Shown: piece by piece, positions 1-51,704 of the stretch
How the letters are laid out: each line of letters begins with the position of its first letter
Numbering within the stretch: position 1 is the stretch's first letter
Assembly (NCBI GenBank): GCA_029561455.1
Contig: JAKQIY010000048.1
Span: 1 to 51,704 of the forward strand
Reading direction: 5' to 3'
Source: a bacterium
GTDB lineage: Bacteria > Zhuqueibacterota > Zhuqueibacteria > Residuimicrobiales > Krinioviventaceae
DNA: 51,704 nt
Made by a program: the position numbers and the translations under genes
Notes under the pieces: model-generated
What the model was told of the DNA's origin: nothing
What the model saw: the letters and a program-made list of their open reading frames with translations, nothing else
Databases searched by the model: none

Positions 1-33
1 TGAAAGTAGCTCAGATTCTACCGGACCCGGAGT

Positions 34-71
34 ACAGTCCCTTTATGGACTGTGGGCCGCCGCAGGCGGCC
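34..71. repeat. Two adjacent perfect hairpins
   Basis: ACAGTCC (34-40) pairs with GGACTGT (47-53) across a six-base loop. Directly after it, GGCCGCC (55-61) pairs with GGCGGCC (65-71) across GCA. Neither is followed by a T run, so they look like REP-type palindromes rather than terminators. Confidence 0.6.
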
Positions 72-165
72 TCGAATCAATTTATTGTTTTAATAAAAAC
101 ATATAGTTAAATGGCATGGAGCATATATGTAATAATCAGTAAGGTTTTCATGTTACAGATGATAT

Positions 166-203
166 TGGGGCCTTCGGCCCAACGCATCGCATAAAGGCGA
201 TGC
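166..203. repeat. Two adjacent hairpins
   Basis: GGGCC and GGCCC around 168-180 form a TTC-looped hairpin. It is followed by GCATCGC (184-190) pairing perfectly with GCGATGC (197-203). The doublet arrangement matches that at 34-71, suggesting a family of paired palindromes. Confidence 0.55.
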
Positions 204-269
204 ACTCCACTTTTTACAGTAATATTTTTGGTTTTCACACAGTCTCTGAACCCCGGTGTGCATGAAACG

Positions 270-286
270 TGAGGGCTGCGCCCTCA
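270..286. repeat. Short perfect hairpin
   Basis: TGAGGGC (270-276) pairs with GCCCTCA (280-286) around a TGC loop. It belongs to the same cluster of GC-rich palindromes in this non-coding edge. Confidence 0.5.
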
Positions 287-321
287 TCAATTAAAAAATC
301 CGGTTTGGCAAAGGTAATTAT

Positions 322-348
322 CCGCAGATGTCGCAGATAGACGCAGAT
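322..348. repeat. Three imperfect CGCAGAT direct repeats
   Basis: CGCAGAT occurs three times with a 9-10 base period (323-329, 332-338, 342-348). The phrase resembles a dispersed intergenic repeat seen in many bacterial genomes. Only this copy was noticed in the window. Confidence 0.45.
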
Positions 349-427
349 AAAAATTTTTGCAGGGGGCTGTATTAATACCCCCAATAAGAAAAAGAGGTTC
401 CAGGATAGAGTAAAAAAATACCTTTCA

Positions 428-513
428 TGTCATTCCGAGGAGCGAAGCGACGAGGAATCTTTTGTATTAAAAATATTGTAAAAACAAGATTTCTCGCTTC
501 GCTCGAAATGACA
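428..513. repeat. Long imperfect inverted repeat (GTCATTCCGAG type)
   Basis: The left arm begins TGTCATTCCGAG (428-439) and carries GCGAAGCG. The right arm (486-513) carries CGCTTCGCTCGAAATGACA in complementary orientation. An AT-rich spacer of about 25 bases (roughly 462-486) lies between them. This GTCATTCCGAGxGAAGCGAGGAATCT-like phrase is a familiar dispersed element in Bacteroidetes-related and clostridial genomes. It could be a MITE-like element or could act as an RNA hairpin. It carries no protein. Confidence 0.6.
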
Positions 514-731
514 AGTTTGTTTTGTGTGCTTTAGCAGATTAAATGACTTTTCTCAAATTGGGGTTTTTGAAACAGCCCCTGGTCTATATCAGAGCCATAA
601 TGCAACATTGCACAAGCTTGGGTCTATTAAAATTTGTTGATAAAACCCGGTTAAAGCGTTTCGGTTTTATCCAGATTCAGACCCGGATAAAGCAAAATGA
701 TTTACTTCCGACTATATACCATACTATATAA

Positions 732-767
732 ACAAAAAAAGCGAATCCGTGGATTCGCTTTTTTTAA
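732..767 (-). terminator. Intrinsic terminator after the ppiD-like gene
   Basis: GCGAATCC (741-748) pairs with GGATTCGC (751-758) around a two-base loop. It is flanked by seven A on the left and seven T on the right, so the hairpin can terminate transcription in both directions. It sits just beyond the stop codon of the minus-strand foldase gene. Confidence 0.85.
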
Positions 768-784
768 TATAAATACAGTGACTA

Positions 785-2593
785 TTAAAAATACATTTCC
801 CGGTAATCTTTAATATCCGCTTTCTTTTTCACATCTTCATACCATTGGCCAAAAATCTGTTGTTTGTAGCGGGCTGCCAATTGTAATTTCAGGTCTTCTT
901 TCTGGCTTTCAAATTCCTGCATATTCATTTCCTGCTTGTCCACTACCTGCAACAGGTAATAACCGCGCGCGCCTTTAACAGGTTGGGAAAAATCACCCAA
1001 TTTCAAAGCAAATGCGGTTCCGACAAATTCCGGTTCCTTGCCGATCTTGGGAACATAACCGCCCATAGCAAACAGATCAGATTCCTGCACGGACAAACTG
1101 TCCTGCGCGGCGGCCTGGTCAAAAGGCATTCCGGCTTTGATATTATCACAGGCTTTTTGAGCATGTTCGCGGGCGTTTTCCATGCTCTTGTCGTTCTTGA
1201 TAGCATTAACAATTTCGCCCTTGACATCTTCAAGCTTCTTTACATGTTCAGGCTGAACTTCCGCCAGGGCTGCGACCAGGAAACCCTGTTCCAGGTTGAA
1301 CACCTGGCTGATATCGCCGACATCGCTTCTCCAGGCAAAATTATTCACCCGCGTCTCCATGCCGATACCCGGTATATATGCGCCTTTTTCAAAGGGAGCG
1401 GTCTGGCTAACGGTGAGGCTTTCGGCAGCTACCACAGTTTTCAAACCGTTTTCTTTGCCAAATTCTGCAATATATTCCGCTTCTTCGCGCAAGGCTTCGC
1501 GCGTTGCCGGCGACGGCTCTATCTTTAACAGAATATGACTTGCCTTAACCTGGTCTTCGCCATTCTCTTTCTTTTTATCATAAACCTTGATGATATGCAA
1601 CCCAAACTGGGTCGCTACCGGGCCGACCACTTCTCCCTTTTTAGCGGCAAAGGCAGCGTCGGCAAAGGGTTTAACCATAGCAGTGCTGTTGAAATAACCC
1701 AAATCACCGCCTTTTTCCGCAGAGCCGGCATCCTGAGAATGGAGAGTTGCCAATTCTTCAAAACTTGCGCCATTCTTTAACTGTTCCAGGATATCCTGCG
1801 CTTGTTCGATGGTGGACTGCGAGTCTGCAGGAGTAGCTTTTAATTCCAGCAGCACATAATCGAGTAGACGTTTTTCAACAACTTTATAGTCATCTTTATG
1901 GGCATTATAATACGCGGTAATTTCCTGCTCGGTCGGTTCGGCTACCGCTTTGTTGAATAAAGCGACATTATAGAATACATAATTCACTTTGACTTTACTG
2001 TTGGTTTTCATAAACTCGAGCTGAGCATCGGCATCGGTAACCACATGGGTCTCGCTGAGCAGGTTGGCCAGTTTTTGCATGGGCAGGGACGAACGCAAAT
2101 ATCGTTCTACTTCCAGCCAAAACTGGTCGGCAGAGGGGTTATTCAGAGCGGCCTGGTACCGGGCCATATCAAACTGGCCGGTAAGGGAATCCTGGAATGC
2201 CTCATTGCTCTTTAGAATATCCGGGGGATTGTTGAAAATTTCTTCAGTCAATTCAGAATCAGTTGTTTTCAGATTCAGGTTCTCCAAAGCGTCTTTGATC
2301 AGCAATTGCTGCACAAGCCCCTCAAATACGCGGTTTTCAAGCTGGTTTAGCTGATATCCTTCCGGGTCGGTTCCGTACTGCTCGCGATAAGCCGCCAGTT
2401 CATTCTGGTATTGCTCATTATACTGATCCAGAGTAATATCATCGCCGTTCACAGTAGCAATAACGCCGCGATGGGCGCCGCCGGACTTGAAACCGCCCAT
2501 ACCCCAGTCAATAATAATTGTTAACATGAATGCTACTACCAGGATCATCAACATGACCTTGGTGTTTTCGCGCATTCGGTTCATAATAGCCAT
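785..2593 (-). CDS. PpiD/SurA-like peptidyl-prolyl isomerase, membrane-anchored periplasmic chaperone
   Basis: This 602-residue protein probably assists folding of exported proteins at the periplasmic face of the inner membrane. Residues 13-32 form one hydrophobic anchor just after a short basic N-terminus, as in PpiD. A SurA-type N-terminal chaperone region follows (about 40-225). A parvulin domain lies at about 240-340, with the GGDLGYF and FGLHIIKV signatures. A second, more diverged parvulin-like region lies at about 350-570, with ASHILL at its start and GYYLLQVVD near its end. The start is supported by GAGGT seven bases upstream. It is a single-gene unit closed by the terminator at 732-767. 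Length and domain order are normal for PpiD (about 620 residues). Prolyl isomerase activity itself is inferred; in many PpiD proteins the parvulin domain is weak or inactive. Confidence 0.88.
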   Translation of the reverse strand: MAIMNRMRENTKVMLMILVVAFMLTIIIDWGMGGFKSGGAHRGVIATVNGDDITLDQYNEQYQNELAAYREQYGTDPEGYQLNQLENRVFEGLVQQLLIKDALENLNLKTTDSELTEEIFNNPPDILKSNEAFQDSLTGQFDMARYQAALNNPSADQFWLEVERYLRSSLPMQKLANLLSETHVVTDADAQLEFMKTNSKVKVNYVFYNVALFNKAVAEPTEQEITAYYNAHKDDYKVVEKRLLDYVLLELKATPADSQSTIEQAQDILEQLKNGASFEELATLHSQDAGSAEKGGDLGYFNSTAMVKPFADAAFAAKKGEVVGPVATQFGLHIIKVYDKKKENGEDQVKASHILLKIEPSPATREALREEAEYIAEFGKENGLKTVVAAESLTVSQTAPFEKGAYIPGIGMETRVNNFAWRSDVGDISQVFNLEQGFLVAALAEVQPEHVKKLEDVKGEIVNAIKNDKSMENAREHAQKACDNIKAGMPFDQAAAQDSLSVQESDLFAMGGYVPKIGKEPEFVGTAFALKLGDFSQPVKGARGYYLLQVVDKQEMNMQEFESQKEDLKLQLAARYKQQIFGQWYEDVKKKADIKDYREMYF

Positions 2594-3065
2594 AAAATTA
2601 ACCTCACGTAAATATATAAAGTAAAAATTAATTGCAAAAAAACATCAATAAAGTTAAGACGATAAAGAAAAAAATGCAAGGTATTTCTTTACTATGTTCA
2701 TATTTTTTAATAAATAACTTGACAATACACGCACAGAGTCGGCGTTTTCTCAAATTAGAAAAAACGAATACTTGCGTAAAAAAAATGTTTTAATTACTGG
2801 ATACTGTTCAAATTTTTAGCACTAATTGCCTTGCCCGGCAGGTTAATAATTTTAATTGTAATCCTGCTTTCTGATTTTTATATTGCTTGTCGTCCGTTTA
2901 GTCAGAAAGTGTATTTATGTGTTATACCCTCAATCGGATCGTGATTTGTTTGATAATGTTAAAACTTTCTCTTATGCTCAAAGTTGAGGGAAAATCACAT
3001 AAAGCGTTAACTGCCCCGGAACCCATTGATATTATGATAAAAAATTAACCCACTGGAGGAATGCA
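2594..3065. other. Intergenic region between two divergent genes
   Basis: AT-rich DNA separates the divergently read foldase and esterase genes and must carry both promoters. A TTGACA hexamer at 2719-2724 has no good -10 partner at 17 bases. The only firm signal is GGAGG at about 3055-3059, the ribosome-binding site of the esterase. I see no gene here. Confidence 0.5.
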
Positions 3066-4247
3066 ATGAGAAACAGTACAATTTTTTGCAACACTATGCT
3101 GCTTGTTACCAGTCTTTTATTATTTATTGCTGTCGCCGGCAGCGCCCAGAATTTTCGTATGACGCCCAATGATACCCTGGTTTCCCCGCGTATCTTGCCG
3201 GACAACAAGGTACAATTCAGCATCTATGCGCCGGAAGCCAAAGCGGTGCTGCTGGGCGGCTCCGACATACCCGATTTGATGCAAAACAATAAACTGACCA
3301 AAAATGCAGACGGTGTATGGACGTTGCAATTTGGCCCTGTTGCCCCAGGCGCTTATCGATATAATTTCAATGTTGACGGGTTGTCCGTAACCGATCCGCG
3401 CAATACATCAATCAGTGAATCCAACAGTAATGTATGGAGCCTGTTGTATGTACCGGGCGCGGACTTTATGGATACTCATAAAGTCCGGCATGGCGCGATA
3501 GCAGAGATAACCTATTTTTCCAAAACCCTGAATAAATTCCGCCGTATGCACATCTACACGCCGCCCGGTTATGAAATTGGCAGTGAAAAATATCCTGTAT
3601 TCTATTTACTGCATGGCGCCGGTGATTGCGACGATTCCTGGTCAACCGTTGGCCGCGCCGGGTTTATTCTCGATAATCTGATCGCCGCGCAAAAAGCCAA
3701 ACCAATGATCGTAGTTATGCCGGCCGGACACACCGGGCCGTTCCTTTGGGGCCGCCGCGGCAGCGATGGCGCCCGTCCCCCGGTTGATGAATTTTTACTC
3801 GATTTCACCAACGACATATTGCCTTATACGGAAACCCACTACCGCGTATTGACAGATCGTCAGCATCGCGCTATTGCCGGGCTTTCTATGGGCGGCTCTC
3901 ATACCCTCAACATTGCCATACCGCACATGGAACTGTTTGCCTGGATCGGTGTGTACAGCTCCGGAATTTTTGGCATAACCGGCGGTAATAACCAATTCGG
4001 CAATGCCGGGCAGAGTTGGGAAGATGAACACAAACAGGAATTGAGTAATACCGAATTGATCAAAGGCATCAAACTGTTCTGGTTTGCCACCGGCAAGGAT
4101 GATTTCTTGGTCGAAACCACCCGCGCTACCGTGGATATGTTCAAAAAACATGGTTTCAACCCGGTTTACAAAGAAACCACCGGCGCCCATACCTGGATTA
4201 ACTGGCAATTATATCTGAACGAATTTGCGTCGCTGTTATTTCAATAA
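3066..4247 (+). CDS. Secreted esterase, feruloyl-esterase/EsterD family, with N-terminal E-set domain
   Basis: This 393-residue protein carries a signal peptide (residues 1 to about 27, ending GSAQ), so it is exported. An immunoglobulin-like E-set/CBM48-type domain spans about 35-135 (KVQFSIYAPEAKAV, GAYRYNFNVDG). An alpha/beta-hydrolase esterase domain follows (about 145-393). The nucleophile is Ser274 in GLSMGG, with the likely acid at Asp345 or Asp346 and the base at His375 in GAHTW. LLHGAGD at about 181-187 supplies the oxyanion region. This architecture is common in acetyl-xylan and feruloyl esterases of polysaccharide-degrading bacteria. The substrate cannot be read from sequence. GGAGG lies just upstream of the ATG. 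It stands alone but shares a saccharolytic theme with the GH43 gene at 13444. Confidence 0.88.
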   Translation: MRNSTIFCNTMLLVTSLLLFIAVAGSAQNFRMTPNDTLVSPRILPDNKVQFSIYAPEAKAVLLGGSDIPDLMQNNKLTKNADGVWTLQFGPVAPGAYRYNFNVDGLSVTDPRNTSISESNSNVWSLLYVPGADFMDTHKVRHGAIAEITYFSKTLNKFRRMHIYTPPGYEIGSEKYPVFYLLHGAGDCDDSWSTVGRAGFILDNLIAAQKAKPMIVVMPAGHTGPFLWGRRGSDGARPPVDEFLLDFTNDILPYTETHYRVLTDRQHRAIAGLSMGGSHTLNIAIPHMELFAWIGVYSSGIFGITGGNNQFGNAGQSWEDEHKQELSNTELIKGIKLFWFATGKDDFLVETTRATVDMFKKHGFNPVYKETTGAHTWINWQLYLNEFASLLFQ

Positions 4248-4260
4248 CTAACTCTTTTTT

Positions 4261-4292
4261 ACCGGGCAGGGAGTCAATATTCCCTGCCCGGT
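4261..4292. terminator. Strong inverted repeat, probable terminator after the esterase
   Basis: ACCGGGCAGGGA (4261-4272) pairs perfectly with TCCCTGCCCGGT (4281-4292) around eight bases, 13 bases after the esterase stop. The T run lies before the stem rather than after it, so classical intrinsic termination on the plus strand is not certain. The stem is nonetheless very stable. Confidence 0.6.
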
Positions 4293-4633
4293 GTGCGGCG
4301 TTTTGACCGGTGTAACCAGGGGAAACCGGTTGCTTTATTGTTTCTACATCAGAAAAAAAGCCAGATACTATCCAGATATTTATTTAAAAACCAATTTAAG
4401 TAATATAAAAGTTAACAAACAAGTAGAATATCTTGAACTTTTTATCATAAAACACAATAAATACAGTATAAATCGCAGAAAAAATAAAATTAACTATTGC
4501 AATATTATCAAAAATTATTATATATTTAAAAATTAAGGTAATAACTTTTATCATACTCATTCGTCTTATAGTTAATATTACTTTATATAAAAATAGTAAA
4601 CACAAAAAGTTAATAACAAAATCGTACACTTCT

Positions 4634-4659
4634 GGTTCCCAATCTCCCGATTGGGAACC
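4634..4659. repeat. Perfect 11-bp palindromic hairpin
   Basis: GGTTCCCAATC (4634-4644) pairs with GATTGGGAACC (4649-4659) around TCCC. Sequences of this form (TTCCCAATCxCCxGATTGGGAA) are dispersed intergenic palindromes in several bacterial groups. No T run follows, so a mobile or structural repeat is likelier than a terminator. Confidence 0.6.
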
Positions 4660-4721
4660 CGCTTGTACAAAATCTCTGATTTGAAAGGCAAAGACCATAA
4701 TAAAAATAACTGCTTGAAAGG

Positions 4722-4781
4722 AATTGGAGATTCCTGACCTCTCTCGTGCCTTATCAGGAGATTAAGAACGAGGAGAAAAGT
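4722..4781. repeat. Imperfect repeat around GGAGATTCCTGA / TCAGGAGATT
   Basis: Two partly similar GAGATT-containing segments and CTCTCGT / ACGAGGAG arms form an imperfect inverted arrangement. It lies 60-120 bases from the palindrome at 4634 and probably belongs to the same intergenic repeat block. Confidence 0.35.
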
Positions 4782-5100
4782 TAATCACAAAATCGTAATT
4801 GGTTTAATATAAGAAATATGGCATAAAAATTGATATATTATAAGTGGAATATTTTGCTTTCCTTGCCTCACATGACATGATTTTTAAGGTTATTTTAATG
4901 GACAGAGATTTTCAACCTAGCGGTTAGAGCAAACAGGTTGTTAATAAACGAAAGCGCTTTTCTTTTAACGAATTACCGACCACCAGATAAAAAAATATTT
5001 TTATACGCGGTAGTTCCTGTATACCGGTAACAACCAGAAACCTGCGCTGGTTCATAACAGGTCATTTTAGCAAAAAACATAACTGTAAAGGATCACGACC

Positions 5101-7074
5101 ATGATACGAAAATTCCCATTTCTATCCTTTTCAAGTGTTTTGCTGTTATTCCTCCAGATCAATCTAGTCTTCGCGCAGAAAAAAGCTCTTGAAGAGTTGC
5201 TGAACATGAGCCTGGAAGAGCTATCCAATATCCAGGTGATAACTGCCTCCAAAATCCCTCAAAATATAGAAACCGTGCCCGCCACAGTCCGGGTGATAAC
5301 GACAGAGCAGATCGCCAATAACGGCTACCTGACCCTTGAAGAAGCGCTTGCTGATCTGCCCGGCATGCAATTCCGCAACATAAACGGCTTTAACAGTTAT
5401 GTTTTTATGCGCGGAGTACCCAGCCAAAACAACCTCATTCTGGTGCTGGTTGACGGCATACAGATCAATGAACTGAATTCCGGCGGATTTTACGGCGGCG
5501 GACAATACAATCTCCAAAACGTTGACCGGATTGAAATTGTCTATGGCCCGGCATCGGCGCTATATGGCACCAATGCCGTTTCCGGTATCGTCAATATTAT
5601 TACTAAATCTCCCCAAACCCATACAGGCCTGGATCTGTATGCACTATACGGCACTTTTAATACGGTCAACGCCGGTTTTAATTATGGGCAATGGTCGAAT
5701 GAGCGAGACCTGGGCTGGCGGATTTCCGGTATGTTCAAAACCACGCAAAAAGCCAATCTCAAAGGCGCTGCCGGTGATAATAACTGGTCCGATAACATGG
5801 AGAATTTTGAGGACGATTATTCCATTGACGCCAGGTTAACCTGGCGCCGCTTTGACTGGGGATTAAATTATCAAAACAAGCAGACTTCGACAGCCACATA
5901 TAACAAAGCCATTGGTACTCATTACCTCGATACGGATACATACTGGAACATTCGTTTTATCAATTCCTGGCTCAGGCACAATATCGAGATCAATAAAAAG
6001 ATCAGCATTGTTACCCAGGCTTATTATCGCAATTCTACGGTGATGGATAATTCCGTTCTGATTGTTACAGACACATCGCAAGTTGGGTATTACCGGCCCA
6101 ATCAGCTTGCAGGCATTGAAAACCTCGTAAATTATAATCCGACCCCAAAATCTCAGTTTATTGCAGGGATCGTATATGAATATGAAGAACTGGCGCATGG
6201 TTATTCGAACACATCCAGTCCCGCACCCAATATTCGCCCGCTCAGGCCGCCCAAACCGGATATGGATGAAAATACTTTATTCAGTATTTATGGACAATAC
6301 CGCTACAAGATCTATAATTCATTAAAACTGTATGCCGGCGCCCGCTTTGATAACAGCAGTATTTATGACCAGGTAGTAACGCCCCGGTTAGGGTTGGTAT
6401 TTAATAAAAATCATTACACCGGCAAATTACTCTACACCGAAGCATTCCGGGCGCCCAAAGCCTGGGACTATACCGACGGTGTAGGCAATCCAAACCTCAA
6501 ACCGGAAGAGATCAGTTCCCTGGAATTTTATTCCGCATATAATTTCAAGCCAACAATGCGGGTAGATATTTCTGTGTTTAGGAATTTTATTTCCAATAAA
6601 CTGGTCAAAGAGAATACACAGAATTCCTGGCGCTGGATCAATTATGGCGAATTGCACACCAACGGCTTGGAACTGACCCTGGAATATGAAAAACAGCCGC
6701 TGCAAACCTGGTGCAATTACTCATTAAACCGCTCACTTGATGAAAACGATGCATTCATTCCCGAAATCAGCAAACATCAGTTTAATGCAGGATTGCATTA
6801 CCGTATCACACAAAAATTACGTTTTACAGTAAACGGCCATTATTACGGAGAAAGAAAGAATCCCCGTGTTATTCAGTCCACCGGCAGCGATATGATTAAA
6901 GCAGCGCTGGTTATGAATGCCTCCCTCGCCTGGCTGCTGAATGACCAACTGGAAATCCGTTTGTTCGGTAAAAATATTCTGGATGCTGAATACTATCACA
7001 CTTCAAACTTGCCTCCGGACCGCTATCGACAGCCGCAGCGCAGTTTAACAGTTCAGGCCAATGTTCATTATTAG
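5101..7074 (+). CDS. TonB-dependent outer-membrane receptor
   Basis: This 657-residue protein has a signal peptide (1 to about 25, ending VFAQ). A plug domain spans roughly 45-165, with the signatures DLPGMQFRNI, FMRGVP and VDGIQINE, and VERIEIVYGP-type residues followed by ALYGTNAVSGIVNIIT. The rest is a 22-strand-type barrel with alternating aromatic residues, ending in a C-terminal aromatic (VHY). Residues about 30-45 carry the LLNMSLEELSNIQVITASK phrase, often found at the start of receptors that sit beside sensor kinases. There is no carboxypeptidase-like or STN domain. It is the first gene of a plus-strand operon; yfiR-like, kinase and receiver genes follow within short gaps. The ligand is unknown. 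A role as an outer-membrane sensor rather than a pure importer is my inference from the neighbours. Confidence 0.9.
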   Translation: MIRKFPFLSFSSVLLLFLQINLVFAQKKALEELLNMSLEELSNIQVITASKIPQNIETVPATVRVITTEQIANNGYLTLEEALADLPGMQFRNINGFNSYVFMRGVPSQNNLILVLVDGIQINELNSGGFYGGGQYNLQNVDRIEIVYGPASALYGTNAVSGIVNIITKSPQTHTGLDLYALYGTFNTVNAGFNYGQWSNERDLGWRISGMFKTTQKANLKGAAGDNNWSDNMENFEDDYSIDARLTWRRFDWGLNYQNKQTSTATYNKAIGTHYLDTDTYWNIRFINSWLRHNIEINKKISIVTQAYYRNSTVMDNSVLIVTDTSQVGYYRPNQLAGIENLVNYNPTPKSQFIAGIVYEYEELAHGYSNTSSPAPNIRPLRPPKPDMDENTLFSIYGQYRYKIYNSLKLYAGARFDNSSIYDQVVTPRLGLVFNKNHYTGKLLYTEAFRAPKAWDYTDGVGNPNLKPEEISSLEFYSAYNFKPTMRVDISVFRNFISNKLVKENTQNSWRWINYGELHTNGLELTLEYEKQPLQTWCNYSLNRSLDENDAFIPEISKHQFNAGLHYRITQKLRFTVNGHYYGERKNPRVIQSTGSDMIKAALVMNASLAWLLNDQLEIRLFGKNILDAEYYHTSNLPPDRYRQPQRSLTVQANVHY

Positions 7075-7110
7075 AAAAGCAATACTGACCAGAAATTACG
7101 GTAGCATTAA

Positions 7111-7641
7111 ATGAAAATGAAATTATTAACAATTGTATTCATCATTACGGGTTCCCTGGCCATCACTAGTGCAGCGCCTATGCAAAACCAGGATTATACC
7201 AACAATATAAAAGCGGCATTTATATATAATTTTACCAAATATCTGAGTTGGGCCGAACAGGATTACCCGGTCTTTACCATAGGCGTCATCGGTAACAGCG
7301 CTATCATCCCCCCGTTACAGGAAATCGCTCAGCAACGCCGGGTTGAACAAAAAGAAATTATAATTAAACAATATCAGGATGCAGCGCATATTGACCAATG
7401 TGATATACTATTCATTCCCGAATCAGGCAAAAATCAATTGACGGAAATAACTGCCAGGCTGCAAGGTAAAAACACTTTACTCATTAGTGAAATTAATGGC
7501 GCACTGGCTGATGGAGTGATGATCAATTTTTTAAACATTGAAGAGACCATCAAGTTTGAAATTAATTTAAAGGCGATGAATGAGATGAATTTTCATCCCA
7601 GTTCACAGCTTTTAAAAGTAGCCGTTCGGGTTATTGAATAG
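7111..7641 (+). CDS. YfiR/HmsC-like periplasmic protein (DUF4154)
   Basis: This 176-residue protein has a signal peptide (1-21). A YfiR-family domain follows, with the typical opening NIKAAFIYNFTKYLSW (residues about 31-46) and matches to FTIGVIGNS, CDILFIPES and LLISEINGA, ending IKFEINLKAM. In Pseudomonas, YfiR is a periplasmic repressor that binds the sensor part of the diguanylate cyclase YfiN. Here the next gene is a histidine kinase rather than a cyclase. It lies 36 bases after the receptor and 11 bases before the kinase, whose ribosome-binding site AGGAGG overlaps this intergenic gap. It probably relays the state of the receptor or the envelope to the kinase sensor domain. Confidence 0.88.
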   Translation: MKMKLLTIVFIITGSLAITSAAPMQNQDYTNNIKAAFIYNFTKYLSWAEQDYPVFTIGVIGNSAIIPPLQEIAQQRRVEQKEIIIKQYQDAAHIDQCDILFIPESGKNQLTEITARLQGKNTLLISEINGALADGVMINFLNIEETIKFEINLKAMNEMNFHPSSQLLKVAVRVIE

Positions 7642-7652
7642 GAGGACGACCA

Positions 7653-9560
7653 ATGAAACATGGAAAATATTTTTCCATAAAAAACAAATTGATCCTCATT
7701 CAATTGTTGACCACCTTTTCCGTACTGTTATTTTATAGTCTATTCCATATATTACGTGATTCCCGTTTTTATATGGATTCAGCAAAACGGGAACTCTATT
7801 CCATGACGGAATTGCTTGGCTCTAACTGTATCTCCGCCCTGCATTTTATCGACCGGCAAACGGCAGGTAACATTCTTGCTACGCTAGCGGTTCAGGAACA
7901 AGTTTTCAATGCCTGGATCTTTGATGCTGAAAACAACCTGTTTGCCGAATATCATAAACCGGGTCATGAAAATCAAAGTCCGGTAGCGTTATTATCAGAT
8001 TCAATAATCGTGCAAAATGAAGATATGACTATAATAAAGCCGGTTCAGGATGATGGCGAGGTAATCGGCTATATATCCATTCGTTACAGCTTGCAGAGCT
8101 ATAAACAGATCATTGCGAAAAGTAAGACCAATTCCCTGGTCATTTTTTTCATCGGTATGGGCGCCGCTTTGTTGCTGGCGGTGGTTACGCAAAGAACAAT
8201 TTCCAATCCCATATTAAAATTACTGGCGAATATGAAAAAAATTTCCGAGACCGGAGATTATTCAATTCGCCCGACAAAGGAGCGGGATGATGAAATCGGT
8301 TCGCTTGCGGATGGTGTGAGCGAAATGCTCTCGCAGATACAACTCCGCGAGGAGGAAAGAAACCGGTTCGACCGCGCCCTGCAGGAAAGCGAAGAAAAAT
8401 ATCGCAACGTTGTGGAACGGGCTAATGACGGGATCATCATTTTACAGGATGGCGTTTTCAAGTATGTTAATCCCAGCCTGTTAGAAATGGCGGAATGTTC
8501 GGAACAGGATTTACTCGGCATTCCCTTTTCACGGTTTGTGCCGCCGGAAGAATTATCAAAAATCGTAGCTAATTTTAACAAGCGCATGGCGGGAGAACCG
8601 GTGCCAACCATGTATGAAACACGCTTTTTGACCAGCAAGGGTAAAACCGTCGATGCCGAAGTAAATGCCGGTTATATCACATTTGAAGGTAAACCTGCGG
8701 ACCTGGTGATGATACGCAATATTACGGAAAGAAAGATCATCGAACAGGAACTTGAAAAGCACAAGGAACGGCTCGAAGATATGGTAGCCGAACGGACGGC
8801 GCAATTAGAGGCGGCCAACGAGCGCTTGCTGGAACTGGATCGCATGAAATCCATGTTCCTGGCTTCCATGAGCCACGAGTTACGCACGCCGCTGAATTCT
8901 ATTATTGGCTTTACCGGCCTGCTGCTTATGGAGTTGGCCGGCGGTCTAAATCCAGAACAAAAAAAACAACTGGAAATGGTGAAAAGCAGTTCTTCGCATT
9001 TGCTGGAGTTGATCAATGATATTCTGGATATTTCTAAAATCGAATCGGGCAAGGTGGTCCTGGCTATTGAAAGTTTTGATTTGCTGGATGTCGTCCATGA
9101 GGCGCTGACTGCCATACAACCTTTGGCTGCAAATAAAGGGTTAAAAGTATTAAGTTCAGGAGCACATAAAATCAGGATAACCAGCGACCGGCGCCGGGTC
9201 AAACAAATATTAATGAATCTGGCCGGAAATTCAGTCAAATTCACCGAACAGGGCTATATCGAAATGACGGTTAATACCGAAAATCAGCAAACAGTAACAA
9301 TAAATGTTAAAGATACCGGCATTGGCATTACAGAGAAGGATTTGGAAAGATTATTCCATCCCTTCCAGCAAATAGATATGACATCAACCAAAAAATATGA
9401 AGGCACCGGTTTGGGGTTATATCTTACTAAAAAACTGGCCATACTATTACAGGGCGATATATCTGTAATCAGCCAATATGGCAAAGGCAGCACATTCTCG
9501 ATTTCATTGCCGGTAGAGTGGAAAGAGGAGTTGAGTAATGAAAAAAATTTTAATTATTGA
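7653..9560 (+). CDS. Membrane histidine kinase: CHASE8-like sensor, HAMP, PAS, HisKA, HATPase
   Basis: This 635-residue inner-membrane sensor kinase has transmembrane segments at about 13-32 and 160-180. The periplasmic part between them (about 35-155) reads like the CHASE8 sensor of YfiN, with LGSNCISALHFIDRQTAGNILATL and AWIFDAENNLFAEY. A HAMP linker (about 180-235), a PAS domain (about 250-360) and a coiled coil (about 360-395) follow. The HisKA domain carries the phospho-acceptor His408 in SHELRTPLN. The HATPase domain (about 510-625) shows NSVKFT, DTGIGI and GTGLGL boxes. The last 23 bases overlap the following receiver gene, indicating tight coupling. With the YfiR-like protein directly upstream, a YfiR-gated kinase is the natural hypothesis. 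No output domain is attached. Confidence 0.92.
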   Translation: MKHGKYFSIKNKLILIQLLTTFSVLLFYSLFHILRDSRFYMDSAKRELYSMTELLGSNCISALHFIDRQTAGNILATLAVQEQVFNAWIFDAENNLFAEYHKPGHENQSPVALLSDSIIVQNEDMTIIKPVQDDGEVIGYISIRYSLQSYKQIIAKSKTNSLVIFFIGMGAALLLAVVTQRTISNPILKLLANMKKISETGDYSIRPTKERDDEIGSLADGVSEMLSQIQLREEERNRFDRALQESEEKYRNVVERANDGIIILQDGVFKYVNPSLLEMAECSEQDLLGIPFSRFVPPEELSKIVANFNKRMAGEPVPTMYETRFLTSKGKTVDAEVNAGYITFEGKPADLVMIRNITERKIIEQELEKHKERLEDMVAERTAQLEAANERLLELDRMKSMFLASMSHELRTPLNSIIGFTGLLLMELAGGLNPEQKKQLEMVKSSSSHLLELINDILDISKIESGKVVLAIESFDLLDVVHEALTAIQPLAANKGLKVLSSGAHKIRITSDRRRVKQILMNLAGNSVKFTEQGYIEMTVNTENQQTVTINVKDTGIGITEKDLERLFHPFQQIDMTSTKKYEGTGLGLYLTKKLAILLQGDISVISQYGKGSTFSISLPVEWKEELSNEKNFNY

Positions 9561-9897
9561 AGACAATGAAAAAAATTTGTACCTGCTGCGCTTTCTTATC
9601 GAAAAACTCGGCCACCAGGTCATAGAAGCCCGCGACGGACAGGCCGGCGTTGATACTGCCGTTGCCGAAAAACCGGATATCATTTTAATGGATATACAGC
9701 TGCCGGTTATGGACGGCTATGAAACCACCCGGCAAATTCGTAAAATGGCTGAATTTAAAGATACTCCAATTATCGCCATCACCTCTTATGCCATGGTTGG
9801 CGACCGGGAAAAAACACTCGCCGCCGGCTGTACAGACTATATTGAAAAACCGATCCAACCGGAAAGTTTTATTAAGCACATTCAAAAATATTTTTAA
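9538..9897 (+). CDS. Stand-alone receiver protein (DivK/CheY-like)
   Basis: This 119-residue protein is a single REC domain. Acidic pair Glu8-Asp9, phospho-acceptor Asp52 in LMDIQLP, switch Thr in AITS and Lys in EKPIQ are all present. No DNA-binding or enzymatic output domain follows. Its ATG lies inside the end of the upstream kinase gene, so the two are translated together and the kinase is the likely phosphodonor. Similar lone receivers next to HisKA kinases act as phospho-shuttles or allosteric regulators. Confidence 0.92.
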   Translation: MKKILIIEDNEKNLYLLRFLIEKLGHQVIEARDGQAGVDTAVAEKPDIILMDIQLPVMDGYETTRQIRKMAEFKDTPIIAITSYAMVGDREKTLAAGCTDYIEKPIQPESFIKHIQKYF

Positions 9898-9907
9898 AGG
9901 AACCGGT

Positions 9908-12781
9908 ATGAAAATTCTCATAGTCGATGATATGAAAGAAAACCTTTTGCTGCTCAATACGCTGTTAACCGGTTTTAGGCATACGGTTGTCCAGGCAATG
10001 AACGGCCAGGAGGCATTACAAAAGCTGAAAAACGACTCTTTTGATATGATCGTATCCGATATACTCATGCCGGTGATGGACGGTTACGAGCTTTGTCAAA
10101 AATGTAAAAGCGACCCTGACTTACACCAAATTCTTTTTATATTTTATACCGCGACCTATACGGATAAGGAAGATGAAAAGTATGCAATGCAACTGGGCGC
10201 CGACCGGTTTTTGATCAAGCCAATGGATCCCGGAGATTTTATGACGGCAATACGCAGTGTTGCGCAAAAAGCCGAACAGCATAAAATCCCTCACCGGGAA
10301 CCGGCAATTTCGGACATTGAGACAATAAAAAAACACCGCGACCGGCTTTTGAATAAACTCGGTAAAAAAGTTGATGAACTGAATATTGAAATTAGTGAAC
10401 GAAAGAAAGCGGAAGAAAAATATTGGCAATTAATTGAATCGACGCCTCATGCGATCATGATCCACAGTGATGGTAAAATTATTTATTCTAACCAGGCCGG
10501 GTTCCGCTTACTGGAAGTTGATAATGGTAAAAAACTTGTCGGCAGAAATTTGCTTGATTTCATACATTCTGACTATCATGAGCAATTTAAGGAAAAGACT
10601 GAATTATTGCTCACCGGAGCGACTCTGTCAAAATCTTGTCATGGACAATTCTTAACTATAAATGGAACGAGTATTGATGTTGAAGTAACCTGTTTACCAA
10701 CCATTTATAATGGCAAGACAGCTATTCAATTGATCATTTGGGATATTACTGAACAAAAAAAAGCTGAAAATATTCTGCGTAATAATGAAGCGCAACAGGC
10801 AATTGCCATGAAAATTGCCAAACTGGGGTATTGGGAATACGATGCAGTAAACAAAATATTCACCTTTAATGATGCCTTTTATTCGATCTATCATACTACA
10901 GCGGAAAAAGAGGGCGGTTTTACCATGCCTGCTCTACAATATTTTAAAAAATTTATTCACCCTGATGACCGGCGCCTGGTCGAAAATACCATGAACGAGT
11001 TTTTGCAAACAGGCAATACAGAAAAAAGTTATCAGTTTGAACACCGGATCATCTATTCAACCGGAGAGACCGGAACTATCACCGTGCATTTCAATATCAT
11101 CAAAGACCAGCAAGGCCGCATCGTCAAACTGCTTGGCGCCAACCAGGATATAAGCGAACGTAAAAAGATTGAAAGCTCCTTACAGGAAAGCGAGGAACGC
11201 TATCGTATGATCGCCGATCACGTCGGCGATGTGGTTTGGCAACTGGATCCGACTTTACATTTTGTTTATGTCAGTCCGGCTGTGCAGCATGTATTGGGGT
11301 ATACAATAGAAGAGACTCTGGGAGAACTGGTAACCGACTATCTGAATGAAGATGAAATGCAAAAAATGAAACAAGTGATCCAGAAGCGGATGACTTCTCC
11401 CCTCACTCCGCCCACTCCAACCCAATATAAAATGAAACATAAAGATGGACATTGGGTGGATGTTGAAGTTGTTTCTTCTCCTGTGTTTACCAAAAATGGT
11501 CAATTTTCCGGTTTTGCCGGGATTACCAGGGATATTACCGAACGCAAACGGGGGGAAAAGGCGCTTGAAGCGGCCAACCAACGCCTGAGAATTTTGCACC
11601 GCATCACTGAAACAGTGCACAAGAGCCTGGAATTAAATGTTATTTTTAGTTCCATAACCCAAGCAGTTGTTACCGAAATGGGCTTTTCAACAGCAATTGT
11701 AGTCACTCTTGATGCAGATGGAGAAATTTATCGTGTGCGGTCACTAATTTCCTCTAAAAAGTATATGGCGCAAATAGATAAATTAATGGGGCACCCGTTT
11801 AAAAATCTGTCATTCCCTGCCAATCGCATTATCAAAGCAGCCCAAAATACCACTGCAACCGGGGAAATGATCATCAAAAGCCGTCTCTATCACATAGCCT
11901 GTCCGCCGTTTAAAAAAATTGTTTGTGAACAGATGCAAAAACTCAGCGACAGTAAAAGCTACATCCTCGCGCCCCTGGTGCTTTCCGGAAAAACCTTGGG
12001 GGCATTGGTCGTTTCCAGCCCCAAAACAATAAATGAATTACAAGATGCCGACCTGGAAATGCTTGGTACGTTTGCCTCTACAGCTGTTCAGGCAATTGCC
12101 AATGCCGGGTTACTCGCGGAAACCAATAAAGCCAAAGAGCAAATCCAGGACAATTTAGAGGAAAAAGAGGTGCTGTTACGTGAATTATATCACCGCACCA
12201 AAAACAACATGCAGGTTATTGCTTCCATGCTGCGTATTCATGCCAGCCGCTTGAAGGATGAAAATCTCAAACGTATTTGCTATGATGTGGAAAATAAAAT
12301 ACTATCTATGGCAATTGTGCATCAAAAATTATACGAATCACAAAACTTGTCGCACCTGAATTTGAAAGAGTATTTTAACAATTTGCTGGAACTGCTGGCA
12401 AACAGTTTTGCCGCCGACCACATAAAATTCACCCTTGAAGGCGATGATGTTAAAGTATTGATCGATACCGCCATCCCCTGCGGCTTGATCCTCAATGAGT
12501 TGATCACCAATTCAATCAAGCATGCCTTTCCGGACAATCGTGAGGGAGAAATAAAAGTCAGATTATACCTGACCCGTAAAAATGAATTGGTCATACAAGT
12601 TGCCGATAACGGCGCCGGTTTGCCGCCGGGCTTTAATTTTAAAAAGGATATGCGATTGGGGTTGGAATCTGTAATTGTACTGGTGGAACACCAGTTACAA
12701 GGCAAGATCAATTTTAAAAACCATAACGGCTTGTATTGCAAAATTGTATTGAAAGAAGAATTGTATCAACCGAGAATATAA
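9908..12781 (+). CDS. Soluble hybrid sensor kinase: REC, three PAS, GAF, HisKA_2
   Basis: This 957-residue protein is predicted cytoplasmic, with no membrane segment. An N-terminal receiver (residues 1-120) has Asp7-Asp8 and phospho-acceptor Asp51. Three PAS domains lie at about 180-295, 300-425 and 430-555, each ending in a DITE/DISERK PAC phrase. A GAF-like domain (about 570-735) follows. The HisKA_2 dimerisation segment has a YHRTKNNMQ box with His762, and the HATPase (about 850-955) carries NELITNSIKHAF and DNGAGLP. The start at 9908 is chosen because AAAGGAACC precedes it and the receiver begins there; a longer in-frame upstream extension would run through the previous gene. HisKA_2 kinases often respond to light, redox or stress and pair with atypical receivers. 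The N-terminal REC suggests it is itself an acceptor in a phosphorelay. Confidence 0.9.
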   Translation: MKILIVDDMKENLLLLNTLLTGFRHTVVQAMNGQEALQKLKNDSFDMIVSDILMPVMDGYELCQKCKSDPDLHQILFIFYTATYTDKEDEKYAMQLGADRFLIKPMDPGDFMTAIRSVAQKAEQHKIPHREPAISDIETIKKHRDRLLNKLGKKVDELNIEISERKKAEEKYWQLIESTPHAIMIHSDGKIIYSNQAGFRLLEVDNGKKLVGRNLLDFIHSDYHEQFKEKTELLLTGATLSKSCHGQFLTINGTSIDVEVTCLPTIYNGKTAIQLIIWDITEQKKAENILRNNEAQQAIAMKIAKLGYWEYDAVNKIFTFNDAFYSIYHTTAEKEGGFTMPALQYFKKFIHPDDRRLVENTMNEFLQTGNTEKSYQFEHRIIYSTGETGTITVHFNIIKDQQGRIVKLLGANQDISERKKIESSLQESEERYRMIADHVGDVVWQLDPTLHFVYVSPAVQHVLGYTIEETLGELVTDYLNEDEMQKMKQVIQKRMTSPLTPPTPTQYKMKHKDGHWVDVEVVSSPVFTKNGQFSGFAGITRDITERKRGEKALEAANQRLRILHRITETVHKSLELNVIFSSITQAVVTEMGFSTAIVVTLDADGEIYRVRSLISSKKYMAQIDKLMGHPFKNLSFPANRIIKAAQNTTATGEMIIKSRLYHIACPPFKKIVCEQMQKLSDSKSYILAPLVLSGKTLGALVVSSPKTINELQDADLEMLGTFASTAVQAIANAGLLAETNKAKEQIQDNLEEKEVLLRELYHRTKNNMQVIASMLRIHASRLKDENLKRICYDVENKILSMAIVHQKLYESQNLSHLNLKEYFNNLLELLANSFAADHIKFTLEGDDVKVLIDTAIPCGLILNELITNSIKHAFPDNREGEIKVRLYLTRKNELVIQVADNGAGLPPGFNFKKDMRLGLESVIVLVEHQLQGKINFKNHNGLYCKIVLKEELYQPRI

Positions 12782-12782
12782 T

Positions 12783-13166
12783 ATGAACAACAAAATCAAA
12801 GTATTGATAGCAGAAGATGAAGCAATAACCGCGATGAGTTTGAAAATTGATCTGGAATGTCACGGTATTGCGGCCTTGCCGCCGGTTGCGACCGGTAAGG
12901 ATGCCGTACATCTGGCCTGTAAAGAAAAACCCGATCTTATTTTAATGGATATTCGCCTTAATGAAGATATGGACGGTATTGAAGCCGCTGCAGAAATATT
13001 AAAGCATCACAACATTCCGATTATTTTTATGACCGGCTTTACCACCGATACTATAAAAAAACGCGCTATAAAATTGCACCCACTCGATTTCCTCGAAAAA
13101 CCCTTGGATATGAACAGAGTAAAGCAGCTCATAGACAACATATCTTTAGAAGAGAATACGCTGTAA
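12783..13166 (+). CDS. Stand-alone receiver protein
   Basis: This 127-residue REC domain has Glu11-Asp12, phospho-acceptor Asp56 in LMDIRLNEDMDG, a Thr in MTGF and Lys in LEKPL. The MDIRLxxxMDGIEAA form is typical of receivers associated with HisKA_2 kinases. The ATG follows the stop of the preceding kinase by one base, so the kinase and this receiver probably form a cognate pair. It has no output domain. It ends the operon; the next gene begins nearly 280 bases further on. Confidence 0.92.
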   Translation: MNNKIKVLIAEDEAITAMSLKIDLECHGIAALPPVATGKDAVHLACKEKPDLILMDIRLNEDMDGIEAAAEILKHHNIPIIFMTGFTTDTIKKRAIKLHPLDFLEKPLDMNRVKQLIDNISLEENTL

Positions 13167-13443
13167 ATAAATATTACACCTGTTTTCCGGGGGAAAAGTA
13201 TTTCTGTATAGCAACACTTACCGACACTATTTTTATATTGACTGTGAATTGAATCAGCACATACTTTGCTAAAAAATTAATTTTAATCTTGAATTTTTCA
13301 GCAATTATTTGTTTATTAGAATCAGTTAAATAATATTTTGATTTGAACAAATTTCATTAACCCTGATTCTGATGTTGCTGAATCACCAGGCACCCGCTGT
13401 AAAATCTGATTACTATTGTAACACCAATCATCACGGAGGAAAA

Positions 13444-15717
13444 ATGTCAAGAGTAAAATTTTTAATTGTTTGTTTGCTTTTTATTGTTAATTACAGTTAC
13501 AGCCAATCCCCATCCTTTAGGACCTTTATGAATCCGGTCATACCGGGCGATCACCCGGATTGTACGCTATCAAAATTTGGCGACGATTTTTACACAACCG
13601 GGTCGTCATTCAATCCCACCCCGGTCATCTATCATTCAACCGACCTGGTGCACTGGGAAGCCATAGCGCAGCCGGTTTCGCCGTCATGGAGTTTGTATGG
13701 CGATGCCCCGGCCGGCGGCTGCTGGGGAGGTCACCTGGTTTACTATAATAATAAATACTGGCATTTTTTTGGGAAAAATGCCATCATGTACTATGTTACC
13801 GCCAATGATCCGGCCGGGCCATGGAGCCATCCCCCGGTGGCCTTGACTTGTCCGCCGGAGCTTCCCGGTTTGGGTATGGATAATTCAATTTTCATCGATG
13901 ATGATAATTCCTGGTATCTGCTGGTGAAAAACGGCCAGTCTGTAAACTGGATCGTACAACTGGGAGATGACGGTCAACCGTACGGAGCACTCTACAACCT
14001 GAGTTGGCTCAATCCGGCGCCGGGCTATCCCTACAGTTGGGCGGAAGGCCCGGTAATGTGGAAATACAAGGGTTACTATTATTACTGTTTTGCCATAAAT
14101 CTGGCCGGGGGACAAAAGGTAATGCGCAGCGCCACCCTGACCGAAGATCAGTCCTCATGGGAAATGCTGGGTGACTTTTTTAATGAATCCGATCCGAAAA
14201 AATCATCCGCAATTTTCCAGGGACCAAATCACAGTTCCTCTGCTATAATGCTGGAAGATAGCACCTGGTGGGTTATTTATCATGCCAACGCCAAGGCCGG
14301 TTCCAATGAATGGCATGGCATTGGCCGCCAGGGATTGATCAGTCAGGTGCGGTATAATGAAGCTGGCAAACCCACCGCCGATTATTGTACCAACGAGCCG
14401 CACACTGCCCCGGCTTTACCCAGCAGCGGCATCCCCTGGATGGTGCCGAAATCGGATTTCTTTACCGCTGAGAAACTGAATCCCGAATGGTCTTTTCTTG
14501 GTTACACCCCGGATGGCACCTATTCTCTTACCGCTCGGCCCGGCTGGTTCAGGCTATCGCCCAAAGGCAAGGAAAATACCATTATTAAAAATGATGCCGA
14601 ACATAATTATTCGCTCATAACCCGGGTGGATTTCAATGCTGCCGCTACAGCAGACCAGGCCGGTTTGTGGATATTTAACGGCCCGCAAACCCTGTTCGTC
14701 AAACTCTACAGCACGGTTAACACCGCCGGCAATAAAGTGATAGCGTTCAGTTTTGACGCTACCTATTATGAAACGCCGAACACGGCCGGTAATATTGTCT
14801 GGCTCAGGCTGATCCGCATCAATCATGTTGTATACGGGTATTTCAGCGCCGATGGTGTCACCTGGTCTCCGGTAGGCGAAAGCATTAATGTTGCATCAAT
14901 GGATAAAGAACATCCTAATTTTAATGACTTTACGGGTAACCGCCAGGGTATCTATGTCAAAGGTAGCCCCGCTGATTTCGATCTGTATATCTACCGGGAC
15001 GCCTACTCGCCCATCCTCGCCGAATGTCCCGCCAATCAGTATGGGGTTACAGCATCAACGAAAAAAGACGGCATCAGGATCCTGGATAATATCCACAATA
15101 CCGACTGGGCCTTGTATGCCGGCATGGAATTTGGCAATAACGAATATGTAAAAACCCCGGCCATGCTTGAAGTGATTGCTTCGAGCGATGCAAACGGCGG
15201 CCTGATAGAAGTATGGCTCGACTCTCTAGATACCGGTACCAAGGTCGGTGAATGCGTCATTACCGGCACCGGCAGTATGAAAACATTCAAAACATTTACA
15301 GGAACAGTCGCTCCCATAACCGGGCGGCATGATGTGTATTTAAAATTCACCGGCACAGGAGAGGACAAGCTATTCCAGCTAAAATGGCTGCGCTTTTTAA
15401 CCGAAAGCGAAGTTGCCACCTCTTTAGGGGAAAATCAACCCCCGAAACGACCGATTGAAAACTCTTTGCAGCAGAACTATCCCAATCCCTTTAATCCGAC
15501 AACCGAGATTAATTTCTCGATAGCCGAACCATCCTTCGTTTCCCTCAAGGTTTTTAATTTATTAGGGAAAGAAATAAATGAACTGGCCGGTAAAAGCTAT
15601 ACCGCAGGACGGCATTCGGTAACGTTCGACGCCTCAAACCTTGCCAGTGGTATCTATTTTTATAAATTAAACACCGGACATTTTTTGCAAACTAGAAAGA
15701 TGTTCCTGGTAAGATAA
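13444..15717 (+). CDS. Secreted GH43 glycosidase with beta-xylosidase-type C domain, CBM6-like domain and sorting tail
   Basis: The start is taken at 13444 because GGAGG precedes it and a signal peptide (1 to about 20, NYSYSQ) follows; an upstream in-frame ATG at 13372 lacks both. The product has 757 residues. The five-bladed propeller of GH43 spans about 25-330, with the general base Asp39 in DHPD, the pKa-modulating Asp146 in GMDNS and the general acid Glu201 in WAEGP. A concanavalin-like beta-xylosidase C-terminal domain (about 345-525) follows, then a CBM6-like module (about 535-655). The last 80 residues are a Por/type IX secretion sorting domain that begins with a QQNYPNPFNPTTEI motif. 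Family members cleave xylan or arabinan side chains; the exact bond is not readable here. The tail implies secretion or surface attachment through a type IX-like route. Confidence 0.92.
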   Translation: MSRVKFLIVCLLFIVNYSYSQSPSFRTFMNPVIPGDHPDCTLSKFGDDFYTTGSSFNPTPVIYHSTDLVHWEAIAQPVSPSWSLYGDAPAGGCWGGHLVYYNNKYWHFFGKNAIMYYVTANDPAGPWSHPPVALTCPPELPGLGMDNSIFIDDDNSWYLLVKNGQSVNWIVQLGDDGQPYGALYNLSWLNPAPGYPYSWAEGPVMWKYKGYYYYCFAINLAGGQKVMRSATLTEDQSSWEMLGDFFNESDPKKSSAIFQGPNHSSSAIMLEDSTWWVIYHANAKAGSNEWHGIGRQGLISQVRYNEAGKPTADYCTNEPHTAPALPSSGIPWMVPKSDFFTAEKLNPEWSFLGYTPDGTYSLTARPGWFRLSPKGKENTIIKNDAEHNYSLITRVDFNAAATADQAGLWIFNGPQTLFVKLYSTVNTAGNKVIAFSFDATYYETPNTAGNIVWLRLIRINHVVYGYFSADGVTWSPVGESINVASMDKEHPNFNDFTGNRQGIYVKGSPADFDLYIYRDAYSPILAECPANQYGVTASTKKDGIRILDNIHNTDWALYAGMEFGNNEYVKTPAMLEVIASSDANGGLIEVWLDSLDTGTKVGECVITGTGSMKTFKTFTGTVAPITGRHDVYLKFTGTGEDKLFQLKWLRFLTESEVATSLGENQPPKRPIENSLQQNYPNPFNPTTEINFSIAEPSFVSLKVFNLLGKEINELAGKSYTAGRHSVTFDASNLASGIYFYKLNTGHFLQTRKMFLVR

Positions 15718-15791
15718 TTATTATATAGAGAAAAATACTACTTGTACAAAGTATCTTTACGTTGTCATATCTATATCACACAAAAATATTG

Positions 15792-15817
15792 GAACAAGGG
15801 GGTGCACCCCCTTGTTC
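15792..15817 (+). terminator. Perfect inverted repeat after the GH43 gene
   Basis: GAACAAGGGGG (15792-15802) pairs with CCCCCTTGTTC (15807-15817) around TGCA, 75 bases after the GH43 stop. The stem is very stable but the downstream T run is poor, so termination is likely but not certain. Confidence 0.6.
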
Positions 15818-15877
15818 TGATATACGGATAATGAAGTTTTCTGTATTTTAAAAAGTCATTTCCCGGGAGAAGAAAAT

Positions 15878-16627
15878 ATGCCGCATACAGAAATTGAAAA
15901 AGTCCTGCGTTTCGGCATGACCGGAGTAATGGTCAACATGGCCGGGGTACTACTCTCCGGGCCATTGGGACTTTTAGTGGTAACACAAACACACCCGCAG
16001 CCTGCCTGGCAGGACGCCCGGCTGTTTCTGGAATATTATCACCCGGTGCAAACCCTGCCGTTCTTTGCCGGCATTGCCCTGGTGCTGGGATATGTTATGA
16101 TGATAGCGGCAATTCACCTGGTTGCCGCCAAACCACAGCGGCCATTAACCCTGACTGCTGCAATGCTCACCGCGGCGTTTGCCACGCTTATTTTCTTTAA
16201 CTATATTAACCAGACCACCTTTGTTCCGGCGCTGGTTAAAAATTATCAACCGGATTATGACCCGTTAATCGCGGCGTTCTCGTTCTCGAATCCCAATTCA
16301 TTATGCTGGGCTATAGAAATGTGGGGTTATGCGCTGCTTGGACTCGCCACCTGGTTTGCCGCGCCGGTTTTCAAGCGTACAAAATGCGAAAAAATCACCG
16401 CCTGGCTGATGATCTCCAATGGGGTGATCAGCATTGCCGGGGTTGTTTTTGTATCCGGCAACCTGGCCTGGGTGTTCACCCCGGCAGGGCTGGCGAGCTA
16501 TGCAGTCTGGAATGCGCTGGTTTTTGTCATGGCGGTGTTTATTTATATTTCATTCCGGCAACGCGCAACTGCTTTACAAGCTGAAAATAACTCAACAAGG
16601 CCGGCAACACCACCTGAAAATAATTGA
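15878..16627 (+). CDS. Polytopic membrane protein of unknown function
   Basis: This 249-residue protein shows about six hydrophobic segments (roughly 18-35, 55-80, 85-108, 145-165, 175-198 and 205-225) with short loops. I recognise no catalytic motif. The overall look is that of small DUF4386-like integral membrane proteins, but this is only a resemblance. GGGAGAAG precedes the ATG at a suitable distance. Its stop is close to the start of the YdeI-like gene (17 bases away), so the two are probably co-transcribed. Confidence 0.75.
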   Translation: MPHTEIEKVLRFGMTGVMVNMAGVLLSGPLGLLVVTQTHPQPAWQDARLFLEYYHPVQTLPFFAGIALVLGYVMMIAAIHLVAAKPQRPLTLTAAMLTAAFATLIFFNYINQTTFVPALVKNYQPDYDPLIAAFSFSNPNSLCWAIEMWGYALLGLATWFAAPVFKRTKCEKITAWLMISNGVISIAGVVFVSGNLAWVFTPAGLASYAVWNALVFVMAVFIYISFRQRATALQAENNSTRPATPPENN

Positions 16628-16644
16628 AAAACCAACGGGATTTT

Positions 16645-17097
16645 ATGATCGAACCGCAAACATTCCGCGCAGTTATTGAAGAAGGCAGCCATGGCGGCGC
16701 CTATGTAACGATCCCTTTTGATGTAGAGAAATTATACGGACAAAAACGGGTTCCGGTTAAAGCATTCATCGACAGCGAGCCGTACCGCGGCTCGTTGGTG
16801 CGCATGGGCGGGCCGGCTCATATTTTGGGGATATTGAGAGGCATACGGGACAAGATCGGCAAAGACATTGGCGATGAAGTAGAGATCATACTGGAACATG
16901 ACATCGAACCGCGCCGGGTTACGGTGCCGGCGGATCTTAAAGCCGCGTTGGTTGGCGAACCCGAAGCGGAGACTGCCTTTACCCAGCTTTCTTACACCCA
17001 TCGAAAAGAGTATGTGCAGTGGATCGAGGAAGCCAAACGTCCGGCCACCCGCGTGGAACGGATCAACAAAACGATTGCGATGCTGAAAAAGGGTTGA
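16645..17097 (+). CDS. YdeI/OmpD-associated family protein with DUF1905 domain
   Basis: The 150-residue protein has an N-terminal DUF1905-type beta-barrel (FRAVIEEGSHGGAYVTIPFDV through GILRGIRDKIGKDIGDEVEIIL). A C-terminal YdeI/OmdA helix region follows, recognisable by FTQLSYTHRKEYVQWIEEAKRPATRVERI. The family has been linked to bacteriocin or stress tolerance, but its biochemical role is unclear. I start it at ATG 16645; an upstream TTG at 16624 overlapping the previous stop is possible but has no better signal. Confidence 0.85.
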   Translation: MIEPQTFRAVIEEGSHGGAYVTIPFDVEKLYGQKRVPVKAFIDSEPYRGSLVRMGGPAHILGILRGIRDKIGKDIGDEVEIILEHDIEPRRVTVPADLKAALVGEPEAETAFTQLSYTHRKEYVQWIEEAKRPATRVERINKTIAMLKKG

Positions 17098-17194
17098 ATT
17101 TCTTTATTGTAGAAAAACCCCGTAAAGGATTAAAATAACCGGTCAACAGGCACCCTGGTTTTATTCGATTATTGTTTCTTTAATACTCGTTTCT

Positions 17195-17773
17195 CTAATA
17201 ATAAAAACCTTTTACATCCACCCTGCCCCTTTGATCAAACTTGATTCCCTCCATTTCCAGCAATTTGCGCTTCATTGCCGGGCCGCCCTGGTACTCGCCG
17301 GTTGATCCGTCCGAACGAACGGCGCGGTGACAGGGAATAATAAGCGGAAACGGATTGGTAGCCAGCGCTGTGCCAACAGCCCGGCCGGCCCCGGCATGGC
17401 CGATATGCGCGGCAATGCGCGCATAACTGCTCACTTGGCCGCGTGGAATGGCGTGCTCAGCGCGCAGTACTTTTTGCTGAAAAGGTGAGCATAAATCCAG
17501 CCTTATGCAGTCGAGGGAAAATGTAATCTCCCCGCCGTTTAAAAAAGCGACCAATTGCCCGGCAACATCATCAATATCTACACAAGATGATATAGCGATA
17601 TTGGGATAAAGACTTGTTACCGCCTGTCCCGCCGGGACTCCCGGCCTGGAAAGGATGCCTCGGACAATCACGGGCCGCCCGTCGGTTTCATTCCACAATA
17701 AGGCATATTGCCCAAACGGCGTATCACAATAATGGCAAAAAAACAGGGCATTGGGAATAATTGGCATAATCAT
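17195..17773 (-). CDS. ogt: Methylated-DNA--protein-cysteine methyltransferase
   Basis: This 192-residue suicide repair enzyme takes the alkyl group from O6-alkylguanine in DNA onto its own cysteine. The active site IPCHR places the acceptor at Cys148. Around it are RAVGTALATNPFPLIIPCHR and STGEYQGG, both family signatures; the helix-turn-helix DNA-binding part precedes them (IPRGQVSSYARIAAHIG). An N-terminal ribonuclease-like domain (1-85) is present but diverged. Two close ATGs (17773 and 17767) are possible; GGAAA upstream suits the second. It is the last gene of a minus-strand group and converges with the YdeI-like gene. Confidence 0.95.
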   Translation of the reverse strand: MIMPIIPNALFFCHYCDTPFGQYALLWNETDGRPVIVRGILSRPGVPAGQAVTSLYPNIAISSCVDIDDVAGQLVAFLNGGEITFSLDCIRLDLCSPFQQKVLRAEHAIPRGQVSSYARIAAHIGHAGAGRAVGTALATNPFPLIIPCHRAVRSDGSTGEYQGGPAMKRKLLEMEGIKFDQRGRVDVKGFYY

Positions 17774-17782
17774 TTTCCATTT

Positions 17783-18271
17783 TTATAAAAACCTGTTATC
17801 GGCTTTTTTTGTACGGGACTGCTGTTTGTTCTTTTCCAGCCAACCGCAGCGGCTGCGTAGCACGTGGTCAAACTCTTTGACAAACGGTTTAATATCCAAC
17901 AACGGGGTGCCGTCCAGCATATCCACACCGGAGACGGACAATAAAGCGCCTGCAATTTTCAACAATTTTACTACTGAAATGCCGATGGCATTGGGCCGTT
18001 TGGGCGCGCGGGTAGCAAACACTCCATGCGGAACGTCATCCATAAATGGCGTTACACACAGGGAAAACCCGACAGAACGGTTAAAATGATATAACAGGAT
18101 GATATGCGAAAAACCGTCCAGATCCAGCAATCCTTCCAGATATTCACTATAAACTTCAACAGTCCCGATTATTCCCTGAGCCCCGCCGGGCTGGATCGGC
18201 GTTCCCTCGCGGGTTTTATGTGGGGTATGAATGATTCCTATTGGACTGTAACTGACGATTTGATCCGTCAT
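17783..18271 (-). CDS. trmO: tRNA (N6-threonylcarbamoyladenosine37-N6)-methyltransferase TrmO (TsaA family)
   Basis: This 162-residue protein belongs to the UPF0066/TsaA family, which N6-methylates t6A37 in threonine tRNA using S-adenosylmethionine. The signatures IGIIHTPHKTREGTPIQP, LLDLDGFSHIILLYHF, GVFATRAPKRPNAIGIS and GVDMLDGTPLLDIKP are all present. E. coli TrmO is longer (about 235 residues); here the C-terminal domain is missing, which is common in short family members. It ends nine bases before ogt. Confidence 0.92.
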   Translation of the reverse strand: MTDQIVSYSPIGIIHTPHKTREGTPIQPGGAQGIIGTVEVYSEYLEGLLDLDGFSHIILLYHFNRSVGFSLCVTPFMDDVPHGVFATRAPKRPNAIGISVVKLLKIAGALLSVSGVDMLDGTPLLDIKPFVKEFDHVLRSRCGWLEKNKQQSRTKKADNRFL

Positions 18272-18291
18272 TTCTCTCTTCTCAAGTCGTA

Positions 18292-18603
18292 TTACTGTTT
18301 ATTCTTTCCGGCACAGAACGGCGCCACCTGCGCCGGGTGAATGTGAATGGTTTTCCACACCTTGCCGGTAATGTAAGGCTCATGATCCAGCCATTGTTTT
18401 TGCATGGCCTCGCGGGACGGGAAATCGCACACGATCATCGACCCGGCCATTACCCCGGCATCATTCAAAATAGCGCTGGCGTAGAGCCACTCGCCGCGCT
18501 CGTACATAGCCAACGCCCCCTGCAAATGGGCCTGGCGCGCCGCCAGTCGCCGGTCCAGCGCACCGGCATCGGTATCGTCATAAGCGATGATAAGGAATTG
18601 CAT
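18292..18603 (-). CDS. YciI-like protein
   Basis: Read from the ATG at 18603, with GAGGAG seven bases upstream, the protein has 103 residues. It is a ferredoxin-like YciI fold: MQFLIIAYDDTDAGALDRRLAARQAHL, GSMIVCDFPSREAMQKQWLDHEPYI and TIHIHPAQVAPF. YciI proteins are small dimeric proteins with a conserved His-Asp pair and mostly unknown activity. An earlier in-frame start at 18633 would overlap the previous gene and has no ribosome-binding site. It ends 20 bases before trmO. Confidence 0.88.
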   Translation of the reverse strand: MQFLIIAYDDTDAGALDRRLAARQAHLQGALAMYERGEWLYASAILNDAGVMAGSMIVCDFPSREAMQKQWLDHEPYITGKVWKTIHIHPAQVAPFCAGKNKQ

Positions 18604-18626
18604 GGTTTTCTCCTCGATCTTGATTA

Positions 18627-19853
18627 TTAACAAGGATACGGTAATGATACCCAGGGAACCGTAATGACCATTTTTTTATGCCCGACGGTTTCATACTGCG
18701 TGCATTTAATCCTTTCCCTGCCCAGGTACAAAGTTACCTGCATGGTCGGTTTGCACTTAAAAGTAACGCCCTGTAAATCATTGGGCGTTACCTGGTACGA
18801 ATTATTTAGGACAGACAATTGAGGTTCAATGAATATATCTGCCTGGTTGCCATTAGTTATTATCTTGTAATTTATATTACGACTTACTTCATAGTATTTC
18901 AACAGCCGCGCGGTGGTGGTGACCAGCAGAATTTTATCCTTATGCAAAGCGGACAGGTATTCCAGGCTCCGGCGTACCTCTGCCGGTATGCCGGTTTGGA
19001 TGTTCAATCCATCGCAAATATGAGTATACAGGACTAAATACCCCTGGTTTGCGATCAGCCGATGCAGATATTTAGGATCAAGCTGCCGCGCCAGGTCCGG
19101 CAAATTTGTGGTACTCTTGCCGCCCCAGGGATTGATCCATCTCTGGAATTCCCAAATTCGGGAGCCGTCCTGCAGAGTGGTTTGCCACATCAAACGGTTT
19201 TGCAGGTCAAAGGGCGATTCAGGCAGGTTGCGATATTTTGTATAACGCAGCGCTTTTTGCAGGTTGTTCTTGAAATAAACACCCGGATTGTTGGCAGCAT
19301 CCTGACCTAGAATATGCGTGGTTTTGCCGAGTCCGAAATAACGAATGCCATATTCCTTGACAAGATTGAAATGATATTCCGGCGCCGAGGGGACAGCGCC
19401 AAAGAATGTGGGCCAATAACCGATATTTTGGGTATTGCGTTTATTGCCATGATTGACCCAGACCGGTAATTTGACGCCTAGTTTTTCCAGTTCGTCCAAA
19501 GCGGCAAGGGCGTGTTCCCGTTTAAATCCGCCCTCGTTAAAATTACCAAAAGTATGCAGGGTATCGATATGACCGGATTGCATCAATTCCACCAGGCGGG
19601 CGGTATATGTATTTCGCTCTTTTCCCGTGCCGTTAAACCAGGAAACCTGTGGAGTAGTGGTATTGTTATAAAACCAGATGCTGTTAGCCGTCTCAAGTGC
19701 CAGTCCCTTGCCGATAGGAGTCTGCCGGTCGCTGTTCAAATAATCCATCATGGTGGTATAGCACTCACCGGAACAGGTATTATCCAGGTCGCTGTTTATA
19801 GCCATTGCGGCTTGAAAAGGCCAGGGGAATTTTCTTAATTTAATATCCGGCAT
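18627..19853 (-). CDS. Polysaccharide-deacetylase-like (NodB fold) protein
   Basis: This 408-residue protein has no signal peptide. An SDLDN phrase at residues 21-25 could be the first metal-binding motif of a NodB-type deacetylase fold. A GHIDTLHTFGNFN segment (94-106) and a VNHGNKRNTQNIG segment (133-145) supply the histidines and asparagines expected of later motifs. The remainder (QGYLVLYTHICDG, then a C-terminal beta-rich region about 330-408) is not familiar. Enzymes of this fold remove acetyl groups from sugars in cell-surface or capsule polysaccharides; the substrate is unknown here. It directly follows a hexapeptide acyltransferase, and the pair suggests modification of a surface glycan. 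This is an inference from fold and neighbourhood. Confidence 0.65.
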   Translation of the reverse strand: MPDIKLRKFPWPFQAAMAINSDLDNTCSGECYTTMMDYLNSDRQTPIGKGLALETANSIWFYNNTTTPQVSWFNGTGKERNTYTARLVELMQSGHIDTLHTFGNFNEGGFKREHALAALDELEKLGVKLPVWVNHGNKRNTQNIGYWPTFFGAVPSAPEYHFNLVKEYGIRYFGLGKTTHILGQDAANNPGVYFKNNLQKALRYTKYRNLPESPFDLQNRLMWQTTLQDGSRIWEFQRWINPWGGKSTTNLPDLARQLDPKYLHRLIANQGYLVLYTHICDGLNIQTGIPAEVRRSLEYLSALHKDKILLVTTTARLLKYYEVSRNINYKIITNGNQADIFIEPQLSVLNNSYQVTPNDLQGVTFKCKPTMQVTLYLGRERIKCTQYETVGHKKMVITVPWVSLPYPC

Positions 19854-19864
19854 AATCCCCTGCC

Positions 19865-20383
19865 CTATTTCCTGTAAGCTTTAACGGTAGCCGGAATACC
19901 CACGGCTATGGCGTTTTCCGGTATATCGTGGGTGACCACGGCGTTGGCGCCAATGACCGCGCCGTTACCGATGGTTACACCGGGCAGTACTATGGCCTGC
20001 GCGCCAATGTACACATCAGAGCCGATGATGACATCTTTTTCCGTGGCTTCCTGTTCGATATAGGGTATACCTTTTTTAAAGCCATGATTGGAGGCGGTGA
20101 TAAAGGCGCCGGGACCAATGCCGGTATAATCACCGATGCGGATCACCGATTTTTCACCGGCCATTAAATAGGCATGGCGCTGAATGATAACGTTCTCACC
20201 CAGAAAAATATTTTCCGGAAAGGCAAACACAGCATTCGGACGAATGCCTGTGCCCTTGCCCAGCTTGCCAAAATTAATAATACCCCAGACATTATCATTC
20301 AGAAACATGACGATGAGATGCTTTAACTGCAACCACAGGTGTTTGGAGGTGAATATACGGATATATTTAAAACGTTTTGCCAT
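19865..20383 (-). CDS. Left-handed beta-helix (hexapeptide) acyltransferase
   Basis: Read from ATG 20383, with GGAG six bases upstream, the product has 172 residues; an earlier ATG at 20428 lacks a ribosome-binding site. Hexapeptide repeats run through most of the protein, for example IFLGENVIIQRHAYL, VIRIGDYTGIGPGAFI and DVYIGAQAIVLPGVTIGNGAVIGANAVV. The probable catalytic His lies in ASNHGF. This is the form of WbbJ/maltose-acetyltransferase-like O-acetyltransferases that use acetyl-CoA on sugars. It starts the minus-strand group that continues with the NodB-like protein, 11 bases away. Confidence 0.9.
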   Translation of the reverse strand: MAKRFKYIRIFTSKHLWLQLKHLIVMFLNDNVWGIINFGKLGKGTGIRPNAVFAFPENIFLGENVIIQRHAYLMAGEKSVIRIGDYTGIGPGAFITASNHGFKKGIPYIEQEATEKDVIIGSDVYIGAQAIVLPGVTIGNGAVIGANAVVTHDIPENAIAVGIPATVKAYRK

Positions 20384-20582
20384 AAGGTTCTCCAATTTGT
20401 CGGTTGCCAGACTGTCCGCCAGGTTCATTAAAACATAGCACTACACTTCCTGACTCGCAATTGACCCAGTTACCTGGCAGGGGTGAGATCAATTCATTAA
20501 TATATTGAATATAGTTCTCTTTTTGTAGATCATCAACAAAATTATTACGATTCAGATAGAATAATTTATAAAATTCAATAAA
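20384..20582. other. Junction between the acyltransferase and the AT-rich island
   Basis: About 200 bases in which base composition changes: the part next to the acyltransferase (to about 20490) is balanced, the rest is strongly AT. I see no gene, tRNA fragment or clear direct repeat marking the edge. It must contain the acyltransferase promoter. Confidence 0.5.
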
Positions 20583-21059
20583 TCAATCAAAAAGTGGTGT
20601 TAATCTTAAATCAAAAGGAGCAGCTGGTGGAATATTATCAGAATTTGGAAGAGGAGCTGGGGGTTGTATTGGTTGGGGTAACTCTAAATTATCAATAAAC
20701 TCTTGAGTAATTGTAAAACCTGTATCTTCATTGCTAAAATCCGTAATATTTTCAAAATTACTATTAATAATATGTAGTGGTAAAAATAATAAAAATGTAA
20801 TTGAACTTATTGAAATAAATGGTATTAATAAGTTATTCAAAAATAATTGTAATATATTAAATAAAAAACCTGCATTAATTATCATATCACTATTTGTATT
20901 ATCATATTTATAATAATTACTCCTTATTTTGCTAATTTTTTTCAATTCTCTCTTAACTAATTTTTTTTCTTTAGTATAAACCTTGTTTAAAATAATCGCT
21001 GCCCAAAAATTATTAGCATTTTGTTGACAATAATAATATAAATAATTATTAGTTTCCAT
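20583..21059 (-). CDS. Unrecognised membrane protein with proline-rich tail, third gene of the AT-rich cassette
   Basis: This 158-residue protein matches no family I know. Residues 1-60 are polar and lysine/tyrosine-rich (likely cytoplasmic). Residues about 62-99 are a long hydrophobic stretch, enough for a membrane hairpin or one long segment. The rest is acidic and then proline-rich (LPQPIQPPAPLP, 127-138), ending PFDLRLTPLFD. Its ATG overlaps the stop of the TolR/ExbD-like gene by one base (TAATG), so it is translated with it. A role as an accessory, anchor or effector of the putative ion-channel pair is an inference from position only. Base composition matches the rest of the island. The short length and tail could also suggest truncation, but no frameshift is visible. 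Confidence 0.7.
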   Translation of the reverse strand: METNNYLYYYCQQNANNFWAAIILNKVYTKEKKLVKRELKKISKIRSNYYKYDNTNSDMIINAGFLFNILQLFLNNLLIPFISISSITFLLFLPLHIINSNFENITDFSNEDTGFTITQEFIDNLELPQPIQPPAPLPNSDNIPPAAPFDLRLTPLFD

Positions 21060-21577
21060 TATAATGTTTCGTTAAAATTAATGATTGATGTTAAATTATT
21101 ATAAGCTAACCATTGTTCAAAAAGTAAGAAAAGTTCTGAATTAATTTGTTTATTTTTATTATCAACTATTACTTGAATATTTTCTGCATTTTTAAACTCA
21201 TCTTTATTTTCATTCAATGCTAGTAATAAATTAGGAAATCGATTTGTCTCATATAATATACTAAGTGGTTCTCCGCTTTTAATTAAATATATTACATCAC
21301 TGTTATAAGACTTCGAAAACATAACTATTAACATATCATTAGGTAATTCTGATGTAAATCCCGAACCATTGGCAACATCTCTAAACTCGAATAAACTTGA
21401 AAAAGAACTTTGTGAATTATTAAAATTTTGATTTACTCCAAATACTATTGATGCAATAATAAAAACGTATGATAATAATGTAAATAAGTCAACTAATGTC
21501 TCAAAATTATCCTCACTTGTGTAATCTTCTTTTAATTCATTTTTAGAAAAAAAATGATTATTATTTTTATATTTCAC
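21059..21577 (-). CDS. TolR/ExbD-like protein, partner of a proton-channel complex
   Basis: This 172-residue protein has a short cytoplasmic N-terminus, then one membrane segment at about 28-48. It begins ETLVDLFTLLSYVFII with Asp30 at its cytoplasmic edge, the position of the proton-binding Asp of ExbD, TolR and MotB. The extracytoplasmic part (about 80-172) has the strand-helix-strand look of the ExbD/TolR domain: IQVIVDNKNKQINSEL, a helix LFLLFEQWLAYNN and a final strand TSIINF. No OmpA-type peptidoglycan-binding domain is present. The start is GTG at 21577, supported by AGGAG ten bases upstream, and overlaps the TGA of the channel gene. Similarity is by pattern only, so the family call is probable rather than certain. 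Confidence 0.72.
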   Translation of the reverse strand: MKYKNNNHFFSKNELKEDYTSEDNFETLVDLFTLLSYVFIIASIVFGVNQNFNNSQSSFSSLFEFRDVANGSGFTSELPNDMLIVMFSKSYNSDVIYLIKSGEPLSILYETNRFPNLLLALNENKDEFKNAENIQVIVDNKNKQINSELFLLFEQWLAYNNLTSIINFNETL

Positions 21578-22572
21578 TTATTCTTTTCTCCTGTATTGAA
21601 ATTAAAAATAATAATATCTATTTTTGAAAATATTGAATTGTTCAATTTTTGCAATATTATGGATACAATTCGTATTATTAAGCCAATAAAAGTAGAAACC
21701 ATAGCAATTTGAATTGACTCAAAAAAAATGTTTAAATTTTGGACTTCCCTAATTATTGGATTTAAACCTACGATTAGTGATGAAATTGTTAGTAAGAAAC
21801 CCATTGCTGGTCCAAGAATTTGTAAAAACTTATATCTAATTTCATTTTCCATGTAAAGTTCAGTTAATTTTATTTTTACTAATTCAATATTATTATATTT
21901 TAAATATATTTTGTTTATGTATTTTTCTAGTGAACTTCTTTTCCAATTATACCACATTTTAATTATTAATTCATTAATTAATATAAAAGTATATAATGAA
22001 AAAAAAGTTAAAATAAAATTTCCAATTGGTTCATTAAATTTTAGTAAAACATTTGAAATAGTTTTTGTAATATAATGTCTATTTGAAAACTCTTTATTTT
22101 TTGAAAAGAAATTGTTTTGGTAAAAACTTTTTAAGTTTTGTTTTTCGTTATCAATATATATTTTTGTTATTTTTAAATTATTGAAATCATTAAAATTTAG
22201 AGTTATTCTTTGTTTGGCATAATCATTTTTTAATATTTCCGCAGATAATAAATTTTCAATAATACAAGAATTTAATTTTTGCTCAACTTTTTTTGAATTA
22301 ATATCTATACCAATTCCTTTTGTTGTTAATACGGGATACATTGAATAACTTTTAATAAAAACATTATTGTTAAAAAATATTTCACACGTATTGAATGTTT
22401 TTTTGATCTCAATCTGAAAAGAATTCGAACGTCCCTTTATTAAAATCGAAGGATTAAAATTGGGTAAATAAATAATAATTATTGATGTAATAAAAATTGA
22501 AATCATTAAGTAAAGTGTATTTTTTAAACTTATCCTTTTTAAAAGGAAATTGATTATAGTTTTTAATGACAT
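21574..22572 (-). CDS. TolQ/ExbB/MotA-like channel protein with an N-terminal extracytoplasmic domain
   Basis: The 332-residue protein has four hydrophobic segments at about 18-36, 183-207, 250-270 and 283-307. The last two carry the family signature: a GPAMGFLLTISSLIVGL helix and a FFESIQIAMVSTFIGLIIR helix. Thr262 and Thr294 sit where ExbB and TolQ have the polar residues lining the ion path. Between segments 2 and 3 lies a short charged cytoplasmic loop. Between segments 1 and 2 lies a domain of about 145 residues, probably extracytoplasmic, that I do not recognise and that is absent from classical TolQ/ExbB. AAAGGG precedes the ATG. It is first in a three-gene overlapping unit in very AT-rich DNA. 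A proton or sodium-driven motor or energy-transfer complex is the likely function; what it drives is unknown. Confidence 0.75.
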   Translation of the reverse strand: MSLKTIINFLLKRISLKNTLYLMISIFITSIIIIYLPNFNPSILIKGRSNSFQIEIKKTFNTCEIFFNNNVFIKSYSMYPVLTTKGIGIDINSKKVEQKLNSCIIENLLSAEILKNDYAKQRITLNFNDFNNLKITKIYIDNEKQNLKSFYQNNFFSKNKEFSNRHYITKTISNVLLKFNEPIGNFILTFFSLYTFILINELIIKMWYNWKRSSLEKYINKIYLKYNNIELVKIKLTELYMENEIRYKFLQILGPAMGFLLTISSLIVGLNPIIREVQNLNIFFESIQIAMVSTFIGLIIRIVSIILQKLNNSIFSKIDIIIFNFNTGEKNK

Positions 22573-22754
22573 CTTTTAACCCTTTAAAAATATTTGACAT
22601 TTATTTTAAAATTTAAAATAAAAAAACAAAATATTGCCCAATAAACAGTTAATATCATGCTTTTATTTACATCTTTTCCCCAAATTATTTAGTTTCGTTT
22701 TTAAATAATACAAAGAATAAAAATAAAAATCAACAAATTATTAAAATAAAATAT
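22573..22754. other. AT-rich upstream region of the cassette
   Basis: These 180 bases between the radical SAM gene and the three-gene cassette are almost entirely A and T and must hold the cassette promoter. No operator-like inverted repeat or terminator stem stands out. The AT bias stops within a few bases of the radical SAM stop codon. Confidence 0.5.
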
Positions 22755-24452
22755 TTAAATTTTTCCCCTCTTCCCCACCACAATCCCCTTTTGCCGCTCT
22801 TTGCCGGACAGGGTCTTTTCCACAAACAACTTTTCGCCTGTGAATGGATTCTGCTCCGTATAGTACATGAGACTGGAATACGTGGAGGGCGTGGGCGTAA
22901 AGATCTGCACCTGCTCCGGCGCTATGGCCAACTGCCGCGAGGCGTACTCTTTTAACGCGGCCATCTCTTTGTCCGTGCAGCCGGGATGAGCGGCGATGAA
23001 ATAATAAGTGAGGTATTGCTCCTTGCCGGCTTCTTGTGTATATTTCTGAAACAGCTCTTTAAATTTGCGCAAGGAAGCGGAACCGGGTTTGCCCATCAAC
23101 GCCAGCACCCGGTCGTCGGTATGCTCCGGGGCGATTTTCATTTGTCCCGATGTATGGTGACAGACCACCTGGCGCAGGTATTCCGCGCCATGCTGCCGGT
23201 CATCCAGCGCCAGGTCATAGCGCAGCCCGGAGGCGACAAATACTTTTCTGACGCCCTCTATTCTTTGCAGTTCTTTTAAAAGTTGGGTCAGCGGCTGATG
23301 ATTGGGACGCAGGGAGATGCAGGTCTGCGGGTAAATACAGCGTTTGTCCGTACACTCGCCGGATTTGAGTTTTTTGGCGCATTCAAAGCCGTACATATTG
23401 GCGGTGGGGCCGCCGACATCGGCAATCACGCCTTTAAAATTTTTATCACCAGTAAAATTTTTCGCTTCATTTAGAATAGACTGCTTGCTGCGGCTGGTCA
23501 CGGTGCGGCCCTGGTGTACGGCAATGGCGCAAAAGTTACATTCACCATAGCAGCCGCGGTGCGTGGTGATCGAAAAGCGAATCGTATCCAGCGCCCGCAC
23601 CTTGCCGCGCGCCAGTTCGGCGGGATGTGCTTCGCGCTCGTAATCCAGTTCGTAATACGAGTCCAGTTCCGCCGTAGTGGGATGCGTCTGCGGCGGATTC
23701 TGCACCAGGTAGCGGTCGCCGGTTAACTGGCATAATCCTTTGGCTGTCAGCGGATCGTTATTGCGGTAGAACTGGTGGAACATGGATATGAACGCCTGCT
23801 TATCGGCAACACATTCGGAGTAAGAGGGTAATTCTATATAATCCGCCGGTTTTTCTTTGGCAATAGTGCACAAGCCGCGAATCGAATCGACCGGTCGGTT
23901 TGTTTTCAGACATTCCGCCAGTTCCAGCACCGCTTTTTCAGCCATGCCGTACAGCAGGTAATCAGCTTTGGCGTCGAACAAAATGGAACGGCGGATTTTA
24001 TTATCCCAAAAATCATAATGCGCCACCCGGCGCAGGCTGGCTTCGATGCCGCCCAGTACAATGGGCCTGGTGTTCTTGAAAAACCTGCGGATGAGGTTAG
24101 CATAGACAATCACGGCGCGGTCCGGGCGACGGTCATTAACGCCGCCGGGAGTATAATCATCCTGGTTGCGCCATTTATTCGAGGCCGTATAATTGGCAAC
24201 CATGGAATCCACACTGCCGCCGCTGACCCCCCAGAACAGTTCAGGCTCACCCAGGCGCATAATATCATCCGGTGAATTCACATCCGGCTGGGCTATAATG
24301 CCTACCCGGTATCCGCGCGCGGCCAGCAGCTTGCCGATCACCGCCACGCCGATAAAGGGGCTGTCGATATAGCTATCCCCGGTAACCAGGATAACATCCA
24401 GCTTGTTCCAGCCCAGTTTTAATGCTTCAGCTTTGGTTACAGGTAGATACAT
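22755..24452 (-). CDS. YgiQ-family radical SAM protein (UPF0313)
   Basis: This 565-residue protein binds a 4Fe-4S cluster through Cys301, Cys305 and Cys308 in HRGCYGECNFCAI, the radical SAM CxxxCxxC motif. The N-terminal part (1 to about 280) is the UPF0313 N domain with DVILVTGDSYIDSPFIG and IVLGGIEASLRRVAHYDFWD. Additional conserved cysteines occur at ECTDKRCIYPQTC. The usual C-terminal DUF3362 extension seen in the longer relatives (700 residues or more) is absent, since it stops soon after TPTPSTYSSLMYYT. The cellular reaction is not established for the family. It has its own ATG start and lies upstream of the AT-rich island in the same direction. Confidence 0.93.
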   Translation of the reverse strand: MYLPVTKAEALKLGWNKLDVILVTGDSYIDSPFIGVAVIGKLLAARGYRVGIIAQPDVNSPDDIMRLGEPELFWGVSGGSVDSMVANYTASNKWRNQDDYTPGGVNDRRPDRAVIVYANLIRRFFKNTRPIVLGGIEASLRRVAHYDFWDNKIRRSILFDAKADYLLYGMAEKAVLELAECLKTNRPVDSIRGLCTIAKEKPADYIELPSYSECVADKQAFISMFHQFYRNNDPLTAKGLCQLTGDRYLVQNPPQTHPTTAELDSYYELDYEREAHPAELARGKVRALDTIRFSITTHRGCYGECNFCAIAVHQGRTVTSRSKQSILNEAKNFTGDKNFKGVIADVGGPTANMYGFECAKKLKSGECTDKRCIYPQTCISLRPNHQPLTQLLKELQRIEGVRKVFVASGLRYDLALDDRQHGAEYLRQVVCHHTSGQMKIAPEHTDDRVLALMGKPGSASLRKFKELFQKYTQEAGKEQYLTYYFIAAHPGCTDKEMAALKEYASRQLAIAPEQVQIFTPTPSTYSSLMYYTEQNPFTGEKLFVEKTLSGKERQKGIVVGKRGKI

Positions 24453-24569
24453 AGTTGTTTATAGATAATATTATGATCAGAAATAATTTATTTACAAGAA
24501 TGTACACTTTTTACGGCTGAATTGAAAGCAAAAGATAGAGTCCCCATTGATTTTACGGCATATTACTCA

Positions 24570-24596
24570 ATACCGGCAAGCAGCGCCTGCCGGTAT
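24570..24596 (-). terminator. Hairpin after the rnf operon
   Basis: ATACCGGCA (24570-24578) pairs with TGCCGGTAT (24588-24596), just beyond the rnfA stop. No T run follows on the minus strand, so it is a possible but weak terminator separating rnf from the radical SAM gene. Confidence 0.45.
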
Positions 24597-24609
24597 CATA
24601 AAAATTGTC

Positions 24610-25242
24610 CTATTTCAATTTTAACCCGGAAAAACCGAGAAAGGCAATAGCCATCAGTCCCGCCATAACAAAGGCAATGGGAATGCCGCGCAGGGGTTTG
24701 GGTATATCGGCCAGTTCCAGCTTTTCGCGTATTCCGGCCATTAATATCAGGGCCACAGTAAATCCCAGTCCACCGGACAAGCCATGCACAACGCTTTGAA
24801 TAAAATTATACTTTAAATCGATATTCAGCAGCGACACGCCGAGGATGGCGCAATTGGTAGTGATTAACGGCAAATAGATGCCCAGCGCTTTGTACAGGGC
24901 GGGACTGGTTTTCTGGATCACCATTTCCACAAACTGCACCAGGGCGGCAATAACCAGAATAAAAGCGATTGTCTTTAAAAAGGTCAAATCGGGGGGGGTA
25001 GCAAGAGAAAAAACCCTGTAAAATAAATTGGCCGGTACCGGTTCGAACAGGTAAAAATCTATCAGCCAGGTTACGGCCGAGGCCAGGGTCATTACAAAGG
25101 TTACCGCTGTTCCCATGCCAATGGCAGAATCGATTTGTTTGGAGACGCCGATATAGGGACAGGTGCCGAGAAAACGGGCAAAGATAAAATTATTAATAAA
25201 AATTGAACTGATTGCCAGAATGAATAAACTTTTTAATTCCAT
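24610..25242 (-). CDS. rnfA: Electron transport complex subunit RnfA
   Basis: This 210-residue membrane subunit belongs to the Rnf ferredoxin:NAD+ oxidoreductase, which pumps sodium or protons. Six hydrophobic segments are present. The conserved cysteines lie in FLGTCPYIG (about residue 28) and TTNCAILG (about residue 129). With the matching pair in RnfE, they hold an iron site inside the membrane. Terminal GFSGLKL is typical. It lies 25 bases after rnfE and is the last gene of this operon. Confidence 0.96.
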   Translation of the reverse strand: MELKSLFILAISSIFINNFIFARFLGTCPYIGVSKQIDSAIGMGTAVTFVMTLASAVTWLIDFYLFEPVPANLFYRVFSLATPPDLTFLKTIAFILVIAALVQFVEMVIQKTSPALYKALGIYLPLITTNCAILGVSLLNIDLKYNFIQSVVHGLSGGLGFTVALILMAGIREKLELADIPKPLRGIPIAFVMAGLMAIAFLGFSGLKLK

Positions 25243-25267
25243 TTTATCCTCAAACTAAAATCGAAAA

Positions 25268-25867
25268 CTAATTACGCTGCCGTTTGGCTTCAAGCCAGTT
25301 AAAAAATCCAAGTACCAATCCAATAGTGATAAACGCGCCCGGGGGCAGAATCATAATCAGCATCGGCTCAAAACTGGTGCCCAGAATGGGGTATCCCAGC
25401 AAACTGCCGCTGCCGAGGATTTCACGAATTACGCCCAATAACACGAGGGCAAATGTAAAACCGATGCCCATTCCCAGGCCGTCCAGAGCAGACAGCCAGA
25501 CACTATTCTTGCCGGCAAAAGCCTCCGCCCGTGCCAGGATAATACAATTTACTACAATCAAAGGGACGAAAATACCGAGTGATTTATGAATTGCCGGTAA
25601 AAATCCAGCCATTGATAGATCAACCATAGTAACAAAAGTAGCAATGACAACAATATAGATACAAATTCTGATTTTTGCCGGGACAATTTTGCGGATCATC
25701 GAAATAATAACATTTGAAAAGATCAACACAAAAGTGGCAGCCGCGCCCATACCCAGGCCATTAATGATCGAAGTGCTTACCGCCAGGGTTGGGCATAAGC
25801 CAATAACCTGCCTGAATATCGGGTTTTCCGCGTATATTCCTTTAGTTAACTCTTTAAATGCAGACAT
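25268..25867 (-). CDS. rnfE: Electron transport complex subunit RnfE
   Basis: This 199-residue homologue of RnfA forms the antiparallel partner in the membrane part of Rnf. Conserved cysteines occur in IGLCPTLAVS (residue 24) and VNCIILARAEAF (about 111). GLGMGIGFTFALVLLGVIREILGSG is diagnostic for RnfE/NqrD. It starts 26 bases after rnfG. Confidence 0.96.
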   Translation of the reverse strand: MSAFKELTKGIYAENPIFRQVIGLCPTLAVSTSIINGLGMGAAATFVLIFSNVIISMIRKIVPAKIRICIYIVVIATFVTMVDLSMAGFLPAIHKSLGIFVPLIVVNCIILARAEAFAGKNSVWLSALDGLGMGIGFTFALVLLGVIREILGSGSLLGYPILGTSFEPMLIMILPPGAFITIGLVLGFFNWLEAKRQRN

Positions 25868-25893
25868 GCTTGCCTCAATATAACATATTAAAA

Positions 25894-26469
25894 TTAATTA
25901 TCAGTTTTTATAATTGTCAGCATATCTTCGTAACCGAAGACAATTGAATTGGTCAACGCCCGCGAAGAAATAGTTGCGCCGGTAATGCTTTGAATTTCGC
26001 CGCCGTCCTTGTCCACCGCCAAACTTGCCGGAAACTTGCCGATAAACTGTTGCAAAAACCAGGGTTCTTTATCGCCATACTTGATCTGGTTTACTTTGGT
26101 GCCCAAACCCGGCGTTTCGGCCTGGTACATTACTTTCAGGCCAATTATACTTCCGGCGGTGTCGACGCCCACAATAGATTCAATGGTACTTGAATAGCCA
26201 TCCCCTTTAGCCACAAATGCATACCCTACCAGGGTAGTTTTGGTGGTATCGGTATATGCTTTAAACAACTGTAAATTTTTATCATTGGTAATTTCAGTAA
26301 CAGTCTTAATATCCGCTCCGGGCAGGGCGCTGATTTTGGCTAAATCCAGGGCTTCCTGTTTTTTTGCCTCGATGCGCGGTTTGGTAACGGAATAAATAGC
26401 CGCCAGCGAAGTGGCTGCAATAATATTGATCAAAAATAGCAGTCCGCCTAATTTTAATATATCTTTCAT
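25894..26469 (-). CDS. rnfG: Electron transport complex subunit RnfG
   Basis: The true start is the ATG at 26469, which overlaps the rnfD stop as ATGA and has GGAGG upstream; a longer frame reaching 26637 would run through rnfD. The product has 191 residues, an N-terminal anchor (about 6-27) and a periplasmic FMN-binding domain. FMN is attached to a threonine in the ITGATISS motif, Thr166 here. APTPGLGTKV-type residues (AETPGLGTKV, 117-126) are also typical. It passes electrons between RnfD and RnfC/RnfB-side carriers. Confidence 0.95.
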   Translation of the reverse strand: MKDILKLGGLLFLINIIAATSLAAIYSVTKPRIEAKKQEALDLAKISALPGADIKTVTEITNDKNLQLFKAYTDTTKTTLVGYAFVAKGDGYSSTIESIVGVDTAGSIIGLKVMYQAETPGLGTKVNQIKYGDKEPWFLQQFIGKFPASLAVDKDGGEIQSITGATISSRALTNSIVFGYEDMLTIIKTDN

Positions 26470-27500
26470 TTCTTTATCGTTCCTCCAAACACCCTGGGTT
26501 TTGTCCAGCGGTCCAGCAGGGGGGTTAGTAAATTCATAAGTAAAATTGAATAAGAAACACCTTCCGGGTATCCACCGATCTGCCGGATTAAAACGGTGAG
26601 CGCGCCGCAGCCGACGCCAAAGATAATCCGTCCCCAAAATGTGGAAGGCGAAGTAACCATATCCGTAGCCATAAAAAATGCGCCGAGAATCAAGCCGCCG
26701 GAAAAGATATGAAAAATAACATACCCGGTGAACAGGCCCTCCTTGCCGCCGAAAATCCAGCTTAACAGGGCAACAGTGGCAATGTAGGTAAAGGGAATTT
26801 TCCAGCCGATATAACGCTTGTAGAGAAGAAATGCCGCGCCGATCAACAATAAAAACACCGAGGTTTCGCCCAAACAGCCACCCACATTTCCCCAGAACAA
26901 ATTGCCGATAGAGCCGGATAATTCAATCCAGGCCTGTTTGGCTTCATTAACCCGTTCCAATGGGAATTGGGATGAATTTTGTAAAATGCCTTTACAGGCT
27001 TTTAGCACATTCAGCGGGGTGGCGCCGGTAATTACATCGATGCCGGAAATCGTGCCGTTGCGCGGGGCCAGACTGAAATTTGTCATGTGGGTAGGCCACG
27101 AAGCCAGCAGAAATGCCCGGCCCAGCAACGCCGGGTTCATGGGATTGAATCCCAGGCCGCCGAAAATAAACTTGCCAATAGCTATGGCAAATACTGAACC
27201 GATTGCCGGCATCCACAGCGGTACCTGGGCGGAAACGTTGAATGTCAGCAGCAAACCGGTCAATAAAGCGCTGCCGTCGCTGATGGTCATGGGCTTTTTG
27301 GTCAGTTTACAGAGTACGGCTTCGGTGGCAAGCGCGGAAACAATGCCGATGATTATCAGCCATAACGCCCGTAAACCAAAGAAATAAACCGCGCCCGCTG
27401 CCGCCGGTAATAATGCTATGGATACGGAATACATTATTTTCGGAACGGATTCATGGTCAAAAATATGCGGCGAACTGGAGACAAAATATTTCTTTTCCAT
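26466..27500 (-). CDS. rnfD: Electron transport complex subunit RnfD
   Basis: This subunit has about 344 residues from the ATG at 27500 (a TTG one codon earlier is also in frame). It has eight to ten membrane segments and carries covalent FMN at the threonine of the ITGATPL motif, near residue 161. GLGFNPMNPALLGRAFLLASWP and the C-terminal GGYPEGVSYSILLMNLLTPLLDRW are strong family signatures. AAAGAG lies upstream of the start. It overlaps rnfG by four bases. Confidence 0.96.
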   Translation of the reverse strand: MEKKYFVSSSPHIFDHESVPKIMYSVSIALLPAAAGAVYFFGLRALWLIIIGIVSALATEAVLCKLTKKPMTISDGSALLTGLLLTFNVSAQVPLWMPAIGSVFAIAIGKFIFGGLGFNPMNPALLGRAFLLASWPTHMTNFSLAPRNGTISGIDVITGATPLNVLKACKGILQNSSQFPLERVNEAKQAWIELSGSIGNLFWGNVGGCLGETSVFLLLIGAAFLLYKRYIGWKIPFTYIATVALLSWIFGGKEGLFTGYVIFHIFSGGLILGAFFMATDMVTSPSTFWGRIIFGVGCGALTVLIRQIGGYPEGVSYSILLMNLLTPLLDRWTKPRVFGGTIKK

Positions 27501-27543
27501 CAATAATTACTCTTTAGATATATGTTATTGCCGGACTCTTCTC

Positions 27544-28887
27544 TCAACCGGCCTTTTTCATGGATTTAATAACCTGGGACTTGCCATATTTTATCAGATG
27601 CACAAGATTGATATGCGCCGGGCAAACATAAGCGCAGGAGCCACATTCGATACAATCCAAAATATTATGCTTTTTAGCGGCGTCGAAATATTCAGCCTTG
27701 ACATACGCGCCCAGCATTTTCGGTAGCAAGCCCATCGGGCACACATCGATACAACGCGCGCAAGAAATACATACCGATTCTTTGAATCTCCGGCTGTCAT
27801 GTTCATTCAGAACCAATAGTCCCGAAGTACCTTTGATAACTGGCGCTTCAAGTGAGGATTGTGCCAAACCCATCATGGGGCCGCCCATAATGATCTTGCC
27901 GGTATCCTCCGCCAGGCCGCCGCAAAATTCAAAAAGATAAGAAAACGGTGTGCCGATGCGGGTGAGTACATTTTTTGTCTCTTTAACGCCTTTGCCGGTA
28001 ACGGTTACTACCCGCTCTATCAGGGGTTGCCGGAAGGCAATCGCATCGTAAACTGCCGCGGCAGTACCGACGTTTTGCACAACACAACCGACATCCATCG
28101 GTAAACGTCCTGCCGGAACAGTGCGTCCGGTGATGGCTTTGATAAGCTGTTTTTCAGCACCCTGCGGGTATTTAACATGCAGCGGGACAACCGCATAGGG
28201 CAAACCCGATTTGGCGATCAATCCCTGCATGATGCGGATGGCGTCCGGCTTGTTCTTTTCAATGCCGATATATGCCTTTTTCACACCGAGGATCTTGACC
28301 AGTAACTGCATGCCCGAGACGATCTTTTCTGCCTGTTCCAACATCAGGCGATGATCGGACGTCAAATACGGTTCACACTCGACGCCGTTGATGATCAATA
28401 TTTCAATGGTCTTGTCCGGTGGGGGGCTTAGTTTAACATGGGTGGGGAAAGTAGCTCCTCCCAAACCGGCTAATCCGGCGGATTGAACGCGCGCCAGCAT
28501 CTCTTTTTTATCCAGGTTTAAATAATCGTCCTGGTAAGCAATGTCGGGGACACGGTTATCCTGCCCGTCGCTTTCGATAACAATCGACAACACCGGGGCG
28601 CCCAATGGATGCGGCCGCATTTCCACTGCCGTTACCGTACCGGAGATAGAGGCATGTGAAGGCACGGAGACAAAACCGCCGCTCTCGGTTACCGGCTGCC
28701 CGGAAAGCACCTGGTCGCCTTTTTGTACAATGGGCTTTGAAGGCGCGCCGATGTGCTGTTGCACCGGGATTACTACAAACGGCGGCAGCGGGCATTTTTC
28801 AATGGCTTTTTGATCCGTACCCTTTTTACTATCAGGTGGATGTATGCCGCCGGAAAAAGATTTCGATTTCAAAAATCCCAAAATCAC
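27544..28887 (-). CDS. rnfC: Electron transport complex subunit RnfC
   Basis: This 447-residue peripheral subunit binds FMN and NADH, and two 4Fe-4S clusters are ligated by Cys373, 376, 379, 383 and Cys412, 415, 418, 422. GGIHPPDSK near the N-terminus, GLGGATFPTHVKL (141-153) and INGVECEPYLTSDHRLM mark the family. The start is a GTG at 28887 with weak ribosome-binding context. A TTG a few codons further in, closer to the usual start before SFSGGIHPP, is possible. It begins the five-gene rnfCDGEA operon; no rnfB is present on either side. The preceding gene is nrdR, 83 bases away. Confidence 0.95.
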   Translation of the reverse strand: MILGFLKSKSFSGGIHPPDSKKGTDQKAIEKCPLPPFVVIPVQQHIGAPSKPIVQKGDQVLSGQPVTESGGFVSVPSHASISGTVTAVEMRPHPLGAPVLSIVIESDGQDNRVPDIAYQDDYLNLDKKEMLARVQSAGLAGLGGATFPTHVKLSPPPDKTIEILIINGVECEPYLTSDHRLMLEQAEKIVSGMQLLVKILGVKKAYIGIEKNKPDAIRIMQGLIAKSGLPYAVVPLHVKYPQGAEKQLIKAITGRTVPAGRLPMDVGCVVQNVGTAAAVYDAIAFRQPLIERVVTVTGKGVKETKNVLTRIGTPFSYLFEFCGGLAEDTGKIIMGGPMMGLAQSSLEAPVIKGTSGLLVLNEHDSRRFKESVCISCARCIDVCPMGLLPKMLGAYVKAEYFDAAKKHNILDCIECGSCAYVCPAHINLVHLIKYGKSQVIKSMKKAG

Positions 28888-28970
28888 TCCGAAATTTAAT
28901 TATTTGTAAAAATTATATATTTGCCAAGGCTGGATGTTACAATTTATGGAGGGTTTGGATAAAAGTTTAT

Positions 28971-29414
28971 TTATAATTTTTTCAACTCTTTAATAAATTC
29001 TTCTTTGGCCTGAAAGTTTTTATATACCGAAGCAAATCTTACATAGGCTACTTCATCCAATTCCTTCAACGCATCCATAACCATTTCGCCAACTTTTTGC
29101 GACTTTACTTCTTCCAGTCCCTGATCGCGTAAATCATATTCAATTTTTGTTATGATCTGTTCGATGGAGGTTACTGAAACAGGTCTTTTAATACAGGCGA
29201 CCTGAATACTTTTGAATAATTTTTTTCTGTCAAACTCTTCCCGCCGGCTATCCTGTTTAATGATCATCAGCGGGAATTCATCAATTTGCTCACTGGTAGT
29301 GAAGCGCCGTTTACATTTAATACACTCCCGGCGGCGGCGGATCATCTGGCCGCCGTCGCGGGTGCGTGAATCTATCACCCTGGTATCGTGATAACTGCAA
29401 AACGGACATTTCAT
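28971..29414 (-). CDS. nrdR: Transcriptional repressor NrdR
   Basis: This 147-residue regulator has a zinc ribbon made by Cys3, Cys6, Cys31 and Cys34 (CPFC ... CIKC) for DNA binding to NrdR boxes of ribonucleotide reductase genes. An ATP-cone nucleotide sensor follows (about 46-136, PLMIIKQDSRREEFDRKKLFKSI). Length and layout match the family exactly. It follows glyA by 68 bases, a frequent gene pairing. No reductase gene is in the window, so its targets lie elsewhere. Confidence 0.97.
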   Translation of the reverse strand: MKCPFCSYHDTRVIDSRTRDGGQMIRRRRECIKCKRRFTTSEQIDEFPLMIIKQDSRREEFDRKKLFKSIQVACIKRPVSVTSIEQIITKIEYDLRDQGLEEVKSQKVGEMVMDALKELDEVAYVRFASVYKNFQAKEEFIKELKKL

Positions 29415-29482
29415 CTGACAAGCAGTCTCAATTTATTTATAAAACCAGCCCGAACTGCCATGCGGCGCGGGTAAATTTTACA

Positions 29483-30775
29483 TTATACCCGATACAACGG
29501 AAAACGGTCGCACAATTCCTTGACCTGTTTTTTAACGTTGATCCTGATATTTTCATCATTTATATTCAACAATACTTTATCTATCAATTCCGCAATCAAC
29601 CGCATTTCAGCTTCCTTCATACCTCGCGTAGTCATCGCCGGGGTGCCAACCCGAATACCGCTGGTAATGGCCGGGGTTTGGTCGTCAAAGGGAACCATGT
29701 TTTTATTAACGGTGATGCCGGCTTCTTCCAGAGCTTTTTCGCTGGCCTTGCCGGTCAAGCCATGGTTGCGCAGGTCGATCAGCATAACATGCGTATCGGT
29801 ACCGCCGGAAACAATATGATAGCCGCGCTGCTGCAGGGCGCCGGCCAGGGCCTGGGCATTTTTGATTACCTGGCGCTGGTATTCGATAAAATCGGGCTGC
29901 AAGGCTTCTTTAAAGGCCACGGCTTTGGCGGCAATAACATGCATCAAGGGTCCGCCCTGGAAACCGGGGAAGACGTTGGAATCGACAATCTCTGAAAATT
30001 TCTTTAGACGTCCTTTAGCCGCAGTAATTCCCATATCGTTCTCGCCATCTTTGCCGATCAGGATCATGCCGCCGCGCGGGCCGCGCAGGGTTTTATGTGT
30101 TGTGGTTGTTACAATGTGGCAATGTTCAATGGGACTCTTGATCAAACCGGCAGCTATTAAACCGGCCGGATGAGCAATATCGGACATAAGACGGGCATTG
30201 ATCTTGTCGGCAATCTGCCGGAAGGTTTTGTAATCAATTTCACGGGAATAGGCGCTGGCGCCGGTAATGATCAGCTTGGGGCGTTCGCGCAGGGCAATCT
30301 CTTCCACCTGGTTCATATCGATATAGCCGGTTTGATCCACGCCATAATGTACCATTTTGAAAAAACGACCGGAAAAATTCGCCGGACTGCCATGCGTTAA
30401 ATGACCGCCATGCGATAAATTCATGCCCATTACGGTGTCGCCATAATTGATATAACTGAAATAAGCGGCCATGTTCGCCTGTGAACCGGAATGCGGCTGC
30501 ACATTGGCATAATCAGCTTTGAATAACTGTTTGGCGCGTTCACGGGCCAAGTTTTCAACCACATCGACATACTCGCAACCGCCATAGTAGCGTTTTGCGG
30601 GGTATCCCTCTGCATATTTATTGGTCATAATCTGCCCCATAGCCTGCAACACCTGCAAGCTGACGAAATTCTCGGAAGCGATCAGTTCCAGTTTATCATT
30701 CTGGCGCTCTGTTTCGTGGATAATCGCCTGGAAAACATCCGGATCAAAATCATGTAATTGCATCAAATTATTCAT
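29483..30775 (-). CDS. glyA: Serine hydroxymethyltransferase
   Basis: This 430-residue cytosolic enzyme uses pyridoxal phosphate to interconvert serine plus tetrahydrofolate with glycine plus methylene-tetrahydrofolate. The cofactor lysine is Lys228 in [14 protein letters not shown]. Other landmarks are [33 protein letters not shown] and [19 protein letters not shown] is the likely ribosome-binding site. It begins six bases after the rpiB stop, so the two are one transcription unit that continues into nrdR. Confidence 0.98.
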
Positions 30776-30781
30776 TAAATA

Positions 30782-31222
30782 TTACTTTCCGGTTAAATCA
30801 TGAATTTTATCGACGCGTAATTTATGCCGTCCGCCTTCAAAGGAGGTCGATAAAAACTTGTCCACAATTTTTTTAGCTTCATCGGCAGTGGTCGTGCGTC
30901 CGCCTAACGCCAGGATATTGGCGTCGTTATGCTGCCGGGCTTTTTCCGCCATATATTCGTTACAACACAGGGCGGCGCGCACTCCTTTTATCTTGTTAGC
31001 GGTAATGGAAATGCCGATGCCTGTGCCGCAGACCAGAATACCAAACTCTTGTTCACCGGCAACGACACTTTTAGCAACTTTAACGGCAAAATCGGGATAG
31101 TCCACCCTGTCGGTATTATAGCAGCCCATATCGGTAACAGTAATGTTCCTGGATTGTAAATACTCTTTTACTTGTTCCTTTAATTCAAAACCGGCGTGAT
31201 CTGAACCTAAAGCAATAGACAT
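30782..31222 (-). CDS. rpiB: Ribose-5-phosphate isomerase B
   Basis: This 146-residue RpiB/LacAB-family enzyme interconverts ribose-5-phosphate and ribulose-5-phosphate. GSDHAGFELK at the N-terminus binds phosphate, Cys65 in GILVCGTGIGIS is the catalytic cysteine, and NDANILALGGR is also diagnostic. ATG 31222 is chosen because GGAG lies six bases upstream; a TTG at 31234 is inferior. It leads the rpiB-glyA-nrdR unit. Confidence 0.96.
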   Translation of the reverse strand: MSIALGSDHAGFELKEQVKEYLQSRNITVTDMGCYNTDRVDYPDFAVKVAKSVVAGEQEFGILVCGTGIGISITANKIKGVRAALCCNEYMAEKARQHNDANILALGGRTTTADEAKKIVDKFLSTSFEGGRHKLRVDKIHDLTGK

Positions 31223-31262
31223 GAACTGCTCCAAAAGATATCTGAGAATTTATCAAGATAAG

Positions 31263-31286
31263 AATGGAGAGCAAGCGCTCTCCATT
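31263..31286. terminator. Hairpin between the TPR gene and rpiB
   Basis: AATGGAGAGC (31263-31272) pairs perfectly with GCTCTCCATT (31277-31286) around four bases. It follows the stop of the minus-strand TPR gene by about 25 bases. The T content after the stem is moderate (TTCTTATCTTG), so this is a plausible terminator. Confidence 0.6.
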
Positions 31287-31309
31287 AGACACCTATCGGG
31301 GTATAAAAA

Positions 31310-32587
31310 TCAATAAATCCATTTATAACAATCGAGTTCCGCTTTAGTTTTGTTGGGGAACATGAACTCATCTTGTTTGCTGGGAATATCAACTGCAATA
31401 TAATTCATTTTATTTTTGGCCTGATCGGCAAATTGCGCATCATTTGCTGCCTGCCGGTATTCATCATAAGCCAACTTGTAAACCAGCTTGTCATCGATAT
31501 TGACAACTTTTTTATCTCTTTGCCCAATACAGTCGTCGGCGGTTGCTTCAAAAATTGAACCTTTGACAATATGCGCATAACCGTAACTGCTGTTGATCTT
31601 AATAGCCGTATTAATTACGGTACGCGCTTTGGAGAACTGTTTCAGTTCCCGGTAACAGGCGGCCATTTCACTGATCACTTTGATATGATCGGCCTGAATT
31701 GCCAGGGCTTTTTCATAAGAAGCAATTGCTTCACGGTATTGTTCATTGTTCTGCAAGGCATTGCCAAGATACTCATGCGCACGGACATCATCCGGCTTTT
31801 TACCCAGATACATGGTGAATTTTTCTGCGGATTTTTTGTATTCGGCAATTTTAAAATACTGCTCACCCAGGGTGAACATTAAATTGGTATCTTCGCTGTT
31901 TTTGGTAAGAGCCTCTTCATTAGCAGCAATAATATCGTTTATATCGCCGCCGGTTGAACCGATGAGTCTGGCATAGGTACCCTGGGCGTCAGCGTCCGCC
32001 GGATCGATCGCCACGATCTTTTTATAAGTTTCCAGTGCTTCATCGAGCCGGTTTTCAGCAATTAATAAAGTACCCAGAGATTTGTAATCTTCAACCTTGT
32101 TCGGATCGAGTTCAATAGTTTTCTGGTATTCTTCAATAGCTTCAGATTGTTCACCTTTTGCCGCCAGCAAATAGGCGCGCATTCTGTGATTATGTATTTT
32201 CTGCGGTGCACGTTCGGTTCCCAAAGCAAAAACCATCAGGGCGCTGTCCGGCACTTCCAGTTTCATATAAGACTGGCCCAGGAAAGTAAATACATCCTGG
32301 AACCGGTTGATGGTATCCAGATTGACCACTTTCCAAAACGGTTTAATGGCATCGCGGTAATTTTTATTTTTGTAATGCTCATTAGCTATACTGAAATTCA
32401 AATCCAGTTGATAAGTATAAGCCTTGAACAATGAATCCTGAATGGCTTTTTGACGTTCGGGACTGACTTGTACCTCTTGCCCGCCGGTGGTGGCGCAGCC
32501 GGTAAACAAACCAGAAACTGTTATTAATGCTGCGACCAATACAGCGATGACGATCAATCCTTTAAACCATTTCCCTTGCAAATTCAC
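31310..32587 (-). CDS. TPR-repeat lipoprotein
   Basis: This 425-residue protein has a hydrophobic leader (about 9-29) that ends in GLFTGC, a lipobox-like site with Cys31 as the lipidated residue. Roughly eight tetratricopeptide repeats span about 60-345, for example AIEEYQKTIELDPNKVEDYKSLG, EALETYKKIVAIDPADADA and AIASYEKALAIQADHIKVI. TPR lipoproteins scaffold envelope complexes; no enzyme domain is visible. A C-terminal region (about 360-425) after the repeats is not familiar. A role beside the barrel gene that precedes it is suggested only by proximity. Confidence 0.85.
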   Translation of the reverse strand: MNLQGKWFKGLIVIAVLVAALITVSGLFTGCATTGGQEVQVSPERQKAIQDSLFKAYTYQLDLNFSIANEHYKNKNYRDAIKPFWKVVNLDTINRFQDVFTFLGQSYMKLEVPDSALMVFALGTERAPQKIHNHRMRAYLLAAKGEQSEAIEEYQKTIELDPNKVEDYKSLGTLLIAENRLDEALETYKKIVAIDPADADAQGTYARLIGSTGGDINDIIAANEEALTKNSEDTNLMFTLGEQYFKIAEYKKSAEKFTMYLGKKPDDVRAHEYLGNALQNNEQYREAIASYEKALAIQADHIKVISEMAACYRELKQFSKARTVINTAIKINSSYGYAHIVKGSIFEATADDCIGQRDKKVVNIDDKLVYKLAYDEYRQAANDAQFADQAKNKMNYIAVDIPSKQDEFMFPNKTKAELDCYKWIY

Positions 32588-32719
32588 TGTGATACCTCCT
32601 CTTAAACATGAAACAAATAATTATTAAAAACTTAAAAAATCAAATGTAAAATGCAATTATAATAAAGTAAATTTTAGTTAAATATATGTTTAAATGCAAG
32701 ATTTTTTTTAAGGTATTTA

Positions 32720-33922
32720 TTAATGATGTCTCTGGAACCACAACTCCGAGCCGGTAATGCTGCCGGTGAAGCGAAACACAGTCTCATTATAATTTTTCGT
32801 ATCGGCGCCGGCTCTTTTACCTGCTTCTATCGTCAGATCGACCCGGCCATAATTTCTATGGAACGGAAAACCGAGCCCGGCGCTGACAAATTGTTCTGCT
32901 ACTGTATGACCGGAGAAATCGTGATAGGGCAAAACGGCATAATAATAACCAAACCGGTAGGAAATGCGGCGGTGGTAATTGGCCAGGGGGGCGTCGGTAT
33001 CCTGGTATTCGAGGCCGGTGCTCACCCGCCAGTAATTTTTAAATTCATAATCGCGGATCTCGTGGTAATCTTGCCATAATTGATTGTAATAATCGAGAGC
33101 GACTAGTACTTTGGAAAACTTGCCGGCAGCGCCCAGTCCGTAACTCAAAGGATAATCCAGTTTGGTGGTAAACTGATCATATTGCTTGGAACTGCCCAGG
33201 GTGGTTTTATTATCCAGGTTCAGGCGGCTTTTACTCTTGAAAACCATACCCAGCGTCAGTTGAGGAGTTGCTTTAATCCAGGCGCCGCAATCATAACTCA
33301 CGCCCCACAAGTGGCTGACGATTTCATCGGCAGCTTCAACATAAGAGCCATCGTCGAACTCGGTTTTCCATTCTTCATTAAATGTGCCGAAATTAAAATT
33401 GGCAGTGGCGCCAACTCTGATCCGGTCGTTAATCTTGTATTGCAAGCCCAAAGTGCCGGCGCTTAAGCCGCCATTGCCCCGCACCAGGCGTGTGTAATTT
33501 ACATAGTAGGTGCTGTTATTGCTGGACAATGTATACTTGGAGGTGGTGAGAGATTTGACTGAAACCAGCAGCAACACCCGCTTTTGCACTGGCACTACAA
33601 AATAGAAACCTGAAGGATTACCATTCCGGGTAGTAACACTGTTTTCATTTTCTTTACTGCCGGTCATATCGTAACAGGCATTGACCGAAACAGTAGTTAA
33701 GCCATTAACATCAATTGCAGCAATATTCATAGAATTTACAGCAAACCGTTCAATCACCCCCAGGCCGGCGCCGCCCATACCCACAGCTTTGGGAGACACA
33801 AAATAATTTGGTAAACCCAGCCCCATGGCCGAATAGTAAGAATCACCAAAGGCATTGGGTAATAAACTAAAAATCATACAAACGGTTAAAATAATTATAC
33901 GTATATTTTTATTGAATTTCAT
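32720..33922 (-). CDS. Outer-membrane beta-barrel protein, PorV/FadL-like
   Basis: Read from the ATG at 33922 (AGGA six bases upstream), the product has 400 residues and a signal peptide (1 to about 26, ending NAFGD). The mature start GLGLPNYFVSPKAVGMGGAGLGV, followed by NSMNIAAID, is typical of the PorV/UPF0164 group of FadL-like barrels. Alternating amphipathic strands run to the end. PorV is the shuttle for type IX secretion cargo in Bacteroidetes and a sorting-tail protein is present in this window. The match is only at the N-terminal motif, so a general outer-membrane porin-like role is the safe reading. Confidence 0.7.
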   Translation of the reverse strand: MKFNKNIRIIILTVCMIFSLLPNAFGDSYYSAMGLGLPNYFVSPKAVGMGGAGLGVIERFAVNSMNIAAIDVNGLTTVSVNACYDMTGSKENENSVTTRNGNPSGFYFVVPVQKRVLLLVSVKSLTTSKYTLSSNNSTYYVNYTRLVRGNGGLSAGTLGLQYKINDRIRVGATANFNFGTFNEEWKTEFDDGSYVEAADEIVSHLWGVSYDCGAWIKATPQLTLGMVFKSKSRLNLDNKTTLGSSKQYDQFTTKLDYPLSYGLGAAGKFSKVLVALDYYNQLWQDYHEIRDYEFKNYWRVSTGLEYQDTDAPLANYHRRISYRFGYYYAVLPYHDFSGHTVAEQFVSAGLGFPFHRNYGRVDLTIEAGKRAGADTKNYNETVFRFTGSITGSELWFQRHH

Positions 33923-33967
33923 AGCCGATCCTGTAATTTTTTTACACATTCAACCTGTCTTTTAGAT

Positions 33968-35209
33968 TTAATCTGAAAATCGTGATGAGGGTGGCAGTGA
34001 ATAAGTTACCCGTAGTGTCGGGGCCAGGGTGCTATCGCCTATGCCCGAATAAAAGTTGATTTCAGATACATTAATCCCTGCATTATAAGGCAGCAAGACC
34101 AGACCTAAATTATCAATACCGCCGCTATTTTCACCCCAAAGCCATGCCTGGGCAAAAGAGACCATTTTTTTCATATCGGTTGCTGTGGTATATGAAAAGG
34201 CGTCATAATCTCCATAAGCATAGGTTGCCGGACTGGAACTGAGTGGATATAAAGTCATATCATCGGGGAGGCCGGTTGTATCGCTCAACACCGGGGATGC
34301 AGCGATCAGAATGCCGGATTCGGCGTATCCGCTCTTCTCTTTATTAATGTTCATGGTGAGCAGGGCATGATGAATAGTAGCTTCGGAGGGCAGGGACGAC
34401 AGATCAAAATGGATTATAGAACTAAAACCGGAACCATTACCGACCCGTAGAAATTCGGGATTGTTTTGCAATTCATTTTCAGCTACCGGCGAGGTAAACT
34501 GCAGCACACTGGCATCCTGGTATACATTGACCGAGACGGTATCGAAGGTGGCATCGTTATTTTGCTGGATCAGGTTCAGGGTAATTAAACTTGTGCCGTT
34601 TTCAGAGGAATAAAACATTGTAACCAGATCGGTCTGGTCGGCGACTAGTAGAATTCCATAATTCGTATCGGAATCGATCCATTTATTGACCAGGCTGGTA
34701 TCAATAGCGGCGCTGACTGTGGTAATAGTGTCCTGTGGGGAGCCTGTAAATGTGCCATAGCTGGTACCCGAATCATAACTGTTTTTGATCGTTTCCCAAC
34801 TTACCAGGCTTTCCCAATCGTCTTCGTCTTCACCGCTAACCCAGGGTGCGGTAATTTTATAAATTGAGGCCTGAAAACTGGCGGCATTACCGCTTGATGA
34901 GTATTGTTTTAAATTTATTGTAGCGGCGGCAATCCGCATTGTATCAATATCGTCATCAAAAGCGGTAAAGCGTAACAAGAGATATGATTTTATATTATTA
35001 GTTTCACCTAACAACAACGTAGTTTCTGTGCCGGCCAATGGTGTCTTCCAAAAACTGGCAGTTTTGACTGCAGGAAATGATTTAACCACAACACTTCCTT
35101 TATTGCCGCGATCGATCATTTCATAAGCGCCAGGCAATGGTTTGTCAATTGTACAATTTGCAATGACCATTACTACCAAAGCCAGGGTTAAAACGATAAA
35201 ATGTTTCAT
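33968..35209 (-). CDS. Exported lipoprotein with DNRLRE-like beta-sandwich repeats
   Basis: This 413-residue protein has a leader ending VIANC, a lipobox with Cys19 as the modified residue. The rest is beta-rich. One DNRLRE/TIGR-type sandwich region lies at about 55-215, with YLLLRFTAF and AAATINLKQYSS, then APWVSGEDEDDWESL. A second lies at about 250-405, with VGNGSGFSSIIHFDLSSLPSEATIHHALLTMNI. Proteins of this type often appear as surface-exposed structural or adhesive parts. It is 45 bases upstream of the barrel gene in the same direction, so the two are likely co-expressed. Function unknown. Confidence 0.72.
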   Translation of the reverse strand: MKHFIVLTLALVVMVIANCTIDKPLPGAYEMIDRGNKGSVVVKSFPAVKTASFWKTPLAGTETTLLLGETNNIKSYLLLRFTAFDDDIDTMRIAAATINLKQYSSSGNAASFQASIYKITAPWVSGEDEDDWESLVSWETIKNSYDSGTSYGTFTGSPQDTITTVSAAIDTSLVNKWIDSDTNYGILLVADQTDLVTMFYSSENGTSLITLNLIQQNNDATFDTVSVNVYQDASVLQFTSPVAENELQNNPEFLRVGNGSGFSSIIHFDLSSLPSEATIHHALLTMNINKEKSGYAESGILIAASPVLSDTTGLPDDMTLYPLSSSPATYAYGDYDAFSYTTATDMKKMVSFAQAWLWGENSGGIDNLGLVLLPYNAGINVSEINFYSGIGDSTLAPTLRVTYSLPPSSRFSD

Positions 35210-35672
35210 ACTCTTTCCCGAATAATCCGTTTAGCTGATATTTTACTATTAATTCAGATCACAATCATTACCGCTTGTGACTATAGCTTTTACTGTTCAA
35301 GAAAACACAAGTTCCTTATAAATAAAAAATAGAGGCATTATTTTCATCCAGATGCTTGCGCTAAGGGGTAAAACAACAAACGCTTGCCTGAACCAGCACT
35401 GTTGCGATTAAAGCCATACCGACAAACTCTTACAAGGACATTGACCGGACAGGCATCGTAAAAAACTTTTATATCATCAACAGAATTTAAGTCACTCAAT
35501 TGGATATTAATGATTAATATATAAAAAATTATGATAAAATCCAATTTCAAATTACCCGGAGAACATCTTTAGGCCAGGTCAAACACCGTACAGCGGGAAC
35601 CGGTAAACAGGGGGGATTATAACAAAAAGGGCAACCTGGTGATTGCCCTTTAAATTATCTGAAAACCGGTGA
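35210..35672. other. Intergenic region between the lipoprotein gene and the ribosomal array
   Basis: No convincing gene. A 68-codon minus-strand frame at 35344-35550 lacks a ribosome-binding site. The promoter of the lipoprotein-barrel pair should lie just above 35210, and the ribosomal terminator is at 35624-35651. Confidence 0.5.
35624..35651 (-). terminator. Intrinsic terminator of the ribosomal protein array
   Basis: AAAGGGCAA (35626-35634) pairs with TTGCCCTTT (35643-35651). On the minus strand the stem is followed by TTTTTGTT. It lies about 20 bases after the rplQ stop and closes the long transcription unit. Confidence 0.85.
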
Positions 35673-36146
35673 TCATTCCTTGTCCGGTTTTTCTTCCTTT
35701 TGCTCTTTATCCTCGGCCTTCTTTTCGCTCGCTTTGGCCTTGGCTTCGCGTTTCTGACGTTGTTTTTCCATCTTTTCCGCTTTAATGCCTTCATAGCCTA
35801 CCAGCTCAAAAATGGCCATTTCTGCGCTATCGCCCTGACGCGGCCCGATTTTGACGATACGAGTATAGCCGCCTTGACGGTCGGAATACTTGGGAGCAAT
35901 TTTTTCAAACAGTTCCTTGACCAGGTCTTTGTTATGGATGGTTTTCAACACTTGACGACGCGCCGCAATATCACCCTTTTTTGCAAAGGTAACGAGTCTT
36001 TCCACAGTTGACCGGGTTTCTTTGGCTTTCGGGGTTGTGGTAATGATACTCTTGTGAGTTAATAACTCAGATGCAAGATTAGCCAAAGTGGCTTTGCGGT
36101 GACTGGCAGTTCTGCCTAATTTTCTTCCAGCTTTTAAATGTCTCAT
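35673..36146 (-). CDS. rplQ: 50S ribosomal protein L17
   Basis: This 157-residue protein has the conserved MRHLKAGRKLGRTASHRKATLANLASELLTHKSIITTTPKAKETRS opening (quoted only as its beginning and end: MRHLKAGRKLGR and TTTPKAKETRS). The core ends near residue 120. A charged Lys/Glu-rich tail (about 122-157) extends the protein beyond the usual 115-130 residues, a feature seen in several FCB bacteria. It is the last gene of the alpha operon, 40 bases after rpoA. Confidence 0.97.
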   Translation of the reverse strand: MRHLKAGRKLGRTASHRKATLANLASELLTHKSIITTTPKAKETRSTVERLVTFAKKGDIAARRQVLKTIHNKDLVKELFEKIAPKYSDRQGGYTRIVKIGPRQGDSAEMAIFELVGYEGIKAEKMEKQRQKREAKAKASEKKAEDKEQKEEKPDKE

Positions 36147-36186
36147 TTAATCATTCCTTCAAACATATATTCACAATATCGGAAAT

Positions 36187-37173
36187 CTATTCCACATTCT
36201 TTTTCAGATATTTGTCGACATCCATTCCGAAATGAAGACCTTTTTCTTCTAAAATTTTGTTCAATTCGGTAAGAGATTTGCGGCCAAAGTTCCTGAACTT
36301 GAGCATTTCCTGTTCATCGCGGCGCACCAGGTCGCCGATGGTTTTAATATCGGCGGCGATCAAACAGTTATGCGAACGCACCGAGAGTTCCAGTTCATCG
36401 ACGCTCATATTAACCAGTTTGCGGATGCGCATGATCTCTTCATCAACTTCAGGGGTGTCTTCTTCTTCTGTTTCAACATCAAAGGTAATAAATAATTGAA
36501 TATGATCTTTTAAAATTTTGCCGGCATAACTCAACGCGTCATCCGGGGTTATGCTGCCATCGGTGTTGATTTCCAGGATCAGCTTTTCATAATCGGTTCT
36601 CTGGCCGACGCGGGTGTTTTCAACACGATAAGTAACTTTGGTCACCGGGGTAAAAATCGAATCGATTGGAATGGTGCCAATTGGCATATCGGGCGACTTG
36701 TTCTCTTCAGCCGGTACATAACCACGACCACGACCAATGCGTAGTTCCAGATGGAAGTTGGCGTCTTCATTCAACGTGGCAATATGCAAATCCGGATTTA
36801 AAATTTCAAATTCTTTGGTATTTTTTTGAATCTCGTTAGCTGTAAAGTCTAGCGGGCCCTTTAAATCGAGAGCAACCCGGTCGGGACGTTTTTCGATCAG
36901 CTTAATTTTAACCTGTTTCAAATTTAAAACAAACTCGGATACATCTTCCTGCACGCCTTTGATTGTTGTGAACTCGTGTAAAATATTATCCACCCGAAAA
37001 CTCGTAATCGCTGCGCCAGGAATGGAAGAAAGAAGTACACGTCGAAAGGCATTACCAATAGTCGTTCCAAAACCTCTTTCCAGGGGTTGCACAATGAAAC
37101 GTCCATAGGTATTGCTATAAGTTGACTCATCCAGTTCAATGCTTTCCGGCATCTGAAAACTTGGTAAAGCCAT
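36187..37173 (-). CDS. rpoA: RNA polymerase alpha subunit
   Basis: This 328-residue subunit dimerises to nucleate RNA polymerase assembly. The N-terminal domain (1 to about 235) includes GRFIVQPLERGFGTTIGNAFRRVLLSSIPG. The C-terminal domain (about 255-320) carries SVRSHNCLIAADIKTIGDLV and FRNFGRKSLTEL, the surfaces used for UP-element DNA and activators. The acidic linker EEEDTPEVDEE separates them. Length is normal. It sits between rpsD and rplQ. Confidence 0.98.
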   Translation of the reverse strand: MALPSFQMPESIELDESTYSNTYGRFIVQPLERGFGTTIGNAFRRVLLSSIPGAAITSFRVDNILHEFTTIKGVQEDVSEFVLNLKQVKIKLIEKRPDRVALDLKGPLDFTANEIQKNTKEFEILNPDLHIATLNEDANFHLELRIGRGRGYVPAEENKSPDMPIGTIPIDSIFTPVTKVTYRVENTRVGQRTDYEKLILEINTDGSITPDDALSYAGKILKDHIQLFITFDVETEEEDTPEVDEEIMRIRKLVNMSVDELELSVRSHNCLIAADIKTIGDLVRRDEQEMLKFRNFGRKSLTELNKILEEKGLHFGMDVDKYLKKNVE

Positions 37174-37209
37174 ATTATTACTCCATTATAATTATACAAT
37201 AATTTAAAA

Positions 37210-37839
37210 TTACTTGGAATACAACTCGACTACTAATTGCTCGTTAACATTAAACGGAATATTTTCTCTTGTCGGTTCTTCCAAAAATGTTCCCTTCATA
37301 GCAGCTTTGTCAAGGGACAACCAGGGAACGAGTTTACCTTCACGCACTTTTTTCATGGATTCATGAATGATATCCAGCTTGCGGCTTTTATCAGCAACAC
37401 TGATCACATCGCCAACCTGCACCTGGTAAGAAGGGATATCCACAAGTTTATCATTAACCAGAAAATGCCGATGCCGAACCAATTGACGGGCAGTAGCGCG
37501 CGACGGGGCCAGGCCCAAGCGGTGGATAACATTATCTAGGCGGCATTCCAACATTTTTAACAAAATTTCACCGGTAATACCCTGAGCCCGGTCAGCTTTT
37601 TCAAAATAGTTATGAAATTGGCCTTCCAGCAATCCATACATCTTTTTAATTTTCTGCTTTTCTCGCAACTGCACAGAATATTCGGACTGCTTGAAACTTC
37701 TCTTTTGACCGTGCTGTCCTGGTGCATAACCCTTTTTCTCAAAAGTGCATTTATTTGTGCCGCATTTACTGCCTTTAAGAAAGAGCTGCATTCCTTCACG
37801 TCGACATATTTTACAGACAGCGTCTGTATATCTAGCCAT
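37210..37839 (-). CDS. rpsD: 30S ribosomal protein S4, zinc-binding form
   Basis: This 209-residue protein initiates 16S rRNA assembly and in many bacteria represses its own operon. The N-terminus has a cysteine cluster (CKIC at residues 9-12, then KCGTNKC near 26-32), the C+ form that binds zinc. An S4 RNA-binding domain (about 98-160) contains [30 protein letters not shown]. The 89-base gap before it is the longest in the alpha operon and may hold leader structure. Confidence 0.98.
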
Positions 37840-37928
37840 ATAAAAAAACCTCCTAAACAGATAACATGCTTGTTATCGAACCAAAAATTAACTAAAAATA
37901 TTTCATAGCCAGGATTTAACCTGCCCAA

Positions 37929-38318
37929 TCATACACGACGACGCTTTGGGGGGCGGCAGCCGTTATGCGGGATTGGTGTAACATCTTTAATGGCTGTAAT
38001 CTCTAACCCGGAAGCCTGCAAAGAACGCACAGCAGCTTCGCGACCGGCGCCCGGTCCTTTTACCAGCACTTCAACCCGTTTCAAGCCCAAATCGATTGCT
38101 TCTTTGGCTGCAATTTCGGCAGCAGTTTGAGCCGCAAACGGAGTGCTTTTTCGTGAACCCTTGAAACCGGTGCGTCCGGCTGTGGACCACGATATTACAT
38201 TTCCATATTGATCGGTTAAAGTTACATTGGTATTGTTAAAAGTAACCTTGATATGTGCGACACCGTTGGCTTCGACTTTTTCTTTCTTTTTGGTGCCCTT
38301 TTTTCTTGGATTAGCCAA
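37929..38318 (-). CDS. rpsK: 30S ribosomal protein S11
   Basis: This 129-residue platform protein of the small subunit contacts the E-site region. [28 protein letters not shown] and the ending [16 protein letters not shown] are fully conserved. It is 24 bases after rpsM. Confidence 0.98.
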
Positions 38319-38342
38319 TTACCACCTCTTGAATAGTTTAAA

Positions 38343-38720
38343 TTATTTAACTGCTGCTTTAGCAACACTTACGACATTTCTTTTTCCGCGACGGGTACGC
38401 GCATTGGTATGCGTTCTTTGACCACGACAGGGTAAATTCCTGCGGTGCCGCAGACCACGGTAACTCCCGATATCCATTAATCTTTTTACGTTCATGTGGA
38501 TTTCACTGCGTAAAGCGCCTTCAACTTTGCAGGAATTCTGAATTTCGTCACGAATCTTGGAAACCTGGTCGGGGGTAATATCCCGGACGCGAATATTCGG
38601 GTCGATACCGGTTTTTTCTAAAATTCGCTTCGCAGTGGGCTGACCGATACCAGTGATATAGGTAAGCGCTACTTCAATCCTTTTATCGCGGGGCAAGTCT
38701 ATTCCTGATATACGAGACAA
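38343..38720 (-). CDS. rpsM: 30S ribosomal protein S13
   Basis: This 125-residue head protein bridges to the large subunit and touches P-site t[23 protein letters not shown] and [24 protein letters not shown] are the expected start and basic tail. It is 32 bases after rpmJ. Confidence 0.98.
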
Positions 38721-38752
38721 GACAAACTCCTTCTTTCAATAATAGTTAATAA

Positions 38753-38869
38753 TTATCCCTGACGTTGTTTATGCTTGGGATTTCGCTTGCATATAATGCG
38801 CACAACGCCTTTGCGCTTGACTATTTTACAATGCTCACAAATCTTTTTTACAGAAGCTCTTACTTTCAT
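38753..38869 (-). CDS. rpmJ: 50S ribosomal protein L36
   Basis: This 38-residue gene is easily missed because of its size. It begins [17 protein letters not shown] and ends NPKHKQRQG. Cys11, Cys14, Cys27 and His33 form the zinc site of the C+ form. It lies between infA and rpsM, the position expected in the alpha operon. Confidence 0.97.
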
Positions 38870-38906
38870 CGTCAATACCTGATTTATGATTATATTTCAG
38901 CCTTGA

Positions 38907-39125
38907 TTATTTATAGCGATAGATAATTCTGCCGCGCGACAAGTCGTAAGGTGATAATTCTACTGTTACTTTATCGCCAGGCAGGATTTTTATAAAATGC
39001 ATGCGCATCTTGCCGGATATATGTGCCAGTACAACATGGCCATTTTCCAGTTCTACCTTGAACGTAGCATTTGGCAATGTTTCCAGAATGGAACCGTCAA
39101 TTTTTATAGAGGCTTCTTTTGGCAT
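38907..39125 (-). CDS. infA: Translation initiation factor IF-1
   Basis: This 72-residue OB-fold protein occupies the A site during initiation. [44 protein letters not shown] is diagnostic (core from VELENGH to [10 protein letters not shown]). It lacks the usual first lysine-rich MAKEE start and begins [11 protein letters not shown] instead. Located 16 bases after map. Confidence 0.97.
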
Positions 39126-39141
39126 ACCGGATAAAAACCTT

Positions 39142-39891
39142 TTAATTACCTGCGCTTAATATTTCTGCTTTATGACTACTTATTACAATATCATGTTCAA
39201 AATGTGCGGACGGAAGACCGTCAACTGTTACTACTGTCCATTCATCCGCTAATGTTCTTACTTCATATTTACCCATATTCACCATCGGCTCAATTGCAAA
39301 AACCATTCCAGGCTTCAGTCGCGGGCCCTGGTGGGGGTCACCATAATTGGGGATTTGCGGATCTTCATGCATTTCCTGGCCTATACCATGCCCTACCAAA
39401 TCACGCACCACTGAAAACCCGGCGGCTTCAACATAGGATTGAATTGCATAACCTATATCTGAAAGCCGGTTGCCCTCGCGGGCGGCTTCAATGCCAATGT
39501 ACAATGACTCCTGGGTAACCTGCATCAGGCGTTTTTTTTCTGCCGATACCTGGCCAACCGGGAAGGTTTTGGCGGCATCGCCAAAATAGCCATCCAGTTC
39601 TACGCCGATATCGATACTGACTAGTTCACCATTTTGCAGCTTGCGGTTTCCCGGTATTCCATGTACTACCTGGTCGTCTATAGATATACAGGAACTGGCC
39701 GGGTAACCGTGAAAACCTTTAAAAGCAGGCCGCGCATTATGCGACAGTATGAAATCTTCAATAACCATATTTAATTCCCCGGTGGTAACGCCGGGCTGAA
39801 TTCGGGATTCGATCATTTGCAGCGCCATGGCAACTATTTGAGCGCTTTTACGTAATAACTTTATTTCCTGCGAATTCCTGATATGGATCAT
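39142..39891 (-). CDS. map: Methionine aminopeptidase, type I
   Basis: This 249-residue metalloenzyme removes the initiator methionine from nascent proteins. The two metal-ligand aspartates lie in [19 protein letters not shown], the histidine in [12 protein letters not shown], and the two glutamates in AIEPMVN and [19 protein letters not shown]. It has no N-terminal extension. It begins six bases after adk, as is usual between secY and infA. Confidence 0.98.
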
Positions 39892-39897
39892 AACTGC

Positions 39898-40548
39898 TTA
39901 ATGCGCTAGTTTCTTATATAATTCGATCAGCTCCGTTCTGACCTGCTCAACTGAACGGGCGCCATCGATAACGATCAGCTTGTCTTGCTTTTCATAGTAA
40001 TTCTTCAGCGGTTCGGTTTTTTCTTTATAAACAACCAGGCGGTTGCGCACGGTTGCTTCTTTATCGTCATCCCGCTGAATAACCTTGCCGCCGCAAAATT
40101 TACATTCCATGCCAGCCGGCGGCGGATCGGTAAACATGTTATAATTATAACCACAGGAACTACATGTTCTGCGGCTGGTCAAACGTTTTACAATTTCATC
40201 TTCCTGCACATCGAAATAGATCACTGCTTTTATCGGGCTTTTGCTGCCCAACAGCTTGTCCAGGTTTTCGGCCTGGGTTATGGTGCGCGGAAAGCCATCC
40301 AGAATATACCCTTTACTGCAATCCGGTTGGTTGAAACGTTCTTTGATCAGATCGATAATAATCTCATCCGAAACCAGGCCGCCGGCGTCCATGATCGCTT
40401 TGGCTTTTTTACCCAGTTCGGTGCCGTCTTTAACAGCTTTGCGTAATATATCGCCGGTTGAAATTTGCGGTATGGAAAACTTTTCAGCAAGCACTGAAGC
40501 CTGTGTACCTTTTCCGCATCCCGGCGCGCCTAAAAATATTGTTTGCAT
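39898..40548 (-). CDS. adk: Adenylate kinase
   Basis: Read from ATG 40548 the product has 216 residues; an upstream TTG at 40566 would only add six residues. It balances adenine nucleotides (ATP + AMP = 2 ADP). The P-loop is GAPGCGKGT, the AMP site GDILRKAV, and LDGFPRT follows. The LID domain has two CxxC pairs (CSSC and CKFC), so it is the zinc-binding long form. It is 22 bases after secY. Confidence 0.98.
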   Translation of the reverse strand: MQTIFLGAPGCGKGTQASVLAEKFSIPQISTGDILRKAVKDGTELGKKAKAIMDAGGLVSDEIIIDLIKERFNQPDCSKGYILDGFPRTITQAENLDKLLGSKSPIKAVIYFDVQEDEIVKRLTSRRTCSSCGYNYNMFTDPPPAGMECKFCGGKVIQRDDDKEATVRNRLVVYKEKTEPLKNYYEKQDKLIVIDGARSVEQVRTELIELYKKLAH

Positions 40549-40570
40549 ATAATCGCCAAATCTCAAAAAA

Positions 40571-41905
40571 TTAGAATCTACGGCGGCCTCTGATCTTGCC
40601 GCTTTTTAAAAATCCGTCATAGTGACGCATCAACAAATGTGATTCAACCTGCTGTAAAGTATCCAGGGCTACACCGACCACGATCAGCAGGGATGTGCCT
40701 CCATAAAAACTGGCAAAATCATAAGAAACATTTCCCCACTTGGTAACAAAGGATGGGAAAATAGCAATGATTGCCAGCATAATCGAGCCGGGCAGAGTGA
40801 TGCGGGTTAAAATATTATCAATGAACTCGGACGTCTTTTTACCTGGTCGTACACCGGGAATAAAGCCGCCCTGTTTTTTCATATTATCGGCAACATCGAC
40901 CGGATTGAAAGCGATAGCCGTATAAAAATATGTAAAGAAAACAATCATCAGCCCGTAAATAATCCAATATGCCCATGACTGGTAATCGAAAAGCATATTA
41001 AAAGAGGCTAAAAAGTCGTTGTTTGGGAAAAATTGCACAATTGTCTGCGGAACGAACAAAATAGATTGGGCAAAGATGATCGGCATAACTCCGGCGGTAT
41101 TTACGCGCAGCGGGATATGCGTTCTTTGTCCGCCATAAACTTTGCGCCCGACAACCCGTTTGGCATATTGTACCGGTATCTTGCGGGTGCCCTGGGTCAA
41201 CATAACCGTCCCGGCGATGGTGCCCACAAATATGGCCCACAGAATCAATTCAATAATTAACGGCCGGTTACCGCTGATTACCTGCTGAACCTCGTCAAAA
41301 ATTGAGTTGGGGAAACGGGCAATAATACCGATAAAGATGATCAGGGAGATACCGTTGCCGATACCGCGTTCGGTAATTAATTCGCCCAGCCACATGATTA
41401 CGACGGTTCCGCACGCCAAAGTCAACATGGTCATTAACCGAAACCCAAAACCCGGTTGCGGCACAACCAGTTGGCCGGTTATTGGAGAATAGCCGATAGA
41501 TTCAAGAAACACACTAACGCCAAAACCCTGTAGCGCAGAGATGGCGACAGTTCCATAGCGGGTAAGCTGGGTGATCTTTTTTCGGCCTTGTTCGCCTTCG
41601 CGCTGTAATTTTTGAAAATAGGGAACAACAGCGCCTAACAACTGAATGATAATAGAAGCGGAGATGTAGGGCATAATACCGAGGGCGAAAACAGTTGCTC
41701 TTTTAAACGCGCCGCCGGCAAACAGGTCATACAGACCTAACAGACCCTGCTGGGCCTGGTTAAAGTATTCAAGCAGCGCTCCGGCATTAATACCGGGAAC
41801 AGGTACATGCCCGCCGATACGGTATACAATCAGAATCAGGGCTGTAAATAATATTCTTTTTCTTAATTCAGGGATTTTGAAAATGCTTTGAATCTTCGCC
41901 ATCAT
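40571..41905 (-). CDS. secY: Preprotein translocase subunit SecY
   Basis: This 444-residue central channel of the Sec translocon has ten membrane segments. GGHVPVPGIN, LGIMPYISASIIIQLL, ITERGIGNGISLIIF and the cytoplasmic loop YGGQRTHIPLRVNTAGVMPIIFA are conserved, as is GGFIPGVRPGKKT. The ATG overlaps the rplO stop (ATGA). Normal length. Confidence 0.98.
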   Translation of the reverse strand: MMAKIQSIFKIPELRKRILFTALILIVYRIGGHVPVPGINAGALLEYFNQAQQGLLGLYDLFAGGAFKRATVFALGIMPYISASIIIQLLGAVVPYFQKLQREGEQGRKKITQLTRYGTVAISALQGFGVSVFLESIGYSPITGQLVVPQPGFGFRLMTMLTLACGTVVIMWLGELITERGIGNGISLIIFIGIIARFPNSIFDEVQQVISGNRPLIIELILWAIFVGTIAGTVMLTQGTRKIPVQYAKRVVGRKVYGGQRTHIPLRVNTAGVMPIIFAQSILFVPQTIVQFFPNNDFLASFNMLFDYQSWAYWIIYGLMIVFFTYFYTAIAFNPVDVADNMKKQGGFIPGVRPGKKTSEFIDNILTRITLPGSIMLAIIAIFPSFVTKWGNVSYDFASFYGGTSLLIVVGVALDTLQQVESHLLMRHYDGFLKSGKIRGRRRF

Positions 41906-42336
41906 AGTATTGTGGCCCTCCCGCCGGCTGCTTCAATTTTTTCTTTAGCTGATTTACTAAAAGCATTCGCTGACACGGAAATTTTACCGGTGACAACACC
42001 ATTCCCTAAAATCTTGACCGGTTTTTCAATATTTTTAATTAAACCCTTGTTCACCAAAACAGCCGGGGTAATTTCCTCGCTGGTTTTTAAAGCGTCAAGT
42101 TCACCAAGGTTAACAATCTGGAATTGAACTTTGGTGAAACTGAAAAAACCACGTTTGGGTAAACGGCGTTGAATCGGCATTTGGCCGCCTTCAAACCATA
42201 ATCTGAATTTGGCGCCAGCCCGGGATTTCTGCCCGTTTTGTCCACGGCAAGATGTTTTGCCATGAGCGCCACCACGACCTACACGTTTACGGTTTTTTGT
42301 TGCACCAGGTGCATGTTGTAAATTTGATAAATCCAT
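41902..42336 (-). CDS. rplO: 50S ribosomal protein L15
   Basis: This 144-residue protein has the glycine/arginine-rich start GATKNRKRVGRGGAHGKTSCRGQNGQKSR (core GRGGAHGKT and RGQNGQKSR) and FEGGQMPIQRRLPKRGF. It binds 23S rRNA and sits near the peptidyl transferase region. The 50-base gap upstream contains the palindrome TCCCGTTAACGGGA at 42361-42374. Confidence 0.97.
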   Translation of the reverse strand: MDLSNLQHAPGATKNRKRVGRGGAHGKTSCRGQNGQKSRAGAKFRLWFEGGQMPIQRRLPKRGFFSFTKVQFQIVNLGELDALKTSEEITPAVLVNKGLIKNIEKPVKILGNGVVTGKISVSANAFSKSAKEKIEAAGGRATIL

Positions 42337-42386
42337 TGTCGCCTCAAATATCTCTTTAATTCCCGTTAACGGGAGGATTCATTATC

Positions 42387-42581
42387 TTATTCTTGATCAA
42401 CTTTGACAAGATGTGAAATTCTGCTTATCATTCCACGGATTACCGGGGTATCGGCGCGTTCAACAGTCTTGTTTACTCGATTCAGACCCAAAGCAATTGC
42501 GGTATCTTTTTGATTCTTCAACCGTCCGACCGTGCTGCGTACCAGGGTAATTTTGATTTTTTTGGTTTTCTTTTGTGCCAT
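42387..42581 (-). CDS. rpmD: 50S ribosomal protein L30
   Basis: This 64-residue protein contains KITLVRSTVGRLKNQKDTAIALGLNRVNKTVE, the ferredoxin-like L30 core, and normal C-terminus GMISRISHLVKVDQE. It is 25 bases after rpsE. Confidence 0.95.
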   Translation of the reverse strand: MAQKKTKKIKITLVRSTVGRLKNQKDTAIALGLNRVNKTVERADTPVIRGMISRISHLVKVDQE

Positions 42582-42606
42582 GATTGTTTATCCTGAACGT
42601 CAAGTT

Positions 42607-43152
42607 TTATTGCAAAGTTTTTTGAATTTTGGGTTCTGTATTAAAAACACGCATGATCGGCAAGCCGCGTTTTCTGGCAATAGCCTGAACATCGAGCAAC
42701 GATTCCAGGGCAACCAGGGTGGCTTTAACCACATTGTGCGGGTTGGCGGAACCGCGGCTTTTGGTCAATATATTTTTAATACCAACGGCTTCCATAATGG
42801 CGCGAACCGGACCGCCGGCAATTACGCCGGTACCGGGAGAAGCCGGTTTTAAGAATACGCGACCGGCGCCATACTTACCCTCAATTTCGTGAGTAATTGT
42901 ACCGTTAATAACCGGGACACGGATCAGATTCTTTTTAGCGGATTCGGCGCCTTTGGAAATACAATCTGTCACTTCATTGGCTTTTCCTAACCCGATGCCA
43001 ACATGTCCCTTGCCGTCGCCAACGACGACGATTGCATTAAAGCTGAACCGGCGTCCACCTTTAACTACTTTGGCTACGCGGTTAACATGGACTACCTTTT
43101 CGGTCAGGTCCAGTTCATTTGGATTTATTCTTACAAAACCCTTTTTTTTCAT
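42607..43152 (-). CDS. rpsE: 30S ribosomal protein S5
   Basis: This 181-residue protein shapes decoding fidelity and the mRNA entry. A dsRNA-binding-like domain carries [34 protein letters not shown], and the S5 C domain carries [27 protein letters not shown]. It is 22 bases after rplR. Confidence 0.98.
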
Positions 43153-43174
43153 TTCTCACCTTTATATCAATTCT

Positions 43175-43549
43175 TTAGAATTTTAAACCGCCTTCACGAG
43201 CGCCTTCTGCAAGTGCTTTTACCCGACCGTGATATAAATAACCGGCGCGATCAAAGACCACTTTTGATATCTTTTTTTCCAAAGCCTGTTCTGCTAAAAA
43301 TTTGCCGACCAGTTTTGCTTGATCTTTTTTAGTTTTGGCTTTTTTCAATTTTTCTGCCAGTTCTTTGCTAATACTGGAAACAGTCGTCAAAGTCTGCTGG
43401 GCAACATCATCTATGATCTGGGCATAAATCTGTTTGTTGCTGCGAAATACGACCAGACGAGGTCTTTCAGATGTACCGACGACGCTTTTACTAATGTGTT
43501 CGCGTCTGCGACTCCGTGCGAGAGCTTTTAATTTTGTCAGATCTGCCAT
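43175..43549 (-). CDS. rplR: 50S ribosomal protein L18
   Basis: This 124-residue 5S rRNA-binding protein contains [26 protein letters not shown] and [28 protein letters not shown]. Length is normal. It is 34 bases after rplF. Confidence 0.97.
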
Positions 43550-43583
43550 AGTTATACTCTAATCATTTTTCTTTAATTAATAA

Positions 43584-44123
43584 TTACTTTCCGGCTGTCT
43601 TTCCGGCTTTTTTACGAACCACTTCACCCACGTAACGAATACCTTTGCCTTTGTAAGGTTCAGGTCTGCGGAACGACCGTATTTTTGCCGCTACCTGGCC
43701 AACCAGGTCTTTTTCAATGCCTCGCACGACAATTATGTTATTTCCTTCAACAGCAATATCGATATTGGCCGGCGGTATAAATACTATCGGGTGCGAAAAA
43801 CCGATTGAAAGAGTCAATTTTTTATTCTTAATTTCAGCCCGGAATCCTACGCCAACAATTTCAAGGCGTTTTTCAAAACCATCCTTAACGCCTTTGACAA
43901 TATTAGCTACAAGACTGCGGTACAAACCATGCAGAGCGCGAAATTGCTTGCTTTCATCAGGCCGCGCCAGGGTTATAACGCCTTCTTCCATGGCGAATTT
44001 CATTTCCGGGTGCAAAGTAACAGACAATTCACCTTTTGGGCCTTTTGCTGTTACTACATTACCTGCATAGTTAACAGCAACTCCGGCAGGTAATTTGATT
44101 GGAAGTTTTCCAACTCGAGACAC
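43584..44123 (-). CDS. rplF: 50S ribosomal protein L6
   Basis: This 179-residue protein has two similar domains near the factor-binding site. MSRVGKLPIKLPAGV opens it, and PEPYKGKGIRYVGEVVRKKAGKT closes it. It is 28 bases after rpsH. Confidence 0.98.
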   Translation of the reverse strand: MSRVGKLPIKLPAGVAVNYAGNVVTAKGPKGELSVTLHPEMKFAMEEGVITLARPDESKQFRALHGLYRSLVANIVKGVKDGFEKRLEIVGVGFRAEIKNKKLTLSIGFSHPIVFIPPANIDIAVEGNNIIVVRGIEKDLVGQVAAKIRSFRRPEPYKGKGIRYVGEVVRKKAGKTAGK

Positions 44124-44151
44124 AATATTCTCCTAAACTATCTTTATGGGT

Positions 44152-44550
44152 TCACCAGACGTAGCACAGAATTTCGCCGCCAATACCTCTTTTTTTGGCC
44201 TCCTGACCAGTCATAATACCTTGCGAGGTAGTGAGGATTGCAATACCAAGGTTATTATAAACCCGCGGTATGAATTTTTTGCTGATGTATCGGCGATAAC
44301 CAGGCGTACTTACTCTTTTCAAACCAGAAATCACTGATTGGTCATCCTCTGAATACTTTAAATAAATGCGAATTAAGGACTGTTTACCATCTTCAATGAT
44401 TGTATGATTTTTTATATATGCTTCTTCCTGCAGAATACGCGTTAATTGTTTCTTCATATTCGAGGCAGGAATATCTACTTTCCGATGTTTTGCCCTACTC
44501 GCATTCCTTATTTGTGTCAGATAATCAGCGATGGGATCAGTTTTTGACAT
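44152..44550 (-). CDS. rpsH: 30S ribosomal protein S8
   Basis: This 132-residue protein binds the central domain of 16S rRNA and in E. coli represses the spc operon. DPIADYLTQIRNASRAKHRKVDIPASNMKK and STSQGIMTGQEAKKRGIGGEILCYVW (here TTSQGIMTG) are characteristic. A 62-base gap precedes it. Confidence 0.98.
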   Translation of the reverse strand: MSKTDPIADYLTQIRNASRAKHRKVDIPASNMKKQLTRILQEEAYIKNHTIIEDGKQSLIRIYLKYSEDDQSVISGLKRVSTPGYRRYISKKFIPRVYNNLGIAILTTSQGIMTGQEAKKRGIGGEILCYVW

Positions 44551-44612
44551 TTATTTTTCTCCCTAACAACCCTTAATCGTGTAAATGATTATACTATTGT
44601 TAAATTAACATT

Positions 44613-44798
44613 TTACCAGCTTGATTTAATGACGCCGGGAATTTTACCTTCCAGGGCCAGTTCACGGAAACATAAACGACAAATACCAAATTTGCGGTAA
44701 TAGGCTCGTGGCCGACCACAACGGGAACAACGATTATATTTCCGTACTTTAAATTTCGGCTCTTTTTTTGCCTTTACGATCAATGCTTTCTTTGCCAA
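44613..44798 (-). CDS. rpsN: 30S ribosomal protein S14, zinc-binding short form
   Basis: This 61-residue type Z S14 has two CxxC pairs (CSRCGRP and CRLCFRE) that bind zinc. [29 protein letters not shown] is the core. The long zinc-free version is not seen in this window. Confidence 0.97.
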
Positions 44799-44820
44799 AA
44801 CAACTCCTCACAAAATAATT

Positions 44821-45381
44821 TTATGATTTTTTAACAAACGGCATTCCGAATGCGCTTAACAGTTCGAATGCCTCTTCGTCTGTTTTCGCAGTTGTGACGA
44901 TTGTAATATTAAAGCCTCTGATTTTCTCGATCTTGTCATAATCAATTTCCGGGAATACAATTTGTTCTTTGATTGAAAAATTGTAATTACCACGGCCATC
45001 AAATTTGATCGGCAAGCCGCGAAAATCACGTACGCGGGGGATGGCGATACTGATCAGCCGGTCCAGGAATTCGTACATATGATCGCGGCGCAAGGTTACA
45101 CTGCAACCAATCGGCATTCCGGCGCGTAGTTTAAAATTTGAAATTGACTTTTTTGCACGTCTGATCACCGGTTTTTGACCGGCAATTTTGACAAGTTCTT
45201 CTACAGCGGCATCGACATTCTTTGCGTTTTCCGTACCTTCGCCGACTCCCATATTCAAGGAAATTTTTTCCAGTTTGGGAATTTGCGATACATTTTTATA
45301 TGCAAATTTCTTTTGCAATTGAGGTACGACCTGGTTTTTATAGACGTCGATCAACCTTGGTTTATAAGCTTTTTCTGCCAT
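44821..45381 (-). CDS. rplE: 50S ribosomal protein L5
   Basis: This 186-residue protein binds 5S rRNA and contacts P-site t[50 protein letters not shown] and [34 protein letters not shown] identify it. It is 30 bases after rplX. Confidence 0.98.
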
Positions 45382-45411
45382 TATTCTTGTTCCACCAACG
45401 TTAAATTAGAT

Positions 45412-45738
45412 CTAGACGATCATTTCTCCACTTTTTTTACAGACACGAATCCGATTATTTCTCTTTTTTGTGTCATCATAAATCACTTTGAAACCCAAAC
45501 GGGTTGGTACTCCGGTTTTCGGGCATAATACCATCACATTGGAGACGTGAATGGGAGCTTCTTTTTCCACAATTCCGCCTTTGGGGTTTTGCTGTGACGG
45601 CCGCGAGTGACGTTTAATAAAATGCACACCCTCGACAATGATTTGCTTTTTTTCCGGGTATACTTTGAGTACTTTACCTTTTTTGCCTTTGTAATTGCCA
45701 GCAATTACAACAACCTGATCATTTTTTCTAACACGCAT
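45412..45738 (-). CDS. rplX: 50S ribosomal protein L24
   Basis: Read from ATG 45738 the protein has 108 residues and begins MRVRKNDQVVVIAGNYKGKKGKVL, the KOW RNA-binding motif. A TTG start eight codons earlier is in frame but unnecessary. PKTGVPTRLGF-type residues and a basic tail follow. It assists early assembly of the large subunit. Confidence 0.96.
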   Translation of the reverse strand: MRVRKNDQVVVIAGNYKGKKGKVLKVYPEKKQIIVEGVHFIKRHSRPSQQNPKGGIVEKEAPIHVSNVMVLCPKTGVPTRLGFKVIYDDTKKRNNRIRVCKKSGEMIV

Positions 45739-45773
45739 GTGACAACCTGATTTTTTAATCAAATTTTAAGTAA

Positions 45774-46142
45774 TTATAATACTTCCGGCGCCAAAGATAC
45801 AATCTTCATAAATTCTTTTTCGCGTAACTCGCGGGCTACCGGTCCAAATATACGGCTGCCTTTGGGTTCCATGGCGTCATTTATCAAAACAGCGGCGTTT
45901 TCATCAAAGCGTATATAGGAACCGTCTTTACGACGACTTTCTTTTTTGGTACGCACGATCACCGCTTTGCTTTTTTCACCTTTTTTAATTGCTCCATTCG
46001 GTAAAGCTTGTTTTACGGAAACGATGATAATATCACCTAATGAAGCATAACGCCTTTTACTGCCGCCAAGTACTTTGATGCACATGACCTTTTTGGCGCC
46101 GGTATTATCGGCAACGTTTAATTTGCTATATTCCTGAATCAT
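45774..46142 (-). CDS. rplN: 50S ribosomal protein L14
   Basis: This 122-residue protein is at the subunit interface and the binding site for Rsf[29 protein letters not shown] and [28 protein letters not shown] are the conserved ends. It is 40 bases after rpsQ. Confidence 0.98.
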
Positions 46143-46182
46143 TGATTCAATCCTTATCTACGCAATTTCGGGATTTATTGAA

Positions 46183-46452
46183 CTATTTTGCTTTTTCAAT
46201 TATTTCCAGGAGACGCCATCTTTTCCGTTTACTCAATGGCCGGGTTTCCATTAACAGCACCGTATCTCCTTCATGGCTTTCATTTTTTTCATCGTGGGCC
46301 ATAAACTTGGATGTTTTTTTTACATACTTTTTATAAAGCGGGTGTTTAATGTTGCGCTCAACCACGACAACCCGGCTTTTATCCATTTTATCTTTGGCAA
46401 CTATACCCACTATTGTTTTTCTTTGACTTCTTTCTTCCACTTGGATCTCCAA
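46183..46452 (-). CDS. rpsQ: 30S ribosomal protein S17
   Basis: This 89-residue OB-fold primary binding protein of 16S rRNA contains [34 protein letters not shown] and [16 protein letters not shown]. It is 19 bases after rpmC. Confidence 0.98.
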
Positions 46453-46471
46453 ATATTCAAAAAATTAGATT

Positions 46472-46675
46472 TTACTCATTTTTTGCTTCTGCGGCTTTTT
46501 CCCGCATTAATGTTTTGATGCGGGCAATATCTTTGCGTTTTGCCCGTAACAACATAGGGTTATCCAATTGATGGGTTGAATGTTGAATGCGCAGATTTTG
46601 CATTTCTTCGCGGGTATCGGCATAACGAATTTTCAACTCATCTAAAGGTAATTGCCGTAATTCTTCCATTTTCAT
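46472..46675 (-). CDS. rpmC: 50S ribosomal protein L29
   Basis: This 67-residue two-helix protein near the tunnel exit helps dock the signal recognition particle and trigger factor. ELRQLPLDELKIRYADTREEMQNLRIQHSTHQLDNPM and the IARIKTLMREK tail identify it. It is three bases after rplP. Confidence 0.97.
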   Translation of the reverse strand: MKMEELRQLPLDELKIRYADTREEMQNLRIQHSTHQLDNPMLLRAKRKDIARIKTLMREKAAEAKNE

Positions 46676-46678
46676 TGT

Positions 46679-47098
46679 TTATTCTCCACTGTCTTCTGAT
46701 GATACAAATTTGGTTTTCAGTGGCAGTTTAAAAGCAGCCAGACGAAACGCTTCACGCGCGGTCTCTTCGGTTACTCCGTCGATTTCAAACATGATCCGGC
46801 CCGGCTTGACAACTGATACCCAAAATTCAGGCGCGCCTTTACCTTTACCCATTCTGGTTTCGGCCGGTTTTTTGGTGACCGGTTTATCGGGGAATATACG
46901 AATCCATACTTTACCGGTCCTTTTTACAAACCTGGTCATGGCAATACGGGCGGCTTCAATCTGCCGGGCTGTGATCCAGTGCGGCTCCAACGCTTTCAAG
47001 CCATATTTGCCAAAGGCAACTCTGGAACCACGCACCGCAAGACCATTCATGCGACCACGATGGGCTTTTCTATATTTTACACGTTTTGGCATTAACAT
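46679..47098 (-). CDS. rplP: 50S ribosomal protein L16
   Basis: This 139-residue protein contacts A-site t[22 protein letters not shown] opens it and [39 protein letters not shown] follows. The start at 47098 matches the universal MLMPKR form. It is 30 bases after rpsC. Confidence 0.98.
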
Positions 47099-47128
47099 GA
47101 GTCAATTACTCCATATATTTAAAATAGA

Positions 47129-47767
47129 TCATTCTGCCATTTCGCCGATAACTTCACCTCTGCAGATCCACACTTTGACGCCGATAGCGCCATAAGTGGT
47201 AAAGGCAGTGGTTTTGGCAAAATCAATATCTGCTCGCAAAGTATGCAGCGGGATTCTTCCGTTTTTGTATTGTTCGGTACGGGCCATTTCTGCGCCGCCC
47301 AAACGACCGGAACAACATATTCTTATCCCTTCAGCGCCCATCCGCATGGCAGACATCATAGCTTTTTTCATCGCGCGGCGGAATGAAATTTTACCGGTCA
47401 ATTGATTGGCAATATTGCTGGCTACCAAAAAGGCGTCCAGTTCCGGTCGTTTAATTTCATTTATGTTCAATTGTATATCCATACCGGTTACGCGCTGTAA
47501 TTCTTCTTTTAATTTATCAACTTCAGCGCCTTTACGACCGATGACGATACCCGGACGAGCCGTATGAATAGTTAGTGTGATCTGCTTGGGAGTTCTTTCA
47601 ATTTCAATTCTGGATACGTTAGCTCTTTGCAGACGATTATTAACATATCGTCTCAAGATCAGATCTTCGCTTAACTTTTTATCGAATTTTTTTTCATCAA
47701 ACCACTTGGAATCCCAAGTGCGTATTACGCCGAGTCGAAATCCTATCGGGTTGGTTTTTTGTCCCAA
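47129..47767 (-). CDS. rpsC: 30S ribosomal protein S3
   Basis: This 212-residue protein surrounds the mRNA entry channel. [23 protein letters not shown], the KH domain with [20 protein letters not shown] and the C domain [22 protein letters not shown] are conserved. Slightly shorter at the C-terminus than in E. coli (233). Confidence 0.98.
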
Positions 47768-47781
47768 ACTTTTCTCCTATA

Positions 47782-48132
47782 CTAATTTGAATTATTTTTA
47801 TCAGCCACAGTGACGGATATATGACATGTGCGTTTTCTGACGCGCGAAGCGCGGCCCATAGAAGCGGCGCGAAAACGCTTTAACATAAATCCACCATCTA
47901 TGGACAATTCCTTGATGTACAGATCATCAGGAGAAATTTTTGTATCCTGGTTATTGATCAAATTTGCCACAGCCGAGCGAACCGCCTTTTCCAATGGTTC
48001 CGATGCAGCAGTATCATTAAAATGCAGCAGATTGATGGCTTCATTTATCTGTTTGCCGCGAACCAGTTTGGCTACACGCCTGACCTTATACGGTGACATG
48101 CGAATCCACTTCGCAATCGCCTTTGCTTCCAT
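47782..48132 (-). CDS. rplV: 50S ribosomal protein L22
   Basis: This 116-residue protein lines the nascent peptide tunnel. WIRMSPYKVRRVAKLVRGKQINEAINLLHF and RAASMGRASRVRKRTCHISVTVADK place it. It is 20 bases after rpsS. Confidence 0.98.
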   Translation of the reverse strand: MEAKAIAKWIRMSPYKVRRVAKLVRGKQINEAINLLHFNDTAASEPLEKAVRSAVANLINNQDTKISPDDLYIKELSIDGGFMLKRFRAASMGRASRVRKRTCHISVTVADKNNSN

Positions 48133-48152
48133 TTAATTCTCCAAAAGCTTTT

Positions 48153-48446
48153 TTAACTAGTAACTGTTTTTGATTTTTCAGCTTTAGCTTTATTTGCGTG
48201 TCCTCGATACGTACGGGTTGGAGAAAACTCACCTAATTTGTGTCCAACCATATTTTCGGAAATAAATACGGGAATGAATTTATTACCGTTATGTACCGCC
48301 AGGGTATGACCGATAAATTCCGGCGGTATTGTTGTTCTTCTGGACCAGGTTTTAACAACCTTTTTTTGATTTATACGATTCAAGTCTTCTACTTTAGCTA
48401 AAAGCTTTGCATCAATATAAGGACCTTTTTTCAGAGATCGTGCCAT
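48153..48446 (-). CDS. rpsS: 30S ribosomal protein S19
   Basis: This 97-residue head protein forms an RNA-binding pair with S13. [41 protein letters not shown] and [18 protein letters not shown] are standard. It is 13 bases after rplB. Confidence 0.98.
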
Positions 48447-48459
48447 GTATTATATCCCG

Positions 48460-49281
48460 TTACTTTCTTCGTTTAACAATAAATGCGTCAGACGATTTTG
48501 TTTTACGTGTTTTATAACCTTTAGTCGGCTTGCCCCACGGGGTACAAGGGTGACGCCCTCCGGAGCTTTTACCTTCGCCTCCACCCATCGGGTGGTCAAC
48601 CGGGTTCATTGCCACGCCGCGGCTTTGTGGACGGATGCCCAGCCAGCGGGCGCGACCGGCTTTGCCAATCGAAATATTCATGTGATCGGTATTGCCAACC
48701 TGGCCAATGGTAGCCATACATTCAACCCTGATCATGCGCACTTCACCGGAAGGCATTTTGATCTGGGCATAATTGCCTTCACGGGCAACTAATTGTGCTG
48801 ATGAACCGGCGCCACGGGCAATTTGTCCGCCTTTGCCGGCTTTCATTTCTATATTATGAACGGCTGTGCCAAGCGGTATTTTTGCCAACGGCATAGTGTT
48901 ACCAACTTTGATTTCCGGGGCAGCGCCGGCCATAAGTACATCACCGACTTTGATGCCGACCGGGGCAATGATATAACGTTTTTCGCCATCAGCGTAATTC
49001 AACAGAGCAATAAAAGCGCTGCGGTTCGGGTCGTATTGGATGGCAGCAACGCGGGCCGGGATCTCCAGCTTGTCGCGTTTAAAATCGATAATACGATACA
49101 ACTGTTTATGGCCGCCGCCCTGGTGCCGCGCTGTTATCCGGCCGCGGTTATTGCGACCGCCATTCTTTTTGCGAGAAACAACGAGTGAGCGCACTATTTC
49201 GGTGCTGGTAATATCTTCAAAAGAATTTACACTTTTAAAGCGCTGACCCGGTGTTTTTGGTTTAAAAGTTTTTAAAGCCAT
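48460..49281 (-). CDS. rplB: 50S ribosomal protein L2
   Basis: This 273-residue protein is needed for subunit association and peptidyl transferase assembly. [32 protein letters not shown] and [39 protein letters not shown] contain the invariant His in DHPMGGGEG. It is 23 bases after rplW. Confidence 0.99.
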
Positions 49282-49304
49282 TTATAATCTCCTAATCCCG
49301 GCTA

Positions 49305-49613
49305 TCAATTCTTTGCGCCTTCAAAGAAATCAATGGAATCGCCGCTACGCAAGGTAACAATAGCTTTTTTCCAGTCGGAACGTTTGCCGTGGGTGATGCC
49401 GCGGCGGGTGTTCATCTTTTTTGATTTCCCTTTTACTATCGCCGTCTGTACACTATCGACAGTTACATCAAACTTTTTTTGTACGGCTTGTTTTATTTCA
49501 ATCTTGTTGGCGTCTTTATAAACAACGAAAGAGTATTTACTTTTAGCTTCCTGTTGTTTTAAATTCTTTTCCGTCAAGATGGGTTTTACTAAAATTTCCT
49601 GGTCTTTTTTCAT
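49305..49613 (-). CDS. rplW: 50S ribosomal protein L23
   Basis: This 102-residue tunnel-exit protein is the docking site for trigger factor. ILVKPILTEKN, the YSFVVYKDANKIEIKQAVQKKFDVTV core and GKSKKMNTRRG identify it. It is two bases after rplD. Confidence 0.97.
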   Translation of the reverse strand: MKKDQEILVKPILTEKNLKQQEAKSKYSFVVYKDANKIEIKQAVQKKFDVTVDSVQTAIVKGKSKKMNTRRGITHGKRSDWKKAIVTLRSGDSIDFFEGAKN

Positions 49614-49615
49614 GA

Positions 49616-50239
49616 CTATTTAACACCTTCCAATTTTTTAATTGCGCTTTCCATTACCAGTAAGGTTTTGCAATTAAGCAAATCGTAAACAGAAGCGTCT
49701 TGAGCCATCAAGATCTTTAAATTTTTAATGTTTCTTCCGGCCAGCAACATGGTGGAATCATAATCCGGCACTAAAACCAGGGTTTTATCATTATGCAATC
49801 CAAAACTTTTCAGCACAGAAAATACCTGGCGGGTTTTGGCGGTTTCGAGTTTAAAATCCTCAACAACCTTTATCTGTTCGTCTTTGCATTTGCCGGTCAA
49901 TGCCGATGCTTTGGCTATAGATTTGATCTTTTTCGATACTTTATAAAAATATGGATGCGGCTGTGGGCCATGAACTTTACCGCCGCCTCGCCAGATCGGA
50001 GAGCGGCTGGAACCGGACCGCGCAGTACCACGTCCTTTTTGTTTCCACGGCTTTTTTCCACCACCGGAAACCATACTGCGTGTTTTTGTGGCTACCGTTC
50101 CCTGACGATTGTTGGTCAGGTACGATTGCACAGTCAGATATACCGCATGGTCATTAACCTCGGCGGCAAACATTTCATCTGATACATTAACTTTTCTGCC
50201 AGTGGCGACGCCATCTTTAGAATAAACTTCGAGTTCCAT
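49616..50239 (-). CDS. rplD: 50S ribosomal protein L4
   Basis: This 207-residue tunnel protein in E. coli also represses the S10 operon. The conserved extended loop is VSGGGKKPWKQKGRGTARSGSSRSPIWRGGGKVHGPQP. It is five bases after rplC. Confidence 0.98.
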   Translation of the reverse strand: MELEVYSKDGVATGRKVNVSDEMFAAEVNDHAVYLTVQSYLTNNRQGTVATKTRSMVSGGGKKPWKQKGRGTARSGSSRSPIWRGGGKVHGPQPHPYFYKVSKKIKSIAKASALTGKCKDEQIKVVEDFKLETAKTRQVFSVLKSFGLHNDKTLVLVPDYDSTMLLAGRNIKNLKILMAQDASVYDLLNCKTLLVMESAIKKLEGVK

Positions 50240-50244
50240 TATCT

Positions 50245-50865
50245 TTACTTTCTTATTAACACAATACCTTTGTTAGCTCCGGGAACGGCGCCCTTGATTA
50301 TGATAATATTGTTTTCCAGATCGACTTTTAATATTTGCAAGCCGCGCACCGTTACATTTTGATTACCCATTTGACCCGCCATCCGCAAACCTTTGTAAAC
50401 GCGTGACGGATAAGAAGAGGAACCTATAGATCCGGGAGCGCGTAACCTGTCGCTCTGTCCGTGTGTTACAGGGCCGCCATTGAAATGATGACGTTTAATA
50501 ACGCCCTGAAAACCCTTACCTTTGCTGATACCGGTTACATTAACCCTGTCGCCGGTGGCGAAGGAATCAACTGTAATGGTATCGCCTGGTTTGAGGGGTT
50601 GATCGCTTTCCAGGTCCCGCATTTCTTTGAGCACCTCAACCGGGGCAATATTGAGTTTCGTAAACAATCCCTTTTGAGGTTTGGCCAGTTGTTTTTCTTT
50701 TTTCACACCAAAGCCAACCTGCACCGCGTTATAACCATGAGTTTCTTTAGTTTTAACTTCGGTAACTACACAAGGCCCGGCTTCGATTATGGTTGCCGCA
50801 TTCGATTTACCGTTACTTTCAAAATAACGGGTCATGCCTATTTTTCTACCAATTATTGCTCGCAT
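50245..50865 (-). CDS. rplC: 50S ribosomal protein L3
   Basis: This 206-residue early assembly protein reaches toward the peptidyl transferase centre. MRAIIGRKIGMTRYFESNG and the loop KGKGFQGVIKRHHFNGGPVTHGQSDRLRAPGSIG identify it. A 75-base gap separates it from rpsJ. Confidence 0.98.
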   Translation of the reverse strand: MRAIIGRKIGMTRYFESNGKSNAATIIEAGPCVVTEVKTKETHGYNAVQVGFGVKKEKQLAKPQKGLFTKLNIAPVEVLKEMRDLESDQPLKPGDTITVDSFATGDRVNVTGISKGKGFQGVIKRHHFNGGPVTHGQSDRLRAPGSIGSSSYPSRVYKGLRMAGQMGNQNVTVRGLQILKVDLENNIIIIKGAVPGANKGIVLIRK

Positions 50866-50940
50866 TGAATTTCCGAAAATGTTTAATGATCTTGTTTTTT
50901 AACGGGTCAAAAATTTCTTTACTGTTACCTGTAAAAGCTA

Positions 50941-51249
50941 TCAGACCTTAATTTCCACATCCACACCGGCCGGTAATTCCAGTTTCATCAGAGCATCTAC
51001 TGTTTTCGGTGTTGAATTCAGTATATCTACCAGACGTTTGTGAATACGGGTTTCAAACTGTTCACGCGATTTTTTATCAACATGCGGTGAACGCAATACT
51101 GTATAAACAGACCGGCACGTGGGCAGCGGTATTGGACCGGAAATCATTGCCCCGGTCTGTTTGGCAGTTTTGATAATCTTTTCGGTTGATTTGTCAATCA
51201 ATCTGTGATCATATGCCTGAAGTTTTATACGAATCTTTTGACCCGACAT
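50941..51249 (-). CDS. rpsJ: 30S ribosomal protein S10
   Basis: This 102-residue protein belongs to the small subunit head and, with NusB, to antitermination complexes. [29 protein letters not shown] and [23 protein letters not shown] are conserved. It is 44 bases after tuf. Confidence 0.98.
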
Positions 51250-51293
51250 TTATTATCTCCACATCTCAAATTATGCTAAAATTAATCGTTTAT

Positions 51294-51704
51294 CTACTTT
51301 ATAATTTTGGTTACAAAACCGGCGCCAACGGTACGACCGCCTTCGCGGATAGCAAAACGCAATCCTTCTTCCATAGCGATCTCGTTGATCAATTCGGCAG
51401 TTACGGTGATTTTGTCGCCGGGCATTACCATCTCTACGCCTTCCGGCAAGTCGATGGAACCGGTCACATCGGTTGTTCTGAAATAGAACTGTGGACGATA
51501 GCCGTTAAAGAATGGCGTATGACGGCCACCTTCTTCTTTGCCCAGTACGTACACTTCGCCGATAAACTTGGTGTGCGGGGTGATCGAGCCCGGTTTCGCG
51601 ATAACCATACCGCGTTCCAGTTCTTCTTTGTCTACACCGCGTAACAGCAACCCGGCGTTATCACCAGCCTGGCCCTGATCCAGCAGCTTGCGGAACATTT
51701 CCAC
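51294..51704 (-). CDS. tuf: Elongation factor Tu, C-terminal part (cut by window edge)
   Basis: The last 136 residues of EF-Tu are visible, covering the end of domain II and domain III. Marks are [61 protein letters not shown] and the ending [16 protein letters not shown]. The reading frame is open at base 51704, so the gene continues to the right; the first visible codon is an internal GTG, not a start. EF-Tu carries aminoacyl-tRNA to the ribosome. Its place before rpsJ is the usual str-S10 junction. Confidence 0.97.

Follow-up and report, generated by a model that had tools for sequence, protein, structure and literature searches.

In the YfiBNR scheme, YfiR acts as a repressor and an outer-membrane partner releases the repression. 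In FecA/FecR-type transducers, a TonB-dependent receptor (TBDR) signals inward across the periplasm. Malone et al. in 2012 described YfiNR operons that lack YfiB and have histidine kinase, HPT, GGDEF-EAL or MCP outputs, and they explicitly proposed a modular YfiR-YfiN core (PMC3375315). The same paper reported distant YfiNR homologues in Geobacter sp. M21 and Opitutus terrae. Kinase outputs on YfiR-YfiN cores are thus not new, and each gene of the TBDR, YfiR and kinase combination analyzed here is covered by an NCBIfam model. Most of the operon design is therefore already recognised.

We analyzed such an operon in a window of 51,704 nucleotides (the whole stretch of DNA studied; contig JAKQIY010000048.1 of assembly GCA_029561455.1, from a bacterium of the Zhuqueibacterota). 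Six co-directional genes on the + strand (5101-13166) are separated by gaps of 36, 11, -23, 10 and 1 nt, and each named domain scored above its Pfam cut-off in profile HMM searches. The first gene (5101..7074) encodes a TBDR of 657 amino acids with a signal peptide, a plug (Pfam Plug, E 4e-23) and a beta-barrel (TonB_dep_Rec_b-barrel, E 2.5e-33), whose closest sequences in the PDB are CirA and BtuB. It is followed by a YfiR-like periplasmic protein of the DUF4154 family (7111..7641; 176 amino acids) and by a sensor kinase with the Pfam architecture CHASE8-HAMP-PAS-HisKA-HATPase_c (7653..9560; 635 amino acids, two transmembrane helices). Next come a single-domain response regulator (9538..9897; Response_reg, 9e-28), whose gene shares 23 nt with that of the kinase and is not named in the preliminary description introduced below, a cytoplasmic hybrid kinase (9908..12781; REC-PAS x3-GAF-HisKA_2-HATPase according to Pfam) and a second single-domain response regulator (12783..13166; Response_reg, 4e-21). 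The window's own output thus ends in receiver-only proteins. The most likely start of the hybrid kinase gene is 9908, not the mechanical ORF start at 9719. Motif inspection showed the catalytic residues to be intact, including the H-box SHELRTP, the N-box, DTGIGI and GTGLGL of the kinase and the receiver Asp and Lys. A promoter and terminator scan returned sites that were not more numerous than in shuffled sequences. Same-strand genes lie on both sides of the operon, one for a CBM48-esterase (3066-4247) and one for a GH43-CBM6 protein with a T9SS sorting tail (13372-15717); these two neighbours hint at a plant-polysaccharide setting for the TBDR.

A preliminary description, made from the sequence alone, had read the small protein upstream of the kinase as YfiR-like, the kinase sensor as CHASE8 and the HisKA/HATPase part as a replacement for the cyclase output. 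Our searches bear out all three assignments. The small protein matched DUF4154 (PF13689) with E 9e-36, scoring 123.5 bits where the cut-off is 24.9, and the PDB profile search and the fold agree: a profile of 28 relatives retrieved solved YfiR structures from the PDB at ~2e-9, and the AlphaFold (AF2) model of the protein (pLDDT 89.8) had the solved YfiR 4yn7 as its top Foldseek match (E 1.9e-7, TM 0.75 by target length). It has a signal-peptide-like N-terminal segment and no further hydrophobic stretch, and the kinase has two such stretches. The kinase sensor (7779..8081) matched PF17152 (E 2e-18 to 5e-17; over residues 43-143, E 4.8e-17 and 62.5 bits against a cut-off of 27), and the match was stronger when the sensor region was searched alone. 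Pfam, the transmembrane segments and the AF2 model place the CHASE8 domain between two transmembrane helices and ahead of HAMP, and Pfam finds HisKA/HATPase in place of GGDEF. The AF2 model of the sensor with HAMP (pLDDT 94.1) has a PAS/Cache-type fold and matches extracellular PAS/Cache-type sensors, for instance WalK and CitA, which is consistent with CHASE8; no unrelated domain appeared among its structure matches.

The contact motifs of the two proteins are conserved. In the CHASE8 domain, SALHF (7833..7847), the putative site of contact with YfiR, aligns with the AAVVF motif of E. coli DgcN, which is the YfiR-contact motif of YfiN/DgcN, and its Phe is kept in 64 of 66 relatives. In YfiR, the FEIN motif (7555..7566; aligned to 4zhy/4yn7 and to E. 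coli YfiR) is conserved in the YfiR alignments and corresponds to F162/E163 of P. aeruginosa, part of the proposed YfiN-binding surface (PMC3375315, PMC4887326). Compared with the E. coli protein, the window YfiR keeps the C-terminal surface (F, N and L positions) but departs from it in the N-terminal helix and in the disulfide cysteines. Its sole cysteine, C97, stands at the position of P. aeruginosa C110, so that neither of the two intramolecular disulfides known from the P. aeruginosa protein (C71-C110 and C145-C152) can form here. The window YfiR also deviates from its relatives at the otherwise near-invariant positions A48, A64, I65 and A131. An N-terminal YfiR helix motif (EY..KAAFLYNFAKFVEWP) is near-invariant in the kinase-linked class and absent from E. 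coli YfiR; we dropped it as a candidate TBDR-facing surface because it is also present in YfiRs without a nearby TBDR.

The TBDR, YfiR and CHASE8-kinase parts recur together in many bacterial phyla. The genome of the window has four DUF4154 genes, three of which follow a TBDR: that of the window, that of L006, which has a CHASE8–HisKA_2 kinase on its other side, and that of L007, where a kinase is missing. The fourth precedes a CHASE8 kinase (L005). All three CHASE8 proteins of this genome that exceed the Pfam cut-off are kinases adjoining DUF4154. Across 82 genomes of the phylum, a CHASE8 gene lies at most 5 kb from 37 of the 47 DUF4154 matches, on the same strand every time. A broad set, for which one scan across genomes retrieved 80 of 478 confirmed relatives, spans Acidobacteria, Nitrospirota, Verrucomicrobia, Armatimonadota, Deltaproteobacteria, Planctomycetota, Gemmatimonadetes, Bacteroidetes, Omnitrophica, Betaproteobacteria and others. 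Among its loci with enough flanking DNA, a TBDR occurs no further than 4.5 kb from YfiR in 55/59, a CHASE8 protein in 56/59 and the two together in 53/59. By the same measure the phylum set, which was gathered by family search and not by gene-layout pattern, gave 26/35, 30/35 and 24/35.

The preliminary description had also placed a TBDR where the outer-membrane sensor would be, and the TBDR proved to be a recurrent neighbour. In 47 of 60 YfiR loci of the broad set a TBDR gene stands directly upstream on the same strand, compared with 12 of 621 other genes in the same loci, which greatly exceeds chance (Fisher p ~4e-49, with the kinship of loci ignored). Because related loci are not independent, we treat the recurrence counts as descriptive. 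The YfiR and CHASE8 genes typically overlap (median gap -3 bp). YfiR-kinase pairs without a nearby TBDR (L005, L074, L091) and TBDR-YfiR pairs without a nearby kinase (L007, L145) also occur, and a YfiR search against viral contigs gave no match. An apparent YfiR–kinase fusion in L180 was discarded as an artefact of a run of N joining neighbouring genes. Natural YfiR-YfiR fusions are seen in L096 (6893-8206) and L097 (4553-5617), where a single ORF carries two tandem DUF4154 domains ahead of a CHASE8 protein. Tandem genes for two CHASE8 proteins, with no YfiR detected beside them, are present in L260, L261 and L266.

YfiR and CHASE8 have co-evolved. For 66 loci with all three genes, the tree of YfiR correlated with that of the N-terminal part of the CHASE8 protein at r 0.82, and, when this part was narrowed to its periplasmic section, at r 0.77 (0.68 without a divergent group). 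Between this periplasmic section and the kinase core of one and the same chain the correlation was r 0.30 (0.16 without the divergent group), and between YfiR and the kinase core it was r 0.31; the kinase-core tree comparison rests on 51 loci, and the HAMP control, drawn from a short stretch, is noisy. The correlation of 0.77 between YfiR and CHASE8, set against 0.30 between sensor and kinase core, supports from sequence comparison a conserved YfiR–CHASE8 unit whose outputs would be exchangeable. Residue-level mutual information, computed for 100 YfiR–CHASE8 pairs (effective number 88), gave top scores barely above those of shuffled pairings and spread over both proteins. The trees of YfiR and TBDR correlated weakly, at r about 0.31-0.37 (0.35 for the 66 loci), above permutations, and this congruence was not significant after controlling for CHASE8 (27/300 permutations).

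The CHASE8 partners are mostly kinases: among the 61 that we scanned, 57 contain HATPase_c, 52 HisKA and 33 receiver domains. Non-kinase outputs of YfiR-adjacent sensors include MCP (chemotaxis-receptor) domains in L104 (5925-7481) and L169 (9475-11271), and GGDEF–EAL in L111. Nine loci encode a downstream response regulator with GGDEF, seven of these with EAL too. If the proposed TBDR/YfiR input is real, a phosphorelay might still connect it to c-di-GMP in these relatives.

The YfiR-linked TBDRs have in common a near-invariant segment (consensus DLT.LSLE.LMNI.VTSVSK) with a Ton-box-like end directly before the plug. In the window TBDR it reads MSLEELSNIQVITASK (5206..5253), a short helix-like segment with a Ton-box-like stretch. 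A model of this motif, built from 43 loci with the rows of the window's own genome left out, was tested on 60 TBDRs of three genomes and gave a clean separation, the motif being present in 9 of 10 YfiR-adjacent and 6 of 50 other TBDRs (Fisher p 3e-6). Four of the six non-adjacent carriers share one contig (L255) with a neighbouring CHASE8 kinase, and the gene upstream of this kinase is lost at the contig end. We rejected the motif as a strict diagnostic of YfiR linkage because the carriers L196 and L247 have no known link; it may be a marker of one TBDR subfamily. The L255 contig (G017:C52:1-20000) carries the CHASE8 kinase followed by an array of six TBDR genes into which a single kinase gene is inserted; if a YfiR gene exists there, it would lie past the contig end. 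Another receptor with the YfiR-type N-terminal motif (L220, G000:C78, 6315-8270) has neither YfiR nor a kinase nearby, and L247 in G015 is a similar-looking receptor.

We consider it fairly probable that these genes form a trans-envelope signalling operon that runs from TBDR input through YfiR and the CHASE8 kinase to the receivers. Soluble periplasmic YfiR would bind the inner-membrane kinase at its CHASE8 domain, just as YfiR does with YfiN, and would hold the kinase in one signalling state. The TBDR would be the outer-membrane input, binding or transporting a substrate with TonB energy, and its N-terminal segment, or the ligand that it delivers, would alter the availability of YfiR to the sensor. 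The kinase would then switch and hand phosphate to the overlapping receiver protein, from which it may pass via the REC-HisKA_2 hybrid kinase to the second receiver. We hypothesize that the TBDR motif touches YfiR.

A more indirect coupling is possible, if somewhat doubtful: the TBDR might just import a ligand for which YfiR is the small periplasmic binding protein, and the ligand state would set the CHASE8 kinase without any contact between TBDR and YfiR. After 4yn7, the next Foldseek matches of the YfiR model are indeed periplasmic binding proteins, namely a single-domain substrate-binding protein from Rhodothermus and an ABC protein that binds L-Trp. In P. aeruginosa, the YfiB-binding pocket of YfiR accommodates vitamin B6 and L-Trp (PMC4887326). 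The weak tree congruence of TBDR and YfiR would fit an exchange of receptors. However, import alone leaves unexplained the N-terminal motif common to the YfiR-linked TBDRs.

Transporters commonly share an operon with a dedicated regulator, and the TBDR could likewise be an output: YfiR-CHASE8 would sense redox conditions or the state of the envelope, and the co-transcribed receptor gene would be under the control of the two-component system. We judge this unlikely. The response regulators of the window are receiver-only or kinase-linked, without a DNA-binding domain according to Pfam, and the presence of one N-terminal type among YfiR-linked TBDRs goes beyond the need of simple regulation. YfiR-kinase pairs without a nearby TBDR would suit such an arrangement, as would the redox sensitivity of P. 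aeruginosa YfiR (PMC4887326), although the single cysteine of the window YfiR excludes intramolecular disulfides of that type. Finally, that only YfiR-CHASE8-kinase is functional and the TBDR an incidental neighbour, TBDRs being numerous in such genomes (37 in the window's own), is very improbable, as the counts of upstream neighbours (47/60 versus 12/621) already make it unlikely and the TBDR–YfiR layout recurs in many phyla.

If the signalling reading is true, receptors of a class generally regarded as importers of nutrients have a direct signalling line to histidine kinases across many phyla, and the signal is carried by YfiR, a protein known mainly from c-di-GMP control. The motifs of YfiR, CHASE8 and TBDR offer specific residues that are open to testing.

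Compared with YfiBNR of P. aeruginosa, YfiR-DgcN-YfiB of E. coli and HmsCDE of Yersinia, the window likewise encodes a periplasmic YfiR immediately ahead of an inner-membrane protein with CHASE8-HAMP, with the AAVVF-equivalent and FEIN contact motifs of the YfiBNR/DgcN systems at matching positions. It differs in having a kinase instead of GGDEF, a TBDR, a single cysteine in YfiR and no YfiB. As for YfiB, a PF00691 (OmpA/Pal-type) search gave no hit on the contig that bears the window or in the vicinity of the other DUF4154 genes, and a single-sequence search found no YfiB-like gene near YfiR in 120 loci. The YfiNR operons of Malone et al. (PMC3375315) include kinase outputs and also lack YfiB, but that paper makes no mention of TonB receptors; these kinase-linked systems would gain an outer-membrane input if our reading is true. 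The NCBIfam models NF053590, NF053591 and NF053592 (TOL_0244 TBDR, TOL_0243 YfiR-like protein and YfiR-associated kinase) describe the same three components. The window scored below all three cut-offs (YfiR 121.2/125 bits for NF053591, kinase 161.5/194 for NF053592, TBDR 129.6/645) and is thus a divergent member of the triplet, whereas the L188 operon passed those for YfiR (149/125) and kinase (203/194) and narrowly missed that for the TBDR (598/645). In the open-access literature, which leaves most subscription journals outside, we found no paper describing a TBDR–YfiR link. As in FecA/FecR-type transducers, the window TBDR is proposed to signal inward. In contrast to those receptors, the YfiR-linked TBDRs lack an STN domain (0 of 47 scanned, the window TBDR and 46 others) and have YfiR and a kinase as neighbours rather than an anti-sigma/sigma pair. 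We tentatively suggest that the short N-terminal helix beside the Ton box docks periplasmic YfiR, which would make TBDR-YfiR-CHASE8-kinase a further widespread route of TonB-dependent signalling, distinct from the STN/FecR/sigma one.

Follow-up and report, generated by a model that had tools for sequence, protein, structure and literature searches.

Analysis of the window, the whole 51,704-nucleotide stretch of bacterial DNA studied here, revealed a six-gene cluster at positions 5101 to 13166 of the forward strand (Table 1). It encodes, in this order, a TonB-dependent receptor, a YfiR/DUF4154 protein, a kinase (K1), a lone receiver (REC1), a second kinase (K2) with an N-terminal receiver (REC2), and another lone receiver (REC3). 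REC1, K2, and REC3 make up the second half of the cluster (9538 to 13166), into which K1 reaches only by a 23-nt overlap with REC1. The other genes are separated by 36 nt (TonB receptor to YfiR protein), 11 nt (YfiR protein to K1), 10 nt (REC1 to K2), and 1 nt (K2 to REC3), a spacing that is operon-like across all six. The ATG at position 9908 was taken as the start of K2; the 1,020-aa open reading frame beginning at 9719 is simply the longest frame. A first-pass annotation had described kinases of two classes (HisKA and HisKA_2), one fused receiver, two lone receivers, and no effector or DNA-binding domain nearby. The open reading frames and Pfam domains agree with this description, Pfam revealed no output domain in the six cluster genes, and the gene beyond the last receiver, 205 nt 3' of REC3, encodes a GH43 protein and not an output regulator. 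That annotation did not include the YfiR/CHASE8/TonB front end, the different families of the two lone receivers (DivK-like and PhyR/PdtaR-like), or the mosaic structure described below. No terminator-like site was found within positions 13140 to 13480. The promoter search showed no excess, no Rfam family was detected in the window at gathering thresholds, and a search of plasmid records in "near" mode gave no match.

Table 1. Genes and domains of the six-gene cluster, in window coordinates
Feature	Position	Strand	Evidence
TonB-dependent receptor (cluster gene 1)	5101..7074	+	PF00593 E 2.5e-33, PF07715 E 4.4e-23
YfiR/DUF4154 periplasmic protein	7111..7641	+	PF13689 E 9.2e-36
K1, membrane kinase CHASE8-HAMP-PAS-HisKA-HATPase	7653..9560	+	PF17152 E 4.8e-17, PF00512 E 1.6e-21, PF02518 E 4.6e-27
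Periplasmic CHASE8 domain of K1, presumed to contact YfiR	7779..8081	+	residues 43-143
HisKA phospho-acceptor domain of K1	8844..9050	+	Pfam
REC1, lone receiver, DivK-like, HisKA class	9538..9897	+	119 aa, PF00072 E 8.7e-28
K2, kinase REC2-PAS-PAS(-PAS)-GAF-HisKA_2-HATPase	9908..12781	+	957 aa, ATG at 9908
REC2, receiver at the N terminus of K2, HisKA class, predicted target of K1	9914..10255	+	PF00072 residues 3-116
HisKA_2 phospho-acceptor domain of K2	12182..12406	+	PF07568; HRTKNN H-box, Glu-type N-box
REC3, lone receiver, HisKA_2 class (PhyR/PdtaR-like), FMTGF motif	12783..13166	+	127 aa, PF00072 E 3.6e-21

The YfiR protein has a signal-like N terminus (judged by eye) and a single cysteine. 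Its DUF4154 domain scored 123.5 bits against a cut-off of 24.9, which places it in the YfiR family, and the score with the model for YfiR proper (NF053586) was 40.4 bits, below the curated cut-off of 85. As a single sequence it matched no solved structure; a profile of 14 family members matched solved YfiR at about 4e-8. The CHASE8 half of K1 matched only HAMP structures, and these weakly. Of 57 DUF4154 loci, 46 (38/44 and 8/13) contained a mapped CHASE8 protein, a count of co-location alone. CHASE8 is also the periplasmic domain of YfiN. As in the YfiBNR system of P. aeruginosa, a YfiR-family periplasmic protein is encoded beside a membrane protein whose periplasmic domain is thought to be held by it (PMC2837407, PMC4887326). 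Unlike in YfiBNR, the output half of the membrane protein is a histidine kinase and not a diguanylate cyclase, and a TonB-dependent receptor takes the place of YfiB; no OmpA/Pal-type YfiB lipoprotein lies beside the YfiR protein, whose neighbors are the TonB receptor and the kinase. The disulfides described for YfiR are Cys71-Cys110 and Cys145-Cys152 (PMC4887326), neither of which is possible in a protein with one cysteine. The same trio of TonB receptor, YfiR-like protein, and kinase N-terminal half is represented by name in the NCBIfam TOL_0243/TOL_0244 set (NF053590, NF053591, and NF053592), but the proteins of the window score below the curated cut-offs (129.6 of 645, 121.2 of 125, and 161.5 of 194 bits, respectively). 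For the TonB receptor, two models outscore NF053590, the vitamin B12 receptor model being the best (150.5 of 599.7 bits) and all lying below their cut-offs. The names of the TOL_0243/TOL_0244 models make no mention of REC1, K2, or REC3.

K1 belongs to the HisKA class (PF00512, 76.6 bits against 26.9), with intact SHELR, DTGIG, and GTGLG motifs and an N-box recognized by eye. In K2, the HisKA_2 domain PF07568 was found at residues 759 to 833 (73.4 bits, cut-off 22.3), accompanied by PAS repeats, a GAF domain (576 to 730), and a HATPase domain (860 to 945; HATPase_c E 3.1e-9). Its HRTKNN, ELITNS, DNGAG, and RLGL motifs are intact, and the N-box ELITNS shows the Glu that replaces the first Asn in HisKA_2 kinases (PMC12148442). 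The nearest relatives of the N-terminal part of K1 are other YfiR-linked CHASE8 kinases (best 42%), and those of its catalytic core are relay-cassette kinases (55, 50, and 49%). Judged by such relationships, the operon has a mosaic structure: a YfiR/CHASE8 input is followed by a relay composed of the K1 core, REC1, and REC2-PAS and then by a HisKA_2-REC3 module, and the joints fall within the two kinases. A scan of genome contigs with K2 gave two weak matches, both on the receiver part.

The Asp and Lys sites of the receivers look intact by eye. To assign the receivers, class profiles were made from 33 receivers following HisKA_2 kinases and 61 receivers of HisKA kinases; they sorted 92 of the 94 correctly in 10-fold cross-validation. 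With the HisKA_2 and HisKA profiles, respectively, REC1 scored 70.8 and 120.8 bits, REC2 40.5 and 90.5 bits, and REC3 129.2 and 62.0 bits, and these calls were unchanged with other training sets. By profile, REC1 and REC2 thus group with HisKA kinases and REC3 groups with HisKA_2 kinases, REC2 falling in the class of K1 by 50 to 60 bits and REC3 in that of K2 by 67 to 70 bits, which suggests compatibility and implies no specific contact between K1 and REC2. For the HisKA_2 kinases themselves, profiles were cut from Pfam-placed matches. They replaced a home-made profile, which was dropped because it included the ATPase and, after iteration, labeled HisKA kinases as HisKA_2. Of 20 HisKA_2 matches, 18 were used as seeds (L020 was omitted and L018 failed the motif filter).

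The class of the upstream kinase was matched by the N-terminal receiver in 21 of 24 kinases that have such a receiver and a kinase encoded upstream (Fisher P = 6e-4), a rule noticed in part of the loci later used to test it. In the same 24 kinases, receiver class did not track the catalytic class of the receiver's own kinase (P = 0.37). Six of the eight cases fetched after the rule was noticed fit, the exceptions being L203 and, by 0.6 bit, L211; three cases with a hybrid kinase upstream, kept apart from the 24, gave two that fit and one exception (L113). Where a CHASE8 kinase lies upstream, the HisKA_2-class cases (seven in all) form one clade and may represent one event. MrrA is phosphorylated by a HisKA kinase too (PMC5964349), so the classes can leak.

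Comparison of REC1 with solved structures revealed DivK of Caulobacter as its best relative (6e-27, or 1.3e-38 with a profile of eight relatives). The NCBIfam model DVU0259_DivK gave 60.5 of 160 bits, below its cut-off, and receiver models of hybrid kinases scored higher. On the basis of this similarity, REC1 would be DivK-like, DivK being a protein that controls other kinases by contact.

The REC3 profile matched structure 3cg0 best, followed by 1s8n, which we take to be PdtaR, and by PhyR entries; among NCBIfam models, that for the PhyR family scored best, at 80.3 of 240 bits. FATGUY structures, to which the names SdrG and Sma0114 are presumably attached, ranked lower (2n9u 13th; 2lpm 33rd, behind several YycF, CheY, and Spo0F entries). 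The FATGUY motif is PFXFATG(G/Y) (PMC5964349). The corresponding REC3 motif, PIIFMTGF, departs from this strict form and fits the looser [FY]x[TS]G[FY], which was present in 10 of 17 HisKA_2-adjacent lone receivers versus 4 of 101 HisKA-class receivers. REC3 resembles the lone receivers MrrA, SdrG, and Sma0114, as well as PhyR and PdtaR, in its tie to a HisKA_2 kinase (PMC5964349, PMC9981736). Class profile and gene order suggest that it would be phosphorylated by a HWE/HisKA_2 kinase. In the PdtaS-PdtaR pair, the response regulator carries an ANTAR output. Pfam revealed no ANTAR domain in REC3, and none was found in the source genome or six others, although the same search found a REC-ANTAR protein in genome G158. 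The earlier suggestion that the output lies elsewhere or consists of protein-protein control still stands: none of the 15 REC3-class receivers among the best 30 REC3-profile matches in the source genome has a Pfam output domain.

Taken together, these data indicate that the operon probably encodes a two-stage kinase cascade in which the phosphotransfer class changes on the way. The outer-membrane TonB receptor and the YfiR-type protein, judging by their families, would determine the state adopted by the K1 CHASE8 domain. K1 would then phosphorylate REC1 and REC2, as receiver class and conserved gene order suggest. REC1 may be a sink competing with REC2 or a DivK-like regulator acting by contact, and phosphorylated REC2 would alter the activity of the fused kinase K2 in either direction. 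Class, mirror tree, and gene order point to REC3 as the substrate of K2. With no output domain of its own, REC3 must work either through protein contact or by handing its phosphate on to further partners of the HisKA_2 type, the course taken by MrrA in Caulobacter. Among tested systems, the closest analogue found is CheA3-CheS3-CheY3 of Rhodospirillum centenum, in which the second kinase, there an HWE-class REC-PAS protein, is phosphorylated on its N-terminal receiver by the first, and this phosphorylation inhibits the kinase (PMC3868531). In that system, the lone receiver is phosphorylated by the second kinase only, and the authors did not know the final output (PMC3868531). The architecture and receiver classes of the cluster fit this scheme. 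The first kinase described there is a CheA-type hybrid under a chemoreceptor, unlike the membrane-bound HisKA kinase found here, which carries CHASE8 and is accompanied by YfiR; in addition, the window has an extra lone receiver (REC1), and its K2 is of the HisKA_2 class. The parts are already known, and their way of joining is new.

It is unlikely that K1-REC1 and K2-REC3 are independent pairs that adjoin by chance, with REC2 serving K2 alone or having lost its exchange with K1. Two tandem pairs of the K2-REC3 type stand alone on contig C43 of the same genome, which makes this module self-sufficient, and L200 lacks REC3. Counting against the cascade itself, a REC2-type HisKA_2 kinase has no REC3-type neighbor in L200 and one L292 copy, and when frames at locus edges are set aside, 27 of the 75 HisKA_2 frames (duplicates included) are not followed by a receiver. 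However, REC2 has the receiver class of HisKA kinases, which does not suit self-service by a HisKA_2 core, and the genes from the YfiR protein through REC3 overlap or lie 1 to 11 nt apart. Moreover, a REC1-type receiver, 46 to 58% identical to REC1, precedes seven of the eight closest relatives of REC2 outside the window. The kinase-REC1-REC2-kinase core of the relay recurs elsewhere as a conserved unit; L265 has the order kinase-REC1-REC2-PAS3-HisKA_2-REC3, both kinases being split over frames (broken frames occur in its assembly) and HisKA not being seen in the first. The proposal of the first-pass annotation that the N-terminal receiver offers the first kinase a ready means of controlling the second gains from this conserved core and from the class matches of REC2 with K1 and REC3 with K2, which predict a pairing among the domains.

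Less probable still is that REC1 and REC3 are mere phosphate sinks that time K1 and K2, with a HisKA-class response regulator elsewhere as the true output. The receiver of CheA3 itself (PMC3868531) and LovR (PMC5964349) are precedents, and the 15 REC3-class receivers with no output domain would fit. However, REC3-type receivers are neighbors of HisKA_2 cores in 18 distinct pairs, and the two partners diverge together (correlation of distances, r = 0.69; none of 20,000 permutations was as high), which exceeds the needs of a generic sink. REC3 itself falls in a clade of 14 rows, all others being HisKA_2-adjacent lone receivers (support 94/91). Beside pairs of this type, in the window and 10 further loci, no recurring non-kinase gene was an output candidate; the GH43-protein family occurs in several loci, a sharing probably due to its T9SS tail, and a few other families occur in two loci each. 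The T9SS tail may hint at the FCB group. A multistep phosphorelay from K1 via REC1 and the K2 histidine, as phosphotransferase, to REC3, with REC2 tuning K2, is equally improbable: it follows MrrA-PhyK-PhyR, in which the HisKA_2 protein PhyK serves as phosphotransferase and takes its phosphate from a lone receiver (PMC5964349), but REC1 scores as HisKA class and so fits the K2 histidine poorly, and the ATP-binding motifs of K2 look intact, although those of PhyK are conserved too.

The two-stage cascade gives five phosphotransfer domains a concrete, testable wiring from gene order and receiver class. Lone receivers with no output are common and mostly unexplained. A tentative extension, which we regard as doubtful, is that HisKA_2 signaling in this lineage is largely an internal kinase-to-kinase network, its receivers being lone or N-terminal on kinases and free of outputs. 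Mixed-class kinases, among them K2 (HisKA to HisKA_2) and the REC(HisKA_2 class)-PAS-HisKA-REC proteins found on contigs C78, C46, and C26 of the source genome, would convert between two partly insulated classes, and the YfiR/TonB sensor would have been grafted on by the joint in K1. Control of c-di-GMP is the best-known setting of the YfiR/CHASE8 sensor; here, next to a TonB receptor, it would feed a cascade of histidine kinases. If the class rule holds more widely, kinase-to-kinase cascades would be predictable from sequence.

A cluster of six genes was identified in the window (table), among them the HisKA kinase K1, the HisKA_2 kinase K2 with its N-terminal receiver REC2, and the lone receivers REC1 and REC3. 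The genes are separated, from 5' to 3', by 36 nt, 11 nt, a 23-nt overlap, 10 nt, and 1 nt. The coordinates of the first-pass annotation correspond to REC1, K2, and REC3, and its statement that no effector domain is encoded nearby was borne out, as the domain search detected no output domain among the six cluster genes. The same search placed a CBM48-esterase in the upstream flank and, in the downstream flank, a GH43-CBM6 protein carrying a T9SS tail. The ~850-nt stretch preceding the TonB receptor gene contains a 22-nt direct repeat (95%; 4605-4626 and 4776-4797). Further downstream, positions 20001-22000 have a GC content of 0.278, compared to 0.39-0.50 for the remaining listed 2-kb steps; the adjacent minus-strand ORFs of this stretch (20000-22600), at 20583-21059, 21059-21577, and 21574-22572, matched no Pfam family at 0.001.

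Genes of the six-gene cluster and their coordinates in the window
Feature	Coordinates	Strand	Description
TonB-dependent receptor	5101-7074	+	cluster gene 1
YfiR/DUF4154 protein	7111-7641	+	cluster gene 2
K1	7653-9560	+	CHASE8-HAMP-PAS-HisKA-HATPase
REC1	9538-9897	+	lone receiver
K2	9908-12781	+	REC2-PAS-PAS(-PAS)-GAF-HisKA_2-HATPase
REC3	12783-13166	+	lone receiver

Receivers were assigned to a class with two profiles, generated from 33 distinct receivers directly 3' of HisKA_2 kinases and 61 distinct receivers of HisKA kinases, the window receivers being excluded from both. In 10-fold cross-validation, 32/33 HisKA_2 and 60/61 HisKA receivers were classified correctly. The HisKA_2/HisKA profile scores were 70.8/120.8 bits for REC1, 40.5/90.5 bits for REC2, and 129.2/62.0 bits for REC3. 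Alternative training with 17 lone receivers after HisKA_2 and 101 HisKA-class receivers (92 fused) gave the same classes (REC1, 64.1/113.0; REC2, 32.9/92.5; REC3, 139.1/69.1 bits). The contrast could partly mirror mostly fused (HisKA) versus lone (HisKA_2, alternative set) training receivers; the results for N-terminal receivers, which belong to neither training type, argue against this difference explaining the whole contrast.

Scoring of 44 kinases with an N-terminal receiver revealed that the class of this receiver follows that of the upstream kinase, which was counted when steps were at most 350 nt (non-hybrid in 24, hybrid in 3, absent in 17). An upstream HisKA_2 kinase was accompanied by a HisKA_2-class receiver in 11/13 cases (in locus L086 by 1.1 bits only) and an upstream HisKA kinase by a HisKA-class receiver in 10/11, the exceptions being L041, L211 (0.6 bit), and L203. 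Receiver class was associated with upstream kinase class (Fisher P = 6e-4, n = 24); for the kinase's own catalytic class, P was 0.37 in the same 24. Without three loci found via the REC3 search, the table was 8/2/1/10 (P = 0.002). The rule was kept in 2/3 cases with an upstream hybrid kinase (broken in L113) and, within the 24, in 6/8 later-fetched cases, the pattern having been noticed beforehand in some of the loci. Kinase classes were assigned by our own profiles; Pfam confirmed HisKA for a scanned subset of 19 N-terminal-receiver kinases (2 just below the Pfam cut-off) and 5 first kinases, in which our profile saw the ATPase only or which served as a check. Among DUF4154-chosen loci with an upstream CHASE8 kinase, the rule held in 7/7 HisKA_2 and 7/7 HisKA cases, the window being among the latter. 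In the receiver tree, the seven HisKA_2-class receivers of this subset lie within one clade and the HisKA-class ones in several places; the seven may represent a single event.

A search of 99 genomes with REC2 and the following residues (230 amino acids) revealed eight nonwindow matches of at least 111 bits in six genomes, and the next match scored 87 bits. A REC1-type lone receiver (46-58% identity to REC1) lies directly 5' of the REC2 protein in seven of the eight. The ninth match (L293, genome G075) is a REC2-HisKA_2 frame that follows a HisKA hybrid kinase without REC1. L265 (G058:C189; genome 56% complete) encodes PAS and ATPase kinase frames, REC1, REC2-PAS3-HisKA_2, and a REC3-class receiver, after which come a further receiver of the HisKA_2 class and a REC2-PAS protein; frame breaks split both kinases, and HisKA was not detected in the first. 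In L290, L291, L266, and one L292 copy, K2 is replaced by a HisKA kinase carrying a receiver at its C terminus. In L264 the first kinase carries PAS/GAF, and in L266 it carries a receiver, PAS, and GAF; it has CHASE8 with YfiR in the window and a Reg_prop/Y_Y_Y sensor in L290 (4470-8315; G036:C11), which indicates that the cassette input is exchanged. L200 has the order TonB-YfiR-K1-REC-REC-PAS-HisKA_2 and lacks REC3.

The N-terminal ~230 residues of K1 are closest to other CHASE8 kinases (42% at best), and the nearest relatives of its catalytic core are relay-cassette kinases (55% in G043, 50% in G038, and 49% in G042). Of the full-length relay kinases, the fourth, the hybrid in L290, ranked 26; the L265 and L292 kinases were too broken for fair ranking. 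Relay kinases (n = 4) exceeded 80 others, some of them duplicates, in similarity to the K1 core (one-sided P = 0.0017). K2 residues 1-210 are nearest to relay REC2 proteins (41%), and K2 from residue 541 is nearest to HisKA_2 kinases that have a lone receiver of their own (a G077 kinase, 53% over 422 residues; two tandem pairs on contig C43 of the genome containing the window, 61% and 60% over ~220 residues). These different nearest relatives place joints inside K1 and K2; judged from sequence, the cluster is a mosaic with joints within both kinases.

For 18 pairs of HisKA_2 cores and adjacent lone receivers, distances correlated with an r of 0.69, which includes background relatedness and one pair with a frame-broken receiver (L100); 0/20,000 permutations were as high. 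Mean identity to these receivers was 46% for REC3, 31% for REC1, and 25% for REC2. In the receiver tree (103 rows, few columns, 40/101 HisKA-class rows sampled), REC3 falls in a 14-row clade (support 94/91; inner 8-row clade, 100/95) otherwise composed of HisKA_2-adjacent lone receivers, and the sister of REC1 is a lone receiver 3' of a HisKA kinase (100/99). Among HisKA_2 frames, duplicates counted, a receiver was next in 48, no receiver in 27, and the locus edge in 6. The two tandem kinase-receiver pairs of L087 (C43:14000-33000) are the nearest relatives of the K2 catalytic core and of REC3 in the genome containing the window. Among solved structures, a profile built from REC3 plus ten relatives matched best to 3cg0 (the receiver from a PAS diguanylate cyclase), 1s8n (which we take to be PdtaR), and PhyR entries; 2n9u (presumably SdrG) ranked 13 and 2lpm (presumably Sma0114) 33, below several unrelated response regulators. 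The top NCBIfam model for REC3 was the PhyR family (80.3 bits; cut-off, 240).

The genome containing the window (98.8% complete) yielded 20 HisKA_2 matches and 79 REC3-profile matches. Fifteen of the best 30 of these 79 fell into the HisKA_2 class, one of them by a margin of only 1.1 bits. Seven are lone receivers and eight lie on kinase N termini (HisKA hybrids in three cases, HisKA_2 kinases in five). The orphan output regulator envisaged in the first-pass annotation was not encountered among these 15 proteins, none of which carried an output domain above the Pfam cut-off. A Topo-V HhH match, of DNA-binding type, in the PAS region of L086 1691-4981 was subthreshold (21.3 versus 27 bits). The domain search, whose positive control worked, detected no ANTAR domain in this genome. 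A candidate orphan carrier is the lone receiver L247 5572-5949 (contig C67), which is of the HisKA_2 class and has no mapped kinase in the surrounding 11 kb.

DUF4154 was found in 30/82 genomes of the phylum and in 40/194 of a wider set that takes in most of these 82. A CHASE8 protein was also present in 46/57 mapped DUF4154 loci (38/44 plus 8/13), some of those without it stopping at a contig end. A profile of 14 DUF4154 proteins matched solved YfiR structures at about 4e-8. The TonB receptor, YfiR, and K1 match existing NCBIfam models (TonB receptor, YfiR-like protein, and YfiR-associated kinase half), all below cut-off, and two other models outscore the YfiR-linked one for the TonB receptor. 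Pseudomonas aeruginosa YfiR is described as having two disulfides (PMC4887326); the window protein has a single cysteine and therefore cannot form either. The genome containing the window has a second YfiR-CHASE8-HisKA unit, followed by a REC-PAS-PAS-PAS-HisKA-REC hybrid kinase (L090, C26:380000-399000), and a TonB-YfiR-CHASE8-HisKA_2 unit (L086, C61:296500-316400) surrounded by four further HisKA_2 kinases, two with an N-terminal receiver. In L205 (G047) and L206 (G059), one open frame with two YfiR domains adjoins a CHASE8 protein.

The observed arrangement is real and beyond chance. K1 would phosphorylate REC1 and REC2, REC2 would control K2, and K2 would phosphorylate REC3; this wiring, predicted from sequence, is held with moderate confidence. 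The earlier proposal that K1 controls K2 via REC2 is supported by the HisKA class of REC2 and by the retention of the cassette elsewhere. In Rhodospirillum centenum, CheA3 is reported to phosphorylate the N-terminal receiver of CheS3, an HWE kinase, and the lone receiver CheY3, which has no known output there, obtains its phosphate from CheS3 only (PMC3868531). The window operon fits this topology but differs in its input. The Caulobacter lone receiver MrrA is described as receiving phosphate from HWE/HisKA_2 kinases and one HisKA kinase and handing it on to PhyK and LovK (PMC5964349); by analogy with this description, REC3 could be a phosphate carrier. The FATGUY motif is argued to mark intermediary receivers (PMC9981736); the REC3 motif, PIIFMTGF, is close to PFXFATG(G/Y) but not identical. 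A literature search for YfiR/DUF4154 or CHASE8 with a histidine kinase or TonB receptor found no such system in titles and abstract openings. The domains and the cascade logic are already known; here they occur in combination with a YfiR/TonB front end. Added to this is a tentative class rule, by which the N-terminal receiver would follow the class of the upstream kinase.
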